From positions 1-64,000 of the forward strand of contig VHBQ01000004.1 of NCBI GenBank assembly GCA_016871855.1: 64,000 bases of DNA. The letters run 5' to 3'. A program made the position numbers and the translations under genes. The notes under the pieces were generated by a model. The model was given only the letters and a program-made list of their open reading frames with translations, was not told the origin of the DNA and did not search any database. Position 1 is the stretch's first letter, and every line of letters starts with the position of its first letter. Shown here piece by piece: positions 1 through 64,000 of the stretch. This stretch comes from Gemmatimonadota bacterium. GTDB taxonomy: Bacteria > Gemmatimonadota > Gemmatimonadetes > Gemmatimonadales > Gemmatimonadaceae.

Positions 1-42
1 CTGAAAATCTGCGTGTCGGCAGTTCGATTCTGCCCCTGGCCA
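1..42 (+). tRNA. tRNA-Phe (GAA), 3' part
   Basis: The window opens inside a tRNA. Bases 1-7 are an anticodon loop with anticodon GAA. They are followed by the 3' anticodon stem (TCTGC), a 5-base variable loop, a perfect T arm (GGCAG, TTCGATT, CTGCC at 18-34), a 7-base acceptor strand (CCTGGCC) and discriminator A at 42. No CCA is encoded, so it would be added enzymatically. The 5' half, including the D arm, lies outside the window. The GAA anticodon and the A-rich loop fit tRNA-Phe well. Confidence 0.85.
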
Positions 43-53
43 TACCGGCAGAA

Positions 54-97
54 AAACAACAGAGAAACAACAGAGAAACAACAGAGAGACAACAGAC
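54..97. repeat. 11-base tandem repeat, four copies
   Basis: Four tandem copies of an 11-base unit, AAACAACAGAG. The first three are identical and the fourth is diverged. The array lies directly between the tRNA end and the following terminator hairpin. It is A-rich in a GC-rich chromosome and carries no open frame. It resembles the 10-base array at 1663-1709 in composition. Confidence 0.8.
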
Positions 98-130
98 GCC
101 CGGGCCGGGATGGTCCGGGCGTCTGCTTTC
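95..130 (+). terminator. Intrinsic terminator after tRNA-Phe
   Basis: A perfect 9-bp stem (GACGCCCGG at 95-103, CCGGGCGTC at 115-123) with an 11-base loop, followed by a T-rich stretch (TGCTTTCTT). It is placed to end the tRNA transcript. Bases 131-329 hold nothing further that I can recognise. Confidence 0.7.
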
Positions 131-329
131 TTGTCGGGGTCGGGCAATGCCGCCGGATCGGGGGCGCACGGGGCGGGGCAACTTTCCGTGAACTGAGGGT
201 GTCAGATGTTTGGGTTGCCGCTGTCCCCAGCGAGTGGTCTCGCGCGTCTTTCACCGTCTCGTAATGCGGCCGCAACAACCGCCTAACGACGGCACCCCAA
301 GTTGGTCCCTACCCATATCCGGAATCCCG

Positions 330-1664
330 ATGCGACTCGGCTCGTGGCCTTCTCTCCTGCGCGTGCTCGCGATGTGCAGCGTTCTCTGGCTGTCCCGCGA
401 ACTCTCGGCCCAGGCGCCCGCCCCCTCGAGCCCAGACGCCGGGCAGAACACCGCCGTACGCGCGTATCTGGATTGCCAGGAGTGGGGGTGTGACCGGGAG
501 TTCCTGGTGACCGAGATGAAGTGGGTCAACTGGATGCGCGAGCGGCTGGATGCTGAAATCCACGTGCTCATCACCTCGGCAGCCACGGGATCCGGAGGGC
601 GTCGATATACGGCGGTGGCGATCGGACAGAAGCAGTATGCCGGAACCGCCGACACGCTGACCTACACATCAAACGCCAATGATGCGTCCGACACCCAGCG
701 ACGCGGACTGCTGCGCGTGATCAGTCAACTGCTGCTGCCGTATGCGGCCAAGACGCCGCTCGGGGCGAGGCTGTCCGTGGCGTTCGCCGCGCCGGCTGGC
801 GGTGCCGCGGCCGCGCCGGCTGCGGCACGCGACCGCTGGAACTTCTGGACGTACAGCATCTCGGCGAACGGATTCGCCAACGGCGAGAAGCGTCAGTCGT
901 TCAAGGATCTTTCGGGAAGCCTCGACGCCAACCGGACGACCGATACATGGAAGATCCGGATCAACGGCAACTACTCCTACGACCAGTCGTCGTTCTCGTT
1001 CAGCAACGGCGCGACGTATGGCACGCTGCAGCGGAGTTTCGGGGTGAGCACCATGGCCGTGCGCAGTCTCGGTGCGCACTGGTCCGTCGGCGGCAAGGCG
1101 CAGGCCGACCGTTCGGACTACTACAACACGGACCTCAACATGGTCGTCGGGCCAGCCGTCGAGTGGGACTACTGGCCCTACGCGGAATACACGCGCCGGC
1201 GCCTCACCGTCCTCTACTCCGTCGGCCTCCAGCACTATGACTATCAGCAGACGACGATCTACGACAAGGACCGCGAAACGCGACCCATGCACTATCTCGC
1301 CGTGGGGTTGAGCAAGCGCCAGCCTTCGGGATCGGCGAGCGTATCGCTCAGTGGGTCGCAGTTCCTGAACGCCCTCAAGCACTACAACGCCAGCGTCCAC
1401 GGCAACGTGGATCTGCGGCTGGGCAAGGGATTCAGTGTGAATCTCGGGGGCAGCGTGTCACGTGTCCGCGACCAACTATACCTGCCACGCGGCGAAGCCA
1501 CCGACGAGGACGTGATCGCTCGGCAACAGGCGCTGTCCACGAACTACCGCTACTTCCTGATGGGAGGGCTGCGCTACCAGTTCGGATCGATCTTCAACTC
1601 GGTAGTCAATCAGCGTTTCGGGGCTTTTGGAGGCGGTGGGCGCACGATCATGATGTCGTTCTGA
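330..1664 (+). CDS. Outer-membrane beta-barrel protein, unknown function
   Basis: A 444-residue exported protein. The ATG at 330 is chosen because it starts a clear signal peptide (residues 1-28, cleavage after ELSAQA), whereas the longer frame from 210 adds an unlikely basic leader. After a proline/alanine linker comes a globular part with the motif DCQEWGCDREFLVTEMKWVN, followed by alternating polar/aromatic strands to a C-terminal phenylalanine (IMMSF), as expected for BAM-inserted barrels. I recall similar proteins with a D-C...F-V-N-W-x-R-D signature in Acidobacteria and Bacteroidetes, all uncharacterised. The gene stands alone. Its stop codon is the first part of a 10-base tandem repeat. 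Confidence 0.75.
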   Translation: MRLGSWPSLLRVLAMCSVLWLSRELSAQAPAPSSPDAGQNTAVRAYLDCQEWGCDREFLVTEMKWVNWMRERLDAEIHVLITSAATGSGGRRYTAVAIGQKQYAGTADTLTYTSNANDASDTQRRGLLRVISQLLLPYAAKTPLGARLSVAFAAPAGGAAAAPAAARDRWNFWTYSISANGFANGEKRQSFKDLSGSLDANRTTDTWKIRINGNYSYDQSSFSFSNGATYGTLQRSFGVSTMAVRSLGAHWSVGGKAQADRSDYYNTDLNMVVGPAVEWDYWPYAEYTRRRLTVLYSVGLQHYDYQQTTIYDKDRETRPMHYLAVGLSKRQPSGSASVSLSGSQFLNALKHYNASVHGNVDLRLGKGFSVNLGGSVSRVRDQLYLPRGEATDEDVIARQQALSTNYRYFLMGGLRYQFGSIFNSVVNQRFGAFGGGGRTIMMSF

Positions 1665-1709
1665 ACGACAGAGAACGACAGAAAACGACAGAGAACGACA
1701 GAGAACGAC
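1663..1709. repeat. 10-base tandem repeat, five copies
   Basis: Five head-to-tail copies of GAACGACAGA, beginning inside the stop codon of the upstream outer-membrane protein gene. The third copy has one change and the last is degenerate. It resembles the 11-base array at 54-97 in composition (A/G/C only, with an ACA core). Confidence 0.8.
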
Positions 1710-1751
1710 GGCGAGCCACTTGGCGGGTCGTGGGACTTCTCAGGAGCCTGC

Positions 1752-1803
1752 ACGGAGGACCACGGAATGACGCAGATTACAGGCGTCGTCCGTGGTCCTC
1801 CGT
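1752..1803. repeat. 15-bp perfect inverted repeat
   Basis: ACGGAGGACCACGGA at 1752-1766 and its exact reverse complement at 1789-1803 are separated by 22 bases. The arm contains the same ACGGAGGA word found in the repeat array at 5341-5520. It could fold into a hairpin 52 bases upstream of the transaminase start. It may act as a terminator for the upstream gene, but no T-tract of note follows. Confidence 0.7.
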
Positions 1804-1854
1804 CTTCTTGCGCGCTATTCTGCGCCATTCACATCTGCACACCCGACACCCACC

Positions 1855-3177
1855 ATGCCTGCTCATACGCCCTCGCTCGACGCGCTGTGGATGCCGTTCA
1901 CCGCCAACAAGGCGTTCAAGGCGCGGCCGCGCCTGCTCGTCTCCGCCAAGGACATGCACTATCGCTCGGACGACGGGCGAGAGATTCTCGACGGCACGGC
2001 GGGCCTCTGGTGCGTGAACGCGGGGCATTGCCGCGCGCCGATCGTCGAGGCGATCAGCCGTGCGACGGCGACGCTCGATTTCGCCCCCGGCTTCCAGATG
2101 GGGCATCCGTGGAGCTTCGAACTCGCCACCAAGCTCACCGGACTGCTTCCGGCGGGCATTGACCGCGTCTTCTTCTCGAACTCGGGGTCGGAGGCCGTAG
2201 ACACGGCGTTGAAGATCGCGCTGGCGTACCACATCGCCCGGGGCGAGCCGCAGCGCACACGGTTCGTGGGACGCATTCGCGGCTATCACGGCGTGGGGTT
2301 TGGCGGGATTTCCGTCGGCGGCATCGAGCCGAACAAGAAGGCGTTCGCCGCCCAGCTGCTCCCGCAGGTGGATCACCTGCCGGCCACGCACGATCTCGCG
2401 CACAACGCCTTCTCCAAGGGGCAGCCGACGTGGGGCGCGCACCTCGCCGACGCACTCGAGCAGATCGTCGCCGAGCGCGGCGCGGAAACAATTGCCGCCG
2501 TGATCGTCGAGCCGATGGCCGGGTCCACCGGTGTGCTGGTGCCGCCCGTGGGTTACCTGGAGAAACTGCGCGCGTTGTGCACGACGCACGGCATCCTGTT
2601 GATCTTCGACGAAGTGATCACCGGTTTCGGACGGCTGGGGACGCCATTCGCCGCGCAGTACTTCAACGTGATGCCGGACATTATCACGCTGGCCAAGGGC
2701 GTGACGAACGCCGCGGTGCCGATGGGCGCCACCTGCGTGCAGGGGGCGATCTACGACGCCGTGGTGAACGCCACGCCGGCGGGTGTGGAGTTCTTCCACG
2801 GGTACACGTACAGCGGGCATCCGCTGGCCGCGGCGGCGGGACTGGCGACGCTCGACCTGTACGCGGCCGAGGGGATTTTCGCGCGCGCGGCGGCGCTGGC
2901 CCCGGTGTGGGAGCAGGCGGTGCACTCACTTCGCGGCGCGCGGCACGTGATTGACGTGCGCAACCTGGGGCTCGTGGCGGGGGTCGAGGTGGAACCGCGC
3001 GCGGGACGGCCGGGGACGCGCGCGTACGACGTGTTCGTGGACTGCTTCTTCAACCAGAACGCGCTGGTGCGCGTCACCGGCGACATCATCGCGCTGTCGC
3101 CGCCGCTGATCATCAGCGAGGGGCAGATCGAGGAGCTGGTGGCGCGCCTGCGGCGCGCGCTGGAGGCGACTGATTAG
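1855..3177 (+). CDS. Omega-amino acid:pyruvate aminotransferase (class III)
   Basis: A 440-residue PLP-dependent class-III transaminase. The N-terminus (LWMPFTANKAFKARPRLL), the early GLWCVNAGH motif and the SNSGSEAVDTALK cofactor-phosphate motif match the beta-alanine/omega-amino-acid:pyruvate group. The Schiff-base lysine lies in LAKGVTNAAVPMGA (Lys281), and the aspartate contacting the PLP nitrogen is in LIFDEVITGFGR. Expected reaction: transfer of an amino group from beta-alanine or another omega-amine to pyruvate, giving the semialdehyde and alanine, in the cytosol. ATG 1855 begins the conserved family start and is preferred over the upstream in-frame 1792. It is a single-gene unit, convergent with the ATP-grasp gene. 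Substrate specificity is inferred. Confidence 0.9.
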   Translation: MPAHTPSLDALWMPFTANKAFKARPRLLVSAKDMHYRSDDGREILDGTAGLWCVNAGHCRAPIVEAISRATATLDFAPGFQMGHPWSFELATKLTGLLPAGIDRVFFSNSGSEAVDTALKIALAYHIARGEPQRTRFVGRIRGYHGVGFGGISVGGIEPNKKAFAAQLLPQVDHLPATHDLAHNAFSKGQPTWGAHLADALEQIVAERGAETIAAVIVEPMAGSTGVLVPPVGYLEKLRALCTTHGILLIFDEVITGFGRLGTPFAAQYFNVMPDIITLAKGVTNAAVPMGATCVQGAIYDAVVNATPAGVEFFHGYTYSGHPLAAAAGLATLDLYAAEGIFARAAALAPVWEQAVHSLRGARHVIDVRNLGLVAGVEVEPRAGRPGTRAYDVFVDCFFNQNALVRVTGDIIALSPPLIISEGQIEELVARLRRALEATD

Positions 3178-3219
3178 TAACAATTAGTTACTAATATCGG
3201 CGCCCCGGCGCGGGGCGCC
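3173..3219. terminator. Double hairpin between convergent genes
   Basis: Two adjacent perfect palindromes. The first is AT-rich: a 9-bp stem ATTAGTAAC/GTTACTAAT (3173-3181/3187-3195) that contains the transaminase stop codon. The second is GC-rich: an 8-bp stem GGCGCCCC/GGGGCGCC (3199-3206/3212-3219). They lie between the transaminase (+) and the ATP-grasp gene (-), so a bidirectional terminator is likely. The AT-rich stem is unusual for this genome. Confidence 0.55.
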
Positions 3220-3236
3220 CGGGCACGGCGCGGCGG

Positions 3237-4247
3237 CTACGGCGCCGGCCGCAGCCCGAGCCGCAGGATGCGTTCGAGCAGGTCGGGGTACGGGACGCCC
3301 GCGTGCCGCGCCGACGACGCGAACTCCTCGCGTTCGGCGATCTCGGGATTCGGGTTGGCCTCGAGGAAGTACAGGTCGCCGTGCGCATCCAGCCGGAAGT
3401 CGAGTCGGGCGTAGCCGCTCAGCTCGAGGATGCGGTAGATGCGCTTGGACACGTGGGCCGCCTCGGCGGCGAGTTCCGCGTCGAGCTCCGCCGGCCGGAT
3501 GTCGATGCCGTGGCGCTCCTGATAGTCGAGGTCATGCTTGGCCCGCGCCGTGGCGATCAGCGGCTCATCCGCCGGGCGTTTCTCGGCCACGAGCTCGAAG
3601 GCGGGGAAGGCCACGAGGCGGTTATTGCCCATCACGCTGACATACAGTTCGCGGCCGTCGATGAACTGCTCGGCGATCGCGTCGGTGCCGATACGCTCGT
3701 GCACGAAGCGCACCCGCTCGGCGAGCTTCTCGTCCGAGTCCACGACCGACGCCTTGGCGATGCCGACGGAGGCGTGCTCGATGAGCGACTTCACGATGAG
3801 CGGAAAGGCCAGGTGCGTGGGGCGGCGCACCTTGCGTCCCATCGGAAAGACGGCGAACTCGGGGACGCGGATGCGGTGGTAGGCGCAGAGTTTCTTGGAG
3901 AGCGCCTTGCCACGCGAGAGAATCATCCCGCGCGGGTTGCAGCCGGTGTAGGGGACGCGCAGCAGCTCGAGATAGCTGACCACGTTGTGGTCGAAGACGA
4001 CCTCGCCGTGGAATTCCTCGAGCAGGTTGAAGACGACGTGCGGCTGGAACTGCTCGACGGCGTCGCGCACGGGCGCGAGTTCGTACTGGACGCCCAGTGG
4101 GCGCACCTCGTGTCCGCACGCGCGCAGGTGGCTGACGACGTCGAACTCCGTCTTCCAGCGGTTGATGTCCTTCTCCTGCTGTCCCTCGAGCGAGTCGGGC
4201 GGGACGAGCTGCGGATGCATCAGGGCGAGGACGCGATGTTTCTTCAT
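3237..4247 (-). CDS. D-alanine--D-alanine ligase-like ATP-grasp protein
   Basis: A 336-residue ATP-grasp ligase. The N-terminal half carries HVVFNLLEEFHGE, similar to the FN-L-E-x-x-G-E element of Ddl enzymes. The ATP-grasp core follows, with FPLIVKS (ATP-binding lysine), a glutamate-rich AEQFIDGRELYVSV strand, and the metal-binding end LDFRLDAHGDLYFLEANPNP. These are hallmarks of carboxylate-amine ligases that make a D-Ala-D-Ala-type dipeptide through an acylphosphate. Its ATG overlaps the stop of the upstream peptidase gene by 4 bases (ATGA, 4244-4247), so the two are translated together. No murein-synthesis genes (mur, fts) are nearby, so a role as the main cell-wall Ddl is uncertain. It may be a specialised peptide ligase. 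Confidence 0.8.
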   Translation of the reverse strand: MKKHRVLALMHPQLVPPDSLEGQQEKDINRWKTEFDVVSHLRACGHEVRPLGVQYELAPVRDAVEQFQPHVVFNLLEEFHGEVVFDHNVVSYLELLRVPYTGCNPRGMILSRGKALSKKLCAYHRIRVPEFAVFPMGRKVRRPTHLAFPLIVKSLIEHASVGIAKASVVDSDEKLAERVRFVHERIGTDAIAEQFIDGRELYVSVMGNNRLVAFPAFELVAEKRPADEPLIATARAKHDLDYQERHGIDIRPAELDAELAAEAAHVSKRIYRILELSGYARLDFRLDAHGDLYFLEANPNPEIAEREEFASSARHAGVPYPDLLERILRLGLRPAP

Positions 4248-5278
4248 ACGGCGATCCAGTCGCGGCGGCCGTGCTTGGACAGGAACTCCATGGTGCGGGC
4301 CGTGAGGAGCACCATGAAATCCATCAGCAGCTGCCGTTCACGGCCGACGACGCGGAGTCGGAGCTCACGGCAGCGGCCGATCATGTCGTGGAGGACCTGG
4401 TCGAGCGTGAACTGGTACTCGCCGGTCCACCGGGAGACGACGCGCCGGATCTCCTTGCGGTGCCGGCGGAGGAAGCTGCCGGCCGCCTCCCGGTGGCGGT
4501 CGCGCGGCGCATCGGAGAAGAGCCGGAGCAGGTCCTCGTCGTACGTGGTTGGGTGCTCCACGGAGTACAGCGCTCGGCGATAGGTGTAGTGCTCGAAGAG
4601 CGTCCGAGTCAGCGTGCGCGCCGGGTCGATGACCGCGCGCGTGGTGACCGCGGGCTTGCTGCCCGCCAGCTCGGTCATCAGCCGGTCCACGTACTGCAAC
4701 TTCTGCAGGGCCGGCCAGCCGGCATAGCGCCGGCGCCAATCGGAACGGGGCGCCAGCCAGACGGCAAACGTCTCGGCGAAGTCCTCATCCGGATGGCTTT
4801 GCGCATACCAGCGCCGCAGGTGCTGCACGAACTTCTTGCTGGCGGGGTTCGGCCGGTACGACTCCGGGTATTTGATGGACGATCGGCCGAACAGCCGCTG
4901 CCATTCGCGTCGCCGGTGCAGCTGGAACGCGTGCTGCAGGGCATGCCCGCACTCATGCCGCAGGATCTGCATGCACTCGGCGTACGTGCCACCCTCGACC
5001 TCCAGCAGTTGCGACCGCTCCAGCTTCATCAGGCGCGCATGGGTCAGGTAGAACGGGATGGCGATGCCCGGCACGTTGCCCGGCGAGAACCACTCGTCGC
5101 TGATCCAGACGTGCGGATGCAGGCGCAGTCGGCGCGCATCGAGTTCCGCATAGAGGTCGTTGACGCAGTCCTGCAGCCAGGTGCCCTCAATGCTGACGCC
5201 GAGGTCCTTGATGCGCAGCTGCAGCAGCTGCTTGGTGGGCCAGTTGGCCCAGGGGAAGCGTCGGGTTCGATTCGGCAC
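4244..5278 (-). CDS. Putative zinc-binding metallopeptidase
   Basis: A 344-residue protein with a gluzincin-type motif, RHECGHALQHAFQLH (HECGH at about 108-112). Downstream is WYAQSHPDEDFAETFAVWL, whose E-D-F-A-E-T-F segment probably supplies the third zinc ligand. The combination matches the family annotated as putative zinc-binding metallopeptidase (Peptidase_Mx type), of unknown substrate. GTG at 5278 is chosen as the start: the longer frame to 5377 would translate the repeat array and gives a leader with no family resemblance. No signal peptide is visible, so it is probably cytosolic. It overlaps the ATP-grasp gene by 4 bases and is the first gene of the pair. Its promoter must lie in or near the repeats upstream. 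Confidence 0.75.
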   Translation of the reverse strand: MPNRTRRFPWANWPTKQLLQLRIKDLGVSIEGTWLQDCVNDLYAELDARRLRLHPHVWISDEWFSPGNVPGIAIPFYLTHARLMKLERSQLLEVEGGTYAECMQILRHECGHALQHAFQLHRRREWQRLFGRSSIKYPESYRPNPASKKFVQHLRRWYAQSHPDEDFAETFAVWLAPRSDWRRRYAGWPALQKLQYVDRLMTELAGSKPAVTTRAVIDPARTLTRTLFEHYTYRRALYSVEHPTTYDEDLLRLFSDAPRDRHREAAGSFLRRHRKEIRRVVSRWTGEYQFTLDQVLHDMIGRCRELRLRVVGRERQLLMDFMVLLTARTMEFLSKHGRRDWIAV

Positions 5279-5340
5279 GCGCAGAGCGTACGACCGGCGC
5301 AGGGAGAGTGCAAGGCAGGGGGGACGGGGGACGGCGACGG

Positions 5341-5520
5341 CTGCACAGGAGAACACGGAGAACGGCAACGGCCTCACAGGAGAACACGGAGGACACGGAG
5401 AAACGCAACGGCCTCACAGGAGAACACGGAGGACACGGAGAACGGCAACGGCTGCACAGGAGCACACGGAGAACGGCAACGGCTGCACAGGAGAACACGG
5501 AGGACACGGAGAACGGCAAC
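5341..5520. repeat. Tandem array of CACAGGAGAACACGGAG units
   Basis: Five imperfect direct repeats of 31 or 40 bases starting at about 5341, 5372, 5412, 5452 and 5483. Each begins with CTGCACAGGAG or CCTCACAGGAG and ends in ACGGCAACGG. The 40-base version contains one extra GACACGGAG step, so a 9-base sub-repeat explains the length difference. The array sits between transketolase and the metallopeptidase, both on the minus strand. Frames through it are low-complexity in all directions and I do not regard them as coding. There are no unique spacers, so it is not CRISPR. Confidence 0.85.
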
Positions 5521-5542
5521 TGCAACACCTGGGGTTAACGGC

Positions 5543-5574
5543 TGAACGCCACGCGGACTGTCGGGTGGCGTTCA
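5543..5574 (-). terminator. Hairpin, possible transketolase terminator
   Basis: A perfect 10-bp stem, TGAACGCCAC (5543-5552) with GTGGCGTTCA (5565-5574), and a 12-base loop. It lies about 100 bases downstream of the transketolase stop, between the direct array and its inverted copy. No T-tract follows on the minus strand, so termination is an inference. It could equally be part of the repeat structure. Confidence 0.4.
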
Positions 5575-5591
5575 CAGTTCCCCCAAGCACT

Positions 5592-5629
5592 TGCCGTTGC
5601 TGTTCTCCGTGTCCTCCGTGTTCTCCTGT
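5592..5629. repeat. Inverted copy of the 5341-5520 repeat unit
   Basis: Read on the minus strand, this 38-base block matches the 40-base unit of the neighbouring array with about one mismatch (CACAGGAGAAC appears as ACAGGAGAAC, then the ACGGAGGACACGGAG core, then a GCAACGGC tail). A more degenerate piece continues to about 5652. With the last direct unit it forms a large inverted repeat around the 5543-5574 hairpin. Confidence 0.8.
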
Positions 5630-5672
5630 AAGGTCGTTGCGGTCTCTTGTAGGGCAGTGGGTTTCCGTCCTC

Positions 5673-7685
5673 CTACCCGAGAACCGCCTTCACGGCACCC
5701 GCCACGCGCGCGGCGGTGAGCCCATACTCCGCGTAGAGCCGTGGAGCGGGAGCGGAGGCGCCAAAGCTCTCGATACCGAGGACCGCTCCCGTCGATCCCA
5801 CCCAGCGGTACCAGCTCATTGGATGCGCGGCTTCGATTGCGACGCGCGGCACGCCGTCCGGGAGCACGGCCGCCCACCATGCCGCGTCCTGTCGAGCAAA
5901 GAGTTCGAGCGAAGGCGCGCTGACCACGCGCGTGGCAATCCCCTCGGCGGCAAGCGCCTGTTGGGCCTCGAGCGCAATCGCCACCTCCGATCCGCTGGAG
6001 AGAATCACGGCGCGCGGTGCCGTGCCATCGGCGGGATCGGCGAGCACGTAGGCGCCACGGGCGAGCCCGGCAGCACCGCCCCTTCCCGTGCGATCAATGA
6101 AGGGCACCTTCTGGCGCGAAAGAACGAGCGCCACCGGTCCGCCCTTGTGCTCGAGCGCCACGCGCCAAGCCTCGACCGTCTCGGCCGCATCGGCGGGGCG
6201 GACGACGAGCAGGTTGGGGATGCAGCGGAGGGCTGCGAGGTGCTCGATGGGCTGGTGCGTTGGGCCGTCTTCGCCGAGTCCGATGGAATCGTGCGTGAAG
6301 ACGTAGATCACGTGCTGTCCCATCAGCGCGGCGAGACGGATGGCTGGCCGCATGTAATCCGCGAACACGAGGAACGTGCCGCCGTACGGAATGAAACCAC
6401 CGTGCAGGGCCATCCCGTTCATAATGGCGCCCATCGCGTGCTCGCGGATGCCGAAATACAGGTTGCGCCCGTCGGGGTGCTCGGCGGAGCAGCCCGTGGC
6501 GCCTTTCACGATCGTGAGATTCGACCCGGCGAGGTCGGCCGAACCGCCGAGCAGCTCTGGCACGTGCGGCGCGACGGCGTTGATGACGGCGCCGCTGGCG
6601 GCGCGCGTGGCCACGCTGCCATTGGCGGCGTCGAAGGTGGGGAGATGGCTTTCCCACTTGGCGGGCAGATCGCCATGCCACCGGCGGCCGAGCTCCTTGG
6701 CCTCCGCGGGATGTGCCTTGGTGTAGGCGACGAAGCGCTGCATCCAGTCCTTCTGTGCCTGCTCGCCGCCGGCGGTCACCTGCGCACGCCAGTGGGTGAC
6801 GGCCGCCTCGGGAACCGTGAACGGCTCGGCGGGCGTCCAGCCGAGCGCCTGCTTGGTAAGCGCGATCTCGTCCTTGCCGAGGGGTTCGCCGTGGGCCTTG
6901 GCCGTCCCCGCGCGGTTGGGCGATCCGAAGCCGATGACGCTCTTGGTGATGATGAGCGTGGGGCGCTGCGTGTCGGCCTTTGCCGCGGCGACGGCACGGT
7001 CGATCGCGGCGAGATCATTCACGTCGGCGACGTGCAGGACCTGCCAGCCGTAGGCCTCGAAGCGGCGCGCGGTGTCGTCGCTGCACGTCAGGTCGGTGCG
7101 GCCGTCGATCGAGATGCCATTGTCGTCGAAGAACCCAATGAGCTTGCCGAGCTTCTGGTGTCCGGCGAATGACGCCGCCTCGTGGGAGAGGCCCTCCATC
7201 AGGCAGCCGTCTCCCGCGATGAACCAGGTGTAGTGGTCGATCACGGCGTGCTCAGGCCGGTTGAATGTCGCCGCCAGCGAGCGCTCGGCGAGGGCCAGAC
7301 CCACCGCATTGGCGATGCCTTGGCCCAGCGGTCCGGTGGTGGTTTCCACGCCGGGCGTGTGCCCGACTTCCGGGTGCCCGGGGGTCTTGCTCCCCCACTG
7401 CCGGAACTGCTTGAGGTCGTCGAGTGAGAGGTCGTACCCCGACAGGAAGAGCGTGCCGTACAGCAGCATGGACGCGTGGCCCGCGGAGAGGACGAACCGG
7501 TCGCGATCCTGCCACCGCGGGTTGGACGGGGCGTGGCGCAGGTGGCGCGTAAAGAGGGCGTAGGTGAGCGGGGCAAGCGCCATGGGCGTCCCGGGGTGCC
7601 CGGAGTCGGCGGCCTGCACCGCATCCATGGCAAGGGTACGCACCGTGTTGATGGCGAGGAGATCGAGGGCAGCGGAATCGGCCAC
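5673..7685 (-). CDS. tkt: Transketolase
   Basis: A 670-residue thiamine-diphosphate enzyme of the usual length. Near the N-terminus is LAINTVRTLAMDAVQAADSGHPGTP, shown here in part as AADSGHPGTP. The ThDP motif runs from GDGCLMEG to about 30 residues later at FFDDNGISIDG. The middle pyrimidine domain has FGIREHAMGAIMNG and FTHDSIGLGEDGPTHQPIEH. It transfers two-carbon units between sugar phosphates in the pentose phosphate pathway. GTG 7685 is chosen because GGAG stands 9 bases upstream and the resulting N-terminus matches the family. The open frame to 7796 would add a non-homologous leader overlapping the divergent gene. A repeat array follows it downstream. Confidence 0.95.
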   Translation of the reverse strand: MADSAALDLLAINTVRTLAMDAVQAADSGHPGTPMALAPLTYALFTRHLRHAPSNPRWQDRDRFVLSAGHASMLLYGTLFLSGYDLSLDDLKQFRQWGSKTPGHPEVGHTPGVETTTGPLGQGIANAVGLALAERSLAATFNRPEHAVIDHYTWFIAGDGCLMEGLSHEAASFAGHQKLGKLIGFFDDNGISIDGRTDLTCSDDTARRFEAYGWQVLHVADVNDLAAIDRAVAAAKADTQRPTLIITKSVIGFGSPNRAGTAKAHGEPLGKDEIALTKQALGWTPAEPFTVPEAAVTHWRAQVTAGGEQAQKDWMQRFVAYTKAHPAEAKELGRRWHGDLPAKWESHLPTFDAANGSVATRAASGAVINAVAPHVPELLGGSADLAGSNLTIVKGATGCSAEHPDGRNLYFGIREHAMGAIMNGMALHGGFIPYGGTFLVFADYMRPAIRLAALMGQHVIYVFTHDSIGLGEDGPTHQPIEHLAALRCIPNLLVVRPADAAETVEAWRVALEHKGGPVALVLSRQKVPFIDRTGRGGAAGLARGAYVLADPADGTAPRAVILSSGSEVAIALEAQQALAAEGIATRVVSAPSLELFARQDAAWWAAVLPDGVPRVAIEAAHPMSWYRWVGSTGAVLGIESFGASAPAPRLYAEYGLTAARVAGAVKAVLG

Positions 7686-7741
7686 GGGCCGCAGCTCCGG
7701 CGGTGTGAGGTGACTGGGGGCGCACGAGGCCGCGCGCCGGC

Positions 7742-8407
7742 GTGAAAAGTACGCCGGGAGCCGACGCGCGGCGATGCTTGCGTCCTGCGCACACACCGAC
7801 GCCAGCGGCCGCTCCGCCTGTTGTTGCCGCGCCGGTTGAGGAGGTGGCGCGTGCGAAGATGTCGGAACCAGCGACGCGCGTCGCGCGGGACGCCGCGCGT
7901 CCCGCGCCAGTCACAGGCGCGGTGGACGTCGCCGCGCCGTCACGCGACGCGGCGGTCGCCGTCGAGGCAAAGGAAGTGGTCAGCGCCGAGCGCGTCGTGC
8001 GGGAACGCGAAGCGACAACGGCCGTTGCCGCAAAGGCCGCGCCGACTCCGGAGGCGCTGGCGGCGTCCGTCATGCCAACGGCACAGAACGCCCTCCAGGC
8101 GCAGCGTATCACGAATGTCGGCGGTGTGGCCGGGGGAACGGCCGCGGCGCTGCGCGCGGAGGCACGGCAGGCGCCGATTTGCTATCGCGTCCTGCCGGAC
8201 AGCGCACCGCCGGCAGCAGCGGTCGTGATGCGGCTCGTACGCGTATATGGTGACACGCTGCACCTTGAAGGCACACCGGCGAAGTCAGCGGAGACCGCCT
8301 GGCTCGTCCCGCGTGGCGCAACGTGGCGCGGCATCATGATCACGCGCGGGGACACGGTGCGCGTGGTCCCGGCAACGGGCATCCTCACGCTCTGTCCCGC
8401 TCCTTGA
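7742..8407 (+). CDS. Ala/Pro-rich protein, probably N-terminally truncated
   Basis: A 221-residue frame starting with GTG. Residues 15-130 are an alanine/valine/proline-rich linker. The C-terminal 80 residues look folded: ICYRVLPDSAPP, then strands through TAWLVPRGATWRGIMITRGDTVRVVP, ending LTLCPAP. Codon third positions are strongly GC, so it appears to be true coding sequence. There is no signal peptide, membrane segment or zinc-finger domain ahead of the linker, and no ribosome site is evident. The frame is closed by a stop at 7706-7708. The C-terminal pattern recalls the tail of anti-sigma factors in related genomes, so this may be the remnant of a longer gene. Function unknown. Confidence 0.5.
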   Translation: MKSTPGADARRCLRPAHTPTPAAAPPVVAAPVEEVARAKMSEPATRVARDAARPAPVTGAVDVAAPSRDAAVAVEAKEVVSAERVVREREATTAVAAKAAPTPEALAASVMPTAQNALQAQRITNVGGVAGGTAAALRAEARQAPICYRVLPDSAPPAAAVVMRLVRVYGDTLHLEGTPAKSAETAWLVPRGATWRGIMITRGDTVRVVPATGILTLCPAP

Positions 8408-8419
8408 GTCGGAGGGAGT

Positions 8420-8450
8420 CGCCGCGCCGGAAACGTACGCCGGCGCGGTG
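8420..8450. terminator. Hairpin between convergent genes
   Basis: A 9-bp perfect stem CCGCGCCGG/CCGGCGCGG (8422-8430/8440-8448) with a 9-base loop, extended by a G-T and a C-G pair. It is centred in the 60-base gap between the convergent genes ending at 8407 and 8468. There is no T-tract, so the assignment rests on position and stem strength. Confidence 0.5.
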
Positions 8451-8467
8451 CGTCGCGCGGTGGATCG

Positions 8468-9406
8468 CTACTTCGCTCCGTTGAGGCTGATCAGCACCAC
8501 CTTGCCGTCATTGAAGAGCGGCACGGCGATACGCTGGCGCTTCGGGTCGTAGCCGATGTCGGCGGGGTTGGGCAATCCCTTGAGCAGCGTGGACGACGCG
8601 CCGTTCGCGAAGACACTAAGGGACGAGTCGGCCCAACTCGTGTAGACGGCGCGACCGTCGGCAAGCACCTCGAGGCCGTCGCCCGCACCCGCGCCGGAGC
8701 CGAGGGAGTCGGCGGTAGCCATGCCCGGCTTCCAGCTGAAGAACGTGGTGCTCGCGAAGGCATTGATGAGGAAGCGCTGCGCTTCGGCGTCGTACGCGAT
8801 GCCGTTGGGGCCAGGCGACCCGGTGAAGTTCACCACCGCCTTGTACTGCCGGCCGATGACCTGGACGATGCGATCCGGCCCCGGGTGTGTCATCTCCCCC
8901 TTCTCGTCGAAGCGCACCCCCGTATCGGTGATGTAGACCGATCCGTCGGGTCCGGCCACCAGGTCGTTGAGGAACGCCGAGCCCTTGATTTCGATGGACG
9001 CGACCGGCGCGCCGGTCTTGGTGTTGAAGCCGCGCAGGGCGTCGATATCTGCCACCCAGAGCGTCTCACCGACGATCGCCATGCCCTTGGGGGCATTCAG
9101 GATGACACCATTCCGTCCGCCTTCGATGAACGGAATCGAGTCCATCATCGCGCCGTCAGCGGTCAGGCGGGCGATGAAGCCATTGCCATCCTTCTGCGAC
9201 GGATTGCCGTTGATGTTCGAGACGAACCAAAGGTCCTGCGCTTCATCGTAGCGCACCGACTCTGGGGTCTTGAATCCAGCGGTTTCAACAATGCGTTGCG
9301 GCCCCGACGGGGCGGTTTCAGCGGCGGGTTGCTGTTCCGCGCCAGAACACGCGGCCGCAAGAAGGGCTGTGGCGGACACGAGGAGAGTACGCGGGGAGGA
9401 CGTCAT
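8468..9406 (-). CDS. SMP-30/gluconolactonase-like propeller lipoprotein
   Basis: A 312-residue exported lipoprotein with lipobox LLAAAC (Cys20). The mature part shows the six-bladed propeller pattern of the SMP-30/gluconolaconase/NHL group: KTPESVRYDEAQDLWFVSNI, APKGMAIVGETLWVADI, FLNDLVAGPDGSVYITDTG, GPNGIAYDAEAQRFLI, and a last blade ending in IGYDPKRQRIAVPLFNDGKVV. The N-D-L and D-T-G elements match the metal/active-site strands of SMP-30 lactonases, so a lactonase or sugar-sensing role in the periplasm is possible but unproven. It is transcribed divergently from the Asp-box protein at 9558, with a 151-base shared upstream region. Confidence 0.8.
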   Translation of the reverse strand: MTSSPRTLLVSATALLAAACSGAEQQPAAETAPSGPQRIVETAGFKTPESVRYDEAQDLWFVSNINGNPSQKDGNGFIARLTADGAMMDSIPFIEGGRNGVILNAPKGMAIVGETLWVADIDALRGFNTKTGAPVASIEIKGSAFLNDLVAGPDGSVYITDTGVRFDEKGEMTHPGPDRIVQVIGRQYKAVVNFTGSPGPNGIAYDAEAQRFLINAFASTTFFSWKPGMATADSLGSGAGAGDGLEVLADGRAVYTSWADSSLSVFANGASSTLLKGLPNPADIGYDPKRQRIAVPLFNDGKVVLISLNGAK

Positions 9407-9557
9407 GGCCCTAGGGGTAATGGGGACGGACCGGTCGGCGCTCTCTCGCCTCTGGCGGGACGAACGCCCAACTTATTGGAATGTACGATGCCCGACGAAG
9501 CGCCGCCGATGCATCGCCGCGTCGTGGCTGATCGTATCACCCTGTACCGAGGCTGCT

Positions 9558-12500
9558 ATGCCACTTCTCCGCCGCTTACTGACCGTCCTCGCGATGTTGG
9601 TGCCGACCACGACGGTGCTCGCCCAAGCGTTCGACACCACGGCCTTCGCCGCGCTGCGCTGGCGCGAGATAGGTCCTTACCGGGGCGGGCGTTCGGTGGC
9701 CGTGGCCGGATCGACCCAACGTCCATACGAGTACTGGATGGGAACAACCGGGGGCGGCGTCTTCAAGACGGTGGATGGCGGCATGAGTTGGCAGCCGGCC
9801 ACGGACGGCTACTTCGGCGGTACGATCGGTGCGCTGGCCGTGGCCGAGTCGAATCCGGATATCGTATGGGCGGCAGGCGGCGAGACGCCCATTCGCGGCA
9901 ACACCGCGCCCGGCGACGGCGTCTGGACGTCGCGTGATGCCGGACGAACGTGGTCTCGCATCACGTTCTTCGACCCCAAGAACCACTCGTCGCGCATTCG
10001 CATCCATCCCACGAACCCCGACATCGTCTGGATTGGCGTTCTTGGACACGTCTTTGGCCGCAATGAACAGCGGGGCGTCTTCAAGACCACCGACGGCGGT
10101 CGCTCATGGCGCAAGGTGCTCTACCGCGATGACGCGACGGGCATCTCCGATCTCGTCATCGATCCGGCCGATCCCCGCGTGCTGTATGCGGCCTTCTGGC
10201 ACGCCTACCGCACGCCGTGGTCGATGAACTCCGGCGGTCCCGGCGGCGGCATCTTCAAGAGCACCGACGGTGGTGAGTCGTGGACGGAGCTGACGGCCAA
10301 CCCCGGGCTGCCCAAGGGGTTGCTCGGCAAGATCGGTCTCGCGGTGTCCGGCGCTAGGTCGAGCCGCATCTGGGCGCTCATTGAGGCCGATGAGGGTGGC
10401 GTGTACCGCTCCGATGACGGCGGCGCGACGTGGGCGAAGCTGAACGACGAGCGCAAGCTGCGGCAGCGCGCGTGGTACTACTCGCGCATCATCGCCGATC
10501 CCAAGGACAGCAATGTGGTCTACGCGCTGAACGTGCAGTGGTTCCGGTCGCGCGACGGCGGCAAGACGTTTGCGCAGAACATGCCGGTGCCGCACGGCGA
10601 CAATCACGACCTGTGGATCGCGTCGAACGACCCGGAGCGCATGGTGCAGGCGAACGACGGCGGGGCCAACGTGTCGTTCAATGGCGGCCGGTCGTGGACC
10701 AATCAGGCCTTTGCCACGGCGCAGATGTACCATGTGACGACGACGAACCACTTCCCCTACCAGGTGTGCGGCGCGCAGCAGGACAACAGCACGCTGTGCG
10801 GCCCTTCGCGCAAGGAAGGGGGGATGACGATGGAGGATTTCAAGGAAGCCGCCGGTGGCGAGTCCGGGTATCTCGCCGCGAATCCCGTGAAGCCCGACAT
10901 CATCTTTGGCGGTTCCTACGGCGGGCTGCTGACGCGCAAGGATCTTGCGACTGGACTTGAGCGGAATGTCAGCCCGTGGCCGGACAACCCGATGGGGTAC
11001 TCGTCGGAGGACATCCAGTACCGCTTCCAGTGGACGTTCCCGATCATGTTCTCGCCGCACAACGCAAACGTCCTGTATGCGGCGGGGAGCCAGCTGTTCA
11101 AGACGACAAATGAAGGGGAGAGTTGGTCCATCATCTCGCCGCCGCTGGCGCGCCGCGACCCCAAGACGATGGGCGCATCCGGCGGGCCGATCACCAAGGA
11201 CCAGACCGGCGTGGAGACGTACGGCGTGATCTTCGCGCTGAGCGAATCCCCAATCACGCCGGGGCTGCTCTGGGCCGGCACGGACGACGGGCTCATCTGG
11301 ATCACCCGCAACGGCGGGGTCAACTGGACAAACGTCACGCCCAAGGACATCGGCGACTTCACGCGCGTCTCGCTCATCGATGCCGGGCACTTCAACGCTG
11401 GCACCGCATACGTGGCGGCGAACCGCTATCAGCAGAACGACTTCTCGCCGATCCTCTACAAGACGACGGACTACGGCAAGACTTGGACGCGGATTGTGAG
11501 TGGCATTCCGGGCGATGAGTTCACACGGGCGATCCGTGAGGATCCGACCAAGGCCGGCCTGCTCTACGCCGCCACGGAGAAGGGAGTGTGGGTGTCGTTC
11601 GACGATGGCGCGCACTGGCAGTCCCTGCGGCGCAACATGCCCTCGGTGCCGGTGCACGACATGGTCGTGAAGGACAACGACCTGGTGCTCGGCACGCACG
11701 GCCGGTCGTTCTGGATCATGGATGACGTCTCGCCGCTGCGGCAGTTGGCCGCGGCGGTCACCGCGAAGACGGCCCATCTCTACAAGCCGGCCGACGCCTA
11801 TCGCATTGATTGGGGGGGCGGTTTCCGGATTCCCGGATCAGGCTACGGCGGGCAGACGCCGGTGGGGCAGAATCCGCCGTCGGGCGCCGTGATCTACTAT
11901 CACCTGAAGGACGGCGGCACGCGTGTGACACTGGAGTTCATCGACGCGAAGGGTGCGCTGATCAAGTCGTTCAGCAGCGACTCGGTGGCGGCTTCCACGG
12001 GCGGCGCGCCGCGCGCGATGCGCGCGCCGAACCGCGCCGGCCTGAACCAGTTCAACTGGAACCTCCGCTATGCGGACGCCGCGCGCTTCGATGGCATGAT
12101 CTTCTGGGCTGGCGGCGTAACGGGGCCGCTGGCGCTTCCAGGGAAGTACACGGTGCGCCTGACGGCGGGGAACGAGACACAGGCACAGACTTTTACCGTC
12201 AAGGCGGACCCGCGGTGGAAGGTCGCGATGGCCGATCTCGTCGCGCAGTTCGACTTCCTCATCCAGGTGCGCGACAAGGTGAGCGAGGCAAACGAGGCCG
12301 TGGTCACGGCGCGCGACGTGAAGGCGCAGGTTGCCGACCGGTTGAAGCAAGCGCCGCAGCTTGGTGACCAGGGCACGGCGCTGAACGGCAAGGTGACGGC
12401 GGTTGAGGGCGAGATCTACCAGATCCGCAACCAGAGCTCACAGGATCCGCTCAACTACCCGATCAAGCTCAACAACAAGATCGCGGCACTGCTGGGGGTC

Positions 12501-12698
12501 GTGGGCTCCTCTCCGGGGCGCCCCACCGCACAGGCCGTGCAGGTCTTCAAGGAGTTGAACGCCAAGCTCGAGGTCCAGGCGAAGCGGATGGAAAAGGTGT
12601 ATGCGGAAGACCTCAAGGCGTTCAACGACCAACTGAAGAAGCTCGGCCTGCCGGAAGTGACGCCGAAGAAGAAGGCGCCCAACGTGGCGGCCGACTAG
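9558..12698 (+). CDS. Secreted VPS10/sortilin-type Asp-box propeller protein
   Basis: A 1046-residue exported protein with a signal peptide ending near VLAQA (residues 1-22). About eleven Asp-box motifs (S/T-x-D-x-G-x-x-W) follow, for example TVDGGMSW, SRDAGRTW, TTDGGRSW, STDGGESW, SDDGGATW, TRNGGVNW and TTDYGKTW, spread over residues 60-720. This fits a large beta-propeller of the sortilin/BNR class. The C-terminal third has an Ig-like strand-rich part (GLNQFNWNLRYADAARFDG), then a helical segment with coiled-coil character from about residue 890, and a lysine-rich end. Family members are often labelled glycosyl hydrolase, but no catalytic residues can be assigned here. ATG 9558 is selected for the signal peptide. 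A strong terminator follows. Confidence 0.88.
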   Translation: MPLLRRLLTVLAMLVPTTTVLAQAFDTTAFAALRWREIGPYRGGRSVAVAGSTQRPYEYWMGTTGGGVFKTVDGGMSWQPATDGYFGGTIGALAVAESNPDIVWAAGGETPIRGNTAPGDGVWTSRDAGRTWSRITFFDPKNHSSRIRIHPTNPDIVWIGVLGHVFGRNEQRGVFKTTDGGRSWRKVLYRDDATGISDLVIDPADPRVLYAAFWHAYRTPWSMNSGGPGGGIFKSTDGGESWTELTANPGLPKGLLGKIGLAVSGARSSRIWALIEADEGGVYRSDDGGATWAKLNDERKLRQRAWYYSRIIADPKDSNVVYALNVQWFRSRDGGKTFAQNMPVPHGDNHDLWIASNDPERMVQANDGGANVSFNGGRSWTNQAFATAQMYHVTTTNHFPYQVCGAQQDNSTLCGPSRKEGGMTMEDFKEAAGGESGYLAANPVKPDIIFGGSYGGLLTRKDLATGLERNVSPWPDNPMGYSSEDIQYRFQWTFPIMFSPHNANVLYAAGSQLFKTTNEGESWSIISPPLARRDPKTMGASGGPITKDQTGVETYGVIFALSESPITPGLLWAGTDDGLIWITRNGGVNWTNVTPKDIGDFTRVSLIDAGHFNAGTAYVAANRYQQNDFSPILYKTTDYGKTWTRIVSGIPGDEFTRAIREDPTKAGLLYAATEKGVWVSFDDGAHWQSLRRNMPSVPVHDMVVKDNDLVLGTHGRSFWIMDDVSPLRQLAAAVTAKTAHLYKPADAYRIDWGGGFRIPGSGYGGQTPVGQNPPSGAVIYYHLKDGGTRVTLEFIDAKGALIKSFSSDSVAASTGGAPRAMRAPNRAGLNQFNWNLRYADAARFDGMIFWAGGVTGPLALPGKYTVRLTAGNETQAQTFTVKADPRWKVAMADLVAQFDFLIQVRDKVSEANEAVVTARDVKAQVADRLKQAPQLGDQGTALNGKVTAVEGEIYQIRNQSSQDPLNYPIKLNNKIAALLGVVGSSPGRPTAQAVQVFKELNAKLEVQAKRMEKVYAEDLKAFNDQLKKLGLPEVTPKKKAPNVAAD

Positions 12699-12722
12699 GC
12701 GCGCGACATCCCGTCAAAAGGC

Positions 12723-12755
12723 ACGAAGGGAGCGGCGACTTGCCGCTCCCTTCGT
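12723..12755. terminator. Strong bidirectional terminator
   Basis: A perfect 14-bp stem, ACGAAGGGAGCGGC (12723-12736) with its complement at 12742-12755, and a 5-base loop. It lies between the convergent genes ending at 12698 (+) and 12776 (-). It is the strongest hairpin seen in the window. Confidence 0.8.
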
Positions 12756-12775
12756 CGTCTGACCGTACCGCAACG

Positions 12776-13378
12776 TTAGCGTGCGCCCTTGGCCTTTGGT
12801 GCCGCGCCCGGCGCGAGGTAGTCCTCGAGGATCACCCACCTGGTGATGTCCGACCGCACCCGCCATTTCGTGGCGTAGCGACCCCGCTCAAGCACGGAAT
12901 CGCGCTCCGAGCGCTTGAGCACCATCACGTAGCTGCCGCTGTCGGCCATCGTGGAGTCGTCGAGCGTCTCAAGGCGCTTGGAGGTTCGTTCGATTCCCTT
13001 GAGAGACTTATCGCGCGCGAGAGTGAGCAGGTGAGAAACGATGGCGGCGTTTCCCAGGATGGTCCCTTCCGGGGTCTTCAACGCGGCGTCGGCATGATAC
13101 AGCTGGCTCAGCATGCGGCCATCCTGATGCACCATGGTGGCGCTGGCCAGGCTATACCCCTGATTGACGGCGATGACGCGTTGCATCGGATCAGGCGGAA
13201 TCAACGGCGGCTTCCCGGCCTCTGGAATGACGGGCTTCGGAACAGTCGACGGAACGGCAATGACGGCTGGCGCATTCGCGGGCGCCTTGGAATCCGGGAC
13301 GGCGGCGTCCTTCGCGGCGGGTGATCCACACGCGACGAGCCCGGCCACGGCAACGGCGGAGACAAACCTGTGATGCAT
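12776..13378 (-). CDS. Lipoprotein with SnoaL/NTF2-like fold
   Basis: A 200-residue lipoprotein with lipobox LVAC (Cys16), then a proline/alanine linker to about residue 65. The remaining part resembles DUF4440/SnoaL-type NTF2 proteins: INQGYSLA-like helix, QLYHADAALKTPEGTILGNAAIV (only part needed to see A-D-A-x-x-x-x-P-x-G), a helix, and a C-terminal sheet ending WRVRSDITRWVILEDY. These folds often bind small ligands; none can be named. The ATG at 13378 lies 8 bases after the fabI stop, so it is the last gene of the lipid operon. Its role there is unknown. Confidence 0.7.
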   Translation of the reverse strand: MHHRFVSAVAVAGLVACGSPAAKDAAVPDSKAPANAPAVIAVPSTVPKPVIPEAGKPPLIPPDPMQRVIAVNQGYSLASATMVHQDGRMLSQLYHADAALKTPEGTILGNAAIVSHLLTLARDKSLKGIERTSKRLETLDDSTMADSGSYVMVLKRSERDSVLERGRYATKWRVRSDITRWVILEDYLAPGAAPKAKGAR

Positions 13379-13386
13379 GATGCGTG

Positions 13387-14310
13387 CTAGGTTCTTGATG
13401 TGAGGTCGGGGAAGTCCGGCGGCATGGCAACCGCCATACCCATCGCATTGTACCCCTTGTCCACGTACGTGGTGGATCCCGTGATGCCGCTGCTCAACGG
13501 CGAGCAGAGAAAGGCGGCGGTGTAAGCGACCTCGGTGGCCGTCAACACCTCGGGAAGGGGCGAGTTGAGTTTGTAGTAGTCCACAAGCGTTTCGACGATG
13601 CCGATGGCGCTGGCGGCGCGCGACGCCATCGGGCCGGCCGAGATGGTGTTGACGCGAACGCCAAACCGCCGACCGGCTTCGAACGCCAGCGTGCGCGTGT
13701 CGCTCTCGAGGGCGCCCTTCGCCGTGGACATGCCACCGCCGTAGCCGGGAATGACCCGCTGGCCGGCCAGATATGACAGCGAAACCACTGCCCCGTCGCG
13801 ACGCATCAGCGGCCCCAGCCGCGCAAGCATGGAGACCAGCGAGTAGGACGAGATGCTCAACGCCGTGAGGTAACCGGCGCGGCTGGTATCGAGGAGCTGC
13901 TTCTTTACCTCGGGACCGTTGGCCAGCGAATGCACCAGGATATCGAGCGACTGATCCCCGTAGTCGGCCAGCCACGCCTTCGCGAGTCCGTCGATCGAGA
14001 AGTCGCCAACGTCTTTATACCGCTTGCTCTCACACAGCTCCTGCGGCGCGTCTCCCAGCGTGTCAAAGGCGGCGTCGAGCGCATAGATGTGCTCGAACGC
14101 GAGCTTAGAGCCATCTGACAAGGTGCGAGCCTCGTCGAGCTTACCGCGCTCAAGGAGGTTCTTGAAGATCGTCATGGCCGGCGGCCATGTGGCCACACTC
14201 ACCGTGGCGCCCGCCTCGGCGAGCGCCTTGGCGATCGCGAAGCCAAAGCCATGGTCGTCCGACACGCCGGCGACGAGCGCCCGCTTGCCTCGAAGGTCGA
14301 TGTTCAGCAT
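13387..14310 (-). CDS. fabI: Enoyl-[acyl-carrier-protein] reductase, plant-type FabI
   Basis: A 307-residue NAD-dependent enoyl-ACP reductase that reduces trans-2-enoyl-ACP in the last step of fatty-acid elongation. The start LRGKRALVAGVSDDHGFGFAIAKAL is a Rossmann loop, shown in part as VAGVSDDHGFGFAIA. The catalytic pair is Tyr180 (SLSYLAG) and Tyr190...Lys198 in GYGGGMSTAKGALESDT. The Tyr-x7-Lys spacing and an insertion of about 40 residues after the first helix are as in chloroplast and chlamydial enzymes, whereas E. coli FabI has Tyr-x6-Lys and about 260 residues. It sits 30 bases downstream of etfA in an otherwise oxidative operon. This form is expected to be a triclosan target, but that is not visible from sequence alone. 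Confidence 0.93.
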   Translation of the reverse strand: MLNIDLRGKRALVAGVSDDHGFGFAIAKALAEAGATVSVATWPPAMTIFKNLLERGKLDEARTLSDGSKLAFEHIYALDAAFDTLGDAPQELCESKRYKDVGDFSIDGLAKAWLADYGDQSLDILVHSLANGPEVKKQLLDTSRAGYLTALSISSYSLVSMLARLGPLMRRDGAVVSLSYLAGQRVIPGYGGGMSTAKGALESDTRTLAFEAGRRFGVRVNTISAGPMASRAASAIGIVETLVDYYKLNSPLPEVLTATEVAYTAAFLCSPLSSGITGSTTYVDKGYNAMGMAVAMPPDFPDLTSRT

Positions 14311-14339
14311 GCAGGGACTATAGGGGGAGCCCTCAGTCC

Positions 14340-15365
14340 CTACAAGAGTTCAGTGACCTTCCTGACCAGTTCGAAGGCATTGGCCACATACACGACATCG
14401 GCCTTGCCCTGCGCCCAGCCGCAGTTGGCGTCCAGGTTGATGGCGCGGCGCTCGCCAATAAAGCGCCATCCCACGACGTGGGGCTCCTCGCCGTGGCAGC
14501 AGGTGGAAAGGCCCTTGGGATGCCGCGGGGTCGCCCCCGTTTGTCCCACCTGATTCAGGTGCGACATGAACGAGAAGACGTTGTGTCCCTCGCTGGACTG
14601 GTCCACAAGGGACTTACTGCTCCCCAGTGACGCACCGGATTTGTCGAGGAATCCGAGGATCATCTGGGCGGCTTCGTCCAGATGCACCTGACCATCACCC
14701 TGCTTCTTCGTCCAACCGACCCCGGCCACGAACAGCAACTTGGCGTCCGGGCGGATGGTCTGCGCGTTCGACGGCGGCGCCTGATTTCCCACCACCGTGG
14801 TTCGGCGCAGGCGGTCATCGATCGGCACTTCAAGGTGCTGCACCGGAACATCCCTCGACACACCGTCCCACCGCGGGAACACCCCAGCATCCACCGTGAG
14901 GAACCACGGGCGCGCCGAGCGTGTGAGTGTGCCGATCATGCGTTGGCGGTAGTAGCCACGCTGGATGCGCAGCGCGCCATCCGCGACCGCGAACCCGCCG
15001 ACGTGCGTATCAACCCGTCCGCCCATTCGCTGGGCGACTCCCGGCAGCACGCGATTGAACCGCGAGGTGGCCGGCGCGAGGACGATCGTGGCCCCTGATG
15101 CGCGGCAGATGGCGTCGAGCGCCGCCGCATCGGTGGCGTAGCGCGACACGGCGAAGTCCCCGCCTTGCACGGCGAAGAACGCATCGGCGCCGCAGCCGGA
15201 GGTCGTCGTGATTGCCCCGGACACGTCGCCGCCGATGATGCCCACGGCGAAACGGGCGTCGGCCAGCTGAGAACGCAGCTCCGACGAACCAGTGAGCGCC
15301 TCGAGCGCGGCGCGCCCCAGCGTTCCGTCATCTTCGGTGTGCGCGAGAAACAGGATGGTTTCCAT
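14340..15365 (-). CDS. etfA: Electron transfer flavoprotein alpha subunit
   Basis: A 341-residue FixB/EtfA protein. The N-terminal half begins METILFLAHTEDDGTLGRAAL, shown to 20 residues. The C-terminal FAD domain carries VVGNQAPPSNAQ, LLFVAGVGWTKK, SLGSSKSLVDQ, FSFMSHLNQVGQTG and the closing helix. With EtfB it carries electrons from acyl-CoA dehydrogenase to the quinone reductase encoded upstream. ATG 15365 has AGAG 6 bases ahead. An ATG at 15371 is equally in frame, and the longest frame (15389) would overlap etfB. The FAD-domain motifs (usually G-x-T-G-x-x-x-x-P) are less conserved than in textbook EtfA, fitting a divergent clade. Confidence 0.88.
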   Translation of the reverse strand: METILFLAHTEDDGTLGRAALEALTGSSELRSQLADARFAVGIIGGDVSGAITTTSGCGADAFFAVQGGDFAVSRYATDAAALDAICRASGATIVLAPATSRFNRVLPGVAQRMGGRVDTHVGGFAVADGALRIQRGYYRQRMIGTLTRSARPWFLTVDAGVFPRWDGVSRDVPVQHLEVPIDDRLRRTTVVGNQAPPSNAQTIRPDAKLLFVAGVGWTKKQGDGQVHLDEAAQMILGFLDKSGASLGSSKSLVDQSSEGHNVFSFMSHLNQVGQTGATPRHPKGLSTCCHGEEPHVVGWRFIGERRAINLDANCGWAQGKADVVYVANAFELVRKVTELL

Positions 15366-15373
15366 GGTCATCT

Positions 15374-16186
15374 CTAGGCCTTGATCCACTCGGCGATTTC
15401 GCGGGCCATCTCGTCCAGCGGCACATCCTTCACGATGCGCGTCTTGCGCTCTTGCTTCGGCAGCTCGAGGCTCATGAAGGTGGTTCCGCCCTGCGCGCCG
15501 ACCTGCACGGACGACGCCTTCTGCAAGGCCGGCATGATCCCGCGCATATTCGCCATTCCCACCTGCGGGTTGTTCGGCGGCTCAGGCAGGCTGCCGGTTG
15601 CCCAGGCAATGGCGCACGGCGGACCAGAGACCTTCGACGCGAGATACTGCCCGCCCTCCACGCGCTCGAGCACCGTGAGCACGCCATCGGCGGTAACGGT
15701 GAGTTCATCGGCCGACAGGAACTGGTCGGTGATGCCTAGCCGCTCGCCGACCATCTGCACGGTGGCGCCGGCATCGCGCGAAGCCGACGCACAGCCGCCG
15801 AAGAGCAGCAACCGCGAACGGTCGAGCGCCGGAATGCGCTCGATGGCAGCGGCCAGCGCCTCGGCCACGTCGAACGCATCGTGGAATCCGCTGGCCGAAC
15901 CATCCACGGCGACGAGTTCAAAGGGGACCTTCTGCGCGATGCTCATCATCAGCTGCTGCAGCTTGGCCTTGGGCCCGAGGCTCACGAGCCAGACCTTGCT
16001 GCCGGGATGCGCCGCGGCGACATGCGCCGCTTCGAAGAGCGCGTGCCCCGCCCACGGATCGAGCACGGCGGGGAGCATCATCTCGTTCTTCAGGCCGGGG
16101 CCGGTCGGCCCCTGCACCGGTTCAAGCGTCTGCAGAAGGTCCGGGACGAGACTGCCCAGGACGACAACGTGATAGCCAGTGGACAT
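15374..16186 (-). CDS. etfB: Electron transfer flavoprotein beta subunit
   Basis: A 270-residue FixA/EtfB protein: a Rossmann-like fold with an N-terminal VVVLGSLVPDLLQTLEPVQ segment, KVWLVSLGPKAKLQQLMMSI, LLLFGGCASASRDAGATVQM and a long C-terminal arm rich in basic residues (LPKQERKTRIVKD). The G-x-x-x-x-x-D-x-G-A-T element corresponds to the nucleotide loop (D-x-x-T-G-Q-V in typical EtfB), changed here to DAGATVQMV. It forms the ETF heterodimer with the next gene, which starts 8 bases after its stop. It lies between etf-QO and etfA in the minus-strand lipid operon. Confidence 0.88.
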   Translation of the reverse strand: MSTGYHVVVLGSLVPDLLQTLEPVQGPTGPGLKNEMMLPAVLDPWAGHALFEAAHVAAAHPGSKVWLVSLGPKAKLQQLMMSIAQKVPFELVAVDGSASGFHDAFDVAEALAAAIERIPALDRSRLLLFGGCASASRDAGATVQMVGERLGITDQFLSADELTVTADGVLTVLERVEGGQYLASKVSGPPCAIAWATGSLPEPPNNPQVGMANMRGIMPALQKASSVQVGAQGGTTFMSLELPKQERKTRIVKDVPLDEMAREIAEWIKA

Positions 16187-16212
16187 CGCGTGGCGCTTCC
16201 TTTCGATGTGGG

Positions 16213-18060
16213 CTAGTTGATGGGGGAGTGGAGGCCGCCGGAGCCAGCAGCGAACCGAACATTGCTGCGCTCCGCGTCAGCCGCATGCGGCTTCGAGCAG
16301 TTCCACATACAGACGCCGCAGTGAATGCACTTCTCGCGGTCGAACACCGGTACGCCATCGGGACCGGGCATGATCGCCTGTCCAGAACAGCCGTCGATGC
16401 ACACCTGCTCGCCGCACCCCGCGCAGGTGGCGACGTCGGCGAAGGTCACATGGTCGGCGAATCCGCCCGCTGCCTGCACCTTGCCGCCCATCAGCAGCGC
16501 GTCCTGATGCGAGACGAGCAGCGCTCCGTCGAGTTCAATCCGGGGCCATCCCGACCGATCCATCAGCGCGTCGTGCACCGGCAGGCCGGCGGCGAGGCAG
16601 CGGCGGCGAATCTCGCGGATCTCCTCCCCGGGGATGCGATCGCCGTAGTATCGCTCGAGCGACGGAAGCCGGTCGTGCGGTGGCACTACCTTGCCGGGCA
16701 TATTGACGAGGCCGCGGGTCAGACCGGTGAGGCCCATCCCGACCAAGCCGCGCAGGAAGCCAGCGTTGAAGCCGTCACGCGCACGCTCGGCGACGCCGGC
16801 ATCGTGGTCGACCCAACTCGCGCGACGACGCGCGACGTACGTCGCCTCGAGATTCTCCTTGGTGTACGGCTTGCCCGCCTTCGTCAACTCGATCACCGCC
16901 TCGGCGAGTTGCACGCCCGTGGCCCACGCCTCGTCCACGCCGGAGCCGGTGAGGACGTTCGTGCTGCCAGACCCTTCGCCGATGCGGGCGTAGCCGTGTC
17001 CGACGAGGTGCGGCTCGCCGCGACGCCCGCTCTCCTGCAGGGTCTTGGCCCCCCAGGACTGCATCGTGCTTCCCTTCAAGTGCTTCCACAGGCGCGGATG
17101 CGTCATCCAATGCTGGAGGTAGCGATACGCCGTGCGCGCCGGACTGTCGAACCACGACGGGATGAAGATGCCGACGGACGCCATCCGGTCGGGATGCACG
17201 TAGAGGAAGCCGAAGATCTCCGGCTCCGGATAGCCGAAGGTGTGCAGCACGTCTCCCGCTTCGAGGCCGCAATCGGGGGCGAGTTCGACGACCGCCTTCA
17301 TCCCGATGGCCCACTCGCGCTGGTGATGCCCCTTGGGGAATCCGAACCGTTGGTTGAGTTGCTGGCCCACCGGGCCAACAGGACCATCGCCGACCACGGT
17401 GAGAGCTGCCTGCACATCCATGCCCGGCATGTACGCGCCGGTTGGCGCGCCGTTGCGCTCAACACCCTGATCCACCAGGCGAACGCCGATGACGCGATCG
17501 CCGTTGTAGAGCGGCTCCTGCACCGGCATGCCCGGCCAGATCTGCACGAGCCCGGAGCCCATCAACTGCGAGCCCACCCATTGGTTGAGCTGTCCCAGCG
17601 AGAAGATCATCCCGTCATGCTTCTGCAGGAACGGAGGAATCCACGGCAGGGCCAACGCGTGATCCGCGCTGGGCAGGGCGCCCTTAAGGGCGTCGAGCAT
17701 GGCATCCACCGCGCGAACGCCCGCCGAACGGCGGCTCGCGCCGATAGGATCCTGCAGATAGAGCACTTCTTCGCGCGTGACGGACGTAGCCATCGGCACG
17801 CTGGCGAGTTCCTCCGGCGTGAACGAGGCGCGCAGTGCCCGCGCCCGGCTGACCACCCCGGAGACGCCGAACGACAGGTCGTCGGCGCGCTCGTAGCACA
17901 GCACCTGTAGCGGCATCCCTGGCATCACGCGGCTCTCGAGCAGGGTGTTGCCCTGCGCGTCCACCATCGCGCGGGAGAGCGTTGTGAGAAAGCCGCCGGT
18001 CGCCGGCCCGAAGCCGACGCAGACGATGTCGGTCTCCATCGTGCTGCGCACTTCGGTCAT
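16213..18060 (-). CDS. Electron-transfer flavoprotein:quinone oxidoreductase with C-terminal ferredoxin domain
   Basis: A 615-residue FixC/ETF-QO protein. It accepts electrons from EtfAB and reduces membrane quinone, linking beta-oxidation to respiration. The N-terminal FAD motif reads CVGFGPATGGFLTTLSRAM, where relatives have G-x-G-P-A-G-L. A TVVGDGPVGPVG segment and the LVGHGYARIGEGSG and ATGVQLAEAVIEL region follow in the FAD domain. The last 90 residues form an iron-sulfur domain with CAGCGEQVCIDGC and CIHCGVCMWNCSKP, eight cysteines in all; mammalian ETF-QO uses four for one [4Fe-4S] cluster. It follows acyl-CoA dehydrogenase by 16 bases and precedes etfB by 26. Confidence 0.88.
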   Translation of the reverse strand: MTEVRSTMETDIVCVGFGPATGGFLTTLSRAMVDAQGNTLLESRVMPGMPLQVLCYERADDLSFGVSGVVSRARALRASFTPEELASVPMATSVTREEVLYLQDPIGASRRSAGVRAVDAMLDALKGALPSADHALALPWIPPFLQKHDGMIFSLGQLNQWVGSQLMGSGLVQIWPGMPVQEPLYNGDRVIGVRLVDQGVERNGAPTGAYMPGMDVQAALTVVGDGPVGPVGQQLNQRFGFPKGHHQREWAIGMKAVVELAPDCGLEAGDVLHTFGYPEPEIFGFLYVHPDRMASVGIFIPSWFDSPARTAYRYLQHWMTHPRLWKHLKGSTMQSWGAKTLQESGRRGEPHLVGHGYARIGEGSGSTNVLTGSGVDEAWATGVQLAEAVIELTKAGKPYTKENLEATYVARRRASWVDHDAGVAERARDGFNAGFLRGLVGMGLTGLTRGLVNMPGKVVPPHDRLPSLERYYGDRIPGEEIREIRRRCLAAGLPVHDALMDRSGWPRIELDGALLVSHQDALLMGGKVQAAGGFADHVTFADVATCAGCGEQVCIDGCSGQAIMPGPDGVPVFDREKCIHCGVCMWNCSKPHAADAERSNVRFAAGSGGLHSPIN

Positions 18061-18076
18061 CGGCGCGTCTCCCTGC

Positions 18077-20200
18077 TCATACCGGGTAGTCCAGCACTTC
18101 CGGGATCATCACGTGCGACAACGACTCCGCCGCGCGGTCCTTGGCGAGCTTCGATCCGGCCAGCGATCCGTCCACCTTGGTGCGCAGCGCGATGAAGGCG
18201 GCGACATCCTGGAACGCTTCTGGATCGCCCGCCTTGGCGGCGTCGGACTCGGCACGGTAGCCGAAAACCAGCTCAGCGCAAATCCTCGTCGCCTCACCGG
18301 CGGACGTGGCGCAATGGATGTGCGTCAGGTCGCTGTAGAACCCGACGAGTCCGTCAATGCCCTCGGCCAGCGCCGGATGCGCGGGGCCCTTCGCCTTGAG
18401 TTCGATGACGTCCTGCACGAGATGGTACGTCGCCACGAGCCAGGCGAGCGCATCAGCGAGCGGATAGGTCACGCCGTGCCGCTGGTTCGAATACAGATCG
18501 CGTCCGTGCGCGTCCTTGGCCTTCGAGAGATACTCGCGCGACCAGAACCACAACTCCATGGCGGCGGCCAGTGTGCCCAGCCCGAGCGTGGGGTGGTCCT
18601 GTGCGATGCTCCGCAGCCGCTTGATCCACTGTTGGAACTGCTGCAGGAAGATCGGGCGCGACATCGTGACGGAGAGCTGTCGCCGCTGCACGACCTCGGG
18701 CCCCTCGTACGTCGCCTCCAGTTGCCCGTCGATCCACTTAGTCCCCAGGAATCCGGGGCAGTCCTCGGTGATCCCGTAGCCGCCCATCATGCTGACGGCC
18801 TCGCGCATCATGTTCACGCCGTGGCCGGTGTTCCACAGCTTGGCCGACGGAATGAGCACGCTCGACAGCGACTCGGTGACCATGAACTTCACCACCGGAT
18901 CCGCTTCAAGGGTCGCGAGCCGTGCCGACTCCGCCGCAGTGGGCGCCGTCTTATGCGACAGCACGACATACTCGGCGGCGTCCGCCTCGCGCGCACGCAG
19001 CGCCTTGAGCTCGGCGCGTCCGCCAGCGATCCCCTGCGCCGCCAGCGCCTCGGCCTTCGCCTTCTCGATGGCGTCGTATGTGTCGAGCAGGCGCGCCGTC
19101 TCGAAGCCGAGCGAGGCGCCGGCCTCGCCGGCGGCCCAGACATCGAGGAGACGGTGCAGGGCGTCTTCCTTCTGTTGGAGGCCCATGTCGAAGCGCGGCG
19201 TCCCTTCCGTGATGCCGACCGCGCCGCGGAATCGGCGCCGGTGATAGCGAATCACCGGCTCGATGGCGGAAAGCAGCTTGGCCGACGTCATGATGGCGGG
19301 CGTGGCGCGCGTGCGCGTGAACACCGCCTCGATGACATCCGCGTGGCTGTAGTTTGGCACGATAACGCCGTCCTTCACCGTGTAGCCGCCGATGATGCGA
19401 TTGGCGGGCACCTGCAGGCTGAAGACCGGGTCACGCGTCGAAGAGAGCTGATGGGCGAGTTTCTTGGTGGGAATGCCGCGGTCCCATGTCCCCGAGTCGG
19501 TTTCCTCGAGGATGATCATGCAGCTGCCCTTGATGCGCGGATCGCCAGAGTCCACCGCCGCGGTGACGAAGTTGGCGGCGCCCATGTTGGTGATGAAGCG
19601 TCCGCGCTTGTCCACGTGCAGGATCGGCTCTTCGCCGTCCTTCCATTCCGCCACGCGCACGCGGCCGCTGAGCACGCCGGTGTCCACGCCCACGTACGGA
19701 ATGGACTCGGTGAGGGCGAAGGCGCCGCGCCAGATCGTACGCGACTCGCCGGGTTGCGGGGGGATCGACGCGGCCATGTACTTCTGCTTCTGCTCGGGCG
19801 TGCCGCGCTCGTGAATCGGCGCGAGGGCGAGCGTATTTGCCATGCTCGACGTGCCGGCGCCAGCGTCCACCCAGGCCAGCTCGAACGCGAGCAATCCGAG
19901 GACGAAGTTCTTTGGCCCTTCGATGTAGCCGCCGTACTCCGGGTCGATGGAGGCGGCGGTGATGCCCGAGGCGTCGAACTCCTGCAGAAGGGCCGCCTTC
20001 TCCTCGGTCCACTCATGCGAGTTGCGAGCTCCCTTGGCCACCGCGCGGGCCACCGGGCCGCGCGCCACGGCGCGGGCCGACTGCACCACCATCTGGCAGT
20101 CGAAGCGCTCAGCGAAGCGCCACATGATCTGCCGAACGTCGTCCCCGGGCAGGGTCTGCAGCAGCGGGGGGTGGTCTTTGGACGCGCCGTTCGCATGCAT
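18077..20200 (-). CDS. Long acyl-CoA dehydrogenase
   Basis: A 707-residue acyl-CoA dehydrogenase, longer than the common 380-residue type and closer to the roughly 600-residue FadE/VLCAD-like group with an extra C-terminal helical domain. Visible elements: IDPEYGGYIEGPKNFVLGLL, WRGAFALTES (short of the usual C-A-x-T-E-P), a flavin-domain sheet, NRIIGGYTVKDG, the helix LSSVLIPSAKLWNTGHGVNM and MMGGYGITEDCPG, which corresponds to the G-G-x-G-x-x-x-E-Y FAD region. It would oxidise fatty acyl-CoA to enoyl-CoA, passing electrons to the ETF encoded downstream. ATG 20200 is preferred to 20389 because the longer leader has no family character. It is the first gene of the operon. A 7-bp inverted repeat (20354-20360/20373-20379) lies in the 220-base divergent gap. 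Confidence 0.88.
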   Translation of the reverse strand: MHANGASKDHPPLLQTLPGDDVRQIMWRFAERFDCQMVVQSARAVARGPVARAVAKGARNSHEWTEEKAALLQEFDASGITAASIDPEYGGYIEGPKNFVLGLLAFELAWVDAGAGTSSMANTLALAPIHERGTPEQKQKYMAASIPPQPGESRTIWRGAFALTESIPYVGVDTGVLSGRVRVAEWKDGEEPILHVDKRGRFITNMGAANFVTAAVDSGDPRIKGSCMIILEETDSGTWDRGIPTKKLAHQLSSTRDPVFSLQVPANRIIGGYTVKDGVIVPNYSHADVIEAVFTRTRATPAIMTSAKLLSAIEPVIRYHRRRFRGAVGITEGTPRFDMGLQQKEDALHRLLDVWAAGEAGASLGFETARLLDTYDAIEKAKAEALAAQGIAGGRAELKALRAREADAAEYVVLSHKTAPTAAESARLATLEADPVVKFMVTESLSSVLIPSAKLWNTGHGVNMMREAVSMMGGYGITEDCPGFLGTKWIDGQLEATYEGPEVVQRRQLSVTMSRPIFLQQFQQWIKRLRSIAQDHPTLGLGTLAAAMELWFWSREYLSKAKDAHGRDLYSNQRHGVTYPLADALAWLVATYHLVQDVIELKAKGPAHPALAEGIDGLVGFYSDLTHIHCATSAGEATRICAELVFGYRAESDAAKAGDPEAFQDVAAFIALRTKVDGSLAGSKLAKDRAAESLSHVMIPEVLDYPV

Positions 20201-20421
20201 AATGCCGTTCCCTGACTGAGGTCGGTGAGGACAACGAACCCGCCAGCGCGACGCGCGGCGCCCAACATCAGCGCCGTGCCTGCGATCGGCAGTTCCGCGG
20301 GGGGCGGCAACACACCATCCACGTGCGGCAGGAAAGATGCCCCCGGGGCACGCTGGGAGCCAGCGTTTGGGCGCTCCCAACGCTTCCATGCGGCCGCCGG
20401 GGAGCGCACCTTCCCTGAAGC

Positions 20422-21642
20422 ATGACCACGCCGCCGACCTCGATCACCCCCGAGTGGCCGCCTCCGGCCGGACCGTCGGCCGCAGTGAGCTTCGCGCGCG
20501 GTCTTTGGCGTGTTGCCGCCGCGGATGTTTCCGCGGGGAACCGCGCCACATTGCTGCGCGACGGCGCGGCGACCTTCGACGCGATGCTTGGCGCAATGCA
20601 GCACGCGCGCCACACGATTGACCTTGAGTGCTACATCTTCCGCGGCGCCGACGATGTGGGACAGCGCTTCGTGCAGGCGATGCTCGATGCAGTGCGCCGT
20701 GGAGTGCGCGTGCGCCTGCTCGTGGACTGGATCGGCGGGCGCGACACGCCGCGGCGCACCTGGAAACAACTGCGCACTGGCGGGGTGGACGTGCGCATCT
20801 TCAACCCGCTGGGATTTCGTGCCTGGCTGGGCCTGTTGCCCCGCGACCACCGCAAGGTGCTCGTCACCGACGGCAAGGTGGGAGTGACCGGGGGCATCGG
20901 CATCGGCGAGCAATGGCGGATGGGCGGCGTCGGACCCAAGCAGAAGCCGTGGCGCGACACGGCCGTGCTCGTCCAAGGCCCAGCTGCGGAGGCGATGGAG
21001 CGCGCGTTCGACACGATGTGGTTGCGCGCGATCGGGCAGGGGCCAACGCGACGCGAGCAGCGACGCATGGTGCGGGCCGCGCGGAACTCTTGGATCGACT
21101 TCGCCGAGGCGCCGCCGGCACTCGTCGGCATCGTCGAGGGCGAGCCCGGCCGCTTTCGTATTTCACGCGCGCTCGACGTGCAGGCGTCCGCCGCCCGCGA
21201 ACGACTGTGGATTGCGACGGCGTACTTCATCCCCGCCTTCGGTGTGGTGGAGGCGCTCAAGGGCGCGGCCCGCGACGGCGTGGACGTGCGCGTGCTGGTC
21301 CCCGGCCGCAACGATCATCCGTGGGTGAACAGCTACGCGGCCAGCTACTACCCGGCGCTGCTGCACAACGGCGTGCGCATCTGGGAGTGGGAAGGGGAGA
21401 TGATGCACGCGAAGACGACTGTGATGGACGGCGTCATCACGCGCATCGGCTCCACAGACTTCAATCCACTTGGCGCGGCCATCAACTACGAGTTGGACGC
21501 GATCGTCGGCGATCGCGACTTCGGCGCACAGGCGGAGGCGATGTTCCTCGCCGACTTGGAGCAATCGCGCGAGGTGAAACCGCAACCCTCCCGGCTTAGC
21601 CGGGCGCTGTCGGGTGTGCGGCGCGGCGCAGGCGGTCGTTGA
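20422..21642 (+). CDS. Phospholipase D-family cardiolipin synthase
   Basis: A 406-residue protein with two PLD catalytic motifs: DHRKVLVTDG near residue 150 and MHAKTTVMDG near 330, the H-x-K-x4-D signature. Between them are NPLG (motif 1) and STDFNPLGAAINYELDA (motif 2), typical of bacterial cardiolipin synthases that join phosphatidylglycerol molecules at the membrane. There is no N-terminal membrane hairpin as in E. coli ClsA, so it resembles the ClsB/ClsC-like soluble group. It is divergent from the acyl-CoA dehydrogenase operon, and its 3' end overlaps the convergent sua5 gene by 47 bases. Confidence 0.88.
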   Translation: MTTPPTSITPEWPPPAGPSAAVSFARGLWRVAAADVSAGNRATLLRDGAATFDAMLGAMQHARHTIDLECYIFRGADDVGQRFVQAMLDAVRRGVRVRLLVDWIGGRDTPRRTWKQLRTGGVDVRIFNPLGFRAWLGLLPRDHRKVLVTDGKVGVTGGIGIGEQWRMGGVGPKQKPWRDTAVLVQGPAAEAMERAFDTMWLRAIGQGPTRREQRRMVRAARNSWIDFAEAPPALVGIVEGEPGRFRISRALDVQASAARERLWIATAYFIPAFGVVEALKGAARDGVDVRVLVPGRNDHPWVNSYAASYYPALLHNGVRIWEWEGEMMHAKTTVMDGVITRIGSTDFNPLGAAINYELDAIVGDRDFGAQAEAMFLADLEQSREVKPQPSRLSRALSGVRRGAGGR

Positions 21643-22603
21643 CGCCATCCCACGACGCGTCGGCCGGTGGCTGTTCCACACACACCACGTCGCAGGCCGC
21701 CTCATCGACAGCGTGCAACGCCGCGTAGATGCCGCGCGCGTAACCTAGCGCGTCCGCGGGGAGACGATGCATCACGGCCGCGCCTGATTCCGCGGCGACA
21801 ATGACCACGGCGCCCACGCGATGGCCAGCGCCCATCTCGCGGGTGATGACGGCCTGCACATCCTCTGGCGCTGTCAGGACAACACGGGCGCGCGGCGCAT
21901 AATGACGGTCGATCATCCCCGGCGCGGCGCGCGCCTCCTCGGCGTGCGCTGCCGGCGCCGGATCTCCCGGCAGGACACCGAGCACACCGGCGAGCTCTGG
22001 GCGCGAGATGAGTCCGGGGCGCAGCAGGATCGGCACGTCGCCGGTCAGGTCCAGCACCGTGCTCTCGATTCCCACCGATGTCGGTCCACCGTCCAACAGG
22101 ACATCGATGCGATCGCCCAGGCTGCGGTTCACGTGATCGGCGGTGGTGGGACTGAGTTCGGTGAAACGGTTTGCGCTTGGCGCGGCGATGGGCCGGTCAG
22201 CCGCCGCAATGAGAGCGAGCGCCACCGGATGCGCCGGCATGCGCACGGCCACCGTGTCACGGCCCGCCGTGAGCGCCAGCGGGACATGCGCCGCGCGCGG
22301 CAGGACCAGGGTCAGGGGACCGGGCCAGAAGCGCTCTGCCAGAGACGCCGCTGCATCGGGCCATCTGGTCACCAGCGTGCACGCGTGCTCGACGCCGGCG
22401 ACATGGGCGATGATCGGATTGTAGGACGGTCGGCCTTTCGCGGCGAAGATGCCAAGCACCGCGCGCTCGTTCAGTGCGTCGGCGCCCAGTCCATAGACGG
22501 TCTCCGTGGGAAAGGCCACCAACCCGCCGCGTCGGATCACTGCCGAGGCTTCAGCGATGACATCCGGCTGCGGCTGAGCCGGATCGACCAATCGGCGAAT
22601 CAC
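21596..22603 (-). CDS. L-threonylcarbamoyladenylate synthase (Sua5 type)
   Basis: A 335-residue Sua5: an N-terminal YrdC domain (GGLVAFPTETVYGLGADA, KGRPSYNPIIAH, WPGPLTLVLP, VAVRMPAHPVA, PIAAPSANRF, GGPTSVGIESTVLDL) followed by a linker and the Sua5-specific C-terminal Rossmann-like domain, beginning at the PGMIDRHYAPRA motif. It makes threonylcarbamoyl-AMP from threonine, bicarbonate and ATP for the tRNA t6A37 modification. GTG 22603 is chosen because it forms a GTGA overlap with the M20 gene stop at 22600. The longer ATG frame would overlap it by 28 bases. As a housekeeping gene it rides at the end of an amino-acid operon. Confidence 0.92.
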   Translation of the reverse strand: MIRRLVDPAQPQPDVIAEASAVIRRGGLVAFPTETVYGLGADALNERAVLGIFAAKGRPSYNPIIAHVAGVEHACTLVTRWPDAAASLAERFWPGPLTLVLPRAAHVPLALTAGRDTVAVRMPAHPVALALIAAADRPIAAPSANRFTELSPTTADHVNRSLGDRIDVLLDGGPTSVGIESTVLDLTGDVPILLRPGLISRPELAGVLGVLPGDPAPAAHAEEARAAPGMIDRHYAPRARVVLTAPEDVQAVITREMGAGHRVGAVVIVAAESGAAVMHRLPADALGYARGIYAALHAVDEAACDVVCVEQPPADASWDGVNDRLRRAAHPTAPG

Positions 22604-23793
22604 GGACGGCTTGCCACGCGCGCGCACTCGGCGAGCACCGCCGCGCCGATGAACAGCGATTCTTCGGCGCTTTGAAAGCGTGGAGAGTGCGCTGGAATCC
22701 GCTCGCCGCCTTCTTCACGGGCGCCGATGCGCAGGAAGCAACCGGCAATGCGCTCGAGGTAGAACGCGAAGTCCTCGCCACCCATGTTCGTGGTGCCAAA
22801 CGGCACCACGGCATCCGCGCCCAGCACGCGCGCTGCCGCCTCCGCGGCCCACGCCGCGCCGTCGGGGGAATTCACCACCGGGGGCGTGCGTTCGTCCCAG
22901 CGCACGATGGCACTCAGCCGATGCGCGCTTGCCACGCCTTGGGCGAGGCGTTCCACGTCGCCGACGAGGAGTTCGCGGGCTGCCGTTGTCGTGGCGCGCA
23001 CTGTGCCGCGCAACGTCGCGCCTTCGGGGATGATGTTGGGCGCCGATCCCGCCTGCACCATGCCCACAGTCACGACTCCCGGCTGCGCGGGATCGAGGCG
23101 GCGTGAGACGATGGTCTGCAGCGACGAGATCAATGCCGCCAGTCCCACGATGGGATCGGCCGACTCGTGCGGCCGCGCGCCGTGCGCACCGGTGCCGGTC
23201 AGTGCGATGGTGAAGGTGTCAGTTGACGCGGCGAGCGGGCCCGCCTGGGCCACGACTTCACCGACCGCGAATCGGCGATCCACGTGTCCGCCAAAGATCG
23301 CGCGCACGCCGGCGAGCGCGCCGCTCTCCAGCACGCGCGCCGCACCCTGTCCGACTTCCTCGGCGGGCTGCAGCACCAACAGGGTGTCTCCTGCGGCCGG
23401 CTCCTTCATCAGGAGCAACGCCGCGCCCACCGTCCACGTGGCGTGCACGTCATGGCCGCAGGCGTGCATCACGCCGTCGTGGCGCGACGCGTAGGGAAGT
23501 CCGGTGGCTTCCTGAATGGGAAGCGCGTCGATGTCACCGCGCAGGGCAATCGTAGGTGCTCCCGTGACCGTGCCGGGGATCCGCGCCACGAGACCCGTGT
23601 CGGCCACGCGCCGAATGTCGGTCACGCCCAGCGCGCGCAGCGCCTCCTCCAGCCGCGACTGCGTGCGGACTTCCTTCCACGACAGTTCGGGATGGGCGTG
23701 GAGGTCGCGCCGCAGGGCGACAAGGCGCGCGGCGTCCTCGTCGGAGAAGCGCGCCCGAACGATGGCCGGGACGGCAGGGATGTTCTCGTTCAT
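22600..23793 (-). CDS. M20-family amidohydrolase/N-acyl amino acid deacylase
   Basis: A 397-residue M20D-type metallohydrolase. Zinc ligands are visible in ALRGDIDALPIQEATG (D), MHACGHDVHATWTVG (C-x-H-D-x-H), LLVLQPAEEVGQGA (E-E), and the late MGGEDFAFYLER (E-D-F). A lid/dimerisation domain lies in the middle (HGARPHESADPI). Proteins of this group remove acetyl, succinyl or other acyl groups from amino acids. Start ATG 23793 overlaps the racemase stop by 4 bases (ATGA). Next to a racemase-like enolase and a GNAT, N-succinyl-L-amino-acid desuccinylase is the natural role, inferred from context. Confidence 0.85.
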   Translation of the reverse strand: MNENIPAVPAIVRARFSDEDAARLVALRRDLHAHPELSWKEVRTQSRLEEALRALGVTDIRRVADTGLVARIPGTVTGAPTIALRGDIDALPIQEATGLPYASRHDGVMHACGHDVHATWTVGAALLLMKEPAAGDTLLVLQPAEEVGQGAARVLESGALAGVRAIFGGHVDRRFAVGEVVAQAGPLAASTDTFTIALTGTGAHGARPHESADPIVGLAALISSLQTIVSRRLDPAQPGVVTVGMVQAGSAPNIIPEGATLRGTVRATTTAARELLVGDVERLAQGVASAHRLSAIVRWDERTPPVVNSPDGAAWAAEAAARVLGADAVVPFGTTNMGGEDFAFYLERIAGCFLRIGAREEGGERIPAHSPRFQSAEESLFIGAAVLAECARVASRP

Positions 23794-24911
23794 GCTTGCA
23801 GCACCGCACGACGCACGGTCAGCGCATCCACGCGCTCGGTGTCCACGTCCACGCCGATCCCGGTGCGGCCGAGCGGCACGGTCATCATCCCCTCGTCGTC
23901 CATCGTCCACTCCGGCGACACAATGTCCTGGGTCCAGTAGCGGCGGCTGGGTGAGAGATCGCCCGGAAGCGTGAAGTTCGGAAGTGACGCGAGAGCGACG
24001 TTGTAGGCACGCCCGATCCCGCTCTCGAGCATGCCACCGCACCAGACGGGAATTTCCTGCCGTTGGCAATAGTTGTGAATGCTCAACGACGCGGCGAACC
24101 CGCCGACACGCCCGGGCTTGATGTTGATGATGCGCCCGGCACCGAGCGCGACCATATCCTGCGCCCGGTCAACTGAGGTGATCGACTCGTCGAGGCAGAT
24201 CGCCGTGCGCAGTTGCCGTTGCAGTTCGGCGTGACGCACGAGGTCGTCATGGGCGAGCGGCTGTTCGATCATCATCAGGTTCAGTTCGTCCATCTCCTTG
24301 AACAGCGGCGCATCGGCCAGCGAATACGCGTTGTTGGCGTCGGCCATCAACTCGGCGCTTGGGAGCGCCTCACGCGCCGTCCGCAGGTACTCAAGGTCGC
24401 GCCCCGGCTCGATCTTGATCTTGACCTTGTGATACCCCTCGGCCATCGCGGCCATGGCTCGGTCGGCGAGCGCCTGTGGCGTGGCCTGGATGCCGAGCGA
24501 GATGCCGACAGGAACGCGCTCACGTTCTCCGCCGATGAGCTGGGCGAGCGGGACGCCGGCCTGTGTGGCAGCAACTCCCCACATCCCCATCTCGACGGCG
24601 GCCTTGGCCATGCGGTGTCCGCGAAAGTCGCGGTCGAGGGTGGCATGCACATCGGCGGGCTTGTCGAACCGCACGCCCAGCACGCGCGGCGCGACGTACG
24701 CCTCGAGGGCCAGCCAGGCGGTGTCGACCGTCTCGGACGAATAGTTGGGCCACTCGCCGGCCACGCATTCGCTCCACGCCGCGGCGCCACTCGCGTCGAA
24801 GAGCTCAAGGAGGATGATTCGGCGTGTGGACACGGAGCCGGAGGAGATGCGAAACGGCTCGCGCAGCGGGAGATGGATCTCGCGCAGGACGATCTGGTCG
24901 AGGCGTATCAT
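23790..24911 (-). CDS. o-Succinylbenzoate synthase / N-succinylamino acid racemase
   Basis: A 373-residue enolase-superfamily enzyme (muconate-lactonising subgroup). Visible catalytic parts: GYHKVKIKIEPG with the K-x-K general acid/base, metal ligands LMADANNAYS (D), LMMIEQPL (E) and ICLDESITS (D), and the second lysine in IINIKPGRVGG. In this family the same fold makes o-succinylbenzoate for menaquinone or racemises N-succinylamino acids, and some enzymes do both. No other men genes lie nearby, and the flanking GNAT and M20 genes favour the racemase (NSAR) role. It overlaps both neighbours by 4 bases. Start ATG 24911. Confidence 0.88.
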   Translation of the reverse strand: MIRLDQIVLREIHLPLREPFRISSGSVSTRRIILLELFDASGAAAWSECVAGEWPNYSSETVDTAWLALEAYVAPRVLGVRFDKPADVHATLDRDFRGHRMAKAAVEMGMWGVAATQAGVPLAQLIGGERERVPVGISLGIQATPQALADRAMAAMAEGYHKVKIKIEPGRDLEYLRTAREALPSAELMADANNAYSLADAPLFKEMDELNLMMIEQPLAHDDLVRHAELQRQLRTAICLDESITSVDRAQDMVALGAGRIINIKPGRVGGFAASLSIHNYCQRQEIPVWCGGMLESGIGRAYNVALASLPNFTLPGDLSPSRRYWTQDIVSPEWTMDDEGMMTVPLGRTGIGVDVDTERVDALTVRRAVLQA

Positions 24912-25735
24912 GACAGGGGCCTCGTGAGCAGATAGGCGCCTCCGTCAGGCGCCGGGTGGAACGAGCTGATATGGTAGCGAAGTGCGAAATAATGCACGAA
25001 GGCCGCGTGGCTGTGGCGGCGGTACGCGGCGGCCGCAGCCGGATCCTCGCCAAGGAGGGCTGGAAAGTCAGCGGGGATGGCGACCCGCACCACAGGGGCA
25101 TCGGGAAACGACGCGAGGGGCGTCCCATCGGGACCGCCGGCGACGAGCGGCGCGGTGCCGAGGAACGGCGCTTCGGCGTCGCGCGCGGCCAACCGGCGGG
25201 TGATGGTCAGCGGATCGAGGTCCCACGCGGCGACGAACCGGTCAGTGGGGAGCGCGCCGAACTGCGGGCTGTTGGAGACGCCATACATGTTCTCGACGAA
25301 CTCATCCACGCGTGCGCCGAGCTTGTTGAGATTCAAATGGGAGTTGCGGGCGACGAGCGGGTCCCACGTCCAGTAAATGACGCGGACGCCGAGTTCCTCG
25401 CATCGGGCGCGTTGCCACATCTTGAGGCGCGTCCCGAGTCCCGTGCCACGGTACTCCGGGACGACGGCGAGCATGTCGCTCCAGTGCGCCAGCGAACCGT
25501 GGCGAACGCCGGTGAGGCCGAAGACGAATCCCACGAGCCGTCCAGACGCCTCAAACGCCCCAGCGGTGATGCCGCCGAGCTTTGGGCCCACTTGCAGGAT
25601 GGCCGAGGGGACAAGCTCGCTGAACCCCGTCCCCCACGTGGCCTCTTGGAGCGCCACGCACTGCCGGCGGTCCTCGTGGCTGACGAGGTCACGAATCGTG
25701 AGTCCTTCCGGGGGCGCAACAGCGGCCGTGTCCAT
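24908..25735 (-). CDS. GNAT-family acyltransferase
   Basis: A 275-residue protein with an N-terminal GNAT domain: TIRDLVSHEDRRQCVALQEA, a sheet, then HWSDMLAVVPEYRGTGLGTR, whose R-x-G-T-G-x-G-T is the CoA-pyrophosphate loop, and NSHLNLNKLGARVDEFVENM. The C-terminal 120 residues are less typical. ATG 25735 is chosen because a start at 25771 would run into the divergent PAP2 gene. It is the first gene of the GNAT-racemase-M20-sua5 unit. In G. kaustophilus a GNAT next to NSAR succinylates D-amino acids; the same is inferred here, but the acyl donor cannot be read from sequence. Confidence 0.78.
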   Translation of the reverse strand: MDTAAVAPPEGLTIRDLVSHEDRRQCVALQEATWGTGFSELVPSAILQVGPKLGGITAGAFEASGRLVGFVFGLTGVRHGSLAHWSDMLAVVPEYRGTGLGTRLKMWQRARCEELGVRVIYWTWDPLVARNSHLNLNKLGARVDEFVENMYGVSNSPQFGALPTDRFVAAWDLDPLTITRRLAARDAEAPFLGTAPLVAGGPDGTPLASFPDAPVVRVAIPADFPALLGEDPAAAAAYRRHSHAAFVHYFALRYHISSFHPAPDGGAYLLTRPLS

Positions 25736-25789
25736 ATGCTTAATCTGATGCGAGATCCCGGGCATTACCAATGCGCCGTGCGGCGCTGG

Positions 25790-26551
25790 ATGCGGCTGTG
25801 CGCCCTCGTTGTGGGGACGGTCTCAAGTGCACCCGCGCTGGACGTTGGAGCAGCCGCCCAGGCGCCGGCGCCACCGGCGCCCGTGATTTCGTGGCACGAC
25901 GCGCGTCTTGCCGGCGTCTTCACGCTCGCCGCGGTGGCCGTGATGCCGCTTGATCGCGACGGGCAGCGGGTGATGCAGCGCCGCTGGGTGCAGGACGCGC
26001 CGCTCTTTGCCCGCGGGGCCGATGTGTTCAATGCGTATGGAAGCCCCGGCGTGATGGCGGCCTCGGCGGCGCTTTACGCCACCGGGTGGGTCACACGGCG
26101 GCCAGCAGTCGCGCGTCTGGGGATGCGCGCGGGCGAGGCGATCGTGCTCAGCGGCGTGGTGACCGGCGCCGTCAAAGGTGTGGCCGGGCGCACGCGTCCG
26201 CGGGCAAACCCAGAAGCACCGGGCGACTTCCGCCTGATGGGTGGCGTCAGCGACGACGCGCGCCAGTCGTTTCCCTCGGGGCACACGACGGCGGCATTCG
26301 CCTTCGCCGGGGCGCTGCATCGGGAACTGCGCGCCTCCCATCCACGCGCCGCGCGGTGGGTGGGGCCGGCGCTATACGCCGCGGCCGCTCTCACGGGCGC
26401 GGCGCGGATGCACGCGGACAAGCACTGGGTGAGCGACGTCGTGATGGGGGCGGGCATCGGGGTGGTCAGCAGTCAGGTCGTCGCGCGCTTTCATGCCGAA
26501 CGGCCGGCCCACTGGCTCGACCGCCGGCTGCTTCCCCGCGATAACCGATGA
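25790..26551 (+). CDS. PAP2-family membrane phosphatase
   Basis: A 253-residue type-2 phosphatidic-acid-phosphatase protein. All three catalytic motifs are present: KGVAGRTRPR (K-x6-R-P), PSGHTTAAFAFA (P-S-G-H) and ARMHADKHWVSDVVMG (R-x5-H-x3-D). A hydrophobic N-terminus (LCALVVGTV) and cleavage-like AAAQA suggest export. Other hydrophobic stretches are EAIVLSGVVTGAV and the C-terminal GAGIGVVSSQVVA. It probably removes phosphate from a lipid such as undecaprenyl pyrophosphate or phosphatidic acid on the outer face of the membrane. In-frame ATGs at 25736 and 25748 exist; 25790 is favoured by the signal sequence. It overlaps the 2H phosphoesterase by 4 bases. Confidence 0.85.
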   Translation: MRLCALVVGTVSSAPALDVGAAAQAPAPPAPVISWHDARLAGVFTLAAVAVMPLDRDGQRVMQRRWVQDAPLFARGADVFNAYGSPGVMAASAALYATGWVTRRPAVARLGMRAGEAIVLSGVVTGAVKGVAGRTRPRANPEAPGDFRLMGGVSDDARQSFPSGHTTAAFAFAGALHRELRASHPRAARWVGPALYAAAALTGAARMHADKHWVSDVVMGAGIGVVSSQVVARFHAERPAHWLDRRLLPRDNR

Positions 26552-27081
26552 GCACGAACGGCATTTTCATCACCGCCGAGTTGAGCGGTCCGGTTGCCGC
26601 GCAGGTGCGCGAGCTGCAGCGACGGTTCGATCCGCGGCTGGCGAATGAGCTGCCGCCGCATATCACGCTGCTCGGGTCGTCCGGCGCCGGCCCCATCCGG
26701 GCAGACACGTCGCGCGACGTCCTGCGTGCCGCGCTGGAGCCCGTGGGGTTGGAGTCCTCGCCCGTGCACGTGCGGTTCGGCGCGCCCTACCGCTTCATCG
26801 GGCGGGAGATCGTGATCCTGCCGCTCGACCCGCATGGACCGTTACGCACGTTGCATGAGCGGCTCAAGAACGCCGGGCTTTCCTACGAACTCGCGCGGTA
26901 TCCGTTCACGCCCCACTGCACGCTGAGCTTCTATCCGACGCTCACGCCGGAATCATTGCGAGCGCTCCTCGCGGTGCGAGTGGACGACCCCTTCGTGATC
27001 GACCGACTGCGCGTCTATCACACGCGGGCGCCGCAGGTGCCGGTGCACCTGATGGATATTGTGCTCACCGGGGCGGGATAG
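26548..27081 (+). CDS. 2'-5' RNA ligase / 2H phosphoesterase family protein
   Basis: A 177-residue member of the 2H phosphoesterase superfamily. The two H-x-T motifs are present: LPPHITLLG near residue 37 and FTPHCTLSFYP near residue 125. Members cleave or ligate 2'-5' RNA or cyclic-phosphate bonds; the natural substrate here cannot be named. The gene begins inside the PAP2 stop (ATGA, 26548-26551), so it is translationally coupled to it, an unexplained pairing. Confidence 0.85.
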   Translation: MSTNGIFITAELSGPVAAQVRELQRRFDPRLANELPPHITLLGSSGAGPIRADTSRDVLRAALEPVGLESSPVHVRFGAPYRFIGREIVILPLDPHGPLRTLHERLKNAGLSYELARYPFTPHCTLSFYPTLTPESLRALLAVRVDDPFVIDRLRVYHTRAPQVPVHLMDIVLTGAG

Positions 27082-27105
27082 ACTTCATTCGCCGCTGGGC
27101 GCCTG

Positions 27106-27990
27106 CTACCGCGGAGGCGGCGACTCGCCAGCGGGCCCACTGTTTCGCAGCGCCGACACAAAGGCCTCCGCGTGTCCCCAGAACTGCGTGCTGTCCTCAA
27201 GGAAGGCGCGCATGTGGCCACCCTTGAGTTCGACGAAGGTCTTGGGAGCGCCGGCCGCGGCGAAGAGCCGCTGCCCGTGCGCGAACGGGACAATGTCGTC
27301 GTCGCTCGCGTGCAGGATGAGCTTGGGCATCGCCACGCGACCGATCTTCTCGACGTTCTCGAACCGCTGGCGCGATAGCCAGCGCACAGGGAGCCAGGGA
27401 TACATCGGCGCGCCCATGTCCGGGACCGAGGTGAACGCCCCCTCGATGATCAACCCCGCCGCCTCCACGCGAAGCGCGAGCTCCGTAGCGACCCCCGCCC
27501 CGAGCGAGTGGCCGTAGATGATGATCCTGTCGGCGGAGACACTGCGGACGGTGCGCAGCCACTGGTACGCGGCGCGAGCGTCGGCGTACACGCCACGCTC
27601 GTCCGGAGTGTGCGGCTCGCTTTCGCCGTAGCCGCGATAGTCGATGGCCAGAACGTTTACGCCCAGCGCACTCCAGCGCCGATAGAACTCCGGCAGGTCT
27701 GACGACGTGATGTTCCCCGCATTGCCGTGCAGATACAGCAGCCACGGGGCAGCGCTATCCGTCGACGGGACGACAAGGCCAGCGAGGCGCACCCCGTCGC
27801 TGGTCGTTATGGTCACGCGCTGCGAAGTCAGTCCGAGCGAGCTTGGAAGCGGGCGCACGTCGCGCCCGCCGAAGGCGTCGGGCTGAAAGATCATCTGCCG
27901 TTCGTTGGCCATCAGGTAGACCACCGGGACGGCGTATCCCGCCCCCGCCAGCCCGAGGATGGCCAGGCCGCGGCGCGCCCACGGACGCAT
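27106..27990 (-). CDS. Alpha/beta hydrolase, membrane-anchored
   Basis: A 294-residue alpha/beta-hydrolase. The N-terminal 30 residues form a transmembrane or signal segment (GLAILGLAGAGYAVPVVYLM). Catalytic features: LLYLHGNAGNITSSD (oxyanion HGN), the nucleophile IIIYGHSLGAGVA (G-H-S-L-G), aspartate in LHASDDDIVPF, and histidine in LKGGHMRAFL. It resembles the Bem46/ABHD13 type, with unknown substrate. ATG 27990 overlaps the TlpA stop (TGATG); GTG 27993 is an alternative. It is the last gene of the ccdA-tlpA-hydrolase unit. Confidence 0.85.
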   Translation of the reverse strand: MRPWARRGLAILGLAGAGYAVPVVYLMANERQMIFQPDAFGGRDVRPLPSSLGLTSQRVTITTSDGVRLAGLVVPSTDSAAPWLLYLHGNAGNITSSDLPEFYRRWSALGVNVLAIDYRGYGESEPHTPDERGVYADARAAYQWLRTVRSVSADRIIIYGHSLGAGVATELALRVEAAGLIIEGAFTSVPDMGAPMYPWLPVRWLSRQRFENVEKIGRVAMPKLILHASDDDIVPFAHGQRLFAAAGAPKTFVELKGGHMRAFLEDSTQFWGHAEAFVSALRNSGPAGESPPPR

Positions 27991-28502
27991 CACATCGCCT
28001 TCTTGATGGCGGCGTCGAGATCCTGGTCGCTTCCGAGCCCGGTGTAGACCACCGTGCCCGCCTTGTTCACCACGACGACGAATCCTGTGGCCGGTACTTC
28101 GTAGGCGTCCACGGCCTTGCCGCGACGATCGAAGAAGTGCGTCATCTTCGCCGCATGCTTGGCGGCATACGCCTGCACGGCGCGCGGACTCTGATTGACG
28201 CTCACGGCGACGCCGACGAAGCGCACCTTGCCGGCGTACTTGGCCTGCGCGGCGGTCATCTTGGGTTCGAGCGACTTACAGGTGGGGCACCACGTCGCCC
28301 AGAACTGGATGACAACGGGCTCCTTGCCGAGCACCGACGAGAGATCAACGGCCTGGCCGTCGAGCGACTCCACCGCCGCCCCCGGTGCCTTCGCGCCGAC
28401 CTCAATGCCACCATCCTGTGCCTGTGCCTGTGTCCCCATCACGGGAAGCAAGGCGAAAGCGATCACGAGCGAAGCGAGCCGACTTCTGCGGACTAGAACC
28501 AT
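27990..28502 (-). CDS. TlpA-like thiol:disulfide thioredoxin protein
   Basis: A 170-residue exported thioredoxin-fold protein. A signal peptide runs to about residue 28 (LLPVMGTQAQAQ). The fold contains VVIQFWATWCPTCKSLEPKM with the redox motif W-C-P-T-C, and the cis-proline strand VPATGFVVVVNKAG. It probably keeps periplasmic cysteines reduced using electrons from the CcdA protein encoded just upstream, whose gene it overlaps by 10 bases. The CPTC active site differs from the usual CPPC of cytochrome-c maturation TlpA proteins. Confidence 0.87.
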   Translation of the reverse strand: MVLVRRSRLASLVIAFALLPVMGTQAQAQDGGIEVGAKAPGAAVESLDGQAVDLSSVLGKEPVVIQFWATWCPTCKSLEPKMTAAQAKYAGKVRFVGVAVSVNQSPRAVQAYAAKHAAKMTHFFDRRGKAVDAYEVPATGFVVVVNKAGTVVYTGLGSDQDLDAAIKKAM

Positions 28503-29206
28503 CCCTGACCTGCCTTGATGAGGTAATACTCGGCGGCGCCGATCATCACGAGCGCGAAGAAGCGCTTGACCCAAAGCATCCACGCGCCGGCCCGTGGCAG
28601 GCGGCTCACGGAGCCGCTGAACAGGCCGACGAAGACGAGCAGGGTGCACATGCCGAGCGAAAACACGAACAGATAGGTAAACCCCAAGCCCGCCGACTTC
28701 GTTCGCGACACCCAGGTGAGCACGGCCGCCATGACTGGCGCCGAGCAGGGCGCCGCCACCAACCCCGATGCTGCCCCCATCAGGAAGGCGCCGCCCGCGC
28801 GCCCTCCCTCACCGATGGCCGCCGATCGCGCCACCAGTGACGATGGCAATTGGACGGGGATGACGTCGAGCATGGCCAGCGCGGCGACCAGGAGCAGGTT
28901 GGCCATGCCGAAGAGCAGCCACGGGTTGGCGCTGACCGTGCCGAACAGCGTGCCGGTGAGTCCCGCGATGAGCCCGAGGAGCGAATAGACGAGCGCGAGG
29001 CCGATGACGTACGAGAACGTCAGGATCACCGTGCGCTTGCGCGGCACCTCTGCCCCCGTGCCCGTGCCGCCGACGATCGCGGCGGTGATGGGGATCATCG
29101 GGTAGATGCACGGCGTGAGGCTCGTCAGCACGCCGGCGGCGAACAGCACCGGGATGGCGGTGATGGGGCTTTGGGAGAGGCGGTCGGCTATGCTGGCGAA
29201 ATCCAT
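28493..29206 (-). CDS. CcdA/DsbD-type transmembrane thiol reductase
   Basis: A 237-residue membrane protein with six hydrophobic segments. The two redox cysteines occur in pseudo-repeated motifs: LTSLTPCIYPMIP near residue 30 and GLVAAPCSAPVMA near residue 155, as in CcdA and the DsbD beta domain. It would carry electrons from cytosolic thioredoxin across the membrane to TlpA. It is the first gene of the operon. A GC-rich, repeat-bearing leader lies upstream (29207-29290). Confidence 0.88.
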   Translation of the reverse strand: MDFASIADRLSQSPITAIPVLFAAGVLTSLTPCIYPMIPITAAIVGGTGTGAEVPRKRTVILTFSYVIGLALVYSLLGLIAGLTGTLFGTVSANPWLLFGMANLLLVAALAMLDVIPVQLPSSLVARSAAIGEGGRAGGAFLMGAASGLVAAPCSAPVMAAVLTWVSRTKSAGLGFTYLFVFSLGMCTLLVFVGLFSGSVSRLPRAGAWMLWVKRFFALVMIGAAEYYLIKAGQGWF

Positions 29207-29222
29207 CGGGGTGCAGAGAGCA

Positions 29223-29267
29223 GGGAGCAGAGTGGGGTGCAGGGGGAGGGGAGCAGAGTGGGGTGCA
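29223..29267. repeat. 19-base direct repeat
   Basis: Two identical copies of GGGAGCAGAGTGGGGTGCA (29223-29241 and 29249-29267) separated by 7 bases, with a further GCAGAGAGCAGG piece in front. They lie in the divergent gap between ccdA and ettA. The region is purine-rich and non-coding. Confidence 0.8.
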
Positions 29268-29414
29268 CGGTGCGGGGGCAGGGGGCCGCCCCAGAGGACC
29301 GTCCCAAGGGACCGCCCGCTCCTTTACGGTAGCCGTCTGGGGGGACGTTTGGCGAGCGCGGGCGGGTTATTTTCCATGATTGGCGCGGCACTCCCCCCAA
29401 TCGAGCACCCGATC

Positions 29415-31088
29415 GTGGCCCCACAGTTCATCTATGTAATGAAAGGACTGCGCAAGGTGGTTCCTCCACAGCGCATCATCCTCGACGATATCTGGCTGTC
29501 GTTCTATCCGGGCGCGAAGATCGGCGTCATCGGCCCCAACGGGTCCGGCAAGTCGTCCCTGCTGAAGATCATGGCCGGCCTCGACACGGAGTTTCAGGGT
29601 GAGGCGTGGCCGCACAAGGGAACGAAGATCGGCTTCCTGCCCCAGGAACCACAGCTCGATGAAACGCTCGACGTGCGCGGCAATGTTGAACTGGCGCTTA
29701 AGGAACAGCGCGCCAAGCTCGACCGGTTCAACGCGATCGCCATGGAGTTCGCCGAACCCATGGACGACGACAAGATGAACGCGCTGCTCGACGAGCAGGG
29801 GAAGCTGCAGGAGTACATCGACCACCACGACCTCTGGAACCTCGACAACAAGATCGAGGTGGCGATGGACGCACTGCGCCTGCCGCCGCCTGACGCCGAC
29901 GTGAAGGTGCTGTCGGGCGGTGAGAAGCGCCGCGTGGCGCTCTGCCGCATCCTGCTGGAAGAGCCGGATATGCTGCTGCTCGACGAGCCCACGAACCATT
30001 TGGACGCCGAGTCGGTGGCGTGGCTCGAGCATCACCTGGAGCGATTCCCGGGGACCGTGGTGGCGATCACGCACGACCGCTACTTCCTGGACAACGTGGC
30101 GAAGTGGATCCTCGAGCTCGACCGAGGGCGCGGCGTGCCGTACGAAGGGAACTACAGCGGCTGGCTGGAGCAGAAGCGCGCCCGCCTAGCCATCGAGGAA
30201 AAGCAAGCCGGACAGCGGCAGAAGACGCTGGAGAAGGAACTTGAGTGGGTGCGCATGTCCCCGCGCGCGCGGCAGGCCAAGAACAAGGCCCGTCTGCAGC
30301 AGTATGAGGAGCTGGCCAGCGAGGCGCAGCAGGACAAGATCGTGCAGAACGAGATTGTCATTCCGCCGGCGCCGCGGCTGGGCAACGACGTCGTGATCGC
30401 GAAGGGGCTGAAGAAGGCATATGGCGACAACCTGCTCTTCGAGGGCCTTGCGTTCGATCTGCCGCGCGCCGGGATTGTCGGAATCATTGGCCCGAACGGC
30501 GCTGGCAAGACGACGCTGTTCAAGATGATCAACGGCGTCGAGAAACCCGACGCCGGCGCGCTCAAGCTTGGCGAGACGGTGCAGATCTCGTATCAGGACC
30601 AGACACGCACGCTCGAAGGGAAGCGCACCGTGTGGGAGGAGATGTCGGGCGGCCGCGAGATGCTCCCGGTGGGCAAGAAAGAGGTCAACTCGCGCGGCTA
30701 CTGCTCGGCGTTCGGTTTCAAGGGAGCCGACCAGCAGAAGCTCGTGGCGAATCTCTCGGGCGGCGAGCGGAACCGCCTGCACCTGGCCAAGACGCTGATG
30801 CAGGGCGGCAACCTGCTGCTGCTCGACGAGCCGACGAACGACCTCGACGTGGATACGCTGCGGGCGCTCGAAGAGGCGGTGCTCGACTTCAGCGGGTGCG
30901 CGGTGATCATCTCACACGACCGCTGGTTCCTGGACCGCGTGGCCACCCACATCCTCGCTTTCGAGAGCGACTCTGAGGTGGTCTGGTTCGAGGGGAATTT
31001 CGAGGCGTACATCGAGGATCTGAAACGGCGGAAGGGGCCGGACGCCGACCAGCCGCATCGGATCAAGTACAAGAAGTTGGTGCGCTAA
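29415..31088 (+). CDS. ettA: Energy-dependent translational throttle protein EttA (ABC-F)
   Basis: A 557-residue soluble ABC-F ATPase with two nucleotide-binding domains. First domain: GVIGPNGSGKSSLLKI (Walker A), VLSGGEKRRVALCR (signature), LLLDEPTNHLD (Walker B). The linker is helix-rich and includes MSPRARQAKNKARLQQYEEL. Second domain: GIIGPNGAGKTTLFKM, NLSGGERNRLHLAK, LLLDEPTNDLD. EttA binds the ribosomal E site and gates the first peptide bond according to the ATP/ADP ratio. GTG 29415 makes an N-terminus (VAPQFIYVMKGLRKVVPP) like other EttA proteins. An ATG at 29376 would add 13 residues. The next gene starts within its stop codon. Confidence 0.92.
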   Translation: MAPQFIYVMKGLRKVVPPQRIILDDIWLSFYPGAKIGVIGPNGSGKSSLLKIMAGLDTEFQGEAWPHKGTKIGFLPQEPQLDETLDVRGNVELALKEQRAKLDRFNAIAMEFAEPMDDDKMNALLDEQGKLQEYIDHHDLWNLDNKIEVAMDALRLPPPDADVKVLSGGEKRRVALCRILLEEPDMLLLDEPTNHLDAESVAWLEHHLERFPGTVVAITHDRYFLDNVAKWILELDRGRGVPYEGNYSGWLEQKRARLAIEEKQAGQRQKTLEKELEWVRMSPRARQAKNKARLQQYEELASEAQQDKIVQNEIVIPPAPRLGNDVVIAKGLKKAYGDNLLFEGLAFDLPRAGIVGIIGPNGAGKTTLFKMINGVEKPDAGALKLGETVQISYQDQTRTLEGKRTVWEEMSGGREMLPVGKKEVNSRGYCSAFGFKGADQQKLVANLSGGERNRLHLAKTLMQGGNLLLLDEPTNDLDVDTLRALEEAVLDFSGCAVIISHDRWFLDRVATHILAFESDSEVVWFEGNFEAYIEDLKRRKGPDADQPHRIKYKKLVR

Positions 31089-31567
31089 TGCTGAGACGGA
31101 CCGGTCCGTGGTTGCTCTGCCTTTGCGTGGCGGTCAGCACCGTCGCGCTGACGCAAGTGCCTCCGCAAATCGGGCGGCTACCGATCCTCGCTGGACTTCC
31201 TGCGAAAGAGGGGCAGTGCTCCGTCGCCGATCCCACGGACGACCTGCAAAAGGCCGGTGTGATTCGCGTGATCATGTTCCAGGGAGGCGAGCCGCAGCGC
31301 CTGATCGGCGTCGGAGCGGATACGCGTGGTCGTCCGCGTTCACTGTTGATCCTGTCGAGCGCACCCGCCGGCGAGCGTCGACGAGAGGGTGAATCGCTGC
31401 AGGCAACGTTTGATGCCAGCGGCCGTGTGACGAGCGGGTTGCGGCGCTACTTCACGACCGGAAACCTGTCACGGCGGTCGGATGACCGGAACTATGGACT
31501 GCTGGCTCAAGACACCGCGCAGATCCCGGTGCTGGCGCGCGCCGTCATCGCGCGCTGTGGACGCTGA
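31088..31567 (+). CDS. Secreted protein of unknown function
   Basis: A 159-residue protein. The N-terminus MLRRTGPWLLCLCVAVSTVA is a probable signal peptide ending near residue 22. The rest has two cysteines (Cys44 and near the C-terminus) and no recognised motif. ATG 31088 overlaps the ettA stop (TAATG), so it is co-translated with ettA. The function is not known to me. Confidence 0.65.
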   Translation: MLRRTGPWLLCLCVAVSTVALTQVPPQIGRLPILAGLPAKEGQCSVADPTDDLQKAGVIRVIMFQGGEPQRLIGVGADTRGRPRSLLILSSAPAGERRREGESLQATFDASGRVTSGLRRYFTTGNLSRRSDDRNYGLLAQDTAQIPVLARAVIARCGR

Positions 31568-31648
31568 CTGGGCGCCGCCGCCACAACGCTGAACCCTTGA
31601 AGCGCTCTCGTCCGTAGGGAGACGGCACCCCCACGCGCGAGCCCCCTG

Positions 31649-32107
31649 ATGACATCCTACTCTGTTGAATCCACCGCGCGCATCCACGCGCCGGCTGCCA
31701 TCGCCTACGGCATCATCGCCGACTACCAGAACGGCCACCCGCATATCCTGCCGTCGAAGTTCTTCCGCAACCTGACGGTCGAAGCGGGGGGCATAGGCGC
31801 GGGGACGCGCATCGCGTTCGAGATGGGTGCGTTGGGCACGTGGCGTCGGGTCACGGCGGAGATCTCAGAGCCTGAGCCGGGGCGCGTCATTCACGAACAC
31901 GTGATCACGGACGCGATCGAGACCCACTTCGTGGTCGATCCGGTAGCGAGTGGCGCGTGCGACGTCACGATTCGCACGGCACTGCGTTCGCGCGGCGGCA
32001 TCGCTGGCGGTATCGAACGGCTGGCGACGACGGCCCTCCTGCGTCGTGTCTATCGGGCGGAACTCACGTTGCTCGATACCGTCGCCCGCCAGCGCGCCTC
32101 GCGCTAG
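31649..32107 (+). CDS. SRPBCC/START-like protein
   Basis: A 152-residue protein with the helix-grip pattern of SRPBCC/polyketide-cyclase-like proteins: RIHAPAAIAYGIIADYQNGH at the N-terminus, a sheet (GAGTRIAFEMGALG, RVTAEISEPEPGRVIHEHVI), and a long C-terminal helix. Such domains bind hydrophobic ligands; no substrate can be named. It ends convergently with the arginase gene, the two stop codons overlapping by 4 bases. Confidence 0.75.
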   Translation: MTSYSVESTARIHAPAAIAYGIIADYQNGHPHILPSKFFRNLTVEAGGIGAGTRIAFEMGALGTWRRVTAEISEPEPGRVIHEHVITDAIETHFVVDPVASGACDVTIRTALRSRGGIAGGIERLATTALLRRVYRAELTLLDTVARQRASR

Positions 32108-33006
32108 AGAATCCGCTTCCCCAGCGCGCTGGCAATGAGGCCGACCGCCAGCTCGGCGGTGCGATTCGACACATCGAGGATCGGATTCACCTCGACCAGG
32201 TCGAGCCCGACGAGGCGGCCGGAATCGGCGATCATCTCCATCACGAGATGCCCTTCGCGCCACGACAGACCGCCGGCGACCGGCGTGCCCACGCCCGGCG
32301 CGTGCACGGGATCCTGCACGTCGGCGTCGTAGGACACCCACAGCGCGGACGCATTGATCGACGCGGTGGTGATGGCTTCGTCCATGACGTCCGACAACCC
32401 GCGGCGGTCCACGTCGTGCATGGTGAACACATGCACGCCGAACGCGCGCAGGTGCGCACGCTCGCCAGGATCAAGGTCACGGATGCCGATCAGGAACGTG
32501 GCCTCGGGGCGAACCGCCGGTCCGTCGGTGAAGTGCAGACGCGGATCGCCGTGGCCCAACAAGTGCGCCACGGGCATGCCGTGCACGTTGCCGGACGGAC
32601 TGGTGCCGGGCGTGTTGATGTCGCCGTGGGCGTCAATCCAGATGAGCCCGAGGTTCTCGCCGCGGGCGCGCAGCGCACGTGAGGCGCCCGCTGCCGATCC
32701 AGCGGCCAGCGAATGATCGCCGCCGAGCACCACGGGGAAATGGCGCGCAGCGATGGATGCTTCAACGTCGGCGGCGAGTTCCGCGCAGACGCTGGCAATC
32801 GTCGGCAGAAAGTCGGCGCCGCGCGCGTCGGGTGGAAAGGTGCCGCGGTCGGCGACGGCGAGATTGCCGTGGTCGTGCACATCATGGCCGAGCGCAAGCA
32901 ATGCCTGGCGCAGTCCGGCCGCGCGCACGGCGTACGGGCCCATATCCACGCCACGGCGGCTGGCGCCAAGGTCGAGGGGGACGCCGAAAAGGTCAATCAA
33001 AGACAT
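32104..33006 (-). CDS. Arginase
   Basis: A 300-residue ureohydrolase. Manganese motifs: VVLGGDHSLAAGS (G-G-D-H-S), LIWIDAHGDINTPGTSPSGN (D-A-H-x-D) and WVSYDADVQDPVHAPGVGTP. The last is S-x-D-x-D-x-x-D-P, with Tyr-Asp-Ala-Asp-Val in place of the usual S-[LF]-D-x-D. The N-terminus (IDLFGVPLDLGASRRGVDMGP) and the terminal DLVEVNP also fit arginase, which makes ornithine and urea from arginine. No other arginine-catabolic gene is nearby. The start is at 33006, with a 145-base gap to the upstream DUF5916 gene containing a hairpin. Confidence 0.88.
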   Translation of the reverse strand: MSLIDLFGVPLDLGASRRGVDMGPYAVRAAGLRQALLALGHDVHDHGNLAVADRGTFPPDARGADFLPTIASVCAELAADVEASIAARHFPVVLGGDHSLAAGSAAGASRALRARGENLGLIWIDAHGDINTPGTSPSGNVHGMPVAHLLGHGDPRLHFTDGPAVRPEATFLIGIRDLDPGERAHLRAFGVHVFTMHDVDRRGLSDVMDEAITTASINASALWVSYDADVQDPVHAPGVGTPVAGGLSWREGHLVMEMIADSGRLVGLDLVEVNPILDVSNRTAELAVGLIASALGKRIL

Positions 33007-33055
33007 ATGTGCGGGGTTCAGGGAACAGGGATCTTAGAATTGACCCACTGGGTCC

Positions 33056-33073
33056 CCCCGCTGACAAGCGGGG
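33056..33073 (-). terminator. Hairpin between DUF5916 gene and arginase
   Basis: A 7-bp stem CCCCGCT/AGCGGGG with the tetraloop GACA, 79 bases downstream of the DUF5916 stop (minus strand) and 50 bases upstream of the arginase start. A shorter GACCC/GGGTC inverted repeat adjoins it. It may separate the two transcription units; there is no clear T-tract. Confidence 0.4.
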
Positions 33074-33151
33074 ACGCGTGCGAGAAGATGCGTGCGCCCT
33101 GCATGGCGATGCGCCAGCCACTGGGCGCATCGCCGCTGGCGATATGCAGTG

Positions 33152-35446
33152 CTACTCGCCGGTGCCGAACTGCCGCGTGAACTTCACCGTCAACGACCGG
33201 GCGATGGGACGCTGCCAGTTGAAGAACCCGTCGGCCTGCTCGCCGTCGTTGAAGACGACAAAGAGTCCGGTGGCCGCCGTGTTCAGCCAGCCGAAGCGCA
33301 CATTGGCGGTCCACGCCTGGGCCTGCTGGTTGAACTGCGCGAGCGACTGCACAAAGACGCGCGGTGTGAAGAAGTAGCCCACGCGCGCGCCGACGATGGA
33401 CCGGATGAAGCTCCCCTGCTCGACGCGCACGTCGTTGTAGTCCACCAGCAGCGACGACGTGATGGACGCCCCGCGCCGGTAGGTCAGCGTGACCGTGCCT
33501 CCCTGGCGCGTTCCGTTGTAGAACTCTCCCACGTCACCGCGCACGAGCATCGACAGCGGCGCGCTGGGATTCGTCTGCCAATCGAGGCCCCACGTGGTGA
33601 AATCGTAAGCGCCAGCCGGAAGCGTGACGCCGGAGGCGATCTTGAACGGCTGCTGCAGCCCCTCGTGATGGAAGTTCACCTCCGGGCCAAACCGGCCGCC
33701 GGAGTTGAACGTCGCTTCCGTCACGTCGAAGTGGAACTGCCCCGACTGATAGAAGCCGTCGAGGCCGTAGTACTGGCGCCACGTGAAGTGCGGGTTCCAC
33801 TCACGCACCCGCGTCCAGCCCTCGCGGCGCACCATACGCATCACCTGCACCTCGTGGTGCCGATAGCCCGGCGTGCGCGCGAGGAAACCGACCTCGGGGT
33901 TGAAATCCTCGCCGACGCGAATCAGGCGGACGCTGTTGTTCCAGTGGTGCGAGAGGAAGGTGCCACGCAGGCTGGCCGCGGCGTCGTCTCCGTCACGCCC
34001 GGGCGTCTCGGTGAGCGCCCCCCACCAATCGAACGTCCATTGGTCGCCGACGCCGATGCGGCCATCGGCGCCGAAGGTGCGGTTCACGTCGTCGGCACCT
34101 CGCCCGCCGCACAGCGTGGGGCTCGCGCACATCAAGGCGTCGCGGCCACCGGCGCCGAGTCGCTGCACACCGATGACGCCGATGCGCGACCGGCGCCCAA
34201 CCTCGCGAAGGGCGCGCGCGACGGTGAACGACTGTGCGTCCACGACTCCCGCGTTCTCCCCGGTGAAGATCTGCAGCAACCCGATGGTCGTGCCGCCGAC
34301 GCGGCCGGTGAGCCGTCCGCCGGCCGTGATCCTAACGGGCTGGCCCGTCGAATCGATGCCGATGCGACGGGTGAAGAACAGGTCCGCCGCCTGCGGCGTG
34401 CCGGCGGCGAAGACACCGGCGTTCTCGAGGAAGAACGGCCGCTTCTCGGGGAAGAACAGCGGAAAGCGCGTGAGGTTTGAACGCTGCTCATCCACCTCCA
34501 CTTGTGCGAAGTCGGTGTTGAGCGTGAGATCGAGCGTCAGGCTCGGCGTGAGGCCAACCTTTGCGTCGACGCCGACTTCCTTGGGATAAGTGGCCGCTGT
34601 CGCCGAGACGAAGTTGCGGGAGGCGGACGCCAGCACGTACGGCGTGACCGTCGCCACGCGCCGCGCCGGCACGGACAATCCGGTGAGGTCACCGGCCAGC
34701 GAGAGTCGATACAGGTTGAACTGGCGCGAGATCGGCGACCAGAACGACTCCTCGTTGCGTCGGCGAATCATGCGCACGAGGTTGAACCCCCAGTTCTGCG
34801 TCGTCCCACCGCCGTAACGCAGGGTGGAGAACGGAATGCGGAACTCGGCGTACCACCCCGCGGAGTCGCGAGTCACGGCGACCTTCCAGCTCCCGTCCCA
34901 GTTCAGGTTGAAGCCACCCATGGCGCCCGCCTGCATGCGATTCTGCCCTTGCTGCACCACGCCGCCGCCTTCCCCTTCGCGGATGATCTGGCCGTCATAC
35001 TCCACGCCGGAAGGCGTCGTGGCGAAGAGAAAGCCGTTCTGGCGGTCCTTGTAGGTGTCGAGCAGGATGCCGAAGTAGTCGCTGTTGGTCAGCGTCACGT
35101 CGCGGATCTTCTCGCCCGTCACGATGGCCGGCGCGTCGGCGTCGTAGAGCCAGGCGCCGATGTACAGGGCCTCGCCGTCGGTCAACAGGCGCACTTCGGT
35201 GCGCTCGCTCGCGGGCTGGCCTTCCTGAGGATCGCGCTGGACAAAGCCGTCGAGGAGGCTGGCCGTCTTCCATGAAGCATCGGTCAGCCGGCCGTCGATC
35301 ACGGGCGGGGCGTTCGTCACGACCGCCGTACCGGTGCGGGGAGCGGGACGGGACTCAGAACGGGCAGGCGGCGTCTGCGCGCGAAGCGTCAACGGAAGGC
35401 AGGCGATGGCTACGGCGATCGCACGCGACAGCGAGAAGTGCGTCAT
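33152..35446 (-). CDS. DUF5916 outer-membrane protein with CBM9-like N-terminal domain
   Basis: A 764-residue exported protein: signal peptide (residues 1-23, ending TLRAQ), a CBM9-like carbohydrate-binding domain at about 45-220 (PPVIDGRLTDASWKTA, LYIGAWLYDADAP, SDYFGILLDTYKDRQNGFLF, FRIPFSTLRY), then a DUF5916 barrel with LFFPEKRPFFLENAGVF, the hallmark of this family. Alternating strands run to a C-terminal tail ending in QFGTGE. Proteins of this type are thought to be surface-exposed, possibly binding polysaccharide; no substrate is known. It stands in a single-gene unit. Confidence 0.85.
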   Translation of the reverse strand: MTHFSLSRAIAVAIACLPLTLRAQTPPARSESRPAPRTGTAVVTNAPPVIDGRLTDASWKTASLLDGFVQRDPQEGQPASERTEVRLLTDGEALYIGAWLYDADAPAIVTGEKIRDVTLTNSDYFGILLDTYKDRQNGFLFATTPSGVEYDGQIIREGEGGGVVQQGQNRMQAGAMGGFNLNWDGSWKVAVTRDSAGWYAEFRIPFSTLRYGGGTTQNWGFNLVRMIRRRNEESFWSPISRQFNLYRLSLAGDLTGLSVPARRVATVTPYVLASASRNFVSATAATYPKEVGVDAKVGLTPSLTLDLTLNTDFAQVEVDEQRSNLTRFPLFFPEKRPFFLENAGVFAAGTPQAADLFFTRRIGIDSTGQPVRITAGGRLTGRVGGTTIGLLQIFTGENAGVVDAQSFTVARALREVGRRSRIGVIGVQRLGAGGRDALMCASPTLCGGRGADDVNRTFGADGRIGVGDQWTFDWWGALTETPGRDGDDAAASLRGTFLSHHWNNSVRLIRVGEDFNPEVGFLARTPGYRHHEVQVMRMVRREGWTRVREWNPHFTWRQYYGLDGFYQSGQFHFDVTEATFNSGGRFGPEVNFHHEGLQQPFKIASGVTLPAGAYDFTTWGLDWQTNPSAPLSMLVRGDVGEFYNGTRQGGTVTLTYRRGASITSSLLVDYNDVRVEQGSFIRSIVGARVGYFFTPRVFVQSLAQFNQQAQAWTANVRFGWLNTAATGLFVVFNDGEQADGFFNWQRPIARSLTVKFTRQFGTGE

Positions 35447-35509
35447 GGTAGTGCGGGGTGGGGAATTGCGACGCGGGCCCGGCGAGTGACCGGGCCCGCG
35501 CGAAATGTA

Positions 35510-36931
35510 TCAGGGAACGGGCGCGCTAGACGACAACTGTCGCGTCAACTGGTACAGGAACTCCTGCGCCTTGTAGTACCACTCGATGCGCACGCGTTCG
35601 TCTCGGCCGTGCGCGCGGGCGTCCACGGTGGGATCGCTGAACAGTCCCGACACCCCAAAGGCGGGGATACCGAGCGCCCGGAAGTAGCGCGAGTCCGTGG
35701 CCCCTGTGGACATCGTGGGGACGACCAGCGCATCGCCGAACATTTCGCGCGTGAGCCGCTCCACGACGCCCATCACTTCGGGAACGAGATCCGACGGCGG
35801 CGACGCGCGGTTCTCCGTGCTCGTATCGAGCACGGCCACCACCGACGGATCGCCAGCGACTTTCTGCAGCGTCGCCTGCACCGACGCCTTCGTTGCCGTC
35901 GGCGCCATGCGGCAATTCACATTGGCCTCGGCGAGCTGGGGAAGCGCGTTGGGAGCATGTCCGCCTTTCAGCATCGTGGCCACACAGGTGGTGCGCAGCA
36001 TCGAGGCGTAGCGCGGGTCTTTCGAGATATGCGCCGCCGCTGTGGAATCGGCGGGATTGCGCACGAGCGCTGTCATCGCCGCCGCCATCTCCGGCTTCTC
36101 CACCTTGGCGGTCTGCTCGAAGAAGGAGCGCGAGACAGGGTTGAGTTCCACCGGGAACGAGAACTTCGACAGACGCGCCAGCGCCTCGGAGAGTTGATAG
36201 ATGGCGTTGTCAGGACGCGGCACCGACGAATGGCCGCCGGCGTTGGTCGTGCGGAACATGAAGTCGCTGTACACCTTCTCCGCCGCCTGCACGGACTGCA
36301 GGAACGGCTTGCCGTCGCGCAGCGAGCCGCCGCCGCCCTCATTGATGACCCAGGCGGCGTCCACGCGATCACGGTGATGCTTGAGCAGCCAGTCGACGCC
36401 GTTGTACGCGCCGCCTTCTTCATCGGCAGTCAGCGCAATGATGATGTCGCGCTGCGGCACGTACCCTTCCTGCTTCAGCCGGACCGCGGCGGAGACGAAG
36501 AGCGACGCCATCGCCTTGTCGTCCGCCGTGCCGCGTCCGTAGTAGAAGCCGTCTTTCTCGGTGAACTTGAACGGCTCGAGATCGGGAGACCAATCGGCCT
36601 TCAGCGCCTCGACGACGTCGAGATGTGCGAGGAGCAGCACCGGCTTCGGCGCCGCCGGACCACCACGGCCGCGGTAGCGCAGCACGACATTGTGCTTGTG
36701 CGGCACTGGGCCGCCGACGAAGACGTCCGCCGCCGGAAAGCCGGCGTCGCGGAACCGCTTCGCCATCGCCACCGCGGCGTCGGTGGTGCCCGCCGTCCAT
36801 ACCGACGTATTGATCTCGACCAGCTCCTTGTACACGTCGCGCGCAAACTGCTGGTGCGGCTTGAGCGGCTGCTGGGCCTCCAACCCGGCGGCGCAAATGA
36901 TCAGCGCCGCCGCGGCAAATCGACAGGACAT
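35510..36931 (-). CDS. Secreted M20-family peptidase
   Basis: A 473-residue exported metallopeptidase. A signal peptide (FAAAALIICAAGLEAQ) runs to residue 21. Zinc motifs: VLLLAHLDVVEAL (H-x-D), FYYGRGTADDKAMASLF (bridging D), IALTADEEGGAYNGVDWLL (E-E), INEGGGGSLRDGK (the position of the third ligand), and the late MSTGATDSRYF (distal D-x-R-x-F). It resembles dipeptidase PepV/carboxypeptidase-like M20 enzymes. ATG 36931 overlaps the upstream amidohydrolase stop (TGATG). It is the last of four genes in a secreted hydrolase operon. Confidence 0.88.
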   Translation of the reverse strand: MSCRFAAAALIICAAGLEAQQPLKPHQQFARDVYKELVEINTSVWTAGTTDAAVAMAKRFRDAGFPAADVFVGGPVPHKHNVVLRYRGRGGPAAPKPVLLLAHLDVVEALKADWSPDLEPFKFTEKDGFYYGRGTADDKAMASLFVSAAVRLKQEGYVPQRDIIIALTADEEGGAYNGVDWLLKHHRDRVDAAWVINEGGGGSLRDGKPFLQSVQAAEKVYSDFMFRTTNAGGHSSVPRPDNAIYQLSEALARLSKFSFPVELNPVSRSFFEQTAKVEKPEMAAAMTALVRNPADSTAAAHISKDPRYASMLRTTCVATMLKGGHAPNALPQLAEANVNCRMAPTATKASVQATLQKVAGDPSVVAVLDTSTENRASPPSDLVPEVMGVVERLTREMFGDALVVPTMSTGATDSRYFRALGIPAFGVSGLFSDPTVDARAHGRDERVRIEWYYKAQEFLYQLTRQLSSSAPVP

Positions 36932-38274
36932 CACGGGCGGTCCTTGAACTTGTTGTTGAGGTCGGTGTGCTTGCTTTCGAGCGGTACGAGACGCCCGTCG
37001 ATGAACAAGAACTTGGTGTCGGTCTTCGCTTCGAGGATGTCGCCTGTGGTCACGACGAGATTGGCCACCTTGCCCACCTCGATCGTGCCGAGCTTGTCGC
37101 CCACGCCGAAGATCTGCGCCGGCCAGAGCGTCACGGACTTGAGCGCATCTTCGCGGCTGAGGCCGAAGGCAGCGGCCATACCCGCGATGTAGGGGAGGTT
37201 GCGCGCCTCGGCGCCGGCGTCGCCGGACGTGATGGCGAAACGCACGCCCGCCTGCGCCAGCTTGGCCGGTGCACCGTAGTTCACGTCGTACGGATCGTCC
37301 TCGCGCGTCGGCAGGTCCAGCACCGAGGTCACGAGCACGGGCGCGTCATGGTCCTTGAGGAACGACGCCACCTGCCACGCATCCCGACCGCCGACGATAA
37401 TCGGGCGCAGCTTGTTCTCCTCGGCGAAACCGACGGCTTCCTTGATGTCGGAGGCGCGGTCGGCGACCATCAGCACCGGCACCTGTCCGCGCACGGCGGC
37501 CACCAGCGAGGCAAGCACCACGTCCTGCCTGGGGCGCGGCAGCGACTTGTCCTTCGCGTACGCGTCCAGCGCCTTGCCGTAGGCTTCGGCGTCGCGGAGC
37601 ATCGTGCGCAGCGAATCCAGTTGCCGTTCGCGCGTGCGGTTGACCTCTTGGGTGTTTGCCGGTCCCTGTTGGGCGGCGAAGAACCCGCCGAAGCCGCGTC
37701 CACCAAACCCGGAACGGGGCAGTTCGATGACGAGCGCGAGGTTGCGATTGATCGCCATCTGGGGCGCCGTCGACCCGGCGAGGTTCACCAGCGCGGCCTG
37801 CCCCGAGAGAATGCCGCCCGTCGGACGCGTCACCACATGCGTGATCCCAACGACGCGCGTGACGCCGATGTGCGCCGAGTGCGGGTTCAGCCCGTAGTAT
37901 GCCATCGCATTCGGGTTGAAGCTGCCGACCTCGCTGATATCCACCGTGGCATTGGCCCCCTGGCTGATCTCAGACAGGCCAATGGACGTGCCGGCATCCA
38001 TCATCCCCGGATAGACGTGCAGTCCGGTCGCATCAATCACCTCGGCGCCCGTAGGCACCGCGACCGAGGCACCCACGGCCTGGATCCTCCCGCCGCTGAT
38101 GACCACGGTCCCCTTGGCGATCTCCGGGCCGCTGACCGGCACGATGCGCGCGTTGATGATGGCGAACGTCTTCTGCGGGCCGGGGGGCGGATTGTACGAG
38201 CCGAGCTGGGCGCGCGCGGGCTGCGCGACGATGGCAGCGAGCGCTGCGGCGGCGATAAGTCGAACGCGGGTCAT
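36931..38274 (-). CDS. Amidohydrolase-fold protein lacking metal-binding histidines
   Basis: A 447-residue exported protein with a signal peptide (LIAAAALAAIVAQPARAQ). The composite beta-sandwich parts match imidazolonepropionase-like amidohydrolases (FAIINARIVPVSGPEIAKGT at the start, IGTIEVGKVANLVVTTGD-like end, shown as LGTIEVGKVANLVVTTGD). However, the P-G-[LM]-I-D-x-H-x-H metal site is replaced by HVYPGMMDAGTSIGL. The expected H-A-H strand reads VPVLMVADRASDI, and a later histidine strand reads PIIVGGRDAWQV. All the usual ligands are therefore missing. It is probably non-catalytic or uses another mechanism. It starts 1 base after the stop of the canonical paralogue (38276). Confidence 0.85.
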   Translation of the reverse strand: MTRVRLIAAAALAAIVAQPARAQLGSYNPPPGPQKTFAIINARIVPVSGPEIAKGTVVISGGRIQAVGASVAVPTGAEVIDATGLHVYPGMMDAGTSIGLSEISQGANATVDISEVGSFNPNAMAYYGLNPHSAHIGVTRVVGITHVVTRPTGGILSGQAALVNLAGSTAPQMAINRNLALVIELPRSGFGGRGFGGFFAAQQGPANTQEVNRTRERQLDSLRTMLRDAEAYGKALDAYAKDKSLPRPRQDVVLASLVAAVRGQVPVLMVADRASDIKEAVGFAEENKLRPIIVGGRDAWQVASFLKDHDAPVLVTSVLDLPTREDDPYDVNYGAPAKLAQAGVRFAITSGDAGAEARNLPYIAGMAAAFGLSREDALKSVTLWPAQIFGVGDKLGTIEVGKVANLVVTTGDILEAKTDTKFLFIDGRLVPLESKHTDLNNKFKDRP

Positions 38275-38275
38275 G

Positions 38276-39667
38276 TTAGCGCTCCTCCTGCGGCAGGACC
38301 GGCTGAACACCGCGGCGGGTCGACGCACTGGCCTCCGCCTTCTCGAGTTCGGCGCGCTCCTTCGCCTTCTGGTCGCGCATCACCAGATCCTGCTGGCGAT
38401 CAAAGAAGACCTTGCCCTCGATGAACGTCTTGTCCACGGCGGCATAGACGCTGAGCGGGTGGTTGTTCCAGAGGCCGAGGTCAGCATCCTTGCCTACTTC
38501 GATGGACCCCACCTTGTCGGCCACGCCGAGCTGCTGGGCGCCATTGATGGTGATGGTGGCCAGTGCCTCGTCTTCGGTGAGCCCGCCGTACCGCACGAGC
38601 TTGGCGGCATCGATGTTCAACCGCCGGACGCGCTCGTCGCTGTCGGAGTTAATGGTGGTGTTGACGCCGCGGCGCATCAGGATGGCCACGTTGTACGGGA
38701 TCGCATCGTAGGCCTCGATCTTGTACGACCAGCTGTCGGCGAACGACGACAGGCCCGCGCCGTGCTTGGCGATCTCCGAGGCGATCTTGTACCCCTCGAG
38801 GCCATGCTGCAGCGTCTGGATCTTGAAGCCGAACTCTTCCGCGACGTTCAGCAGCATGAGCATCTCGTCCGAGCGATAGCCGTGGGCGTGCACAAGGCGC
38901 TTGCCCTCCATCACCTCGACGAGCGGCTCAAGTTCGAGATCGCGACGCGGCGCGACGAGGTTCTTCTCGCCCTTGGCGACGCGGGCCTTGTAGTCGTCAA
39001 GCGTCGCCTTGTAATCGCGCGCGCGGGTGAACGCGTCCTGAAGCACTTGTTCCTGCCCCATGCGCGAGATGGGATAACGCCGCGGCGGGGTCGGCTGCCC
39101 GACGACGATGATCTGGTTCTGGTTCTTGCGCGTTACGTTCTCGCCGAGGGCGAACTTGATCCCCGGCGGGGCGCCCGGGAACATCATGGTTGCGACGCTC
39201 TCGCCCCACTTGAGCTTCACCGTGGCGTTCTGGCCGCCGATAGTGTTGGCCGACCCGTGCAGGATGTTGATGGAGGTCACGCCGCCAGCCAGCGCCCGGT
39301 AGATGTTGACGGCGGTCGGGTTCAGGATGTCCTGAATGCGCACCATCGAGGTGACGGACAGCGAGCCCTCGTTGATGGCATCGCTCATCATGTGCGTGTG
39401 CGGGTCGATGATCCCCGGCATCAGGTACTTGCCCGTGGCATCAATGACCGTCGCCCCGGCAGGGGCAGCGATGTTCGCGCCGACCTGCGCGATCTTGCCA
39501 TTCTGGATAAGGACGTCGGCGTTCTTGAGCGTCCCCTTGGTCACCGTGAGCACGGTGGCGTTCTTGATGAGCGTGGCGCCGGCACCGGCGGCCACGGGCT
39601 GGGCCTGAGCGCCGAGCGAACCAGCCGCCAAGGTGACGACGGTCGCGAGCGAGAAGATCCGGTTCAT
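38276..39667 (-). CDS. Secreted amidohydrolase, metal site intact
   Basis: A 463-residue exported imidazolonepropionase-like amidohydrolase. The ATG at 39667 is chosen for its signal peptide (FSLATVVTLAAGSLGAQAQ). Metal ligands are all present: YLMPGIIDPHTHMM (H-x-H), KRLVHAHGYRSDEM (H), FKIQTLQHGLEGYK (H) and NTTINSDSDERVRRL (D). The usual C-terminal GSIEVGKDADLGLWNNHPL follows. It probably hydrolyses a cyclic amide or a dipeptide/prolidase-type substrate in the periplasm. It lies between two degenerate paralogues in the same operon, a possible catalytic/non-catalytic set. Confidence 0.9.
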   Translation of the reverse strand: MNRIFSLATVVTLAAGSLGAQAQPVAAGAGATLIKNATVLTVTKGTLKNADVLIQNGKIAQVGANIAAPAGATVIDATGKYLMPGIIDPHTHMMSDAINEGSLSVTSMVRIQDILNPTAVNIYRALAGGVTSINILHGSANTIGGQNATVKLKWGESVATMMFPGAPPGIKFALGENVTRKNQNQIIVVGQPTPPRRYPISRMGQEQVLQDAFTRARDYKATLDDYKARVAKGEKNLVAPRRDLELEPLVEVMEGKRLVHAHGYRSDEMLMLLNVAEEFGFKIQTLQHGLEGYKIASEIAKHGAGLSSFADSWSYKIEAYDAIPYNVAILMRRGVNTTINSDSDERVRRLNIDAAKLVRYGGLTEDEALATITINGAQQLGVADKVGSIEVGKDADLGLWNNHPLSVYAAVDKTFIEGKVFFDRQQDLVMRDQKAKERAELEKAEASASTRRGVQPVLPQEER

Positions 39668-39705
39668 GGAAGCCTCGAGCAGGCTAGTCGTAGTCGTGGG
39701 GCGCA

Positions 39706-41442
39706 TCAGCGGGCTCCGGGGGGCGTGCGCGGCGTGTTGCCCGCTGGCGGGCCACCGCCGGGGGCGCCCGCGCGCTGGGGACGCGTGCCGGCAAACGTTC
39801 CCGGCGTGTGACCGACGATCGCCAGGCGGCCGCGCACCGCGTTGCCATCGAGCGTGCCGATGAAGGTTGCCTCTTCGGTCCCCTCCTTCAGCGTGATCGT
39901 CGCGGAGAAGCGCAGCTCGTTATCGGCGCCGATGGAGCCATTCTGGATTTCGATCGGGCCCAGCGAACCTTGAATCGATCCGAGGAGACGCGTCCCTTCC
40001 TGCCGCAGGGACCACGTTGTGGCGTAGTCGCTGCCGTCGAGCGAGACCGTCACCGTCCAGGTGCCGGTGAGGCCCGGCGCGCCGGCATTCGCGCCAACCG
40101 TCGGCAGACGCACCGCCACCGGGCGTCCGTCAATGAACAGCTGCGTCACCCGTCCGCGGTCGAGCAAGTCGCCGCGTGTCACGGCGAGATTGGCGATCTT
40201 GCCCACCTCGAGCGAGCCCAATCGGTCGCTCACGCCGAGGATCTCGGCCGACTGGAGGGTGAACGCCCGCAGCGCGACATCGGCGGCCAAGCCGTTCTCG
40301 ATAGCCTTCTGCGCATTGCCGGTGACATCGGTCCACGTGGAGAGACCGCCGGACTGGAACGCGAACTTCACGCCGGCCTGCGCCAGCTTGGCGGCCACCT
40401 TGGGCGCCTCGGCGCGTTCGCGCAGGACGCGCAACGGTTCGGGATCGGCGTCGGCGGACGCGGACGCGGCGCGGCGCGGGAAGTTCAACGAAAGCAGGAC
40501 GGGCACATTCTCCGCCTTGAGTCGCGCGGCAACAGCCGGCGCCTCCGATCCACCGGCGATGATGGCCCGGAGACCGAACTCCTTGGCGAGGTCGAGCGCA
40601 CGCTCGATTTCGCGCTGGGTGGAGGCGATCATCACCACTGGTTGCGTGCGCGCAAGCGCCGGAAGCAGCGCCTCGAGCGACGGATCACGCTCGGGTCGTG
40701 TCATGCCGCGCGGGTTGCGCTCATAGGCCGCCTTCACGTCGCGATAATGCTGCGCGTCGAGGAACTGCTGACGCAGCGCGGCGAAGACACCCATCAGCGA
40801 GTTCGGATAACCGCCCGTTCGCAGCGGCGTGAAGCCGATATGCTGGGCTACGGGCGCCTTTACCACCATCGCGTTCGCGTCCGTGCCCGCGAGGTTGATG
40901 ATCGCCGACTGGCCCTGGAAGATCCCATTCCCCGTGCCGCTCAGCGCGGTCGTGATGCCGACGCTCGTTGGGCCGCTGAACGCATCATCATCGGCCCGCA
41001 GCAGTTCCACAACGGATACTTCCGGTTGCAGGCCGACCGGGTAGTTGGAGTTGGCGCCGCGGGCTGAAGTCGCCGCCGGACCGCCCGCCGCCGCCGCGCC
41101 GCCGCCCCTCCCTCCGCCACCGGCCGGTTGCCCGCTCGCCGCCGGCACACCGAGCGCGCCAAAGGCGTCAATGAGCCCGGGGTAGACGGTGAGTCCGGAG
41201 CCATCAATCACCCGCGCGTCGCCGGGGATGGCGACGTTCGCGCCGATGGCCGCGATCAGTCCGTCCCGGACGACGATAGTCCCTTTCTCGATCGCCGGGG
41301 ACGATACGGGTACGAGCCGCGCGTTGGTGATGGCGTACGTCGCGGGAACGCTGCGCGGCGTCGCGAGTTGCGCGGTGAGCGACGGCACAGGGCAGAGGCC
41401 GGCCGCCAGTCCCACCAGCATACGGCGGAATGGTGCGATCAT
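39706..41442 (-). CDS. Amidohydrolase-fold protein without metal ligands, extended C-terminus
   Basis: A 578-residue exported protein. The signal peptide follows ATG 41442, with GGAGAG upstream. It shares the sandwich-domain ends with the other two (TYAITNARLVPVSSPAIEKG; GSLEVGKIANLAVTRGDLLD). The metal site is lost: TVYPGLIDAFGALGV for P-G-L-I-D-x-H-x-H, QPVVMIASTQREI for H-A-H, and RAIIAGGSEAPAV for the next histidine. A glycine/alanine-rich insert (residues 110-135) follows the lost site. After residue 470 comes an extra beta-rich domain of about 95 residues (GTWTVTVSLDGSDYATTWSL), probably a small sandwich. It is the first gene of the operon. Confidence 0.85.
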   Translation of the reverse strand: MIAPFRRMLVGLAAGLCPVPSLTAQLATPRSVPATYAITNARLVPVSSPAIEKGTIVVRDGLIAAIGANVAIPGDARVIDGSGLTVYPGLIDAFGALGVPAASGQPAGGGGRGGGAAAAGGPAATSARGANSNYPVGLQPEVSVVELLRADDDAFSGPTSVGITTALSGTGNGIFQGQSAIINLAGTDANAMVVKAPVAQHIGFTPLRTGGYPNSLMGVFAALRQQFLDAQHYRDVKAAYERNPRGMTRPERDPSLEALLPALARTQPVVMIASTQREIERALDLAKEFGLRAIIAGGSEAPAVAARLKAENVPVLLSLNFPRRAASASADADPEPLRVLRERAEAPKVAAKLAQAGVKFAFQSGGLSTWTDVTGNAQKAIENGLAADVALRAFTLQSAEILGVSDRLGSLEVGKIANLAVTRGDLLDRGRVTQLFIDGRPVAVRLPTVGANAGAPGLTGTWTVTVSLDGSDYATTWSLRQEGTRLLGSIQGSLGPIEIQNGSIGADNELRFSATITLKEGTEEATFIGTLDGNAVRGRLAIVGHTPGTFAGTRPQRAGAPGGGPPAGNTPRTPPGAR

Positions 41443-41566
41443 CTCAAGTGCTCTCCGGGGGAACAGGTCACGCGCCACCGGTCGGGAGTTTCCGGGAGCG
41501 TGCGTCGTACATCTCTTTACGATACAGGAGCGCACCGCGTTGTGGAGGGGGAGTAGATTCCCTTCT

Positions 41567-42139
41567 ATGGATGCCAAGGCCCTGATCGCCCGCGTGCGCG
41601 GCTGGCTGACCCCCTGGAACGTCGTGGTCGCTTTGTTCGTGCTGTGGCTGATGCCGCGGTTCCTCCCGCATATCGGCGCCGTGCTAGGCGTGGAAAGCGG
41701 CGGGCATCAACGCCCCACCGTGCAGGTCACGACGCTCGACGGAGCGACCGTCACCGACAGCACGCTGCGCGGACGCGTGGTGCTGGTGAACTTCTGGGCG
41801 ACGTGGTGCCTCCCCTGCCGCGCCGAGATGCCGTTGCTGCAGTCGATGGCTGATCGCCACAAGGACGCGGGGCTCATCGTCCTCGGCCTCTCAGTAGACC
41901 GAATCAGCCCGGACGAGGTGCGTCAGTGGCTGCGCGAGCGCGACATCACCTACCCGGTGGCGATGGTGGGACGCGAGGCGGAGCAGGCGTTTGGTGGAGT
42001 GCAGGGATACCCCACATCCATCCTCCTCGACCGCACCGGGAAGGTGCGCTACAAGGTGCTCGGCCCGCTGGCCATGGCGTCCCTCGAACCGGCGGTGCGT
42101 CGCCTGCTCGGCGAAGCACCCGCCGACAGCGCGCGCTAA
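41567..42139 (+). CDS. TlpA-like membrane-anchored thioredoxin
   Basis: A 190-residue protein with an N-terminal membrane segment (VVVALFVLWLMPRFL) and a periplasmic thioredoxin domain: RGRVVLVNFWATWCLPCRAE (active site W-C-L-P-C), LGLSVDRISPDEV, GVQGYPTSILLDRTGKV (cis-proline). It is divergent from the amidohydrolase operon. The convergent lipoprotein gene overlaps its stop by 4 bases. It probably reduces exported cysteine proteins; partner not visible. Confidence 0.88.
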   Translation: MDAKALIARVRGWLTPWNVVVALFVLWLMPRFLPHIGAVLGVESGGHQRPTVQVTTLDGATVTDSTLRGRVVLVNFWATWCLPCRAEMPLLQSMADRHKDAGLIVLGLSVDRISPDEVRQWLRERDITYPVAMVGREAEQAFGGVQGYPTSILLDRTGKVRYKVLGPLAMASLEPAVRRLLGEAPADSAR

Positions 42140-42648
42140 GGCTTAAACGTCAGCCGGAACGGCGACGTCTCGGCGAGCAACTGCAGCATCATCTGGTCCA
42201 CGCGCAAGGTGGACGCGGAGTTCACCGGATACGGGCTCGACGTGACGACGGAGAACGCAAACACCTCGCCGCTGTGCTCAGTGATGAAGCGCACCTGCTC
42301 TTTCTGCACCGACGTGAGCGTGTTCCACGTCGCCTTCTTGAAAACCCGAATGACCATCAGCAGGCGAGGCGGGACGCCGATGGCGGAGTCGGCGGTGTAG
42401 TGGAACTCCACAGCGTGGTGCGAGCCGAGCACCGTGTCGGGGCGCGGTATCACGCCATACGCGGACTTCCAGACGCCCGGGAGCGTCGCCTCGGCCTTCA
42501 ACGAAGGGAGTTCCTGCTGGAATGGCGGCAGGTCAGCAGCGGGCGCGGCCGCCACGCCGAGATCCGCGGTCTTCTGCTCGGCCGGATTGCAGCCGACAAG
42601 CATCGAAATGGCGACGAAGGCGAGCGGAACGAAACGGCGTGGGCGCAT
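42136..42648 (-). CDS. Lipoprotein of unknown function
   Basis: A 170-residue lipoprotein: signal peptide and lipobox ISMLVGC (Cys20). The mature part has no motif that I recognise. A HHAVEFHYTADS segment and LLMVIRVFKK strands suggest a small beta-rich fold. ATG 42648 is chosen for the signal. It lies 78 bases downstream of cusA on the same strand and may be the last gene of that operon, although the gap leaves that open. Confidence 0.7.
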   Translation of the reverse strand: MRPRRFVPLAFVAISMLVGCNPAEQKTADLGVAAAPAADLPPFQQELPSLKAEATLPGVWKSAYGVIPRPDTVLGSHHAVEFHYTADSAIGVPPRLLMVIRVFKKATWNTLTSVQKEQVRFITEHSGEVFAFSVVTSSPYPVNSASTLRVDQMMLQLLAETSPFRLTFKP

Positions 42649-42726
42649 GGAGACGGACACGGAAGAGGGAGGACGGCAGAGGAGAGCCACCGCCCGCGGA
42701 AGATAACCCGCGGGCGCGCTGCGTGG

Positions 42727-45700
42727 TCACGCTGACCCTTGGCGACGCAACTCCCGTTCCTTGAGGAGGGCAAAGGCGATGGGAATGAGGATGAGGGTCA
42801 GCAAGGTGCTCGACACCATCCCACCAATCATCGGAGCTGCGATGCGCCGCATCACCGTGCTTCCCGCTCCCGAACTCCACAGAAGCGGCAGGAGGCCGAG
42901 GATGATAGTGAGGACCGTCATCATCTTGGGGCGCACACGCTCCACGGCGCCCTCCATGATGGCGGCGTACAACTCGCTCGCCGAAGGCGTGCGCCCCGCC
43001 GCGAGCCGAGCATCCCACGCCTGATTGAGGTAGAGCAGCATCACCACGCCGGTCTCGGCGGCGACGCCGGCTAGCGCAATGAAGCCGATGGCCACCGCCA
43101 CCGACCAGTTGTAGCCGAGTACCGCCATGAACCAGAGGCCACCGATGAGCGAGAACGGCAACGAGAGCATCACGAGGGCTGTCTCGCCGAGGCGCCCGAA
43201 GTTCAGGTAGAGCAGGAGAAAGATCAGCAGCAGCGTGGCCGGCACCACCAACCACAGTCGTTGACGCGCGCTTTCCATGTACTCGAACTGTCCGCTCCAC
43301 TGCAGGGTGTAGCCCACCGGGAGCGTCACGTCGCGCGCGACGGCGGCCTGTGCATCGCGCACATAGCGACCGATGTCGCGTCCGGCGACGTCCACATACA
43401 CCCAAGCGGTCGGCTGCGCCCCTTCCGTGCGAACGACCATCGGCCCCACCACTTGTCGAATGGTCGCAATCTGCCCGAGCGGGACGAATCCGCGCGTGCG
43501 CGTCTCGACCGCCGTGCCTGACGGCATAGCGCCCATCGCGGCAGACGACGCGGCCGTTGCCGCGGCTCCGTCGCGATTGACCGGGACGAGCACCCGCGCG
43601 AGCCGCTCAGGCGAGTCGCGCAGTTCCTGCGGATACCGCACCCGCACGCCGAAGCGCTCCCGCCCTTCGACCGTTTGCGTGATCGTCATGCCGCCGATCG
43701 CCGCGGCGATCACCGCCTGCACGTCGCCGATGTTGAGGCCCTGCCTCGCGGCCGCCACGCGATCGATGGCGATGTCGAGGTAGTACCCCGCCTCGGCGCG
43801 CTCCGCGTACGCGCTGCGCGTCCCGGGAACGCTCTGCACTACCATCTCCACTTGGCGCGCGATCTGCTCTAGCGTCGTCAGGTCCGGGCCAAAGACCTTC
43901 ACGCCCACGGGCGTGCGAATGCCAGTGGCCAGCATGTCAATGCGTCCGCGAATCGGCATCGTCCACGCATTGCGCAGACCGGGCACGCTCACGGCGCTGT
44001 CCATTTCGGCGATCAGACGCTCCTGCGTCATCCCCGGTCGCCACTGCTCCTGTGGCTTCAGGGTGATGGTGGTCTCGAACATCTCCATCCCCGCCGGGTC
44101 GGTGGCCGTGTTGGCGCGGCCGGCCTTCCCCCAAACGGTCGCCACCTCGGGAAACGACTTGAAGATTGAGTCCTGCACGCGCAGCAGGTCGCGCGCCTTC
44201 GCCACGCTGAGGCCAGGCAGTGTGGTCGGCATGTACAGGATGGAGCCTTCATCCAACGGCGGCATGAACTCGCTGCCCATGCGAGTCCACGGAATCCAGG
44301 TGAGCACGAGCAGCGCGATCGACCCGCTGATGAGCACGGCCCGCCGGCGCAGGGCCCAGTCGAGCAACGGCCGGTACAGCGCGATGAGCCAACGGTTCAA
44401 CGGATTCGCGTCCTCGCGCCGCAGTTTGCCGCGGACAAAGAAGCCCATCATCACGGGCACCAACGTCACGCACAGCAGGGAGCCAACGGCCATGGCCAGC
44501 GACTTGGTGAGCGCCAACGGCGTGAACAGCCGCCCCTCCTGTCCGCTGAGCGCAAAGACCGGAAGGAACGACACCGTCACCACGAGGTTCGAGAAGAAGA
44601 GCGACGGCCCCACTTCGCGCGCCGCGGCAAGCGTCACGTCCCAGCGCTCCCGCGCGCCCAACTGCGAGGTGTCGAAGCGCCCGTGGTCATCGGCCGGACA
44701 GACGCGTTCAAGGTGCTTGTGCATGTTCTCGATCATCACGATCGCCGCGTCAATCATCGCGCCGATGGCGATGGCGATGCCGCCCAGCGACATGATGTCG
44801 GCGCCGGTGCCCAGCCAGCGCATTACCAGAAAGGCGCCCGGCACGCTGACCGGGAGCGTGAGGATCGCGACCAGCGCCGAGCGCGCGTGCATGAGGAAGG
44901 CGAGGCAAACGAGCGCGACGATGATCGACTCCTCAAACAACGCTTCCCGCAGGGTGCCGATCGCGCGCAAGATCAGGTCAGACCGGTCGTAGGTGGTGCG
45001 CACCACGACTCCGGGCGGCAGCCCCTGCTGCACTTCGGCGAGGCGCGCCTTCACGCGTTCGATGGTCGCCAGCGCGTTCTCGCCGAACCGCATCACGACG
45101 ATGCCACCCACGGCGTCGCCCCGTCCGTCGAGCTCGGCGATGCCGCGGCGCACGGCGGGGCCGACGCTTACGCGCCCAAGGTCCCCCACGCGCACGGGCG
45201 TGCCGTCGCCGTCGGCGATCACGACCACCTGCTCGAGGTCGCGCATTCCCTTCAGGTAGCCGAGGCCGCGGACCATGTACTCGCGCTCGCTGAGCTCGAG
45301 CACCATTGCGCCCACGTCGGCGTTGGCGTTCTGCACCGCGTTCATCACGGCGGTGATTGAGATGCCGTACGCCTGCAGGCGCGCGGGATCCACGTCGATC
45401 TGATACTGCTTCTCGAAGCCGCCAATGCTGGCGACTTCCGCCACGCCGGGAACCGAGGTGAGGGCGTAGCGCAGGTACCAGTCCTGCACGGCGCGCAGCT
45501 GCGCGAGGTCCATGCGCCCTGTCGTGTCTTCGAGCGCGTACTGATAGACCCAGCCGAGTCCGGTGGCGTCAGGGCCGAGGGTGGGCGCAACGGTGGCCGG
45601 AAGTTTGGCGCGCAGGCCGTTCAGCGTCTCCTGCACACGGGCGCGCGCCCAGTACAGGTCGGTGCCGTCGTCGAAGATCACGTAGACGAACGAGACGCCG

Positions 45701-45963
45701 AAGAACGAATAGCCCCGCACCGTCCGGGCACCGGGCACGCGCAGCAGCTCGGCGGCCACGGGATACGTGACCTGGTCCTCGACGATACGCGGGGCCTGCT
45801 CGTTGAAGTCAGTTTGCACGACGACCTGCACGTCGCTGAGGTCAGGAAGCGCTTCGAGCGGCGTCTGTCGCATGGCCCACACGCCGCCGACGGCGAGCGC
45901 CAGCGTCAGGAGCAGCACCAGCAACCGGTTGGCGACCGACCATTGAATGAGTGAACGAAGCAT
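42727..45963 (-). CDS. Heavy-metal RND efflux transporter, CusA/CzcA type
   Basis: A 1078-residue RND pump (HME family) that drives cation export by proton flow. Twelve membrane segments are split by two large periplasmic loops. Conserved parts: LEALPDLSDVQV at the N-terminus, TYDRSDLI, GGIAIAIGAMIDAAIVMIEN in TM4, FMPPLDEGSILYMPTTLPG, and GRIDMLATGIRTPVGVKVFG. Methionines in FMPPLDEGSILYM, AGMEMFETTI and the IDMLATGI region agree with the copper/silver-binding methionines of CusA, so Cu(I)/Ag(I) is the likely substrate. The start is 3 bases downstream of the cusB stop. Confidence 0.93.
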   Translation of the reverse strand: MLRSLIQWSVANRLLVLLLTLALAVGGVWAMRQTPLEALPDLSDVQVVVQTDFNEQAPRIVEDQVTYPVAAELLRVPGARTVRGYSFFGVSFVYVIFDDGTDLYWARARVQETLNGLRAKLPATVAPTLGPDATGLGWVYQYALEDTTGRMDLAQLRAVQDWYLRYALTSVPGVAEVASIGGFEKQYQIDVDPARLQAYGISITAVMNAVQNANADVGAMVLELSEREYMVRGLGYLKGMRDLEQVVVIADGDGTPVRVGDLGRVSVGPAVRRGIAELDGRGDAVGGIVVMRFGENALATIERVKARLAEVQQGLPPGVVVRTTYDRSDLILRAIGTLREALFEESIIVALVCLAFLMHARSALVAILTLPVSVPGAFLVMRWLGTGADIMSLGGIAIAIGAMIDAAIVMIENMHKHLERVCPADDHGRFDTSQLGARERWDVTLAAAREVGPSLFFSNLVVTVSFLPVFALSGQEGRLFTPLALTKSLAMAVGSLLCVTLVPVMMGFFVRGKLRREDANPLNRWLIALYRPLLDWALRRRAVLISGSIALLVLTWIPWTRMGSEFMPPLDEGSILYMPTTLPGLSVAKARDLLRVQDSIFKSFPEVATVWGKAGRANTATDPAGMEMFETTITLKPQEQWRPGMTQERLIAEMDSAVSVPGLRNAWTMPIRGRIDMLATGIRTPVGVKVFGPDLTTLEQIARQVEMVVQSVPGTRSAYAERAEAGYYLDIAIDRVAAARQGLNIGDVQAVIAAAIGGMTITQTVEGRERFGVRVRYPQELRDSPERLARVLVPVNRDGAAATAASSAAMGAMPSGTAVETRTRGFVPLGQIATIRQVVGPMVVRTEGAQPTAWVYVDVAGRDIGRYVRDAQAAVARDVTLPVGYTLQWSGQFEYMESARQRLWLVVPATLLLIFLLLYLNFGRLGETALVMLSLPFSLIGGLWFMAVLGYNWSVAVAIGFIALAGVAAETGVVMLLYLNQAWDARLAAGRTPSASELYAAIMEGAVERVRPKMMTVLTIILGLLPLLWSSGAGSTVMRRIAAPMIGGMVSSTLLTLILIPIAFALLKERELRRQGSA

Positions 45964-45966
45964 GGA

Positions 45967-47328
45967 TCAGCGCTCCGGCGATGGCTTGCGCACCGGCGGA
46001 GACTTGGCCGCGGGCATTTCGTGCGCGCTGTGGTCCACCTCGGGCGTTGGAGCCTTGGTAGCGGCCGGAGGCACTGTCTTCGATGCGGCGGGCATCTCGT
46101 GCTGGCTGTGATCCATCTCCGGCATCGCCGCCTTCGGCGCGCCCTTGTCCCCGGCGGGGAGCGTGCTCATGCCGGCCATCCCGGCCATCGCGCCGCCGAG
46201 ATTCGATTCAGCGTCGATGAAGAAGGTCGCCGAGGCGACGACCACGTCGCCGTGCGTGAGTCCGGTCAGTACTTCCACCTGCGTATCGTCGGACAACCCG
46301 ACCGTGACCGGACGCGGTTCGAGGCGACCGTCTGCCACGCGCACGAACACCAGCGAGCGCTCGCCGGTGGTCAGCGCCGCACCGCGCGGAACGACCAGCG
46401 TCGGCGCCGGCTGGGGCGCGGCGAGTTGCAGCGTGGCGAACATTCCCGGCCGCAGCTTGCCATCCGCGTTGGACAGCGCCACGCGCATGCGCGCCGTGCG
46501 CGTGACCGGATCCAGCGTCGGTTCAAACGAGACGATGCGCCCCGTACGCGGCGCGCCAGGAAGCGCGCGGAACTCCACGCGCACCGTCTGCCCCACGCGC
46601 ACCAGCGGCAGGTCCTGCTCAAAGACGTCGCCATCCACCCACACCTGGCTCAGGTCGGCGACGCGCAGCAGAAGTTGCCCCGCCATCACCTGCTGGCCGG
46701 CGACGACGTTCTTCTCGATCACGGTGCCGGTTACCGGCGAGCGCAGGTTCATCGTGCGATGCGCCATGCCGTGCTGTTCCACCATCTCGAGTTCGGCGGG
46801 ATCCACGTCCCAGTTCAGCAGGCGCCGCCGCGCGCTCGCCGTCAGGTCGCCGGCGCTCCCCGCGGCGGGCGATGTGCCGCGTGCGAGGTTGGCCTGCAGG
46901 CGCTTGGCGATGAGCAGCTCTTCCTGCGCCGAGACGAGCATCGGCGAATAGAGGGCGAGCAGCGGGTCGCCGCGGCGGATCACCTTGCCCACGTAGTCGG
47001 CGTTGAGACGCTCGACCACGCCATCCACCTTCAGCGTGACGGCTTGAACGCGCGTCTCGTCCACCGTCACTTCACCGGCGAGTTGCACCTCGCGGCGCAA
47101 ACTGGCGTGCATGGCGGTGGCAAAGGTCACGCCAATGCGCTTGGCATCGGCGGCGCTGATCGTCACTGGGCCGCCGCCGCCAGCGGCGACCATCGCTGAA
47201 TGATCGTGGCCGGCCATCGCGTTGACGGGCTCGGCGTCGCGCGTGAACCACCAGGCGGCGGCGAGCGCGACGGCCACGGGAACCACGTAGGCCGCGCGGC
47301 GCGCGGCGGTGCGGATGTTGTCGGTCAC
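45967..47328 (-). CDS. Copper/silver efflux periplasmic adaptor, CusB type
   Basis: A 453-residue membrane-fusion protein that links the RND pump to the outer-membrane channel. An N-terminal membrane anchor (VVPVAVALAAAWWF) is followed by AMAGHDHSAM, then barrel-sandwich and alpha-hairpin parts (VTLKVDGVVERLNADYVGKV, LLNWDVDPAELEMVEQHG). The C-terminal tail of about 80 residues carries two repeats, MDHSQHEMPAASK and VDHSAHEMPAAK, Met/His-rich and probably metal-binding. The start is GTG at 47328 with a GTGA overlap with the upstream tolC-type gene. Confidence 0.9.
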   Translation of the reverse strand: MTDNIRTAARRAAYVVPVAVALAAAWWFTRDAEPVNAMAGHDHSAMVAAGGGGPVTISAADAKRIGVTFATAMHASLRREVQLAGEVTVDETRVQAVTLKVDGVVERLNADYVGKVIRRGDPLLALYSPMLVSAQEELLIAKRLQANLARGTSPAAGSAGDLTASARRRLLNWDVDPAELEMVEQHGMAHRTMNLRSPVTGTVIEKNVVAGQQVMAGQLLLRVADLSQVWVDGDVFEQDLPLVRVGQTVRVEFRALPGAPRTGRIVSFEPTLDPVTRTARMRVALSNADGKLRPGMFATLQLAAPQPAPTLVVPRGAALTTGERSLVFVRVADGRLEPRPVTVGLSDDTQVEVLTGLTHGDVVVASATFFIDAESNLGGAMAGMAGMSTLPAGDKGAPKAAMPEMDHSQHEMPAASKTVPPAATKAPTPEVDHSAHEMPAAKSPPVRKPSPER

Positions 47329-48614
47329 GGGAGTCGCTCCGTCGGCATGGGGACAGCAAACCGCGCCTGTCCGGTCAGTCGTTCGAGGCGCGCCAGTGCG
47401 CGCGTTTCGTCGGCGCGCGCCGTCAGGCGCGCGATGCGGGCATCGTTCTCGGCCATCAGTGCGTCGAGCATCGCTTCCAGGGATCCAGCGCCGCCCCGAT
47501 AGGCGGCGCCGGCGCTCTCACGCACGGCCTGCAACTGCGGAAGCAGTGTGCCGTCGTACAGCCGCTGCAGCGTGCGCGCTCGCGCGAGCGCGGCGGAGGA
47601 TTCGGCGATGCCCGCGCGCGCGCTGGCTTCCGTGCTGCGCGCGTCGGCGTCCGTCATCCGGCGCATCGCCACCATCTCCTCGATCATCTGTTGCTGGCGC
47701 TGGCGCTCGAAAATCGGCAGCGACGCCCCGGCCATTAGCCCCACCATCCGTTCATTGGTGCCGGGCTGGCGTCCGTACTGCACGCCGAGTTCGAGCATCG
47801 GCCAGCGTTCACGGCGCGCTAACTGCTCGTCGGCCGCTGACGAGGCGATCCGGCGCTGGGCGAGAACGACGTCTGGATTCGCGGTCAGCGCCGTGTCGGT
47901 GGCCATGGATACGGCTGGCACGGGCAGCTCGGGGCGCAGGCTGTCCGCGTCCAACGTCGCATCAAGCATCGCCGACAGCCCCGCCGCGGCCGACCGACGC
48001 ATCGCGTCCATCGCCGTCCACTCCGCGGTCATCTTGGTCAGCTCCGCCTGCATGCGAAGCACATTCGCCTGATTGCCCTGACCCGCGCGGTACATCGCCT
48101 CGGCGACGGCCGCCGCTTCGCGCAGGAGTGTGCGCGTCTCGTCCATCACGGCGCGGGCGCTGTCGGCCTGCCACCAATCGGCGAGCATGGCGGCGGCGTC
48201 GCGACGCGCGTCGAGTCGCTGGGTGGCGATGCCCGCCGAGGCGACTTGTGCACGAGAGGCGGCAGCGTGCGACATCGCGCGCCGCGAGGCCAGCGGGAGC
48301 ATCTGCGTAACCGAGAGCTGATCCATGGCGAGCGGACTCATCGTGCTGAACCGCGGGAGCATGCGGTTCATCACGGCGAGTTCGGCGCGCGGATCAGGCC
48401 AGGCGGTGGCCGGGCCGATACGCGCGCGGGCGGCGTCGGCCGCGGCGCGCGCGGCGGCGATCATCGGATTGGCGCGGTCCAGCCGCTCGACAAGATCGGC
48501 GAGCGTGAGCGGCGCGGGGGCGGATTGCGCGGACAGTCCGGTGGCAGCGCCCAGCAGGAGCAGGGACGCGCGACCGAACACGCCGCGCACGGCGTGCAGG
48601 AATGTTGGAAGCAT
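47325..48614 (-). CDS. Outer-membrane efflux channel, TolC/CusC family
   Basis: A 429-residue TolC-family protein with a signal peptide ending ATGLSAQ. Long alternating heptad helices run through two halves (LVERLDRANPMIAAARAAAD and the corresponding repeat RERWPMLELGVQYG), with a PGTNERMVGLMAGASLPIF strand. This builds the outer-membrane part of the efflux tripartite pump. It is the first structural gene of the set after the small secreted protein at 48692. It overlaps cusB by 4 bases. Confidence 0.9.
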   Translation of the reverse strand: MLPTFLHAVRGVFGRASLLLLGAATGLSAQSAPAPLTLADLVERLDRANPMIAAARAAADAARARIGPATAWPDPRAELAVMNRMLPRFSTMSPLAMDQLSVTQMLPLASRRAMSHAAASRAQVASAGIATQRLDARRDAAAMLADWWQADSARAVMDETRTLLREAAAVAEAMYRAGQGNQANVLRMQAELTKMTAEWTAMDAMRRSAAAGLSAMLDATLDADSLRPELPVPAVSMATDTALTANPDVVLAQRRIASSAADEQLARRERWPMLELGVQYGRQPGTNERMVGLMAGASLPIFERQRQQQMIEEMVAMRRMTDADARSTEASARAGIAESSAALARARTLQRLYDGTLLPQLQAVRESAGAAYRGGAGSLEAMLDALMAENDARIARLTARADETRALARLERLTGQARFAVPMPTERLP

Positions 48615-48691
48615 GGCGTACGGGGAGTGCGGTCAGCCGGCGCACGGACGCGCGCGGCTCCTGCCCGCGTCAGGCGCGGGCGTGCGACTCC

Positions 48692-49087
48692 CTAGGCGCG
48701 CGGAGGGGGTGGTTCCGGCTCCGGAGCGTACGACACCCAGCGCATCGTGCGAAGGGTGGGCGTGCTGGCCACCGCCACATCGGGCGAGGCAACATCCACG
48801 GCGACCAGGGCCACGGCCACCGGCATCAGGCAGGCGCCCGGCAGGCAACCCGCGTCCGGCGTCGGGCAGCACGGCATGTGCTCGTTGCTCGGCGATGCCG
48901 GCGCTTCGTCAGCGGGCGACGCTGGCATGTGATGCCCATCGTGCGACATCGACGCGGGCATCTCTTGAGTGCTCGATGCCGCATCCACGGCCATATCGGT
49001 GGAGCACGCGCGCGCAGGAACGGCCAGCATGAGATGCAACGTGCTGGCCGCGAGCAGACTGCGAAGGACGCGTGAACCGATGGTCAT
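48692..49087 (-). CDS. Small His/Met/Cys-rich secreted protein of the Cus operon
   Basis: A 131-residue exported protein (signal peptide residues 1-27, ending PARAC). The mature part is rich in metal ligands: STQEMPASMSHDGHHMPASP with Met and three His, then NEHMPCCPTPDAGCLPGACL with four more cysteines. The C-terminus is proline-rich (APEPEPPPPRA). No family is recognised; composition recalls small periplasmic copper-binding proteins (CopM/DUF2946-like). Its position as first gene ahead of the CusC-B-A genes suggests it delivers or buffers copper or silver. It starts 187 bases downstream of the kinase stop. Confidence 0.75.
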   Translation of the reverse strand: MTIGSRVLRSLLAASTLHLMLAVPARACSTDMAVDAASSTQEMPASMSHDGHHMPASPADEAPASPSNEHMPCCPTPDAGCLPGACLMPVAVALVAVDVASPDVAVASTPTLRTMRWVSYAPEPEPPPPRA

Positions 49088-49110
49088 TCAGAGACGGATT
49101 TCGACACCCG

Positions 49111-49139
49111 ATAATGTCAGAGGGAGAACTGCGAGCCAA
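49111..49139 (-). promoter_or_regulatory. Candidate sigma-70-type promoter of the Cus operon
   Basis: On the minus strand, TTGGCT (-35-like) and CATTAT (-10-like) are 17 bases apart, ending 24 bases before the start codon at 49087. Four of six bases match the consensus in each box. It is the best candidate in the 187-base gap. No clear metalloregulator operator (MerR/CueR dyad) was recognised. Confidence 0.3.
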
Positions 49140-49274
49140 TCGGGTTTCAGCAAGGGCGGCGTAGGGTTTTCCTTGAAATTGAGATAACGCATTCCACTTT
49201 CAATCAATCCAATGCCACAACATGCTGCCGGGTAATGACTTGCGCTTCATGCGCCCACCCAGCGCCACCGCTTC

Positions 49275-52200
49275 CTATCCTCGCGTTCCCTTGCGCCGAA
49301 GCGCCTCAAGGCGGGCCCTCGCCTCCCGGACCTTCGGCTGGAGTTCTGGATCAGCATCCTTCCACAGGTCGATGAACTTCTGGTAGTGCTCCATCGCCTT
49401 GGCGGAGTTTCCCTTGGCATCATACAGCTCGCCAAGGCGCTTGTGGCTGCCGGCGAGATAGTCCCGGTGCAGTTGGTACGACGCATCGGGGTAGGCGGTG
49501 TACTTCTCAAACTCCACGATGGCCGAGTCGGGCTGGCCGGCGAGATCTAGCGCCTGCGCATACCACGGTCCGATGACGTCGGAGCCCAGGTCAGTCCGGC
49601 TCGCCTCGCCGAACTGCGCCGCCGCCTCGGCAAACTTCCCCTCGGCCAGCGCCAGGTATCCACGCCCAACCGGCCGCGCGCCGGCGTTCATCGACGCCTG
49701 CGAGGACGGCAAGTCGCGTTCGTATGAAGCGAAGTAACTGCGGGCCGCCGCCGCGTCGCGCGAAACCGCCGCGAGCGCGAGCAAGCTCGCCCACGGGCGA
49801 TCTGGGGGCGCGAGCGAGGTGATCGGCGTCCGGTCGAGGACGCGTTTGAGCGTTGCCTTCGAAGCGTTGATGTCACCGAGATAGTACGCCTGGACCCACG
49901 CGCTATCGATGCCCGAGGCAAGCCGCGCGGCGTTGATCGAGGCTGGCGCGGCCTCTGTGGGAAGGGCCTGCGCGGTCCACCGAAGCCCCTCGCGCACCCG
50001 TCCACGCGCCGTGGCAATGCTCCCGATGGCGAATGCGGTGGTTCCGCGGGCGTCGTCGCCGCGCAGCGTTGGAAACGCCGCGCGCATGATCGAGTCCGCT
50101 GGCGCCATCTCTCCCTTCGCCAGATACAGCGCCGCACGCGTGGCCGCCAGCAATCCGTGCGTGGGGAACGTCTTCTCGAACGCCCGCCGCGTCGATTCAG
50201 CGGCCGCAAACTTCCGCTGTTCGAGTTGCACGCGCTGCAGCCCGGTGAACGACCCACCGAATGGCGTGGCGACGGCCACCGCGCGCCGGTAGAAGAACTC
50301 CGCCTTCTCCCGGTCGCCATTGCTCCAATGCTGGATGGCGACGTTGTTGAGCGCGGAGCGGTTTGCCGAGTCGCGCTCGATCAGGCTCTCGTAGGCGGCG
50401 ATCGCCTTCTCTCGGCTCGGCGTCGGCCCATTCCCCCAGTACGATGCCTCGGTGAGCAGCCGTTCATTCTCGCTGAGCCGCTCCCGGTACGTGTACGCCT
50501 TCACCAGCGCCGCCTGCGCCGCCGCCTGCGAGCCAATCTCGGCGCTGTACGACGCGGCAATGCGCCGCCAGGCCATCGCAAAGGTGCTGTCGAGCGCGAC
50601 CGCTTCGAGCAACAGCGCGCGCCCCTTGGCGTTGTCGCCGGTGCTCGCGATGATCTGCACGCCCTCCACGTACTTGCGCAGCGCCGGGAGCGAGGATGTC
50701 GAGACGCGCTCGAGCGGAATGGACTCGCGCACCTGGCGAAGGCTCTCGCCGACCTTGCTGCGAATGTCCTTGGAGAGCTCGCCAAGCACTTCCACCAGCT
50801 CGCCCTGGTTCTTGGCCGTGCGGCGGAAGGCGGCCAACTCCACACCATCAAGCGCGCCGACCAGGCGCGCGGAGATGACGTAGCTCCCGCCGAGTTCCAC
50901 GATGTCGCCGTCGAGCACGGCCTTGGCCCCTTCGCGGCTGGCGACCTCGCGCGCCAGCGTGAACGGGACCGTCGCTTCTGCGGGCTTCTGCATCAGCCGG
51001 AGCACCTCGGCCACCGCAGCCTTGGTGAGCACGCGGAGGTTCTTCGACTGGGCGAGATCGGTGCGCAACGCCTCGGAAACGGTCACGCCCAGCGTCGAGT
51101 CGCTGGCGGGGCTCTTGAAGTCGGCGACGATGATGGTCTCATTCTGGCCGAACGCGCCCTTGCCAATGAGCGAGCCGACGGCGCCGATGCCCAACGCGCG
51201 CATCACCATGAAGCCGATGACGAGCGCGGCGAACGCGCCCACGGCGACCGCGCCGCCGATCCAGGTGCGACGCCACGAGACGTGCGGACTCGCCTTCAGC
51301 GCCATCGTCGCGATCGTGCCGTGCGCGGCGGTGTTGCCGCCGGGAGTGAACGCTGGCGTCGCCGTGTACAAGCGATATGCCGTGCGCTGCACGTAGGCCG
51401 TGAGGCCAATGATCGGCAGGCCGAGCATCATCACCCCTACCGAACCCGGGAGCGCCCAGTCGGGAAGGCCGATCACCGACGTCGCCGCCCATGCGGTGAG
51501 GGCGACGAGCAGCGTCGCTGCGCCCCAGATGGCAAGCGCGCGACCAAGGCGCATCTGTCCACCCGCGAGAATAGCCGGCGCCGCCTGGCCCGCGCCGCTC
51601 GACGTGACCGAATCGAGCACCTTGACGATGTCAGCACCGAGCGCGGGGCGGTTTTCGGGGATCTTGTCGAGACAGCGCATCACGAGCTGCGCCAGCGCGG
51701 GCGGCGTGTCCACGCGCAGCTCGCGGATGTCGCGAGGCTTCTCGCTCAGTTGCGCGGCGAGCATCCGCGAGGGCGGCAGGTTGGTGAACGGTGTCTGGCC
51801 GCACAGCAACTCATAGGCGAGCACGCCGAGCGAATAGAAGTCAGCCCGGTGATCCACGCCCGGGTCACCCGCCGCCTGTTCCGGCGCCATATACGCTGGC
51901 GTGCCGATGGAGGTGCCGATGGCGGTCAGCGTGCCACCCGGCGCGTCGCCGCGGATGGCCGAGATGGCCTTGGCGATGCCGAAGTCGGTGACCGTCGCGC
52001 TCCCTGCCGCGAGCAGGACGTTGTCGGGCTTGATGTCACGGTGCACCACGCCGTGTGTGTGCGCAAAAGCCAGCGCGCGCGCGACATCGCGCAGGATGCT
52101 GATCACTTCGCCGATCGCCAACGGGCCGTGCGCGAGACGCGCGCGCGCCGACTCGCCGTCCACGTAGGGCATCGAGAACCACGGCAGGCCGTCGGCGTCG

Positions 52201-52451
52201 CCGGCGCCGAGGACCGGGACGATGTGCGGATGCTGCAGCTGGGCGGCGAGCAGGACTTCGCGGTTGAATCGCTCGACTGAAACGCCGTGGAGGAGTTCTG
52301 GCGCCAGCACCTTGATCACCACGCGCCGATTCAGCGCCCGCTCCGTCGCGACATACGTGCGCGACATTCCGCCGCCGCCGAGTTCGCGTTCGATCACATA
52401 CTGGTTCGCGATGGACGCGTCCAGCCGGGCACGGAAATCGGACTCGGTCAT
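49275..52451 (-). CDS. Membrane Ser/Thr protein kinase with TPR tail
   Basis: A 1058-residue protein. Residues 1-280 form a Hanks-type kinase: LGGGGMSRTYVA (glycine loop), RRVVIKVL (lysine), VVHRDIKPDNVLL (catalytic loop), VTDFGIAKAI (D-F-G) and TPAYMAPEQA. Hydrophobic segments around residues 315-375 and 410-450 anchor it in the membrane. A following 180-residue region (IIVADFKSPASDSTLGVTVS) resembles the TolB/CadC-type N-terminal sensory domain. The rest is a solenoid of TPR-like helices to the C-terminus. Kinases of this layout are abundant in Gemmatimonadota, usually of unknown signal. ATG 52451 is used; the longer frame has no kinase homology. Confidence 0.9.
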   Translation of the reverse strand: MTESDFRARLDASIANQYVIERELGGGGMSRTYVATERALNRRVVIKVLAPELLHGVSVERFNREVLLAAQLQHPHIVPVLGAGDADGLPWFSMPYVDGESARARLAHGPLAIGEVISILRDVARALAFAHTHGVVHRDIKPDNVLLAAGSATVTDFGIAKAISAIRGDAPGGTLTAIGTSIGTPAYMAPEQAAGDPGVDHRADFYSLGVLAYELLCGQTPFTNLPPSRMLAAQLSEKPRDIRELRVDTPPALAQLVMRCLDKIPENRPALGADIVKVLDSVTSSGAGQAAPAILAGGQMRLGRALAIWGAATLLVALTAWAATSVIGLPDWALPGSVGVMMLGLPIIGLTAYVQRTAYRLYTATPAFTPGGNTAAHGTIATMALKASPHVSWRRTWIGGAVAVGAFAALVIGFMVMRALGIGAVGSLIGKGAFGQNETIIVADFKSPASDSTLGVTVSEALRTDLAQSKNLRVLTKAAVAEVLRLMQKPAEATVPFTLAREVASREGAKAVLDGDIVELGGSYVISARLVGALDGVELAAFRRTAKNQGELVEVLGELSKDIRSKVGESLRQVRESIPLERVSTSSLPALRKYVEGVQIIASTGDNAKGRALLLEAVALDSTFAMAWRRIAASYSAEIGSQAAAQAALVKAYTYRERLSENERLLTEASYWGNGPTPSREKAIAAYESLIERDSANRSALNNVAIQHWSNGDREKAEFFYRRAVAVATPFGGSFTGLQRVQLEQRKFAAAESTRRAFEKTFPTHGLLAATRAALYLAKGEMAPADSIMRAAFPTLRGDDARGTTAFAIGSIATARGRVREGLRWTAQALPTEAAPASINAARLASGIDSAWVQAYYLGDINASKATLKRVLDRTPITSLAPPDRPWASLLALAAVSRDAAAARSYFASYERDLPSSQASMNAGARPVGRGYLALAEGKFAEAAAQFGEASRTDLGSDVIGPWYAQALDLAGQPDSAIVEFEKYTAYPDASYQLHRDYLAGSHKRLGELYDAKGNSAKAMEHYQKFIDLWKDADPELQPKVREARARLEALRRKGTRG

Positions 52452-52544
52452 GACGGGGGGCCGGGAGTTCGGGGGGTGGCGCGCTATGAATATGGGGCAA
52501 ATCGTCCCAGAACCAGTCACACGGCCGCGCGCACCGTCCGGCGA

Positions 52545-53060
52545 CTAGAAGTCGCATCGCCTCGCGCGGAAATCCACGGGTCGACACCGAAACTTCCACG
52601 CCTGCCACAGTCCCTTCTTCGCGCCCTGGGCCGCACGCTCGGCGCGTCGCAGGCGATCGAGATGGCGCACGTTCTCGTACGCGAGCACCACCGCCCATCC
52701 GTTCGCCACCATCCATTCGTTAAGCAGCACCGAGTCCTTCCACGCATACGCCAGGGTGCGACGATACCGATCGGTGGTCGTGCGATCGAACTCCAGCCGC
52801 AACGTCGTCCCCGGCCCGGCCAGCGCATCGAGCTTCCGCCTAGCCATCTCTCCCCACGGCCGCTGGGCCAGTTCGGGCGTGTCGATGAGCAGGAGGCGCA
52901 CGGAGCGCCCGTCTCGGCACTTGAACGAGTCACCGTCATCAAGCTTCGCCACCACGCAGGTGAGATCGGAGGCGGGCGGACGGCGCGGCTCTGCCGAGCC
53001 CTGACTGAACGCCATCCCCGGCGCCGTCAGGACGAGCGCGGCCAGAGATGCGCGGCGCAT
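52545..53060 (-). CDS. Secreted thermonuclease (SNase) family protein
   Basis: A 171-residue protein with a signal peptide (residues 1-20, TAPGMAFSQG). The SNase core contains VAKLDDGDSFKCRDGRSVRL, LLLIDTPELAQRPWG and DRYRRTLAYAW, preserving the calcium/active-site Asp, Arg, Asp and Arg positions (D-G-D, R-L, D-T-P, D-x-x-x-R). It probably degrades extracellular or periplasmic nucleic acid. The gene starts at 53060 and is separated from the upstream peptidase gene by 16 bases on the same strand, so the two may form an operon. Confidence 0.87.
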   Translation of the reverse strand: MRRASLAALVLTAPGMAFSQGSAEPRRPPASDLTCVVAKLDDGDSFKCRDGRSVRLLLIDTPELAQRPWGEMARRKLDALAGPGTTLRLEFDRTTTDRYRRTLAYAWKDSVLLNEWMVANGWAVVLAYENVRHLDRLRRAERAAQGAKKGLWQAWKFRCRPVDFRARRCDF

Positions 53061-53076
53061 GGTCGGCGCGGGCGAT

Positions 53077-54318
53077 CTACGGGTTCACGCCGGCCAACGC
53101 GGCGATGATGCGCAGGGCCCACTGCGGCCCCCGGTGCCCCGCCGGGCCGTCGTCATACCACTCGTCGTGCGAGTGCGCGCCGCCGCCGCTGCCGCCGCCG
53201 TCGATCGTGACGGCCGGAATCCCGAGGGCGATGGGAATGTTCGCGTCGGTGCTCGAGGCGCCGATGGTTGGGCGCAGGCCGACGCGATCGCCAGCGGCCA
53301 TCGCCGTGCGCACTACGTAGGCCGTGTCCGACTGCGCACCGGTGGGACGGATGCCGATCGTATCGATGCGCGCGCTCAATCCCTTGTTCGAGCCGGGCCA
53401 GCGCGCGAGTTCCGCCGCGACGGCGTCCTGAATGGCCTTGCGCACCTGCACGTCGAGCTTGGCCAGCTCCTCAGCCGACTCGCTGCGCATGTCCACATCC
53501 ATCGCCGCATCCATCGCGATCGAGTTCACCGACGTGCCGCCCGACACGATGCCGACGTTGAACGTCGCCTTCGGCGAGCGCGGCACCTGGATGTCGCTGA
53601 TCGTGGCGATGGCGCGTCCCATCGCGTGGATGGGATTCGGCATGCCGAATGCACCGTAACTGTGACCGCCCGGGCTCTTGAAATGCACGTTGTACCGGAT
53701 GCTCCCCACCGCGCGACTCACGATGTCATCGCCCGCGCCGTCCACGGAGATGAAATAGTTGACCTGGTCCTTGTAGGTCGTGCCGAGGAGATGCTTGGTG
53801 CCGCGCAGGTTCCCTGGGCCCTCTTCGCCGACGTTGCCCACAAAGAGGACGCGCCCGTTGAAGCGCAGCGACGACTGCTTCACCGCGCGCGCCACCGCGA
53901 GGACGACGGCAAGTCCGCGGCAATCGTCGCCGATGCCCGGGCCCTTATAGCGAGTGCCGTCGCGCGTCACCCGCACATCCGTCCCTTCCGGGAAGACCGT
54001 GTCGAGGTGCCCGGCGATCATCACCGTCGGCCCCTTGGCCGCCCCCCGAAGCTCGGCCACGACATTGCCCACTTCGTCGATGCGCGCGTCGGCATAGCCC
54101 AGCGCCACAAGTTCCTTGCGGTACGCGGCGCCGCGCTGCTGCTCCTTGAACGGCGGCGCGGGGATCTCGCACAGCGCGACCTGTTTCTGCAGCGTCCACG
54201 CGTTGTCCCTTTCCAGCTGAGACAAAGCCTTCGCGAGCGCCGGGGGGTCGGTGGGAGCGCTCTGGGCGCCGAGCAGGGCAGGGGCGGCGCAGGCAAGAAG
54301 CAGGGCGATTCGGCGCAT
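53077..54318 (-). CDS. Secreted M20-family peptidase (peptidase T-like)
   Basis: A 413-residue exported metallopeptidase with a signal peptide (IALLLACAAPALLGAQ). Ligands: TVMIAGHLDTVFPEGTDV (H-x-D), KGPGIGDDCRGLAVVLAVAR (bridging D), LFVGNVGEEGPGNLRG (E-E), YFISVDGAGDD (D), and a late GGGSGGGAHSHDEWYD (H). The core resembles the PepT/carboxypeptidase group of M20. ATG 54318 is preferred for the signal peptide; the longest frame reaches into the divergent fadD upstream region. Confidence 0.88.
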   Translation of the reverse strand: MRRIALLLACAAPALLGAQSAPTDPPALAKALSQLERDNAWTLQKQVALCEIPAPPFKEQQRGAAYRKELVALGYADARIDEVGNVVAELRGAAKGPTVMIAGHLDTVFPEGTDVRVTRDGTRYKGPGIGDDCRGLAVVLAVARAVKQSSLRFNGRVLFVGNVGEEGPGNLRGTKHLLGTTYKDQVNYFISVDGAGDDIVSRAVGSIRYNVHFKSPGGHSYGAFGMPNPIHAMGRAIATISDIQVPRSPKATFNVGIVSGGTSVNSIAMDAAMDVDMRSESAEELAKLDVQVRKAIQDAVAAELARWPGSNKGLSARIDTIGIRPTGAQSDTAYVVRTAMAAGDRVGLRPTIGASSTDANIPIALGIPAVTIDGGGSGGGAHSHDEWYDDGPAGHRGPQWALRIIAALAGVNP

Positions 54319-54496
54319 GGTCGAGACCGGGCAAGAGACGGTGCGGACGAGACTTGGGACCCCCTTACGATAGCGGGACCGCCCGCCCGAATCAGGGGGG
54401 TGGGCACTTTCGACACCGCGCACCCGTTGGCCCCGTGACGAGGCCATCAGGTTTGGCCATATTGCCACGTCGCCCAACCCCCCCCATCCTCCCCCC

Positions 54497-56191
54497 ATGG
54501 TCAACCGCCCCTGGCTCAAGCACTACGATCCCGGCGTTCCGGCGACGCTCGGTGAGTACCCCTCGCGGACGCTGCTGGACTACATAGATGACGGCCTGAA
54601 GGAACGGCCCGACCATCCCGCGGTGCTCTTCAAGGGCCGGGCAATGTCGCTCGGCGAGATTGATACGCTGAGCACCGAGTTCGCCAACGCCCTGCTCGCC
54701 TTGGGCGTGACCAAGGGCGATCGCGTGGCGGTGATGCTGCCGAACACGCCACAGTTCTTCATCTGCGAGCTTGGTGCGTGGAAGATCGGGGCGATCCTCG
54801 TCCCCCTGAATCCGATCTACACCGAGGAAGAACTCCTCGGCCCCCTCAAGGACACCGCGCCCAAGGTCGTGGTGACGCTCACGCCGTTCTACGAACGGGT
54901 GAAGCACGTGCAGCCGGCCACCGGCGTCGAGCACGTAATCGCGACGAACATCAAGGAATACTTCCCGCCGCTGCTTCGGCTGCTCTTCACGCTGTTCATG
55001 GAGAAAAAGCTCGGTCATCGCATCGCACTGAAGCCCGGCGACCTTTGGCTGCAGGATCTGCTGTCCGCGCATCGCGGCGCGGCGCGCCCGGCCGGCATGC
55101 CAGGGCCGGACGACGACGCGATGATCCTGTTGAGCGGCGGCACGACCGGCACGCCGAAGGGCGTGCGCGTGCATCATCACGGGCTCGTCTGTACAGGACT
55201 GCAGGTGAAGTCGTGGTTCGCGAACGAGTTTCGCCCGTGGCAGGATGTCTACATGCTGCCGCTTCCGCTGTTCCATTCGTTTGGCGCGTGCGGCGTGCAG
55301 GCGACGTGCTTCGTGGGGCACAACCCCATCGCGTTGGTGCCCAATCCGCGCGACCTGAACGACATCGTCAAGACGTTCGAGCAGGTGAAGCCGGCGATCT
55401 TCTGCGGCGTGCCGACGCTGTATAATGCGCTCCTCACGCACCCCGACGTGAAGAGCGGCAAGGCCAACTTCAAGTCGCTGCGGGCCTGCGTTTCCGGCGC
55501 GGCACCGCTGCTCGCCGAGACGAAGAAGCGTTTTGAAGCGGCCACCGGTACGCGCATCGTCGAGGGGTACGCCCTCACCGAGACGCTGCTGGCCGCGACG
55601 ATCAACCCAATCCGTGGCGTGCAGAAGCTCAGCTCGGTGGGCGTGCCGTTTCCTGACGTGGACGCGATGATCGTGGACGCCGATGACCCGATGAAGATCC
55701 TTCCCATCGGCGAGGTGGGCGAGATCATTCTCACCGGGCGCCAGATCATGCGCGGTTATTGGAACAACCCCGAAGAGACGGCCATCATGCGGCGCGTCGG
55801 CCCCGACGGCCGCGAGTGGATCTACAGCGCCGACCTCGGCTACATGGACGAGGATGGCTACATCTTCATTGTGGACCGCAAGAAAGACCTCATCAAACCG
55901 GGCGGCATGCAGGTGTGGCCGCGTGAGATTGAGGAGGTTCTACAGGGGCACCCCGCCGTCGGCGAGGTCGGCGTACGCGGCTTCCCCGACGAGTACAAGG
56001 GAGAGATCGCGGTGGCCTTCGTCGTGCTCCGCGAAGGCGCAATGGTCGCGCCGGAAGAACTGCGCTCCTACTGCAAGGAACACCTCGCGTACTACAAGGT
56101 GCCCGGCAAGGTGGTCTTCCGGCGGGACCTGCCCAAGTCCATGGTCGGGAAGACGCTCCGCCGCCTGCTCACGCTTGAGCCCGGCGAGTAG
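54497..56191 (+). CDS. Long-chain acyl-CoA ligase (AMP-binding)
   Basis: A 564-residue adenylate-forming enzyme that activates fatty acids to acyl-CoA. Core motifs: MILLSGGTTGTPKGVRVHHH (A3), EGYALTE (A5), GEVGEIILTGRQIMRGYWNN, WIYSADLGYMDEDGYIFIVD (A7), RKKDLIKPGGMQVWPREIEE (A8) and a C-terminal PKSMVGKTLRR with the catalytic lysine. Together with the dehydrogenase and ETF genes of the window it could supply beta-oxidation. It is a monocistronic gene; a strong terminator follows at 56218. Confidence 0.9.
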   Translation: MVNRPWLKHYDPGVPATLGEYPSRTLLDYIDDGLKERPDHPAVLFKGRAMSLGEIDTLSTEFANALLALGVTKGDRVAVMLPNTPQFFICELGAWKIGAILVPLNPIYTEEELLGPLKDTAPKVVVTLTPFYERVKHVQPATGVEHVIATNIKEYFPPLLRLLFTLFMEKKLGHRIALKPGDLWLQDLLSAHRGAARPAGMPGPDDDAMILLSGGTTGTPKGVRVHHHGLVCTGLQVKSWFANEFRPWQDVYMLPLPLFHSFGACGVQATCFVGHNPIALVPNPRDLNDIVKTFEQVKPAIFCGVPTLYNALLTHPDVKSGKANFKSLRACVSGAAPLLAETKKRFEAATGTRIVEGYALTETLLAATINPIRGVQKLSSVGVPFPDVDAMIVDADDPMKILPIGEVGEIILTGRQIMRGYWNNPEETAIMRRVGPDGREWIYSADLGYMDEDGYIFIVDRKKDLIKPGGMQVWPREIEEVLQGHPAVGEVGVRGFPDEYKGEIAVAFVVLREGAMVAPEELRSYCKEHLAYYKVPGKVVFRRDLPKSMVGKTLRRLLTLEPGE

Positions 56192-56217
56192 CTGACCCGC
56201 GAGCGGCTGAAAATGCG

Positions 56218-56250
56218 AACGGCGCGACTAGAAGTCGCGCCGTTTCATTT
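56218..56250. terminator. Bidirectional terminator
   Basis: A perfect 12-bp stem, AACGGCGCGACT (56218-56229) and AGTCGCGCCGTT (56233-56244), with a 3-base loop and T-rich sequence (TCATTTCCTT) on the plus strand. The minus strand reads CGCATTTT after it. It ends the fadD transcript and overlaps the stop codon of the small minus-strand gene at 56228. Confidence 0.8.
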
Positions 56251-56404
56251 CCTTGAAGAACGCCTGGTTCTCGAAGTCTTCTTCGGCGCGCTTCGGCGCC
56301 GTCTTGTCGTAGGTCTTGCCGAACTCGCTGCGCGGCTTCTGCGGCCCCGCCTTGGCGAGCTTCTTCAGCAGCTTCTGGACTTCGTTGTCGCGCGGATTGG
56401 CCAT
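56228..56404 (-). CDS. Small charged protein (58 residues), unknown function
   Basis: A 58-codon gene, ATG 56404 to TAG 56228, reading MANPRDNEVQKLLKKLAKAG at the start and AFFKEMKRRDF at the end. It is basic and acidic in alternation, without membrane segment or cysteine. The stop codon lies within the terminator hairpin (56218-56244), so the mRNA hairpin begins at the last codons. The reading is supported by a good third-position GC pattern and a natural start. Function unknown. Confidence 0.65.
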   Translation of the reverse strand: MANPRDNEVQKLLKKLAKAGPQKPRSEFGKTYDKTAPKRAEEDFENQAFFKEMKRRDF

Positions 56405-56513
56405 GGCACCCGATGGCTGAGGGTCGTCACCTCAATCTAAAAGGGGCGCGAACGAAATGCGTCCGGGTCGCCGTCCAGCCCCGCGAAGTTCCAGTTTTCC
56501 CTGACAGCAAAAC

Positions 56514-56528
56514 GGTATATTAAATACC
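56514..56528. promoter_or_regulatory. AT-rich palindrome, candidate operator
   Basis: GGTATATTAAATACC: 5-bp arms GGTAT/ATACC around a 5-base AT core, in an unusually AT-rich patch 37 bases before the ScdA-like gene start. Position and symmetry suggest an operator for a regulator of the nitric-oxide/oxygen genes that follow. An Rrf2/NsrR or CRP/FNR-type factor is a guess; no exact known consensus is matched. Confidence 0.4.
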
Positions 56529-56564
56529 ACTTTATCGGGGCACTCGACCTTCAGGGAGATTCCT

Positions 56565-56762
56565 TTGACCAGCCCGACCGTTCCCGCGCTCACCGCCGAG
56601 ATGACACTCAACGAGATCGCCCTCGCTCAGCCGCGCGCCGTCGAGGTGTTCGCCCGATACCGGCTCGACAGCTGCTGCGGCGGCGCCAAGCCGCTCGCGC
56701 TGGTCTGCGAACGCCACGGCCTCGATCTTGAAGCAGTCCTGCGCGACCTGCGCGCGCTGTAG
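56565..56762 (+). CDS. ScdA/RIC N-terminal (DUF542) domain protein
   Basis: A 65-residue protein starting with TTG, with AGGGAG 6 bases upstream. It consists only of the DUF542 domain: TLNEIALAQPRAVEVFARYR, then LDSCCGGAKPLALVC with the characteristic C-C-G-G. In full-length RIC/ScdA/YtfE proteins this domain precedes a hemerythrin-like di-iron domain and helps repair iron-sulfur clusters after nitric-oxide or oxidative damage. Here the second domain is absent. It is followed 29 bases later by the mini heme-copper-oxidase-like gene, so the two are probably co-transcribed. Confidence 0.82.
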   Translation: MTSPTVPALTAEMTLNEIALAQPRAVEVFARYRLDSCCGGAKPLALVCERHGLDLEAVLRDLRAL

Positions 56763-56791
56763 CCCTTCGCCCTTTCACCTCCTCGCACGCC

Positions 56792-57238
56792 ATGGACTGG
56801 TTTGTCCGCGCCTTCATCAAGAGCGCCCTCGTCTACCTGGGACTCGGCATCTGCTTCGGTCTCTGGATGGGGATTGCACCCACCGCGGTGATCTACCGCC
56901 CGGCGCACGCGCACCTGAACCTGCTGGGCTTCGTCACGATGTTCATCTTCGGGGTCGCCTACCACGTGATCCCGCGTTTCAGTGGACACCCGCTGCACAG
57001 CGTGCGCCTGGCAACGCTGAACTGGTGGGCGTCGAACACCGGGCTCGTGGTGCTCGTCATCGGTTTCATGTTCCTGCCGTGGCGGCCTCAGGCGCGCGGA
57101 GTGGTCGCCGCCGGCGCGGTCATCGCTGCCATTGGGGCGTTGGCGTTCGTCTACAACCTGTGGCGCACGCTGGACGGCTCAGGTCCGAAGCCGCGTCACG
57201 ACAGCGGCATGGGTCGCCGGCTGCCGATGTCCGGCTAG
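56792..57238 (+). CDS. Small heme-copper-oxidase-like membrane protein
   Basis: A 148-residue protein with about four membrane segments (residues 11-30, 42-62, 80-97 and 105-125). The motif RPAHAHLNLLGFVTMFIFGV resembles the low-spin-heme histidine helix of cbb3-type cytochrome-c oxidase or NO reductase subunit I (H-x-x-N), and AYHVIPRFSG supplies another histidine (His58). The full catalytic subunit has twelve segments and a copper site; here only the N-terminal quarter is present. Next to a DUF542 gene it may sense or bind NO or heme. The C-terminus is hydrophilic and basic. Confidence 0.7.
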   Translation: MDWFVRAFIKSALVYLGLGICFGLWMGIAPTAVIYRPAHAHLNLLGFVTMFIFGVAYHVIPRFSGHPLHSVRLATLNWWASNTGLVVLVIGFMFLPWRPQARGVVAAGAVIAAIGALAFVYNLWRTLDGSGPKPRHDSGMGRRLPMSG

Positions 57239-57272
57239 CGGCGCACGGCGTCGGGCGCGCGCTTCAGGCGCG

Positions 57273-57713
57273 CTACGACGGCTGCGTGTCGACGCGCACG
57301 TCGATGGCGATGCCGTCGCGCACGGCGGCGCTCACGACGCAGAAATCCTCGAACAGCTCCAGGCAACGCGCCATCCGTTCGTGCTGGTCGGCGGGGACGG
57401 ACGGCGCCAGCCGCACGTCCACCTTCTGCACGCGCAGCCGCCCCTTGGCGTTGCGCCCGTTGGTGACCCGCACGTCGGTGCGCATTCCGGCGACATCCAC
57501 GCGCGACCTGCGCAGGCAAAACAGCAGGCTGGCAGCCAGACAGCCGGCGACGGCCGTCGCCAGCATGCGCGATGGGTTCGGCCCTTCGTTGCGCCCCAGC
57601 GGCGGGTTCTCGTCGATGGTCATCGGCGGAAGTCCCGCGTCGCCGAAGTCCACGGTGAAGGCGTAGTTGTCCTTGAGGGTCAGCGAGAGATCGATCGTAG
57701 ATTCGTCGGACAT
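57273..57713 (-). CDS. OsmC/Ohr family protein
   Basis: A 146-residue OsmC-fold protein. The two redox cysteines are in AGCLAASLLFCLRR (after the PSRMLATAV helix) and LFEDFCVVSAAVRDG. Such thiol peroxidases reduce organic hydroperoxides. The first cysteine region has an additional cysteine. ATG 57713 starts directly after the DUF4010 gene stop (23 bases), so they may be co-transcribed. Confidence 0.82.
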   Translation of the reverse strand: MSDESTIDLSLTLKDNYAFTVDFGDAGLPPMTIDENPPLGRNEGPNPSRMLATAVAGCLAASLLFCLRRSRVDVAGMRTDVRVTNGRNAKGRLRVQKVDVRLAPSVPADQHERMARCLELFEDFCVVSAAVRDGIAIDVRVDTQPS

Positions 57714-57736
57714 CGAACCGCCTCGAACGGGAATCG

Positions 57737-59014
57737 TCAGGGAAGGAGGAACAAGGCCGCGATTAGGGCCGCGAACATCGCGGCCAGCGCTGCCGCCGCG
57801 CGCAGGCGAAAGACCCCACGCCCGATGGTCGCGGCAATCACCGCCTTGGCGGCCGTATTTGACGCGACCGCCACAACGATGGCGCGTGCCGCCACCGGCG
57901 TGAAGTCGCCCTGCGCCACGCGGGTCATCGAGACGGAGATGGCGTCGACGTCGGTGAGGCCGAAGAGCGCCGCGGTGGTGTAGACGCCGGCATCGCCGAA
58001 CTGGGTGCGCACGAACGCCATGAGCAGGAGCACGAGCTGGAACGCGACGGCCATCTGCAGTGCCGCGCCGAGGCGCAGAGGGTTCTGCGGCGCCTCGTAG
58101 ACAGGCGCTTGGGTCGAAGCAGGAACGCGGGCCGCCCACCACGCCGACGCCGCGCCAATCACGAACGGCGCCGCCAGATACGGCAGCACGGCAAGTCCCA
58201 CGCTGGCATTCAGCAGGAGCACGACCACGAGCACGCGGGGAAAGAGCACGGTGGAGGCGGCAATCACACCCGCCGCGTAGCCGGGCCGCAATGCGGCGTC
58301 ATCGCGGCTGCTCCGCGCGAAGCCCCAAGTCACCGCGGTGGATGAGACCAAGCCGCCAAGCGCTCCGGTCACCGCGTATCCGCGCTCGCGGCCGACGATG
58401 TTGCGCGCGATGTGCCCAGCGAAGTTCAGCCCGGAGATGACGAGGGCGAGCACCCACGTGGCCCGCGGGGTGATGTCGCCGACCGGGCTCGCGATCACGA
58501 CGGGGAGCAGCGGCAGCACCACGAGCGACAGGACGGCGAAGTGGAAGGCGGCGCGCATCTCGATCGGATCAAGGCGCTGCACCCAGCCATGCAGCAACTC
58601 CTTCTCGGCGAGCGCGAGCACGACCAGCGCCGCGAGCGCGGCGGTCAACCGCAGCGCGCCGCCGCCGGCGAGCAGGCCGAGTGCGAGCACCACGAGCGCC
58701 GCCACCTCGGTCGTGCCGTCCACCGCTTCGGCGTCTCCGCGTCGAGCGGTAACCACGTACGCCCCGACGGTCAGCAGGACACCGCCCGCTACGAGCGCCA
58801 TGCCGGCAAGCGCCACCTCTGCCATGACCAGCAGCCCGCCGAGTCCGCCAAGCAAGCCGAGCAGGAAGAACGTGCGGACGCCGGCGAAATCACGGCTCGG
58901 ACCGATGGCGTGCCCTGAGCGCTCCCGCTCAATGCCGACCGCCAGCCCGACAAGCCCAGCCACCGCCAGCCGTGCGGCGGTGTCGAGAGTCTCGGGGACG
59001 ATGATGATGGCCAT
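57737..59014 (-). CDS. MgtC/SapB-DUF4010 membrane protein
   Basis: A 425-residue integral membrane protein with about twelve segments. The N-terminal part has LVGLAVGIERERSGH and FAGVRTFFLLGLLGGLGGLL, the MgtC/SapB signature, and the C-terminal half matches DUF4010 (GALGGLVSSTAVTWGFARSS, FGLTDVDAISVSM). Related proteins are implicated in magnesium or other ion homeostasis, but the transported species is not known. Confidence 0.82.
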   Translation of the reverse strand: MAIIIVPETLDTAARLAVAGLVGLAVGIERERSGHAIGPSRDFAGVRTFFLLGLLGGLGGLLVMAEVALAGMALVAGGVLLTVGAYVVTARRGDAEAVDGTTEVAALVVLALGLLAGGGALRLTAALAALVVLALAEKELLHGWVQRLDPIEMRAAFHFAVLSLVVLPLLPVVIASPVGDITPRATWVLALVISGLNFAGHIARNIVGRERGYAVTGALGGLVSSTAVTWGFARSSRDDAALRPGYAAGVIAASTVLFPRVLVVVLLLNASVGLAVLPYLAAPFVIGAASAWWAARVPASTQAPVYEAPQNPLRLGAALQMAVAFQLVLLLMAFVRTQFGDAGVYTTAALFGLTDVDAISVSMTRVAQGDFTPVAARAIVVAVASNTAAKAVIAATIGRGVFRLRAAAALAAMFAALIAALFLLP

Positions 59015-59043
59015 GCAGGATGCCGCGCGGCGCGCGGCGCGGG

Positions 59044-59619
59044 TCAGCCGCCGACCTTCTTTCGCACGAGCTCGGCGATGTGCTTCTCCAGCGTCCCCGA
59101 CGAATGGCAGACGACCGGATTCTCACGCGAGAAATTCGGCGAGCGGCCCGTCGCGTCGATGCGCGTGACGAGATTCACGCCGCCCTTCGGGTTCGGCACC
59201 ATGGTGCTGTTGATCGTCATCATGATGTCATACGTCTCGGCGTTCGGGATGCCCTGGCTATTGCCGCAGTCGAGAATCTGCTGCATCGGGATGCTTCCGA
59301 CGCGCCGACGCACCTTGAACTGGTCGTTGCCGATGATGCGCTGGGCATCCACGAGCGTGGTGATCGGGATCTTGAGGTCGTTGTACACGACGTTGACTGC
59401 AGTCCACGCGGCGTCCATCGATCCCACGATCAACTGGGTGTATCCCGAGTTCACGTTCACGGTGTTGATGTTGAGCGTGGACCCCGGGGAAACGATGCGC
59501 TGGGTGACGGGCGTGACAGTCGTCAGGGGCACGGCGGACGACGTTCCCGACGACGATGCGCCACAGGCGGCGACAACCAACGAGGCCGCCACGGCGGCAA
59601 AGACACGAGCTCTCGACAC
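59044..59619 (-). CDS. Lipoprotein of unknown function
   Basis: A 191-residue lipoprotein with lipobox VVAAC (Cys19), starting with GTG at 59619 behind a strong AAAGGAG site 7 bases upstream. The mature part contains a SGYTQLIVGSMDAAWTAVNV strand-helix and a conserved-looking YDIMMTINSTMVPNPKGG, with two cysteines. No family is recognised. Confidence 0.7.
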   Translation of the reverse strand: MSRARVFAAVAASLVVAACGASSSGTSSAVPLTTVTPVTQRIVSPGSTLNINTVNVNSGYTQLIVGSMDAAWTAVNVVYNDLKIPITTLVDAQRIIGNDQFKVRRRVGSIPMQQILDCGNSQGIPNAETYDIMMTINSTMVPNPKGGVNLVTRIDATGRSPNFSRENPVVCHSSGTLEKHIAELVRKKVGG

Positions 59620-59711
59620 GGTCGAACTCCTTTGGGGGGGTGCTACCTACAATACCATGCGGCAGATCGAGGGTTCCGGCAACCGTCACGGATGGAAGCG
59701 GCGAAGCGCTG

Positions 59712-60920
59712 CTACCAGTCGGCGGCCGATGTCCAGAGGAGCGTGACGGCGCACCCGTCGGTTTGATACTTGGGAGGCGCGTCGGACCCGCGTGCATACA
59801 GCTCAAGGGCGCGCCACGTGCGGCGCGGCTGAGCGAGCAGGAACTCGCGGCTGACCGGCAGTCCGTCGAGGACCCAGCGGCAGGTGCCCGTCGGTGGAAG
59901 CAGCGTGAGTGCATCGGGTTCCGCGGACAACTCCGTCCCGGTGAGCAGCAGCACCCCCTCGCGCGTGCTGCGTTGCAGCAGACGCAGGTAGTCGCTTCCC
60001 TTCGCCTCCAGAGCGGCATCGCGGTCCTCGAGGTGACGCAAACGAACCTGCGCGAACTCCCCACCGAGCACAGGCGCAACCCACGGCGCATATCCGGCCG
60101 CCCGCACATCAAGCGTCACGGATCCATTCGGCGCCCGCGGAAGCGCGAACTGTCCACCGGCACTCGTAAGTGCCGTGGCACGACTGCCCATCAACGACAC
60201 CCAGGCATCCGGCACGGGGCGACCGTCGGGATCGGTCACGATGCCCGTCAGCGCGCTTTCGCCCGCCGCGAGGATGAGGTCATGCGCGGCGAGCCCGCGA
60301 GGGCCCATTCTCATCAAGGCGGACGCCGCGCGCGTGGAGTGCTGCGCGGAGACGAGGAACCAGGCGTCACGGGGAATGCCGCAGGCCACCCAAGCCAATC
60401 GCCCGTCCTCCGGGGCGGTACGGACGGAGCCGGGCCGCGGACCTTGGACGGCGCCCGGTTCGAGAATCCACGTGACACCGACGTTCACGGCCACTCGCGC
60501 TCCGTCGGTGGCCTGAACGGTGCCAAACGCGACCGTCGGCGTCAGGCTGTCTGCTGTCGCGCCGCAAAGCCGATCCCGGATGGGCGCGAACGATGGCGTC
60601 GCGAGCACGACCGTGGCACTCGCCCCCGCGAAGACCCGCACCCGCACCGCAGGCATCGTGATGCCAAGAGAGTCCAGTGCGGCGTGCCGGAACGAGACGC
60701 CCCACTCGCCGGGCGTCACGCTGTCAAATGCAAATCGACCGTCGCTGTCCGACGTCGTGGGACGACCAAACCGCTCGAGGCGAACCTCAGCGCCGGCAAG
60801 CACGTCACCGAGCAGCGAATCGACCACAATCCCACGCACGCGCCCCACGCGCTGTTGCGCGTCGGCGGTGGCGGCGCCGAGCAGGCAGGCAAGCAGAAGG
60901 GTGAGGCGTGGGAGTGACAT
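59712..60920 (-). CDS. Secreted protein with carboxypeptidase-regulatory-like domains
   Basis: A 402-residue exported protein with a signal peptide (LTLLLACLLGAATADAQ). Two carboxypeptidase-regulatory-like (Ig-type) domains: VRGIVVDSLLGDVLAGAEVR to GRFAFDSVTPGEWGVSF near the N-terminus, and TGIVTDPDGRPVPDAWVSL to GQFALPRAPNGSVTL in the middle. The C-terminal 100 residues are unrecognised (LLLTGTELSAEPDALTLLPP) and may be a plug-like domain. Neither a TonB-receptor barrel nor a peptidase is fused. ATG 60920 is chosen for the signal peptide. Confidence 0.78.
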   Translation of the reverse strand: MSLPRLTLLLACLLGAATADAQQRVGRVRGIVVDSLLGDVLAGAEVRLERFGRPTTSDSDGRFAFDSVTPGEWGVSFRHAALDSLGITMPAVRVRVFAGASATVVLATPSFAPIRDRLCGATADSLTPTVAFGTVQATDGARVAVNVGVTWILEPGAVQGPRPGSVRTAPEDGRLAWVACGIPRDAWFLVSAQHSTRAASALMRMGPRGLAAHDLILAAGESALTGIVTDPDGRPVPDAWVSLMGSRATALTSAGGQFALPRAPNGSVTLDVRAAGYAPWVAPVLGGEFAQVRLRHLEDRDAALEAKGSDYLRLLQRSTREGVLLLTGTELSAEPDALTLLPPTGTCRWVLDGLPVSREFLLAQPRRTWRALELYARGSDAPPKYQTDGCAVTLLWTSAADW

Positions 60921-61022
60921 GGGGCGGGTCGGGGGAACAGGCGGAACGTCTTCCGTCGCGCCAGACGGCGCAAGGGCGTCCGACCCTTTCGAGTCGCGGG
61001 CGAGTCCGTTAGCTCTTACGGC

Positions 61023-62612
61023 GTGGATCCCACCACCGCCGTTCGTCGCACGAGCCTCGCCAGCGCCTGGACGCTGGTGATCATGGCATGCGCTGCGGTT
61101 CTCGCGGCGCTGCCATACCGCTCGTTCGACCTCGACCGGTTCCTCGTGCCGAAGGAGTTGGCGTTGCACGTGGGCGCCGCGATGGCACTTCCGCTCATGC
61201 TGGTCGTCGGCGTCGCCATCCCTCGCGCACGGACCGACCGCAGTCTCTTCGTCTTCCTCGTGCTGTCCGTCCTGTCCGCGCTGTTCGCGACCAACGGCTG
61301 GCTGGCACTACGGGCGCTCACGATCAGCATCAGCGCCTGCTTCGTCTGGTGGGCGGCCCGCGCGGCGGCCACGCTCGGGGCGCGCGACGTGATCATTCGC
61401 GGGCTGGCGTTCGCGACCGTGCTTGGCGCGGGCACGGCGCTCGCGCAGGCCTACGGCGTCTCGAGCGACCTGACGTCGCTCAGTCGCGCGCCGGGCGGGA
61501 CGTTCGGCAACCGCAACTTCATGGCCCACATCGCCGCGGCCGGGGTCCCTCTGCTGGGGTACTTGGCGCTGACGGCGCGCGGAACGCCCGGCGCGCTGCT
61601 GGCTGCGGGCGGACTCGGCATCAACGCGGCGGCGCTTGTGCTCTCACGCACGCGGGCCTCGTGGCTGGCGTTGGTGTGCTGCGCGGGGTTGGTGGTGGTC
61701 GCGTGGCTCTGGCGGCGGGGCACGATGTGGCGCGATCCGTCCGCTCGGCGCGGATTGATCCTGATCATTGCGGGCATGACCGTCGGCGGCGCCGCGGCCG
61801 TGGCGCTGCCCAACTCGCTCGACTGGCGGAGTGACAACCCGTACCTGGACTCGGCGAAAGGTCTCGTCAACTATCGCGAGGGGAGCGGACTCGGCCGGCT
61901 TCAGCAATACGCCAACTCGACGACGCTCGCCCTGCGGAATCCCGCCCTCGGGGCCGGCACGGGGAACTGGGCGGTCGCCTATCCCGCGGTAGCGCCGCCG
62001 AGCGATCCCTCGCTGAGCCGCGAGACGGGGATGACCGCCAATCCGTGGCCGTCGAGCGACTGGATGGCGATGCTCTCCGAGCGTGGCATCCCGGCGTTCG
62101 TTGTCTGGGCAATGATCTTGGCGGGGTTGGCGCTGGTGGGACTCGCGACGTGGGGGCGCCTGGACGTCCCGCTGGATGAGCGACTGCGGGCAATCGCGGC
62201 GACCGCAATGATCGTGGTGGTCGCAGTGGAAGGGGCGTTCGACGCCGTGCTGCTGCTGGCCGCGCCCTCGATGATCTTCTGGGGGGCGCTGGGCGCGCTC
62301 CTGCCAGCGCCTCCGCATCCGGTGACGCTCTCTCGCGGGCGGCGTTACCTGCTCTCGATCTCCACGCTGTTGATGGGATTGGCCGCCGCCGAGTACAGCG
62401 CGCTGAAGATCGCGAGCATGGCGGCCTACAGCGCAGGGCAGATGGGACGGGCCGTCTCGCTCGACCCCGGCTCGTTCCGCGCGAGGCTGCGCTATGCGCA
62501 GCTCATGATGTCGCGCGGCAGCCGCACGCGCGGGTGTGAAGAGGCCAAGGCAGCGCTGGCGCTCTTCCCACGGTCTCCCGACGCCCGGCGCACCGCCGCT
62601 GGCTGCAAGTAG
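61023..62612 (+). CDS. O-antigen ligase-like membrane protein
   Basis: A 529-residue membrane protein with around ten segments. The GGTFGNRNFMAHIAAAGVPL segment, ALVLSRTRASWLALV and ALGAGTGNWAVAYPAVAP show the Wzy_C/O-antigen-ligase pattern, with its conserved arginine-flanked loops. The C-terminus (LDPGSFRARLRYAQLMMSRG) is a short TPR-like helix. It could join or polymerise polysaccharide on a lipid carrier, but no glycosyltransferase is adjacent. The start is GTG 61023. Confidence 0.72.
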   Translation: MDPTTAVRRTSLASAWTLVIMACAAVLAALPYRSFDLDRFLVPKELALHVGAAMALPLMLVVGVAIPRARTDRSLFVFLVLSVLSALFATNGWLALRALTISISACFVWWAARAAATLGARDVIIRGLAFATVLGAGTALAQAYGVSSDLTSLSRAPGGTFGNRNFMAHIAAAGVPLLGYLALTARGTPGALLAAGGLGINAAALVLSRTRASWLALVCCAGLVVVAWLWRRGTMWRDPSARRGLILIIAGMTVGGAAAVALPNSLDWRSDNPYLDSAKGLVNYREGSGLGRLQQYANSTTLALRNPALGAGTGNWAVAYPAVAPPSDPSLSRETGMTANPWPSSDWMAMLSERGIPAFVVWAMILAGLALVGLATWGRLDVPLDERLRAIAATAMIVVVAVEGAFDAVLLLAAPSMIFWGALGALLPAPPHPVTLSRGRRYLLSISTLLMGLAAAEYSALKIASMAAYSAGQMGRAVSLDPGSFRARLRYAQLMMSRGSRTRGCEEAKAALALFPRSPDARRTAAGCK

Positions 62613-62637
62613 CGCACGCGCTGAGGGTCGCCCGACG

Positions 62638-63282
62638 CTACTTCGCGGCCGGGTCGGAGACTGAGAGCGTGATCCCCCACTGCGCGGCGTAGTAGGTGAC
62701 CATGATCACGAGCGCTGCGCCCGCGTAAGGTTCGACAAAGCGATTGAAGGCGAGCGCCGAATCGGAGACCAGAAAGCACACGCTGCCTGCCGCGGCAAGC
62801 GCGGTGGCCGTCGAGCGACGCCCCTGCCACCGGATGATGGCCTGCCATGCCATCGTGGCGATGATCGTCACGTAGCCCGTCACTGGCACGCGCATGGCGC
62901 CGAGCGACGGCCAGAGGAAGGCCAGTACGACAGCCGCTACGCCATATACGAGTACCGCTGCGAGCTTCGGCACCCGCCATCCGCCACCGTCGGCGGCGAA
63001 CGCCGCGATGTAGCAGAGGTGCGCAACGAGAAAGGCGACAAGGCCGGGGAGAAACAGGTTCATCGGCAGCATCAGCAGGACGTCACCGGCCAACGATGCG
63101 ATGAGCCCCGCGGCGATCCACGCGCGATATCGTGAGGCCGGCGCTCCGCGCATCACGAGAATCGCCAGCGCAAGCGTGGCAAGCGGCTTGGTCACGTAGA
63201 CCGCAGCGCGCAGGTCCATCGCCTGGAAGCTGGTGTTCAGGGCAGCGAGAAACAGCGCGGCGATCAGCAGGAGGCGTGGCAT
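62638..63282 (-). CDS. YhhN family membrane protein (lysoplasmalogenase-like)
   Basis: A 214-residue membrane protein with about eight segments: LLLIAALFLAALNTSF, VTKPLATLALAILVM, AGLIASLAGDVLLMLP (with the conserved S-L-x-G-D), FLVAHLCYIAAF, YVTIIATMAWQAI, and GSVCFLVSDSALAFNRF (with the S-D). Members are lysoplasmalogenases that split choline/ethanolamine lysoplasmalogens. ATG 63282 is preferred to 63318. Confidence 0.82.
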   Translation of the reverse strand: MPRLLLIAALFLAALNTSFQAMDLRAAVYVTKPLATLALAILVMRGAPASRYRAWIAAGLIASLAGDVLLMLPMNLFLPGLVAFLVAHLCYIAAFAADGGGWRVPKLAAVLVYGVAAVVLAFLWPSLGAMRVPVTGYVTIIATMAWQAIIRWQGRRSTATALAAAGSVCFLVSDSALAFNRFVEPYAGAALVIMVTYYAAQWGITLSVSDPAAK

Positions 63283-63392
63283 GGGCGAAATGTAGAGCGA
63301 CCCACCGCCTGCGCACACCGCGCGCTGCCCGCGGCTACGGAACCTGCCGTAAGTTGAATGCGTACGGACTTCATCGCCTTCGCTTCCCTCTC

Positions 63393-63971
63393 ATGTCTCC
63401 TGATCTTCGCAATCCGCACCTCGCGCGATGGGACGCGCAGATGGCCGCCTGCGCGACATACGCGCACACAACCACGCTGTCGCTGCCGAACAGCGTGCTG
63501 ACGCAACGCCCGTCGTGGGGCGGTTGGAGCGTGGCGGAGGTGTGCGAGCATCTCTGCGTCACCGATGGCCTGTACGAGGCGCCGCTGCGCGCGCTGTTTG
63601 CAGCCGAGCGTGCGCGATCAACGCCGCGTCGGTCTGACGCGTGGACCCCGACCATCTGGGGACGGCTCCTGCTCTGGTCGCTGAACCCGACCAACGCCCG
63701 AAAGACCAAGGCGCCGCCGGTGTTTCAGCCTGGAGCCGAAGCGCGGCCGCGCGTGGTGGACGCCTGGCTGTCACAGGTGGAGCGCACACGCGCGCTCCTG
63801 CGGGAAGCGGACGGACTCGACCTGCGCGCGATGAAGCTGTCCTCACCCGCCGCGAAGATCATCCGGCTGAACGCGGGTGACGCGTTGGCTGTGGCTGCCG
63901 TGCACGCGGAGCGCCATATGCAACAGGTGCAGCGCACGCTCGCTGACGTGACGGCGCGGCGCGAGGGGTGA
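63393..63971 (+). CDS. DinB-like four-helix protein
   Basis: A 192-residue protein matching the DinB/YfiT metalloenzyme fold: GGWSVAEVCEHLCVTDGLYE (first metal histidine), and VAAVHAERHMQQVQRTL with the distal H-x-x-x-H pair near the C-terminus. Such proteins often act as thiol transferases (bacillithiol or glutathione), but no thiol system can be seen nearby. ATG 63393 is used; the longer frame has no family resemblance. Confidence 0.78.
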   Translation: MSPDLRNPHLARWDAQMAACATYAHTTTLSLPNSVLTQRPSWGGWSVAEVCEHLCVTDGLYEAPLRALFAAERARSTPRRSDAWTPTIWGRLLLWSLNPTNARKTKAPPVFQPGAEARPRVVDAWLSQVERTRALLREADGLDLRAMKLSSPAAKIIRLNAGDALAVAAVHAERHMQQVQRTLADVTARREG

Positions 63972-64000
63972 TGCGGCGCTAGGCGCGAGCGGCAGCGGTC

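Follow-up and report, generated by a model that had tools for sequence, protein, structure and literature searches.

Single-unit homologues of the heme-copper oxidases (HCOH) were reportedly described by Pei, Li, Kinch and Grishin (2014, Protein Sci 23:1220) as proteins of four helices which are encoded by a separate gene, are most similar to oxidase helices 9-12 and are linked to denitrification. Passages in PMC4602095 cite this work for a homotrimer core like that of the oxidases, and passages in PMC11218638 do so in connection with DUF2249 and the superfamily of the oxidases; a class of single-unit proteins was therefore already known. A second described system, that of NnrS (PF05940) and DnrN/YtfE (RIC), combines a membrane protein of the oxidase superfamily with a protein bearing an ScdA_N domain. 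NnrS has 12 helices, and RIC additionally carries a di-iron domain. According to passages in PMC1274295, nnrS and dnrN (RIC) are recurrent targets of NsrR in proteobacteria, where the motif is gATGyAT-N5-ATrCATc.

Here, we analyzed a two-gene unit located in a stretch of 64,000 nucleotides from a bacterium of the phylum Gemmatimonadota; this whole stretch is referred to as the window. The unit comprises the following features:

56497-56533, no strand assigned: conserved upstream footprint TTCCCTGACAG...GGTAT-N5-ATACCACTTT, derived by aligning the window with six close loci in MAFFT
56514-56528, no strand assigned: operator-like dyad GGTATATTAAATACC, an exact match to GGTAT-N5-ATACC
56553-56559, plus strand: AGGGAGA, resembling a ribosome-binding site, ahead of the TTG start (direct reading of the sequence)
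56565-56762, plus strand: gene with TTG start for a stand-alone ScdA_N (DUF542) protein of 65 aa
56673-56678, plus strand: codons of Cys37-Cys38 of the ScdA_N protein, the counterpart of YtfE Cys30-Cys31
56792-57238, plus strand: gene for a single-unit heme-copper-oxidase homologue (HCOH, here called type A) of 148 aa with four predicted transmembrane helices (profiles, AlphaFold2 model and structure alignment)
56906-56914, plus strand: codons of H39-A40-H41, an HxH motif invariant in 39/39 type A and 14/14 type B proteins
56963-56965, plus strand: codon of H58; 32 of the 39 type A proteins have His at this position and seven have Gln

The membrane protein agrees with HCOH in its four helices, its separate gene and its strongest likeness to oxidase helices 9-12, but differs in a recurring ScdA_N or DUF1858 partner, which also occurs fused to it, and in a putative operator shared with nosZ. 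The initial annotation had called this membrane partner uncharacterised, which holds only in part, the class having reportedly been described in 2014. Like NnrS and RIC, the unit combines an oxidase-superfamily membrane protein with an ScdA_N-bearing protein near or under a repressor of the Rrf2 family; unlike them, it consists of one oxidase unit and one domain and is preceded by GGTAT-N5-ATACC. By this analogy, the best reading is that the unit represents a reduced parallel of NnrS and RIC, i.e. an NO-response accessory of denitrification under Rrf2 control. We assign a probability of about 0.6 to its general class of function, a denitrification-linked NO-response cassette; this reading is proposed mainly because of the parallel with NnrS and RIC, a membrane relative of the oxidases next to an ScdA_N protein.

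Pfam recognized ScdA_N (PF04405) in the 65-aa open reading frame with an E-value of 8.1e-17 and 61.1 bits (cut-off 32.5), and no hemerythrin or di-iron domain was matched by Pfam in the same protein, as had been annotated initially for a DUF542 protein of 65 residues. The equivalog models for RIC reached 40.6 and 39.8 bits (cut-offs 204.7 and 254), and the redox-disulfide domain TIGR03980 gave an E-value of 5.2e-7 and 29.6 bits, under its cut-off of 44.95. The start of this gene was set at 56601 by the gene finder used, a rough codon-scored procedure which may drop small genes. In the loci examined, the ScdA_N cluster comprises 11 genes, and every one of them encodes the Cys-Cys pair; a role of the corresponding Cys30-Cys31 pair of YtfE is treated in passages of PMC9052748. 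Two separate hemerythrin-domain genes were found elsewhere in the source genome. Furthermore, Pfam identified hemerythrin genes, i.e. the other half of RIC, near the single-unit gene in loci L137 and L157.

The membrane gene follows the ScdA_N gene on the same strand after a gap of 29 bp. In the initial annotation, its product was taken for the first quarter of a subunit resembling those of oxidases or NO reductases; this could not be upheld, as the gene encodes a complete four-helix protein corresponding to one of the three core repeats of an oxidase, closest to the last. Pfam COX1 was aligned at profile positions 3-143 of 436 with 33.4 bits, just below the cut-off of 34.8, and the ccoN model TIGR00780 at positions 343-395. 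Upon comparison of the single sequence with CcoN (3mk7_A) by phmmer, three successive regions were matched, 56-108, 204-304 and 311-400; the last was the best and, with an i-Evalue of 0.0004, the sole region convincing on its own (63 and 2.3 for the others). A profile of 39 homologues matched the third unit of 9g6b_A with 36.4 bits and a further 15.8 bits at its end, the second unit with 8.9 and the first with 6.3 bits. A truncated or decayed oxidase gene was ruled out: the 39 aligned type A sequences, including the 148-aa protein, are of similar length (140-185 aa), the HxH motif is invariant and the structural model is confident.

The AlphaFold2 model of the 148-aa protein reached a pLDDT of 91.3 and comprises helices at residues 3-28, 30-64, 71-94 and 101-128, a fold which suggests insertion into the membrane. 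Foldseek searches with this model returned cbb3 oxidases at the top (9g83_t, E-value 1.9e-4, TM 0.76). VIA-align superimposed it on the last four helices both of 9g6b_A (residues 303-469; Z 15.5, rmsd 2.4, 136 residues aligned) and of the qNOR 6t6v (Z 14.7, rmsd 2.1, 128 residues aligned). An independent four-helix gene, strongest homology to oxidase helices 9-12 and conserved histidines suited to heme binding place the protein among the single-unit HCOH; with 148 aa and four helices, it lacks the 12-helix core of a catalytic subunit of heme-copper oxidases or NO reductases. The NnrS model PF05940 reached 13.4 bits and remained below its cut-off of 28. According to passages in PMC4602095, YgdD and the MAPEG trimers likewise consist of four helices per protein and adopt a trimer fold resembling the oxidase core, but they match less well than the oxidases do: LTC4 synthase (MAPEG, 3pcv) gave a Z of 10.6, which helical bundles can reach by chance as stated for the alignment tool, at an rmsd of 5.7 over 127 aligned residues.

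Histidines at positions 39, 41 and 58, pointed out in the initial annotation, are present in the 148-aa open reading frame. The HxH motif also occurred in 29/29 distant homologues read; H58, given its replacement by Gln, is not a requirement of the family. In the phmmer alignments, H39 was aligned to H60 and H345 of CcoN, and H41 was aligned to H347 as well as to H207, the latter in the middle match, which is weak. In the cbb3 structure, the low-spin heme is bound by H60 and H347, the active-site heme by H345 and copper by H207. Given these alignments, each interface of a symmetric trimer would bring together one H39 and one H41, and the 148-aa protein is probably a trimer with bis-His heme b. 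Inspection by eye revealed neither an HH pair nor Glu in this protein, hence there is no evident second metal site. As compared to the catalytic subunits CcoN and NorB, it has the fold of one of their three repeats and an HxH motif aligned to heme-ligand positions, but only about one third of their length and no such second site.

The distribution of the family was analyzed in 150 genomes of the phylum. Matches to the membrane protein at E ≤0.001 were obtained in 63 of them, some only to ordinary large oxidases; from these, we picked by eye 43 genes of type A, distributed over 41 genomes, and 33 paralogues of type B; together they occur in 51 genomes. Type B proteins are about 150 aa long, roughly 30% identical and often encoded adjacent to type A. 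The source genome contains type A alone, with no type B seen; it is a draft of 2.99 Mb and 85.6% complete, so that absences in it carry little weight. A scan of named genomes yielded 129 confirmed loci, of which 80 were kept. These belong mostly to Gemmatimonadota and furthermore to Nitrospinota, Nitrospirota, ANME/Methanoperedens-type archaea, Thioalkalivibrio and others. A library of phage families gave no match.

Several larger relatives were observed. An open reading frame of Desulfuromonadales (L132:5425-6405) contains two oxidase-like units in tandem, covering positions 163-434 of the Pfam COX1 profile or about two thirds of an oxidase. Proteins of 413-440 aa encoded at L044:10298-11617, L055:4189-5427 and L067:8638-9936 were grouped with the single-unit family, adjoin genes of the DUF2249 cluster and are possibly three-unit HCOH proteins; the one from L067 had no Pfam or NCBIfam match at the thresholds used. 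Finally, a locus labelled Bacillota (L129:2227-4691) combines a COX1-like protein of 426 aa, a single-unit protein, an ScdA_N open reading frame and DUF2249.

The pairing of ScdA_N with the membrane gene, proposed initially for the window, recurs in Bacteria and Archaea. Within the genomes of the phylum, ScdA_N was found within 10 kb of 14/43 type A and 9/33 type B genes, and the 14 start 176-544 bp away. That ScdA_N is merely a chance neighbour was rejected on this basis, since about 0.007 occurrences would be expected within 600 bp of the 76 genes, a rough estimate assuming a mean genome of 3.6 Mb. Of the 80 named loci, 36 had an ScdA_N or DUF1858 open reading frame near the membrane gene and on its strand according to profile searches; most of these were either no more than about 600 bp away or in the same frame. 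No partner was found in the other 44. Some overlap is inherent in these counts: one profile was built from 11 Gemmatimonadota-type genes, and some of their source genomes recur among the 80 loci (L080, L082); for the other, three of the archaeal loci which it later recovered served as input. All 11 ANME/Methanoperedens-type loci have the partner, confirmed by Pfam as DUF1858 in three. In the nine archaeal loci with room for a whole gene, it comprises 67-73 aa from the first start and ends 8-27 bp before the membrane gene; the CC pair is missing in 10/10 archaeal DUF1858 partners inspected. Four loci (L125, L140, L146, L147) encode a fusion in which DUF1858 follows the membrane unit. Within the partial literature collection searched, we found no earlier description of this pairing or fusion, nor of an operator shared with nosZ.

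The membrane protein co-occurs with denitrification genes. Either nosZ or a nirK-like gene was present in 50/51 genomes with type A or B as compared to 29/99 genomes without (odds ratio 121, 150 genomes); nosZ was counted over the model cut-off and all matches above 140 bits as nirK-like, only 18 of the 150 genomes exceeding the nirK family cut-off. The difference persisted within the family of the source organism (34/35 with the protein, 6/19 without) and elsewhere (16/16 and 23/80), and 13 of the 14 genomes of that family without nosZ and nirK-like gene also lack the membrane protein. The single genome with the membrane protein and neither nosZ nor nirK is G010. As the genomes are related, these counts are not independent events. 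Furthermore, 47 of the 76 type A and B genes are located within 10 kb of nosZ, nirK-like or ScdA_N genes. In L061, L066 and L068, nosZ is followed by the divergent nsrR and then directly by the membrane gene, and in other loci, e.g. L043, L052 and L053, a gene of the single-unit family neighbours a nirK-like gene. A module for the response to NO or low oxygen had been proposed in the initial annotation; its NO part is strengthened by this co-occurrence, by the recurrent pairing and by the dyad shared with nosZ, but its low-oxygen part gained no separate support.

The same neighbourhoods would also suit a protein that passes electrons from the quinol pool on to NosZ and NirK, the copper enzymes of the periplasm, in which case control by NO would reflect shared regulation only: nosZ was found within 10 kb of 9/43 type A genes and a nirK-like gene within 10 kb of 12/43, and hemes placed as in the oxidases would lie nearer the periplasmic face. 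We consider this unlikely, as the ScdA_N/DUF1858 partner has no export signal recognizable by eye and, where fused, follows the C-terminus of the membrane unit, which is predicted from the topology to be cytoplasmic; moreover, phmmer detected no relative of NosZ or NirK in the 118,870 bases that make up the 11 archaeal loci with the pair, although such genes may be encoded in other parts of these genomes.

The GGTAT-N5-ATACC dyad noticed initially upstream of the genes stands as GGTATATTAAATACC without any mismatch. Judged from the 64-kb window alone, it is only suggestive: allowing one mismatch, one match was found as compared to 0.25 expected, and 24 of 100 shuffled sequences contained at least one. 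When the window was aligned with six close loci by MAFFT, the arms proved to be largely kept and the centre variable, with ACCACTTT or GCCACTTT in 7/7; each has a copy with 0-2 mismatches ahead of the operon. A scan for promoters and terminators returned none, and no sigma-70 consensus promoter was found in the upstream footprint. The proteobacterial NsrR motif gATGyAT-N5-ATrCATc, as given in passages of PMC1274295, is not matched by GGTATATTAAATACC.

Three exact GGTAT-N5-ATACC sites occur in the genome of 2.99 Mb, and none in the reversed control. The extended form GTGGTAT-N5-ATACC has two exact sites when both strands are counted, one upstream of the operon (minus-strand reading) and the other in the gap between nsrR and nosZ; the third site of the shorter form lies inside a coding gene resembling exbB/tolQ, named by eye, and looks like a chance occurrence. 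Copies with 0-2 mismatches were present in the nsrR-nosZ gap of 5/5 genus members drawn. Allowing one mismatch, the motif was found 21 times in five genomes of the genus as compared to six for the reversed control; in the source genome alone, it was hardly commoner than the control (four and three). Among the 26 loci L012-L037 from more distant relatives, nine contained a match with at most two mismatches, none of them close upstream of the membrane gene; in L033, a single match with two mismatches lies in the nosZ-nsrR gap. The nsrR-nosZ gaps of G040 and G090 have a different dyad, which was absent near the membrane gene of either genome. Two genomes of another genus contain the dyad CCTCTA-N7-TAGAGG in this gap (L167:654-672, L168:688-706), perhaps the operator of that genus.

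The regulator gene divergent from nosZ encodes an Rrf2 protein (NsrR/RirA-like) with C-x7-C-x5-C, and the adjacent nosZ is of the Sec type (TIGR04246, 932.8 bits, cut-off 625). Three Rrf2 genes of the source genome pass the cut-off, among them this regulator gene. A three-Cys Rrf2 protein together with a dyad common to its own gap and to the operon, the signs of an NsrR regulon, was found within this one genus. Other regulators were seen beside the single-unit gene elsewhere: a Crp/Fnr-type gene is divergent from it at L142:5123-5815 (Pfam), and L147 and L149 contain genes resembling this type by eye.

The regulator could also be of the iron-responsive RirA type; the operon would then serve iron or heme homeostasis, and the link to denitrification would reflect the metal demand of the enzymes. 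RirA was indeed its best NCBIfam equivalog model (135.6 bits, cut-off 193; NsrR 113, cut-off 182), although neither cut-off was passed, and according to the RIC models ScdA_N forms one half of a protein for iron-sulfur repair. This alternative is improbable, since both exact sites precede nosZ and the ScdA_N operon, NosZ being a copper enzyme, and since the occurrence of the membrane protein follows nosZ/nirK.

Possible NO reductases were compared by means of sequence motifs. Contig 46 of the source genome contains a COX1-family gene with GHSSQQ where oxidases have HPxVY. Gln in place of that Tyr marks eNOR according to passages in PMC8756737. Nine of the 21 genomes examined had an eNOR-like gene with the GHSSQQ motif, and one, G115, a cNOR-like gene. 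The HLWVEG of G115 is presumably a cNOR-type motif; the gene (L259, contig 107) belongs to a member of the genus whose sisters have an eNOR-like gene instead. No NOR signature was recognized among the COX1-family matches of the remaining 11 genomes; in G071 and G049 some matches are interrupted at the end of a contig, and G024 has a divergent frame of 582 aa. Both nosZ and a nirK-like gene were found in six of the 11 genomes (G048, G080, G144, G142, G012, G135). No clear nirK was detected in the source genome (best E-value 9.6e-5). On its contig 46, the eNOR-like subunit I (L234 and L007) is accompanied by a probable cupredoxin-type subunit II, judged by eye, and by another Rrf2 gene nearby. 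No match to NnrS was found in five genus members or in any of 14 control genomes, so that this absence carries no weight. Because of the eNOR-like gene, the source organism is unlikely to depend on the membrane unit as its main NO reductase; that the trimer of this unit is a minimal NO reductase in genomes with NirK and NosZ but without recognized NOR, as the 11 genomes might suggest, is improbable, given the missing HH pair and Glu and a source genome with an eNOR-like gene and no clear nirK.

We thus return to an NO-response cassette under Rrf2 control. A site common to nosZ and the operon is observed, as is its retention within the genus; the Rrf2 repressor (NsrR/RirA type) encoded divergently from nosZ would bind the idealised dyad AAGTGGTAT-N5-ATACCACTTT before nosZ and the operon and would release it when NO attacks its putative Fe-S cluster. 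Within the membrane, three copies of the 148-aa protein, each a single unit of the oxidase type, would form a trimer, in which one bis-His heme b is possible per interface, consistent with the alignment of HxH to the CcoN ligands. The ScdA_N protein, with Cys37-Cys38 on the cytoplasmic side, may cooperate with the heme protein in reducing or removing NO or nitrosylated iron, similar to the roles presumed for NnrS and RIC in proteobacteria. We are less sure of this cooperation than of the class of function, although the fusions found elsewhere speak for it. There is only a small chance that the most specific version is correct, namely a threefold membrane cytochrome with three bis-His heme b which, together with ScdA_N/DUF1858, reduces NO or nitrosylated iron in denitrifiers without known NO reductase.

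According to PMC9530729, the phylum Gemmatimonadota is reported to reduce N2O in farm soils. For a small membrane family, the analysis proposes a role that can be tested, together with a partner and a likely regulator. Furthermore, a single-repeat protein with the heme motif of the oxidases would allow a direct study of how respiratory oxidases are built from three repeats.
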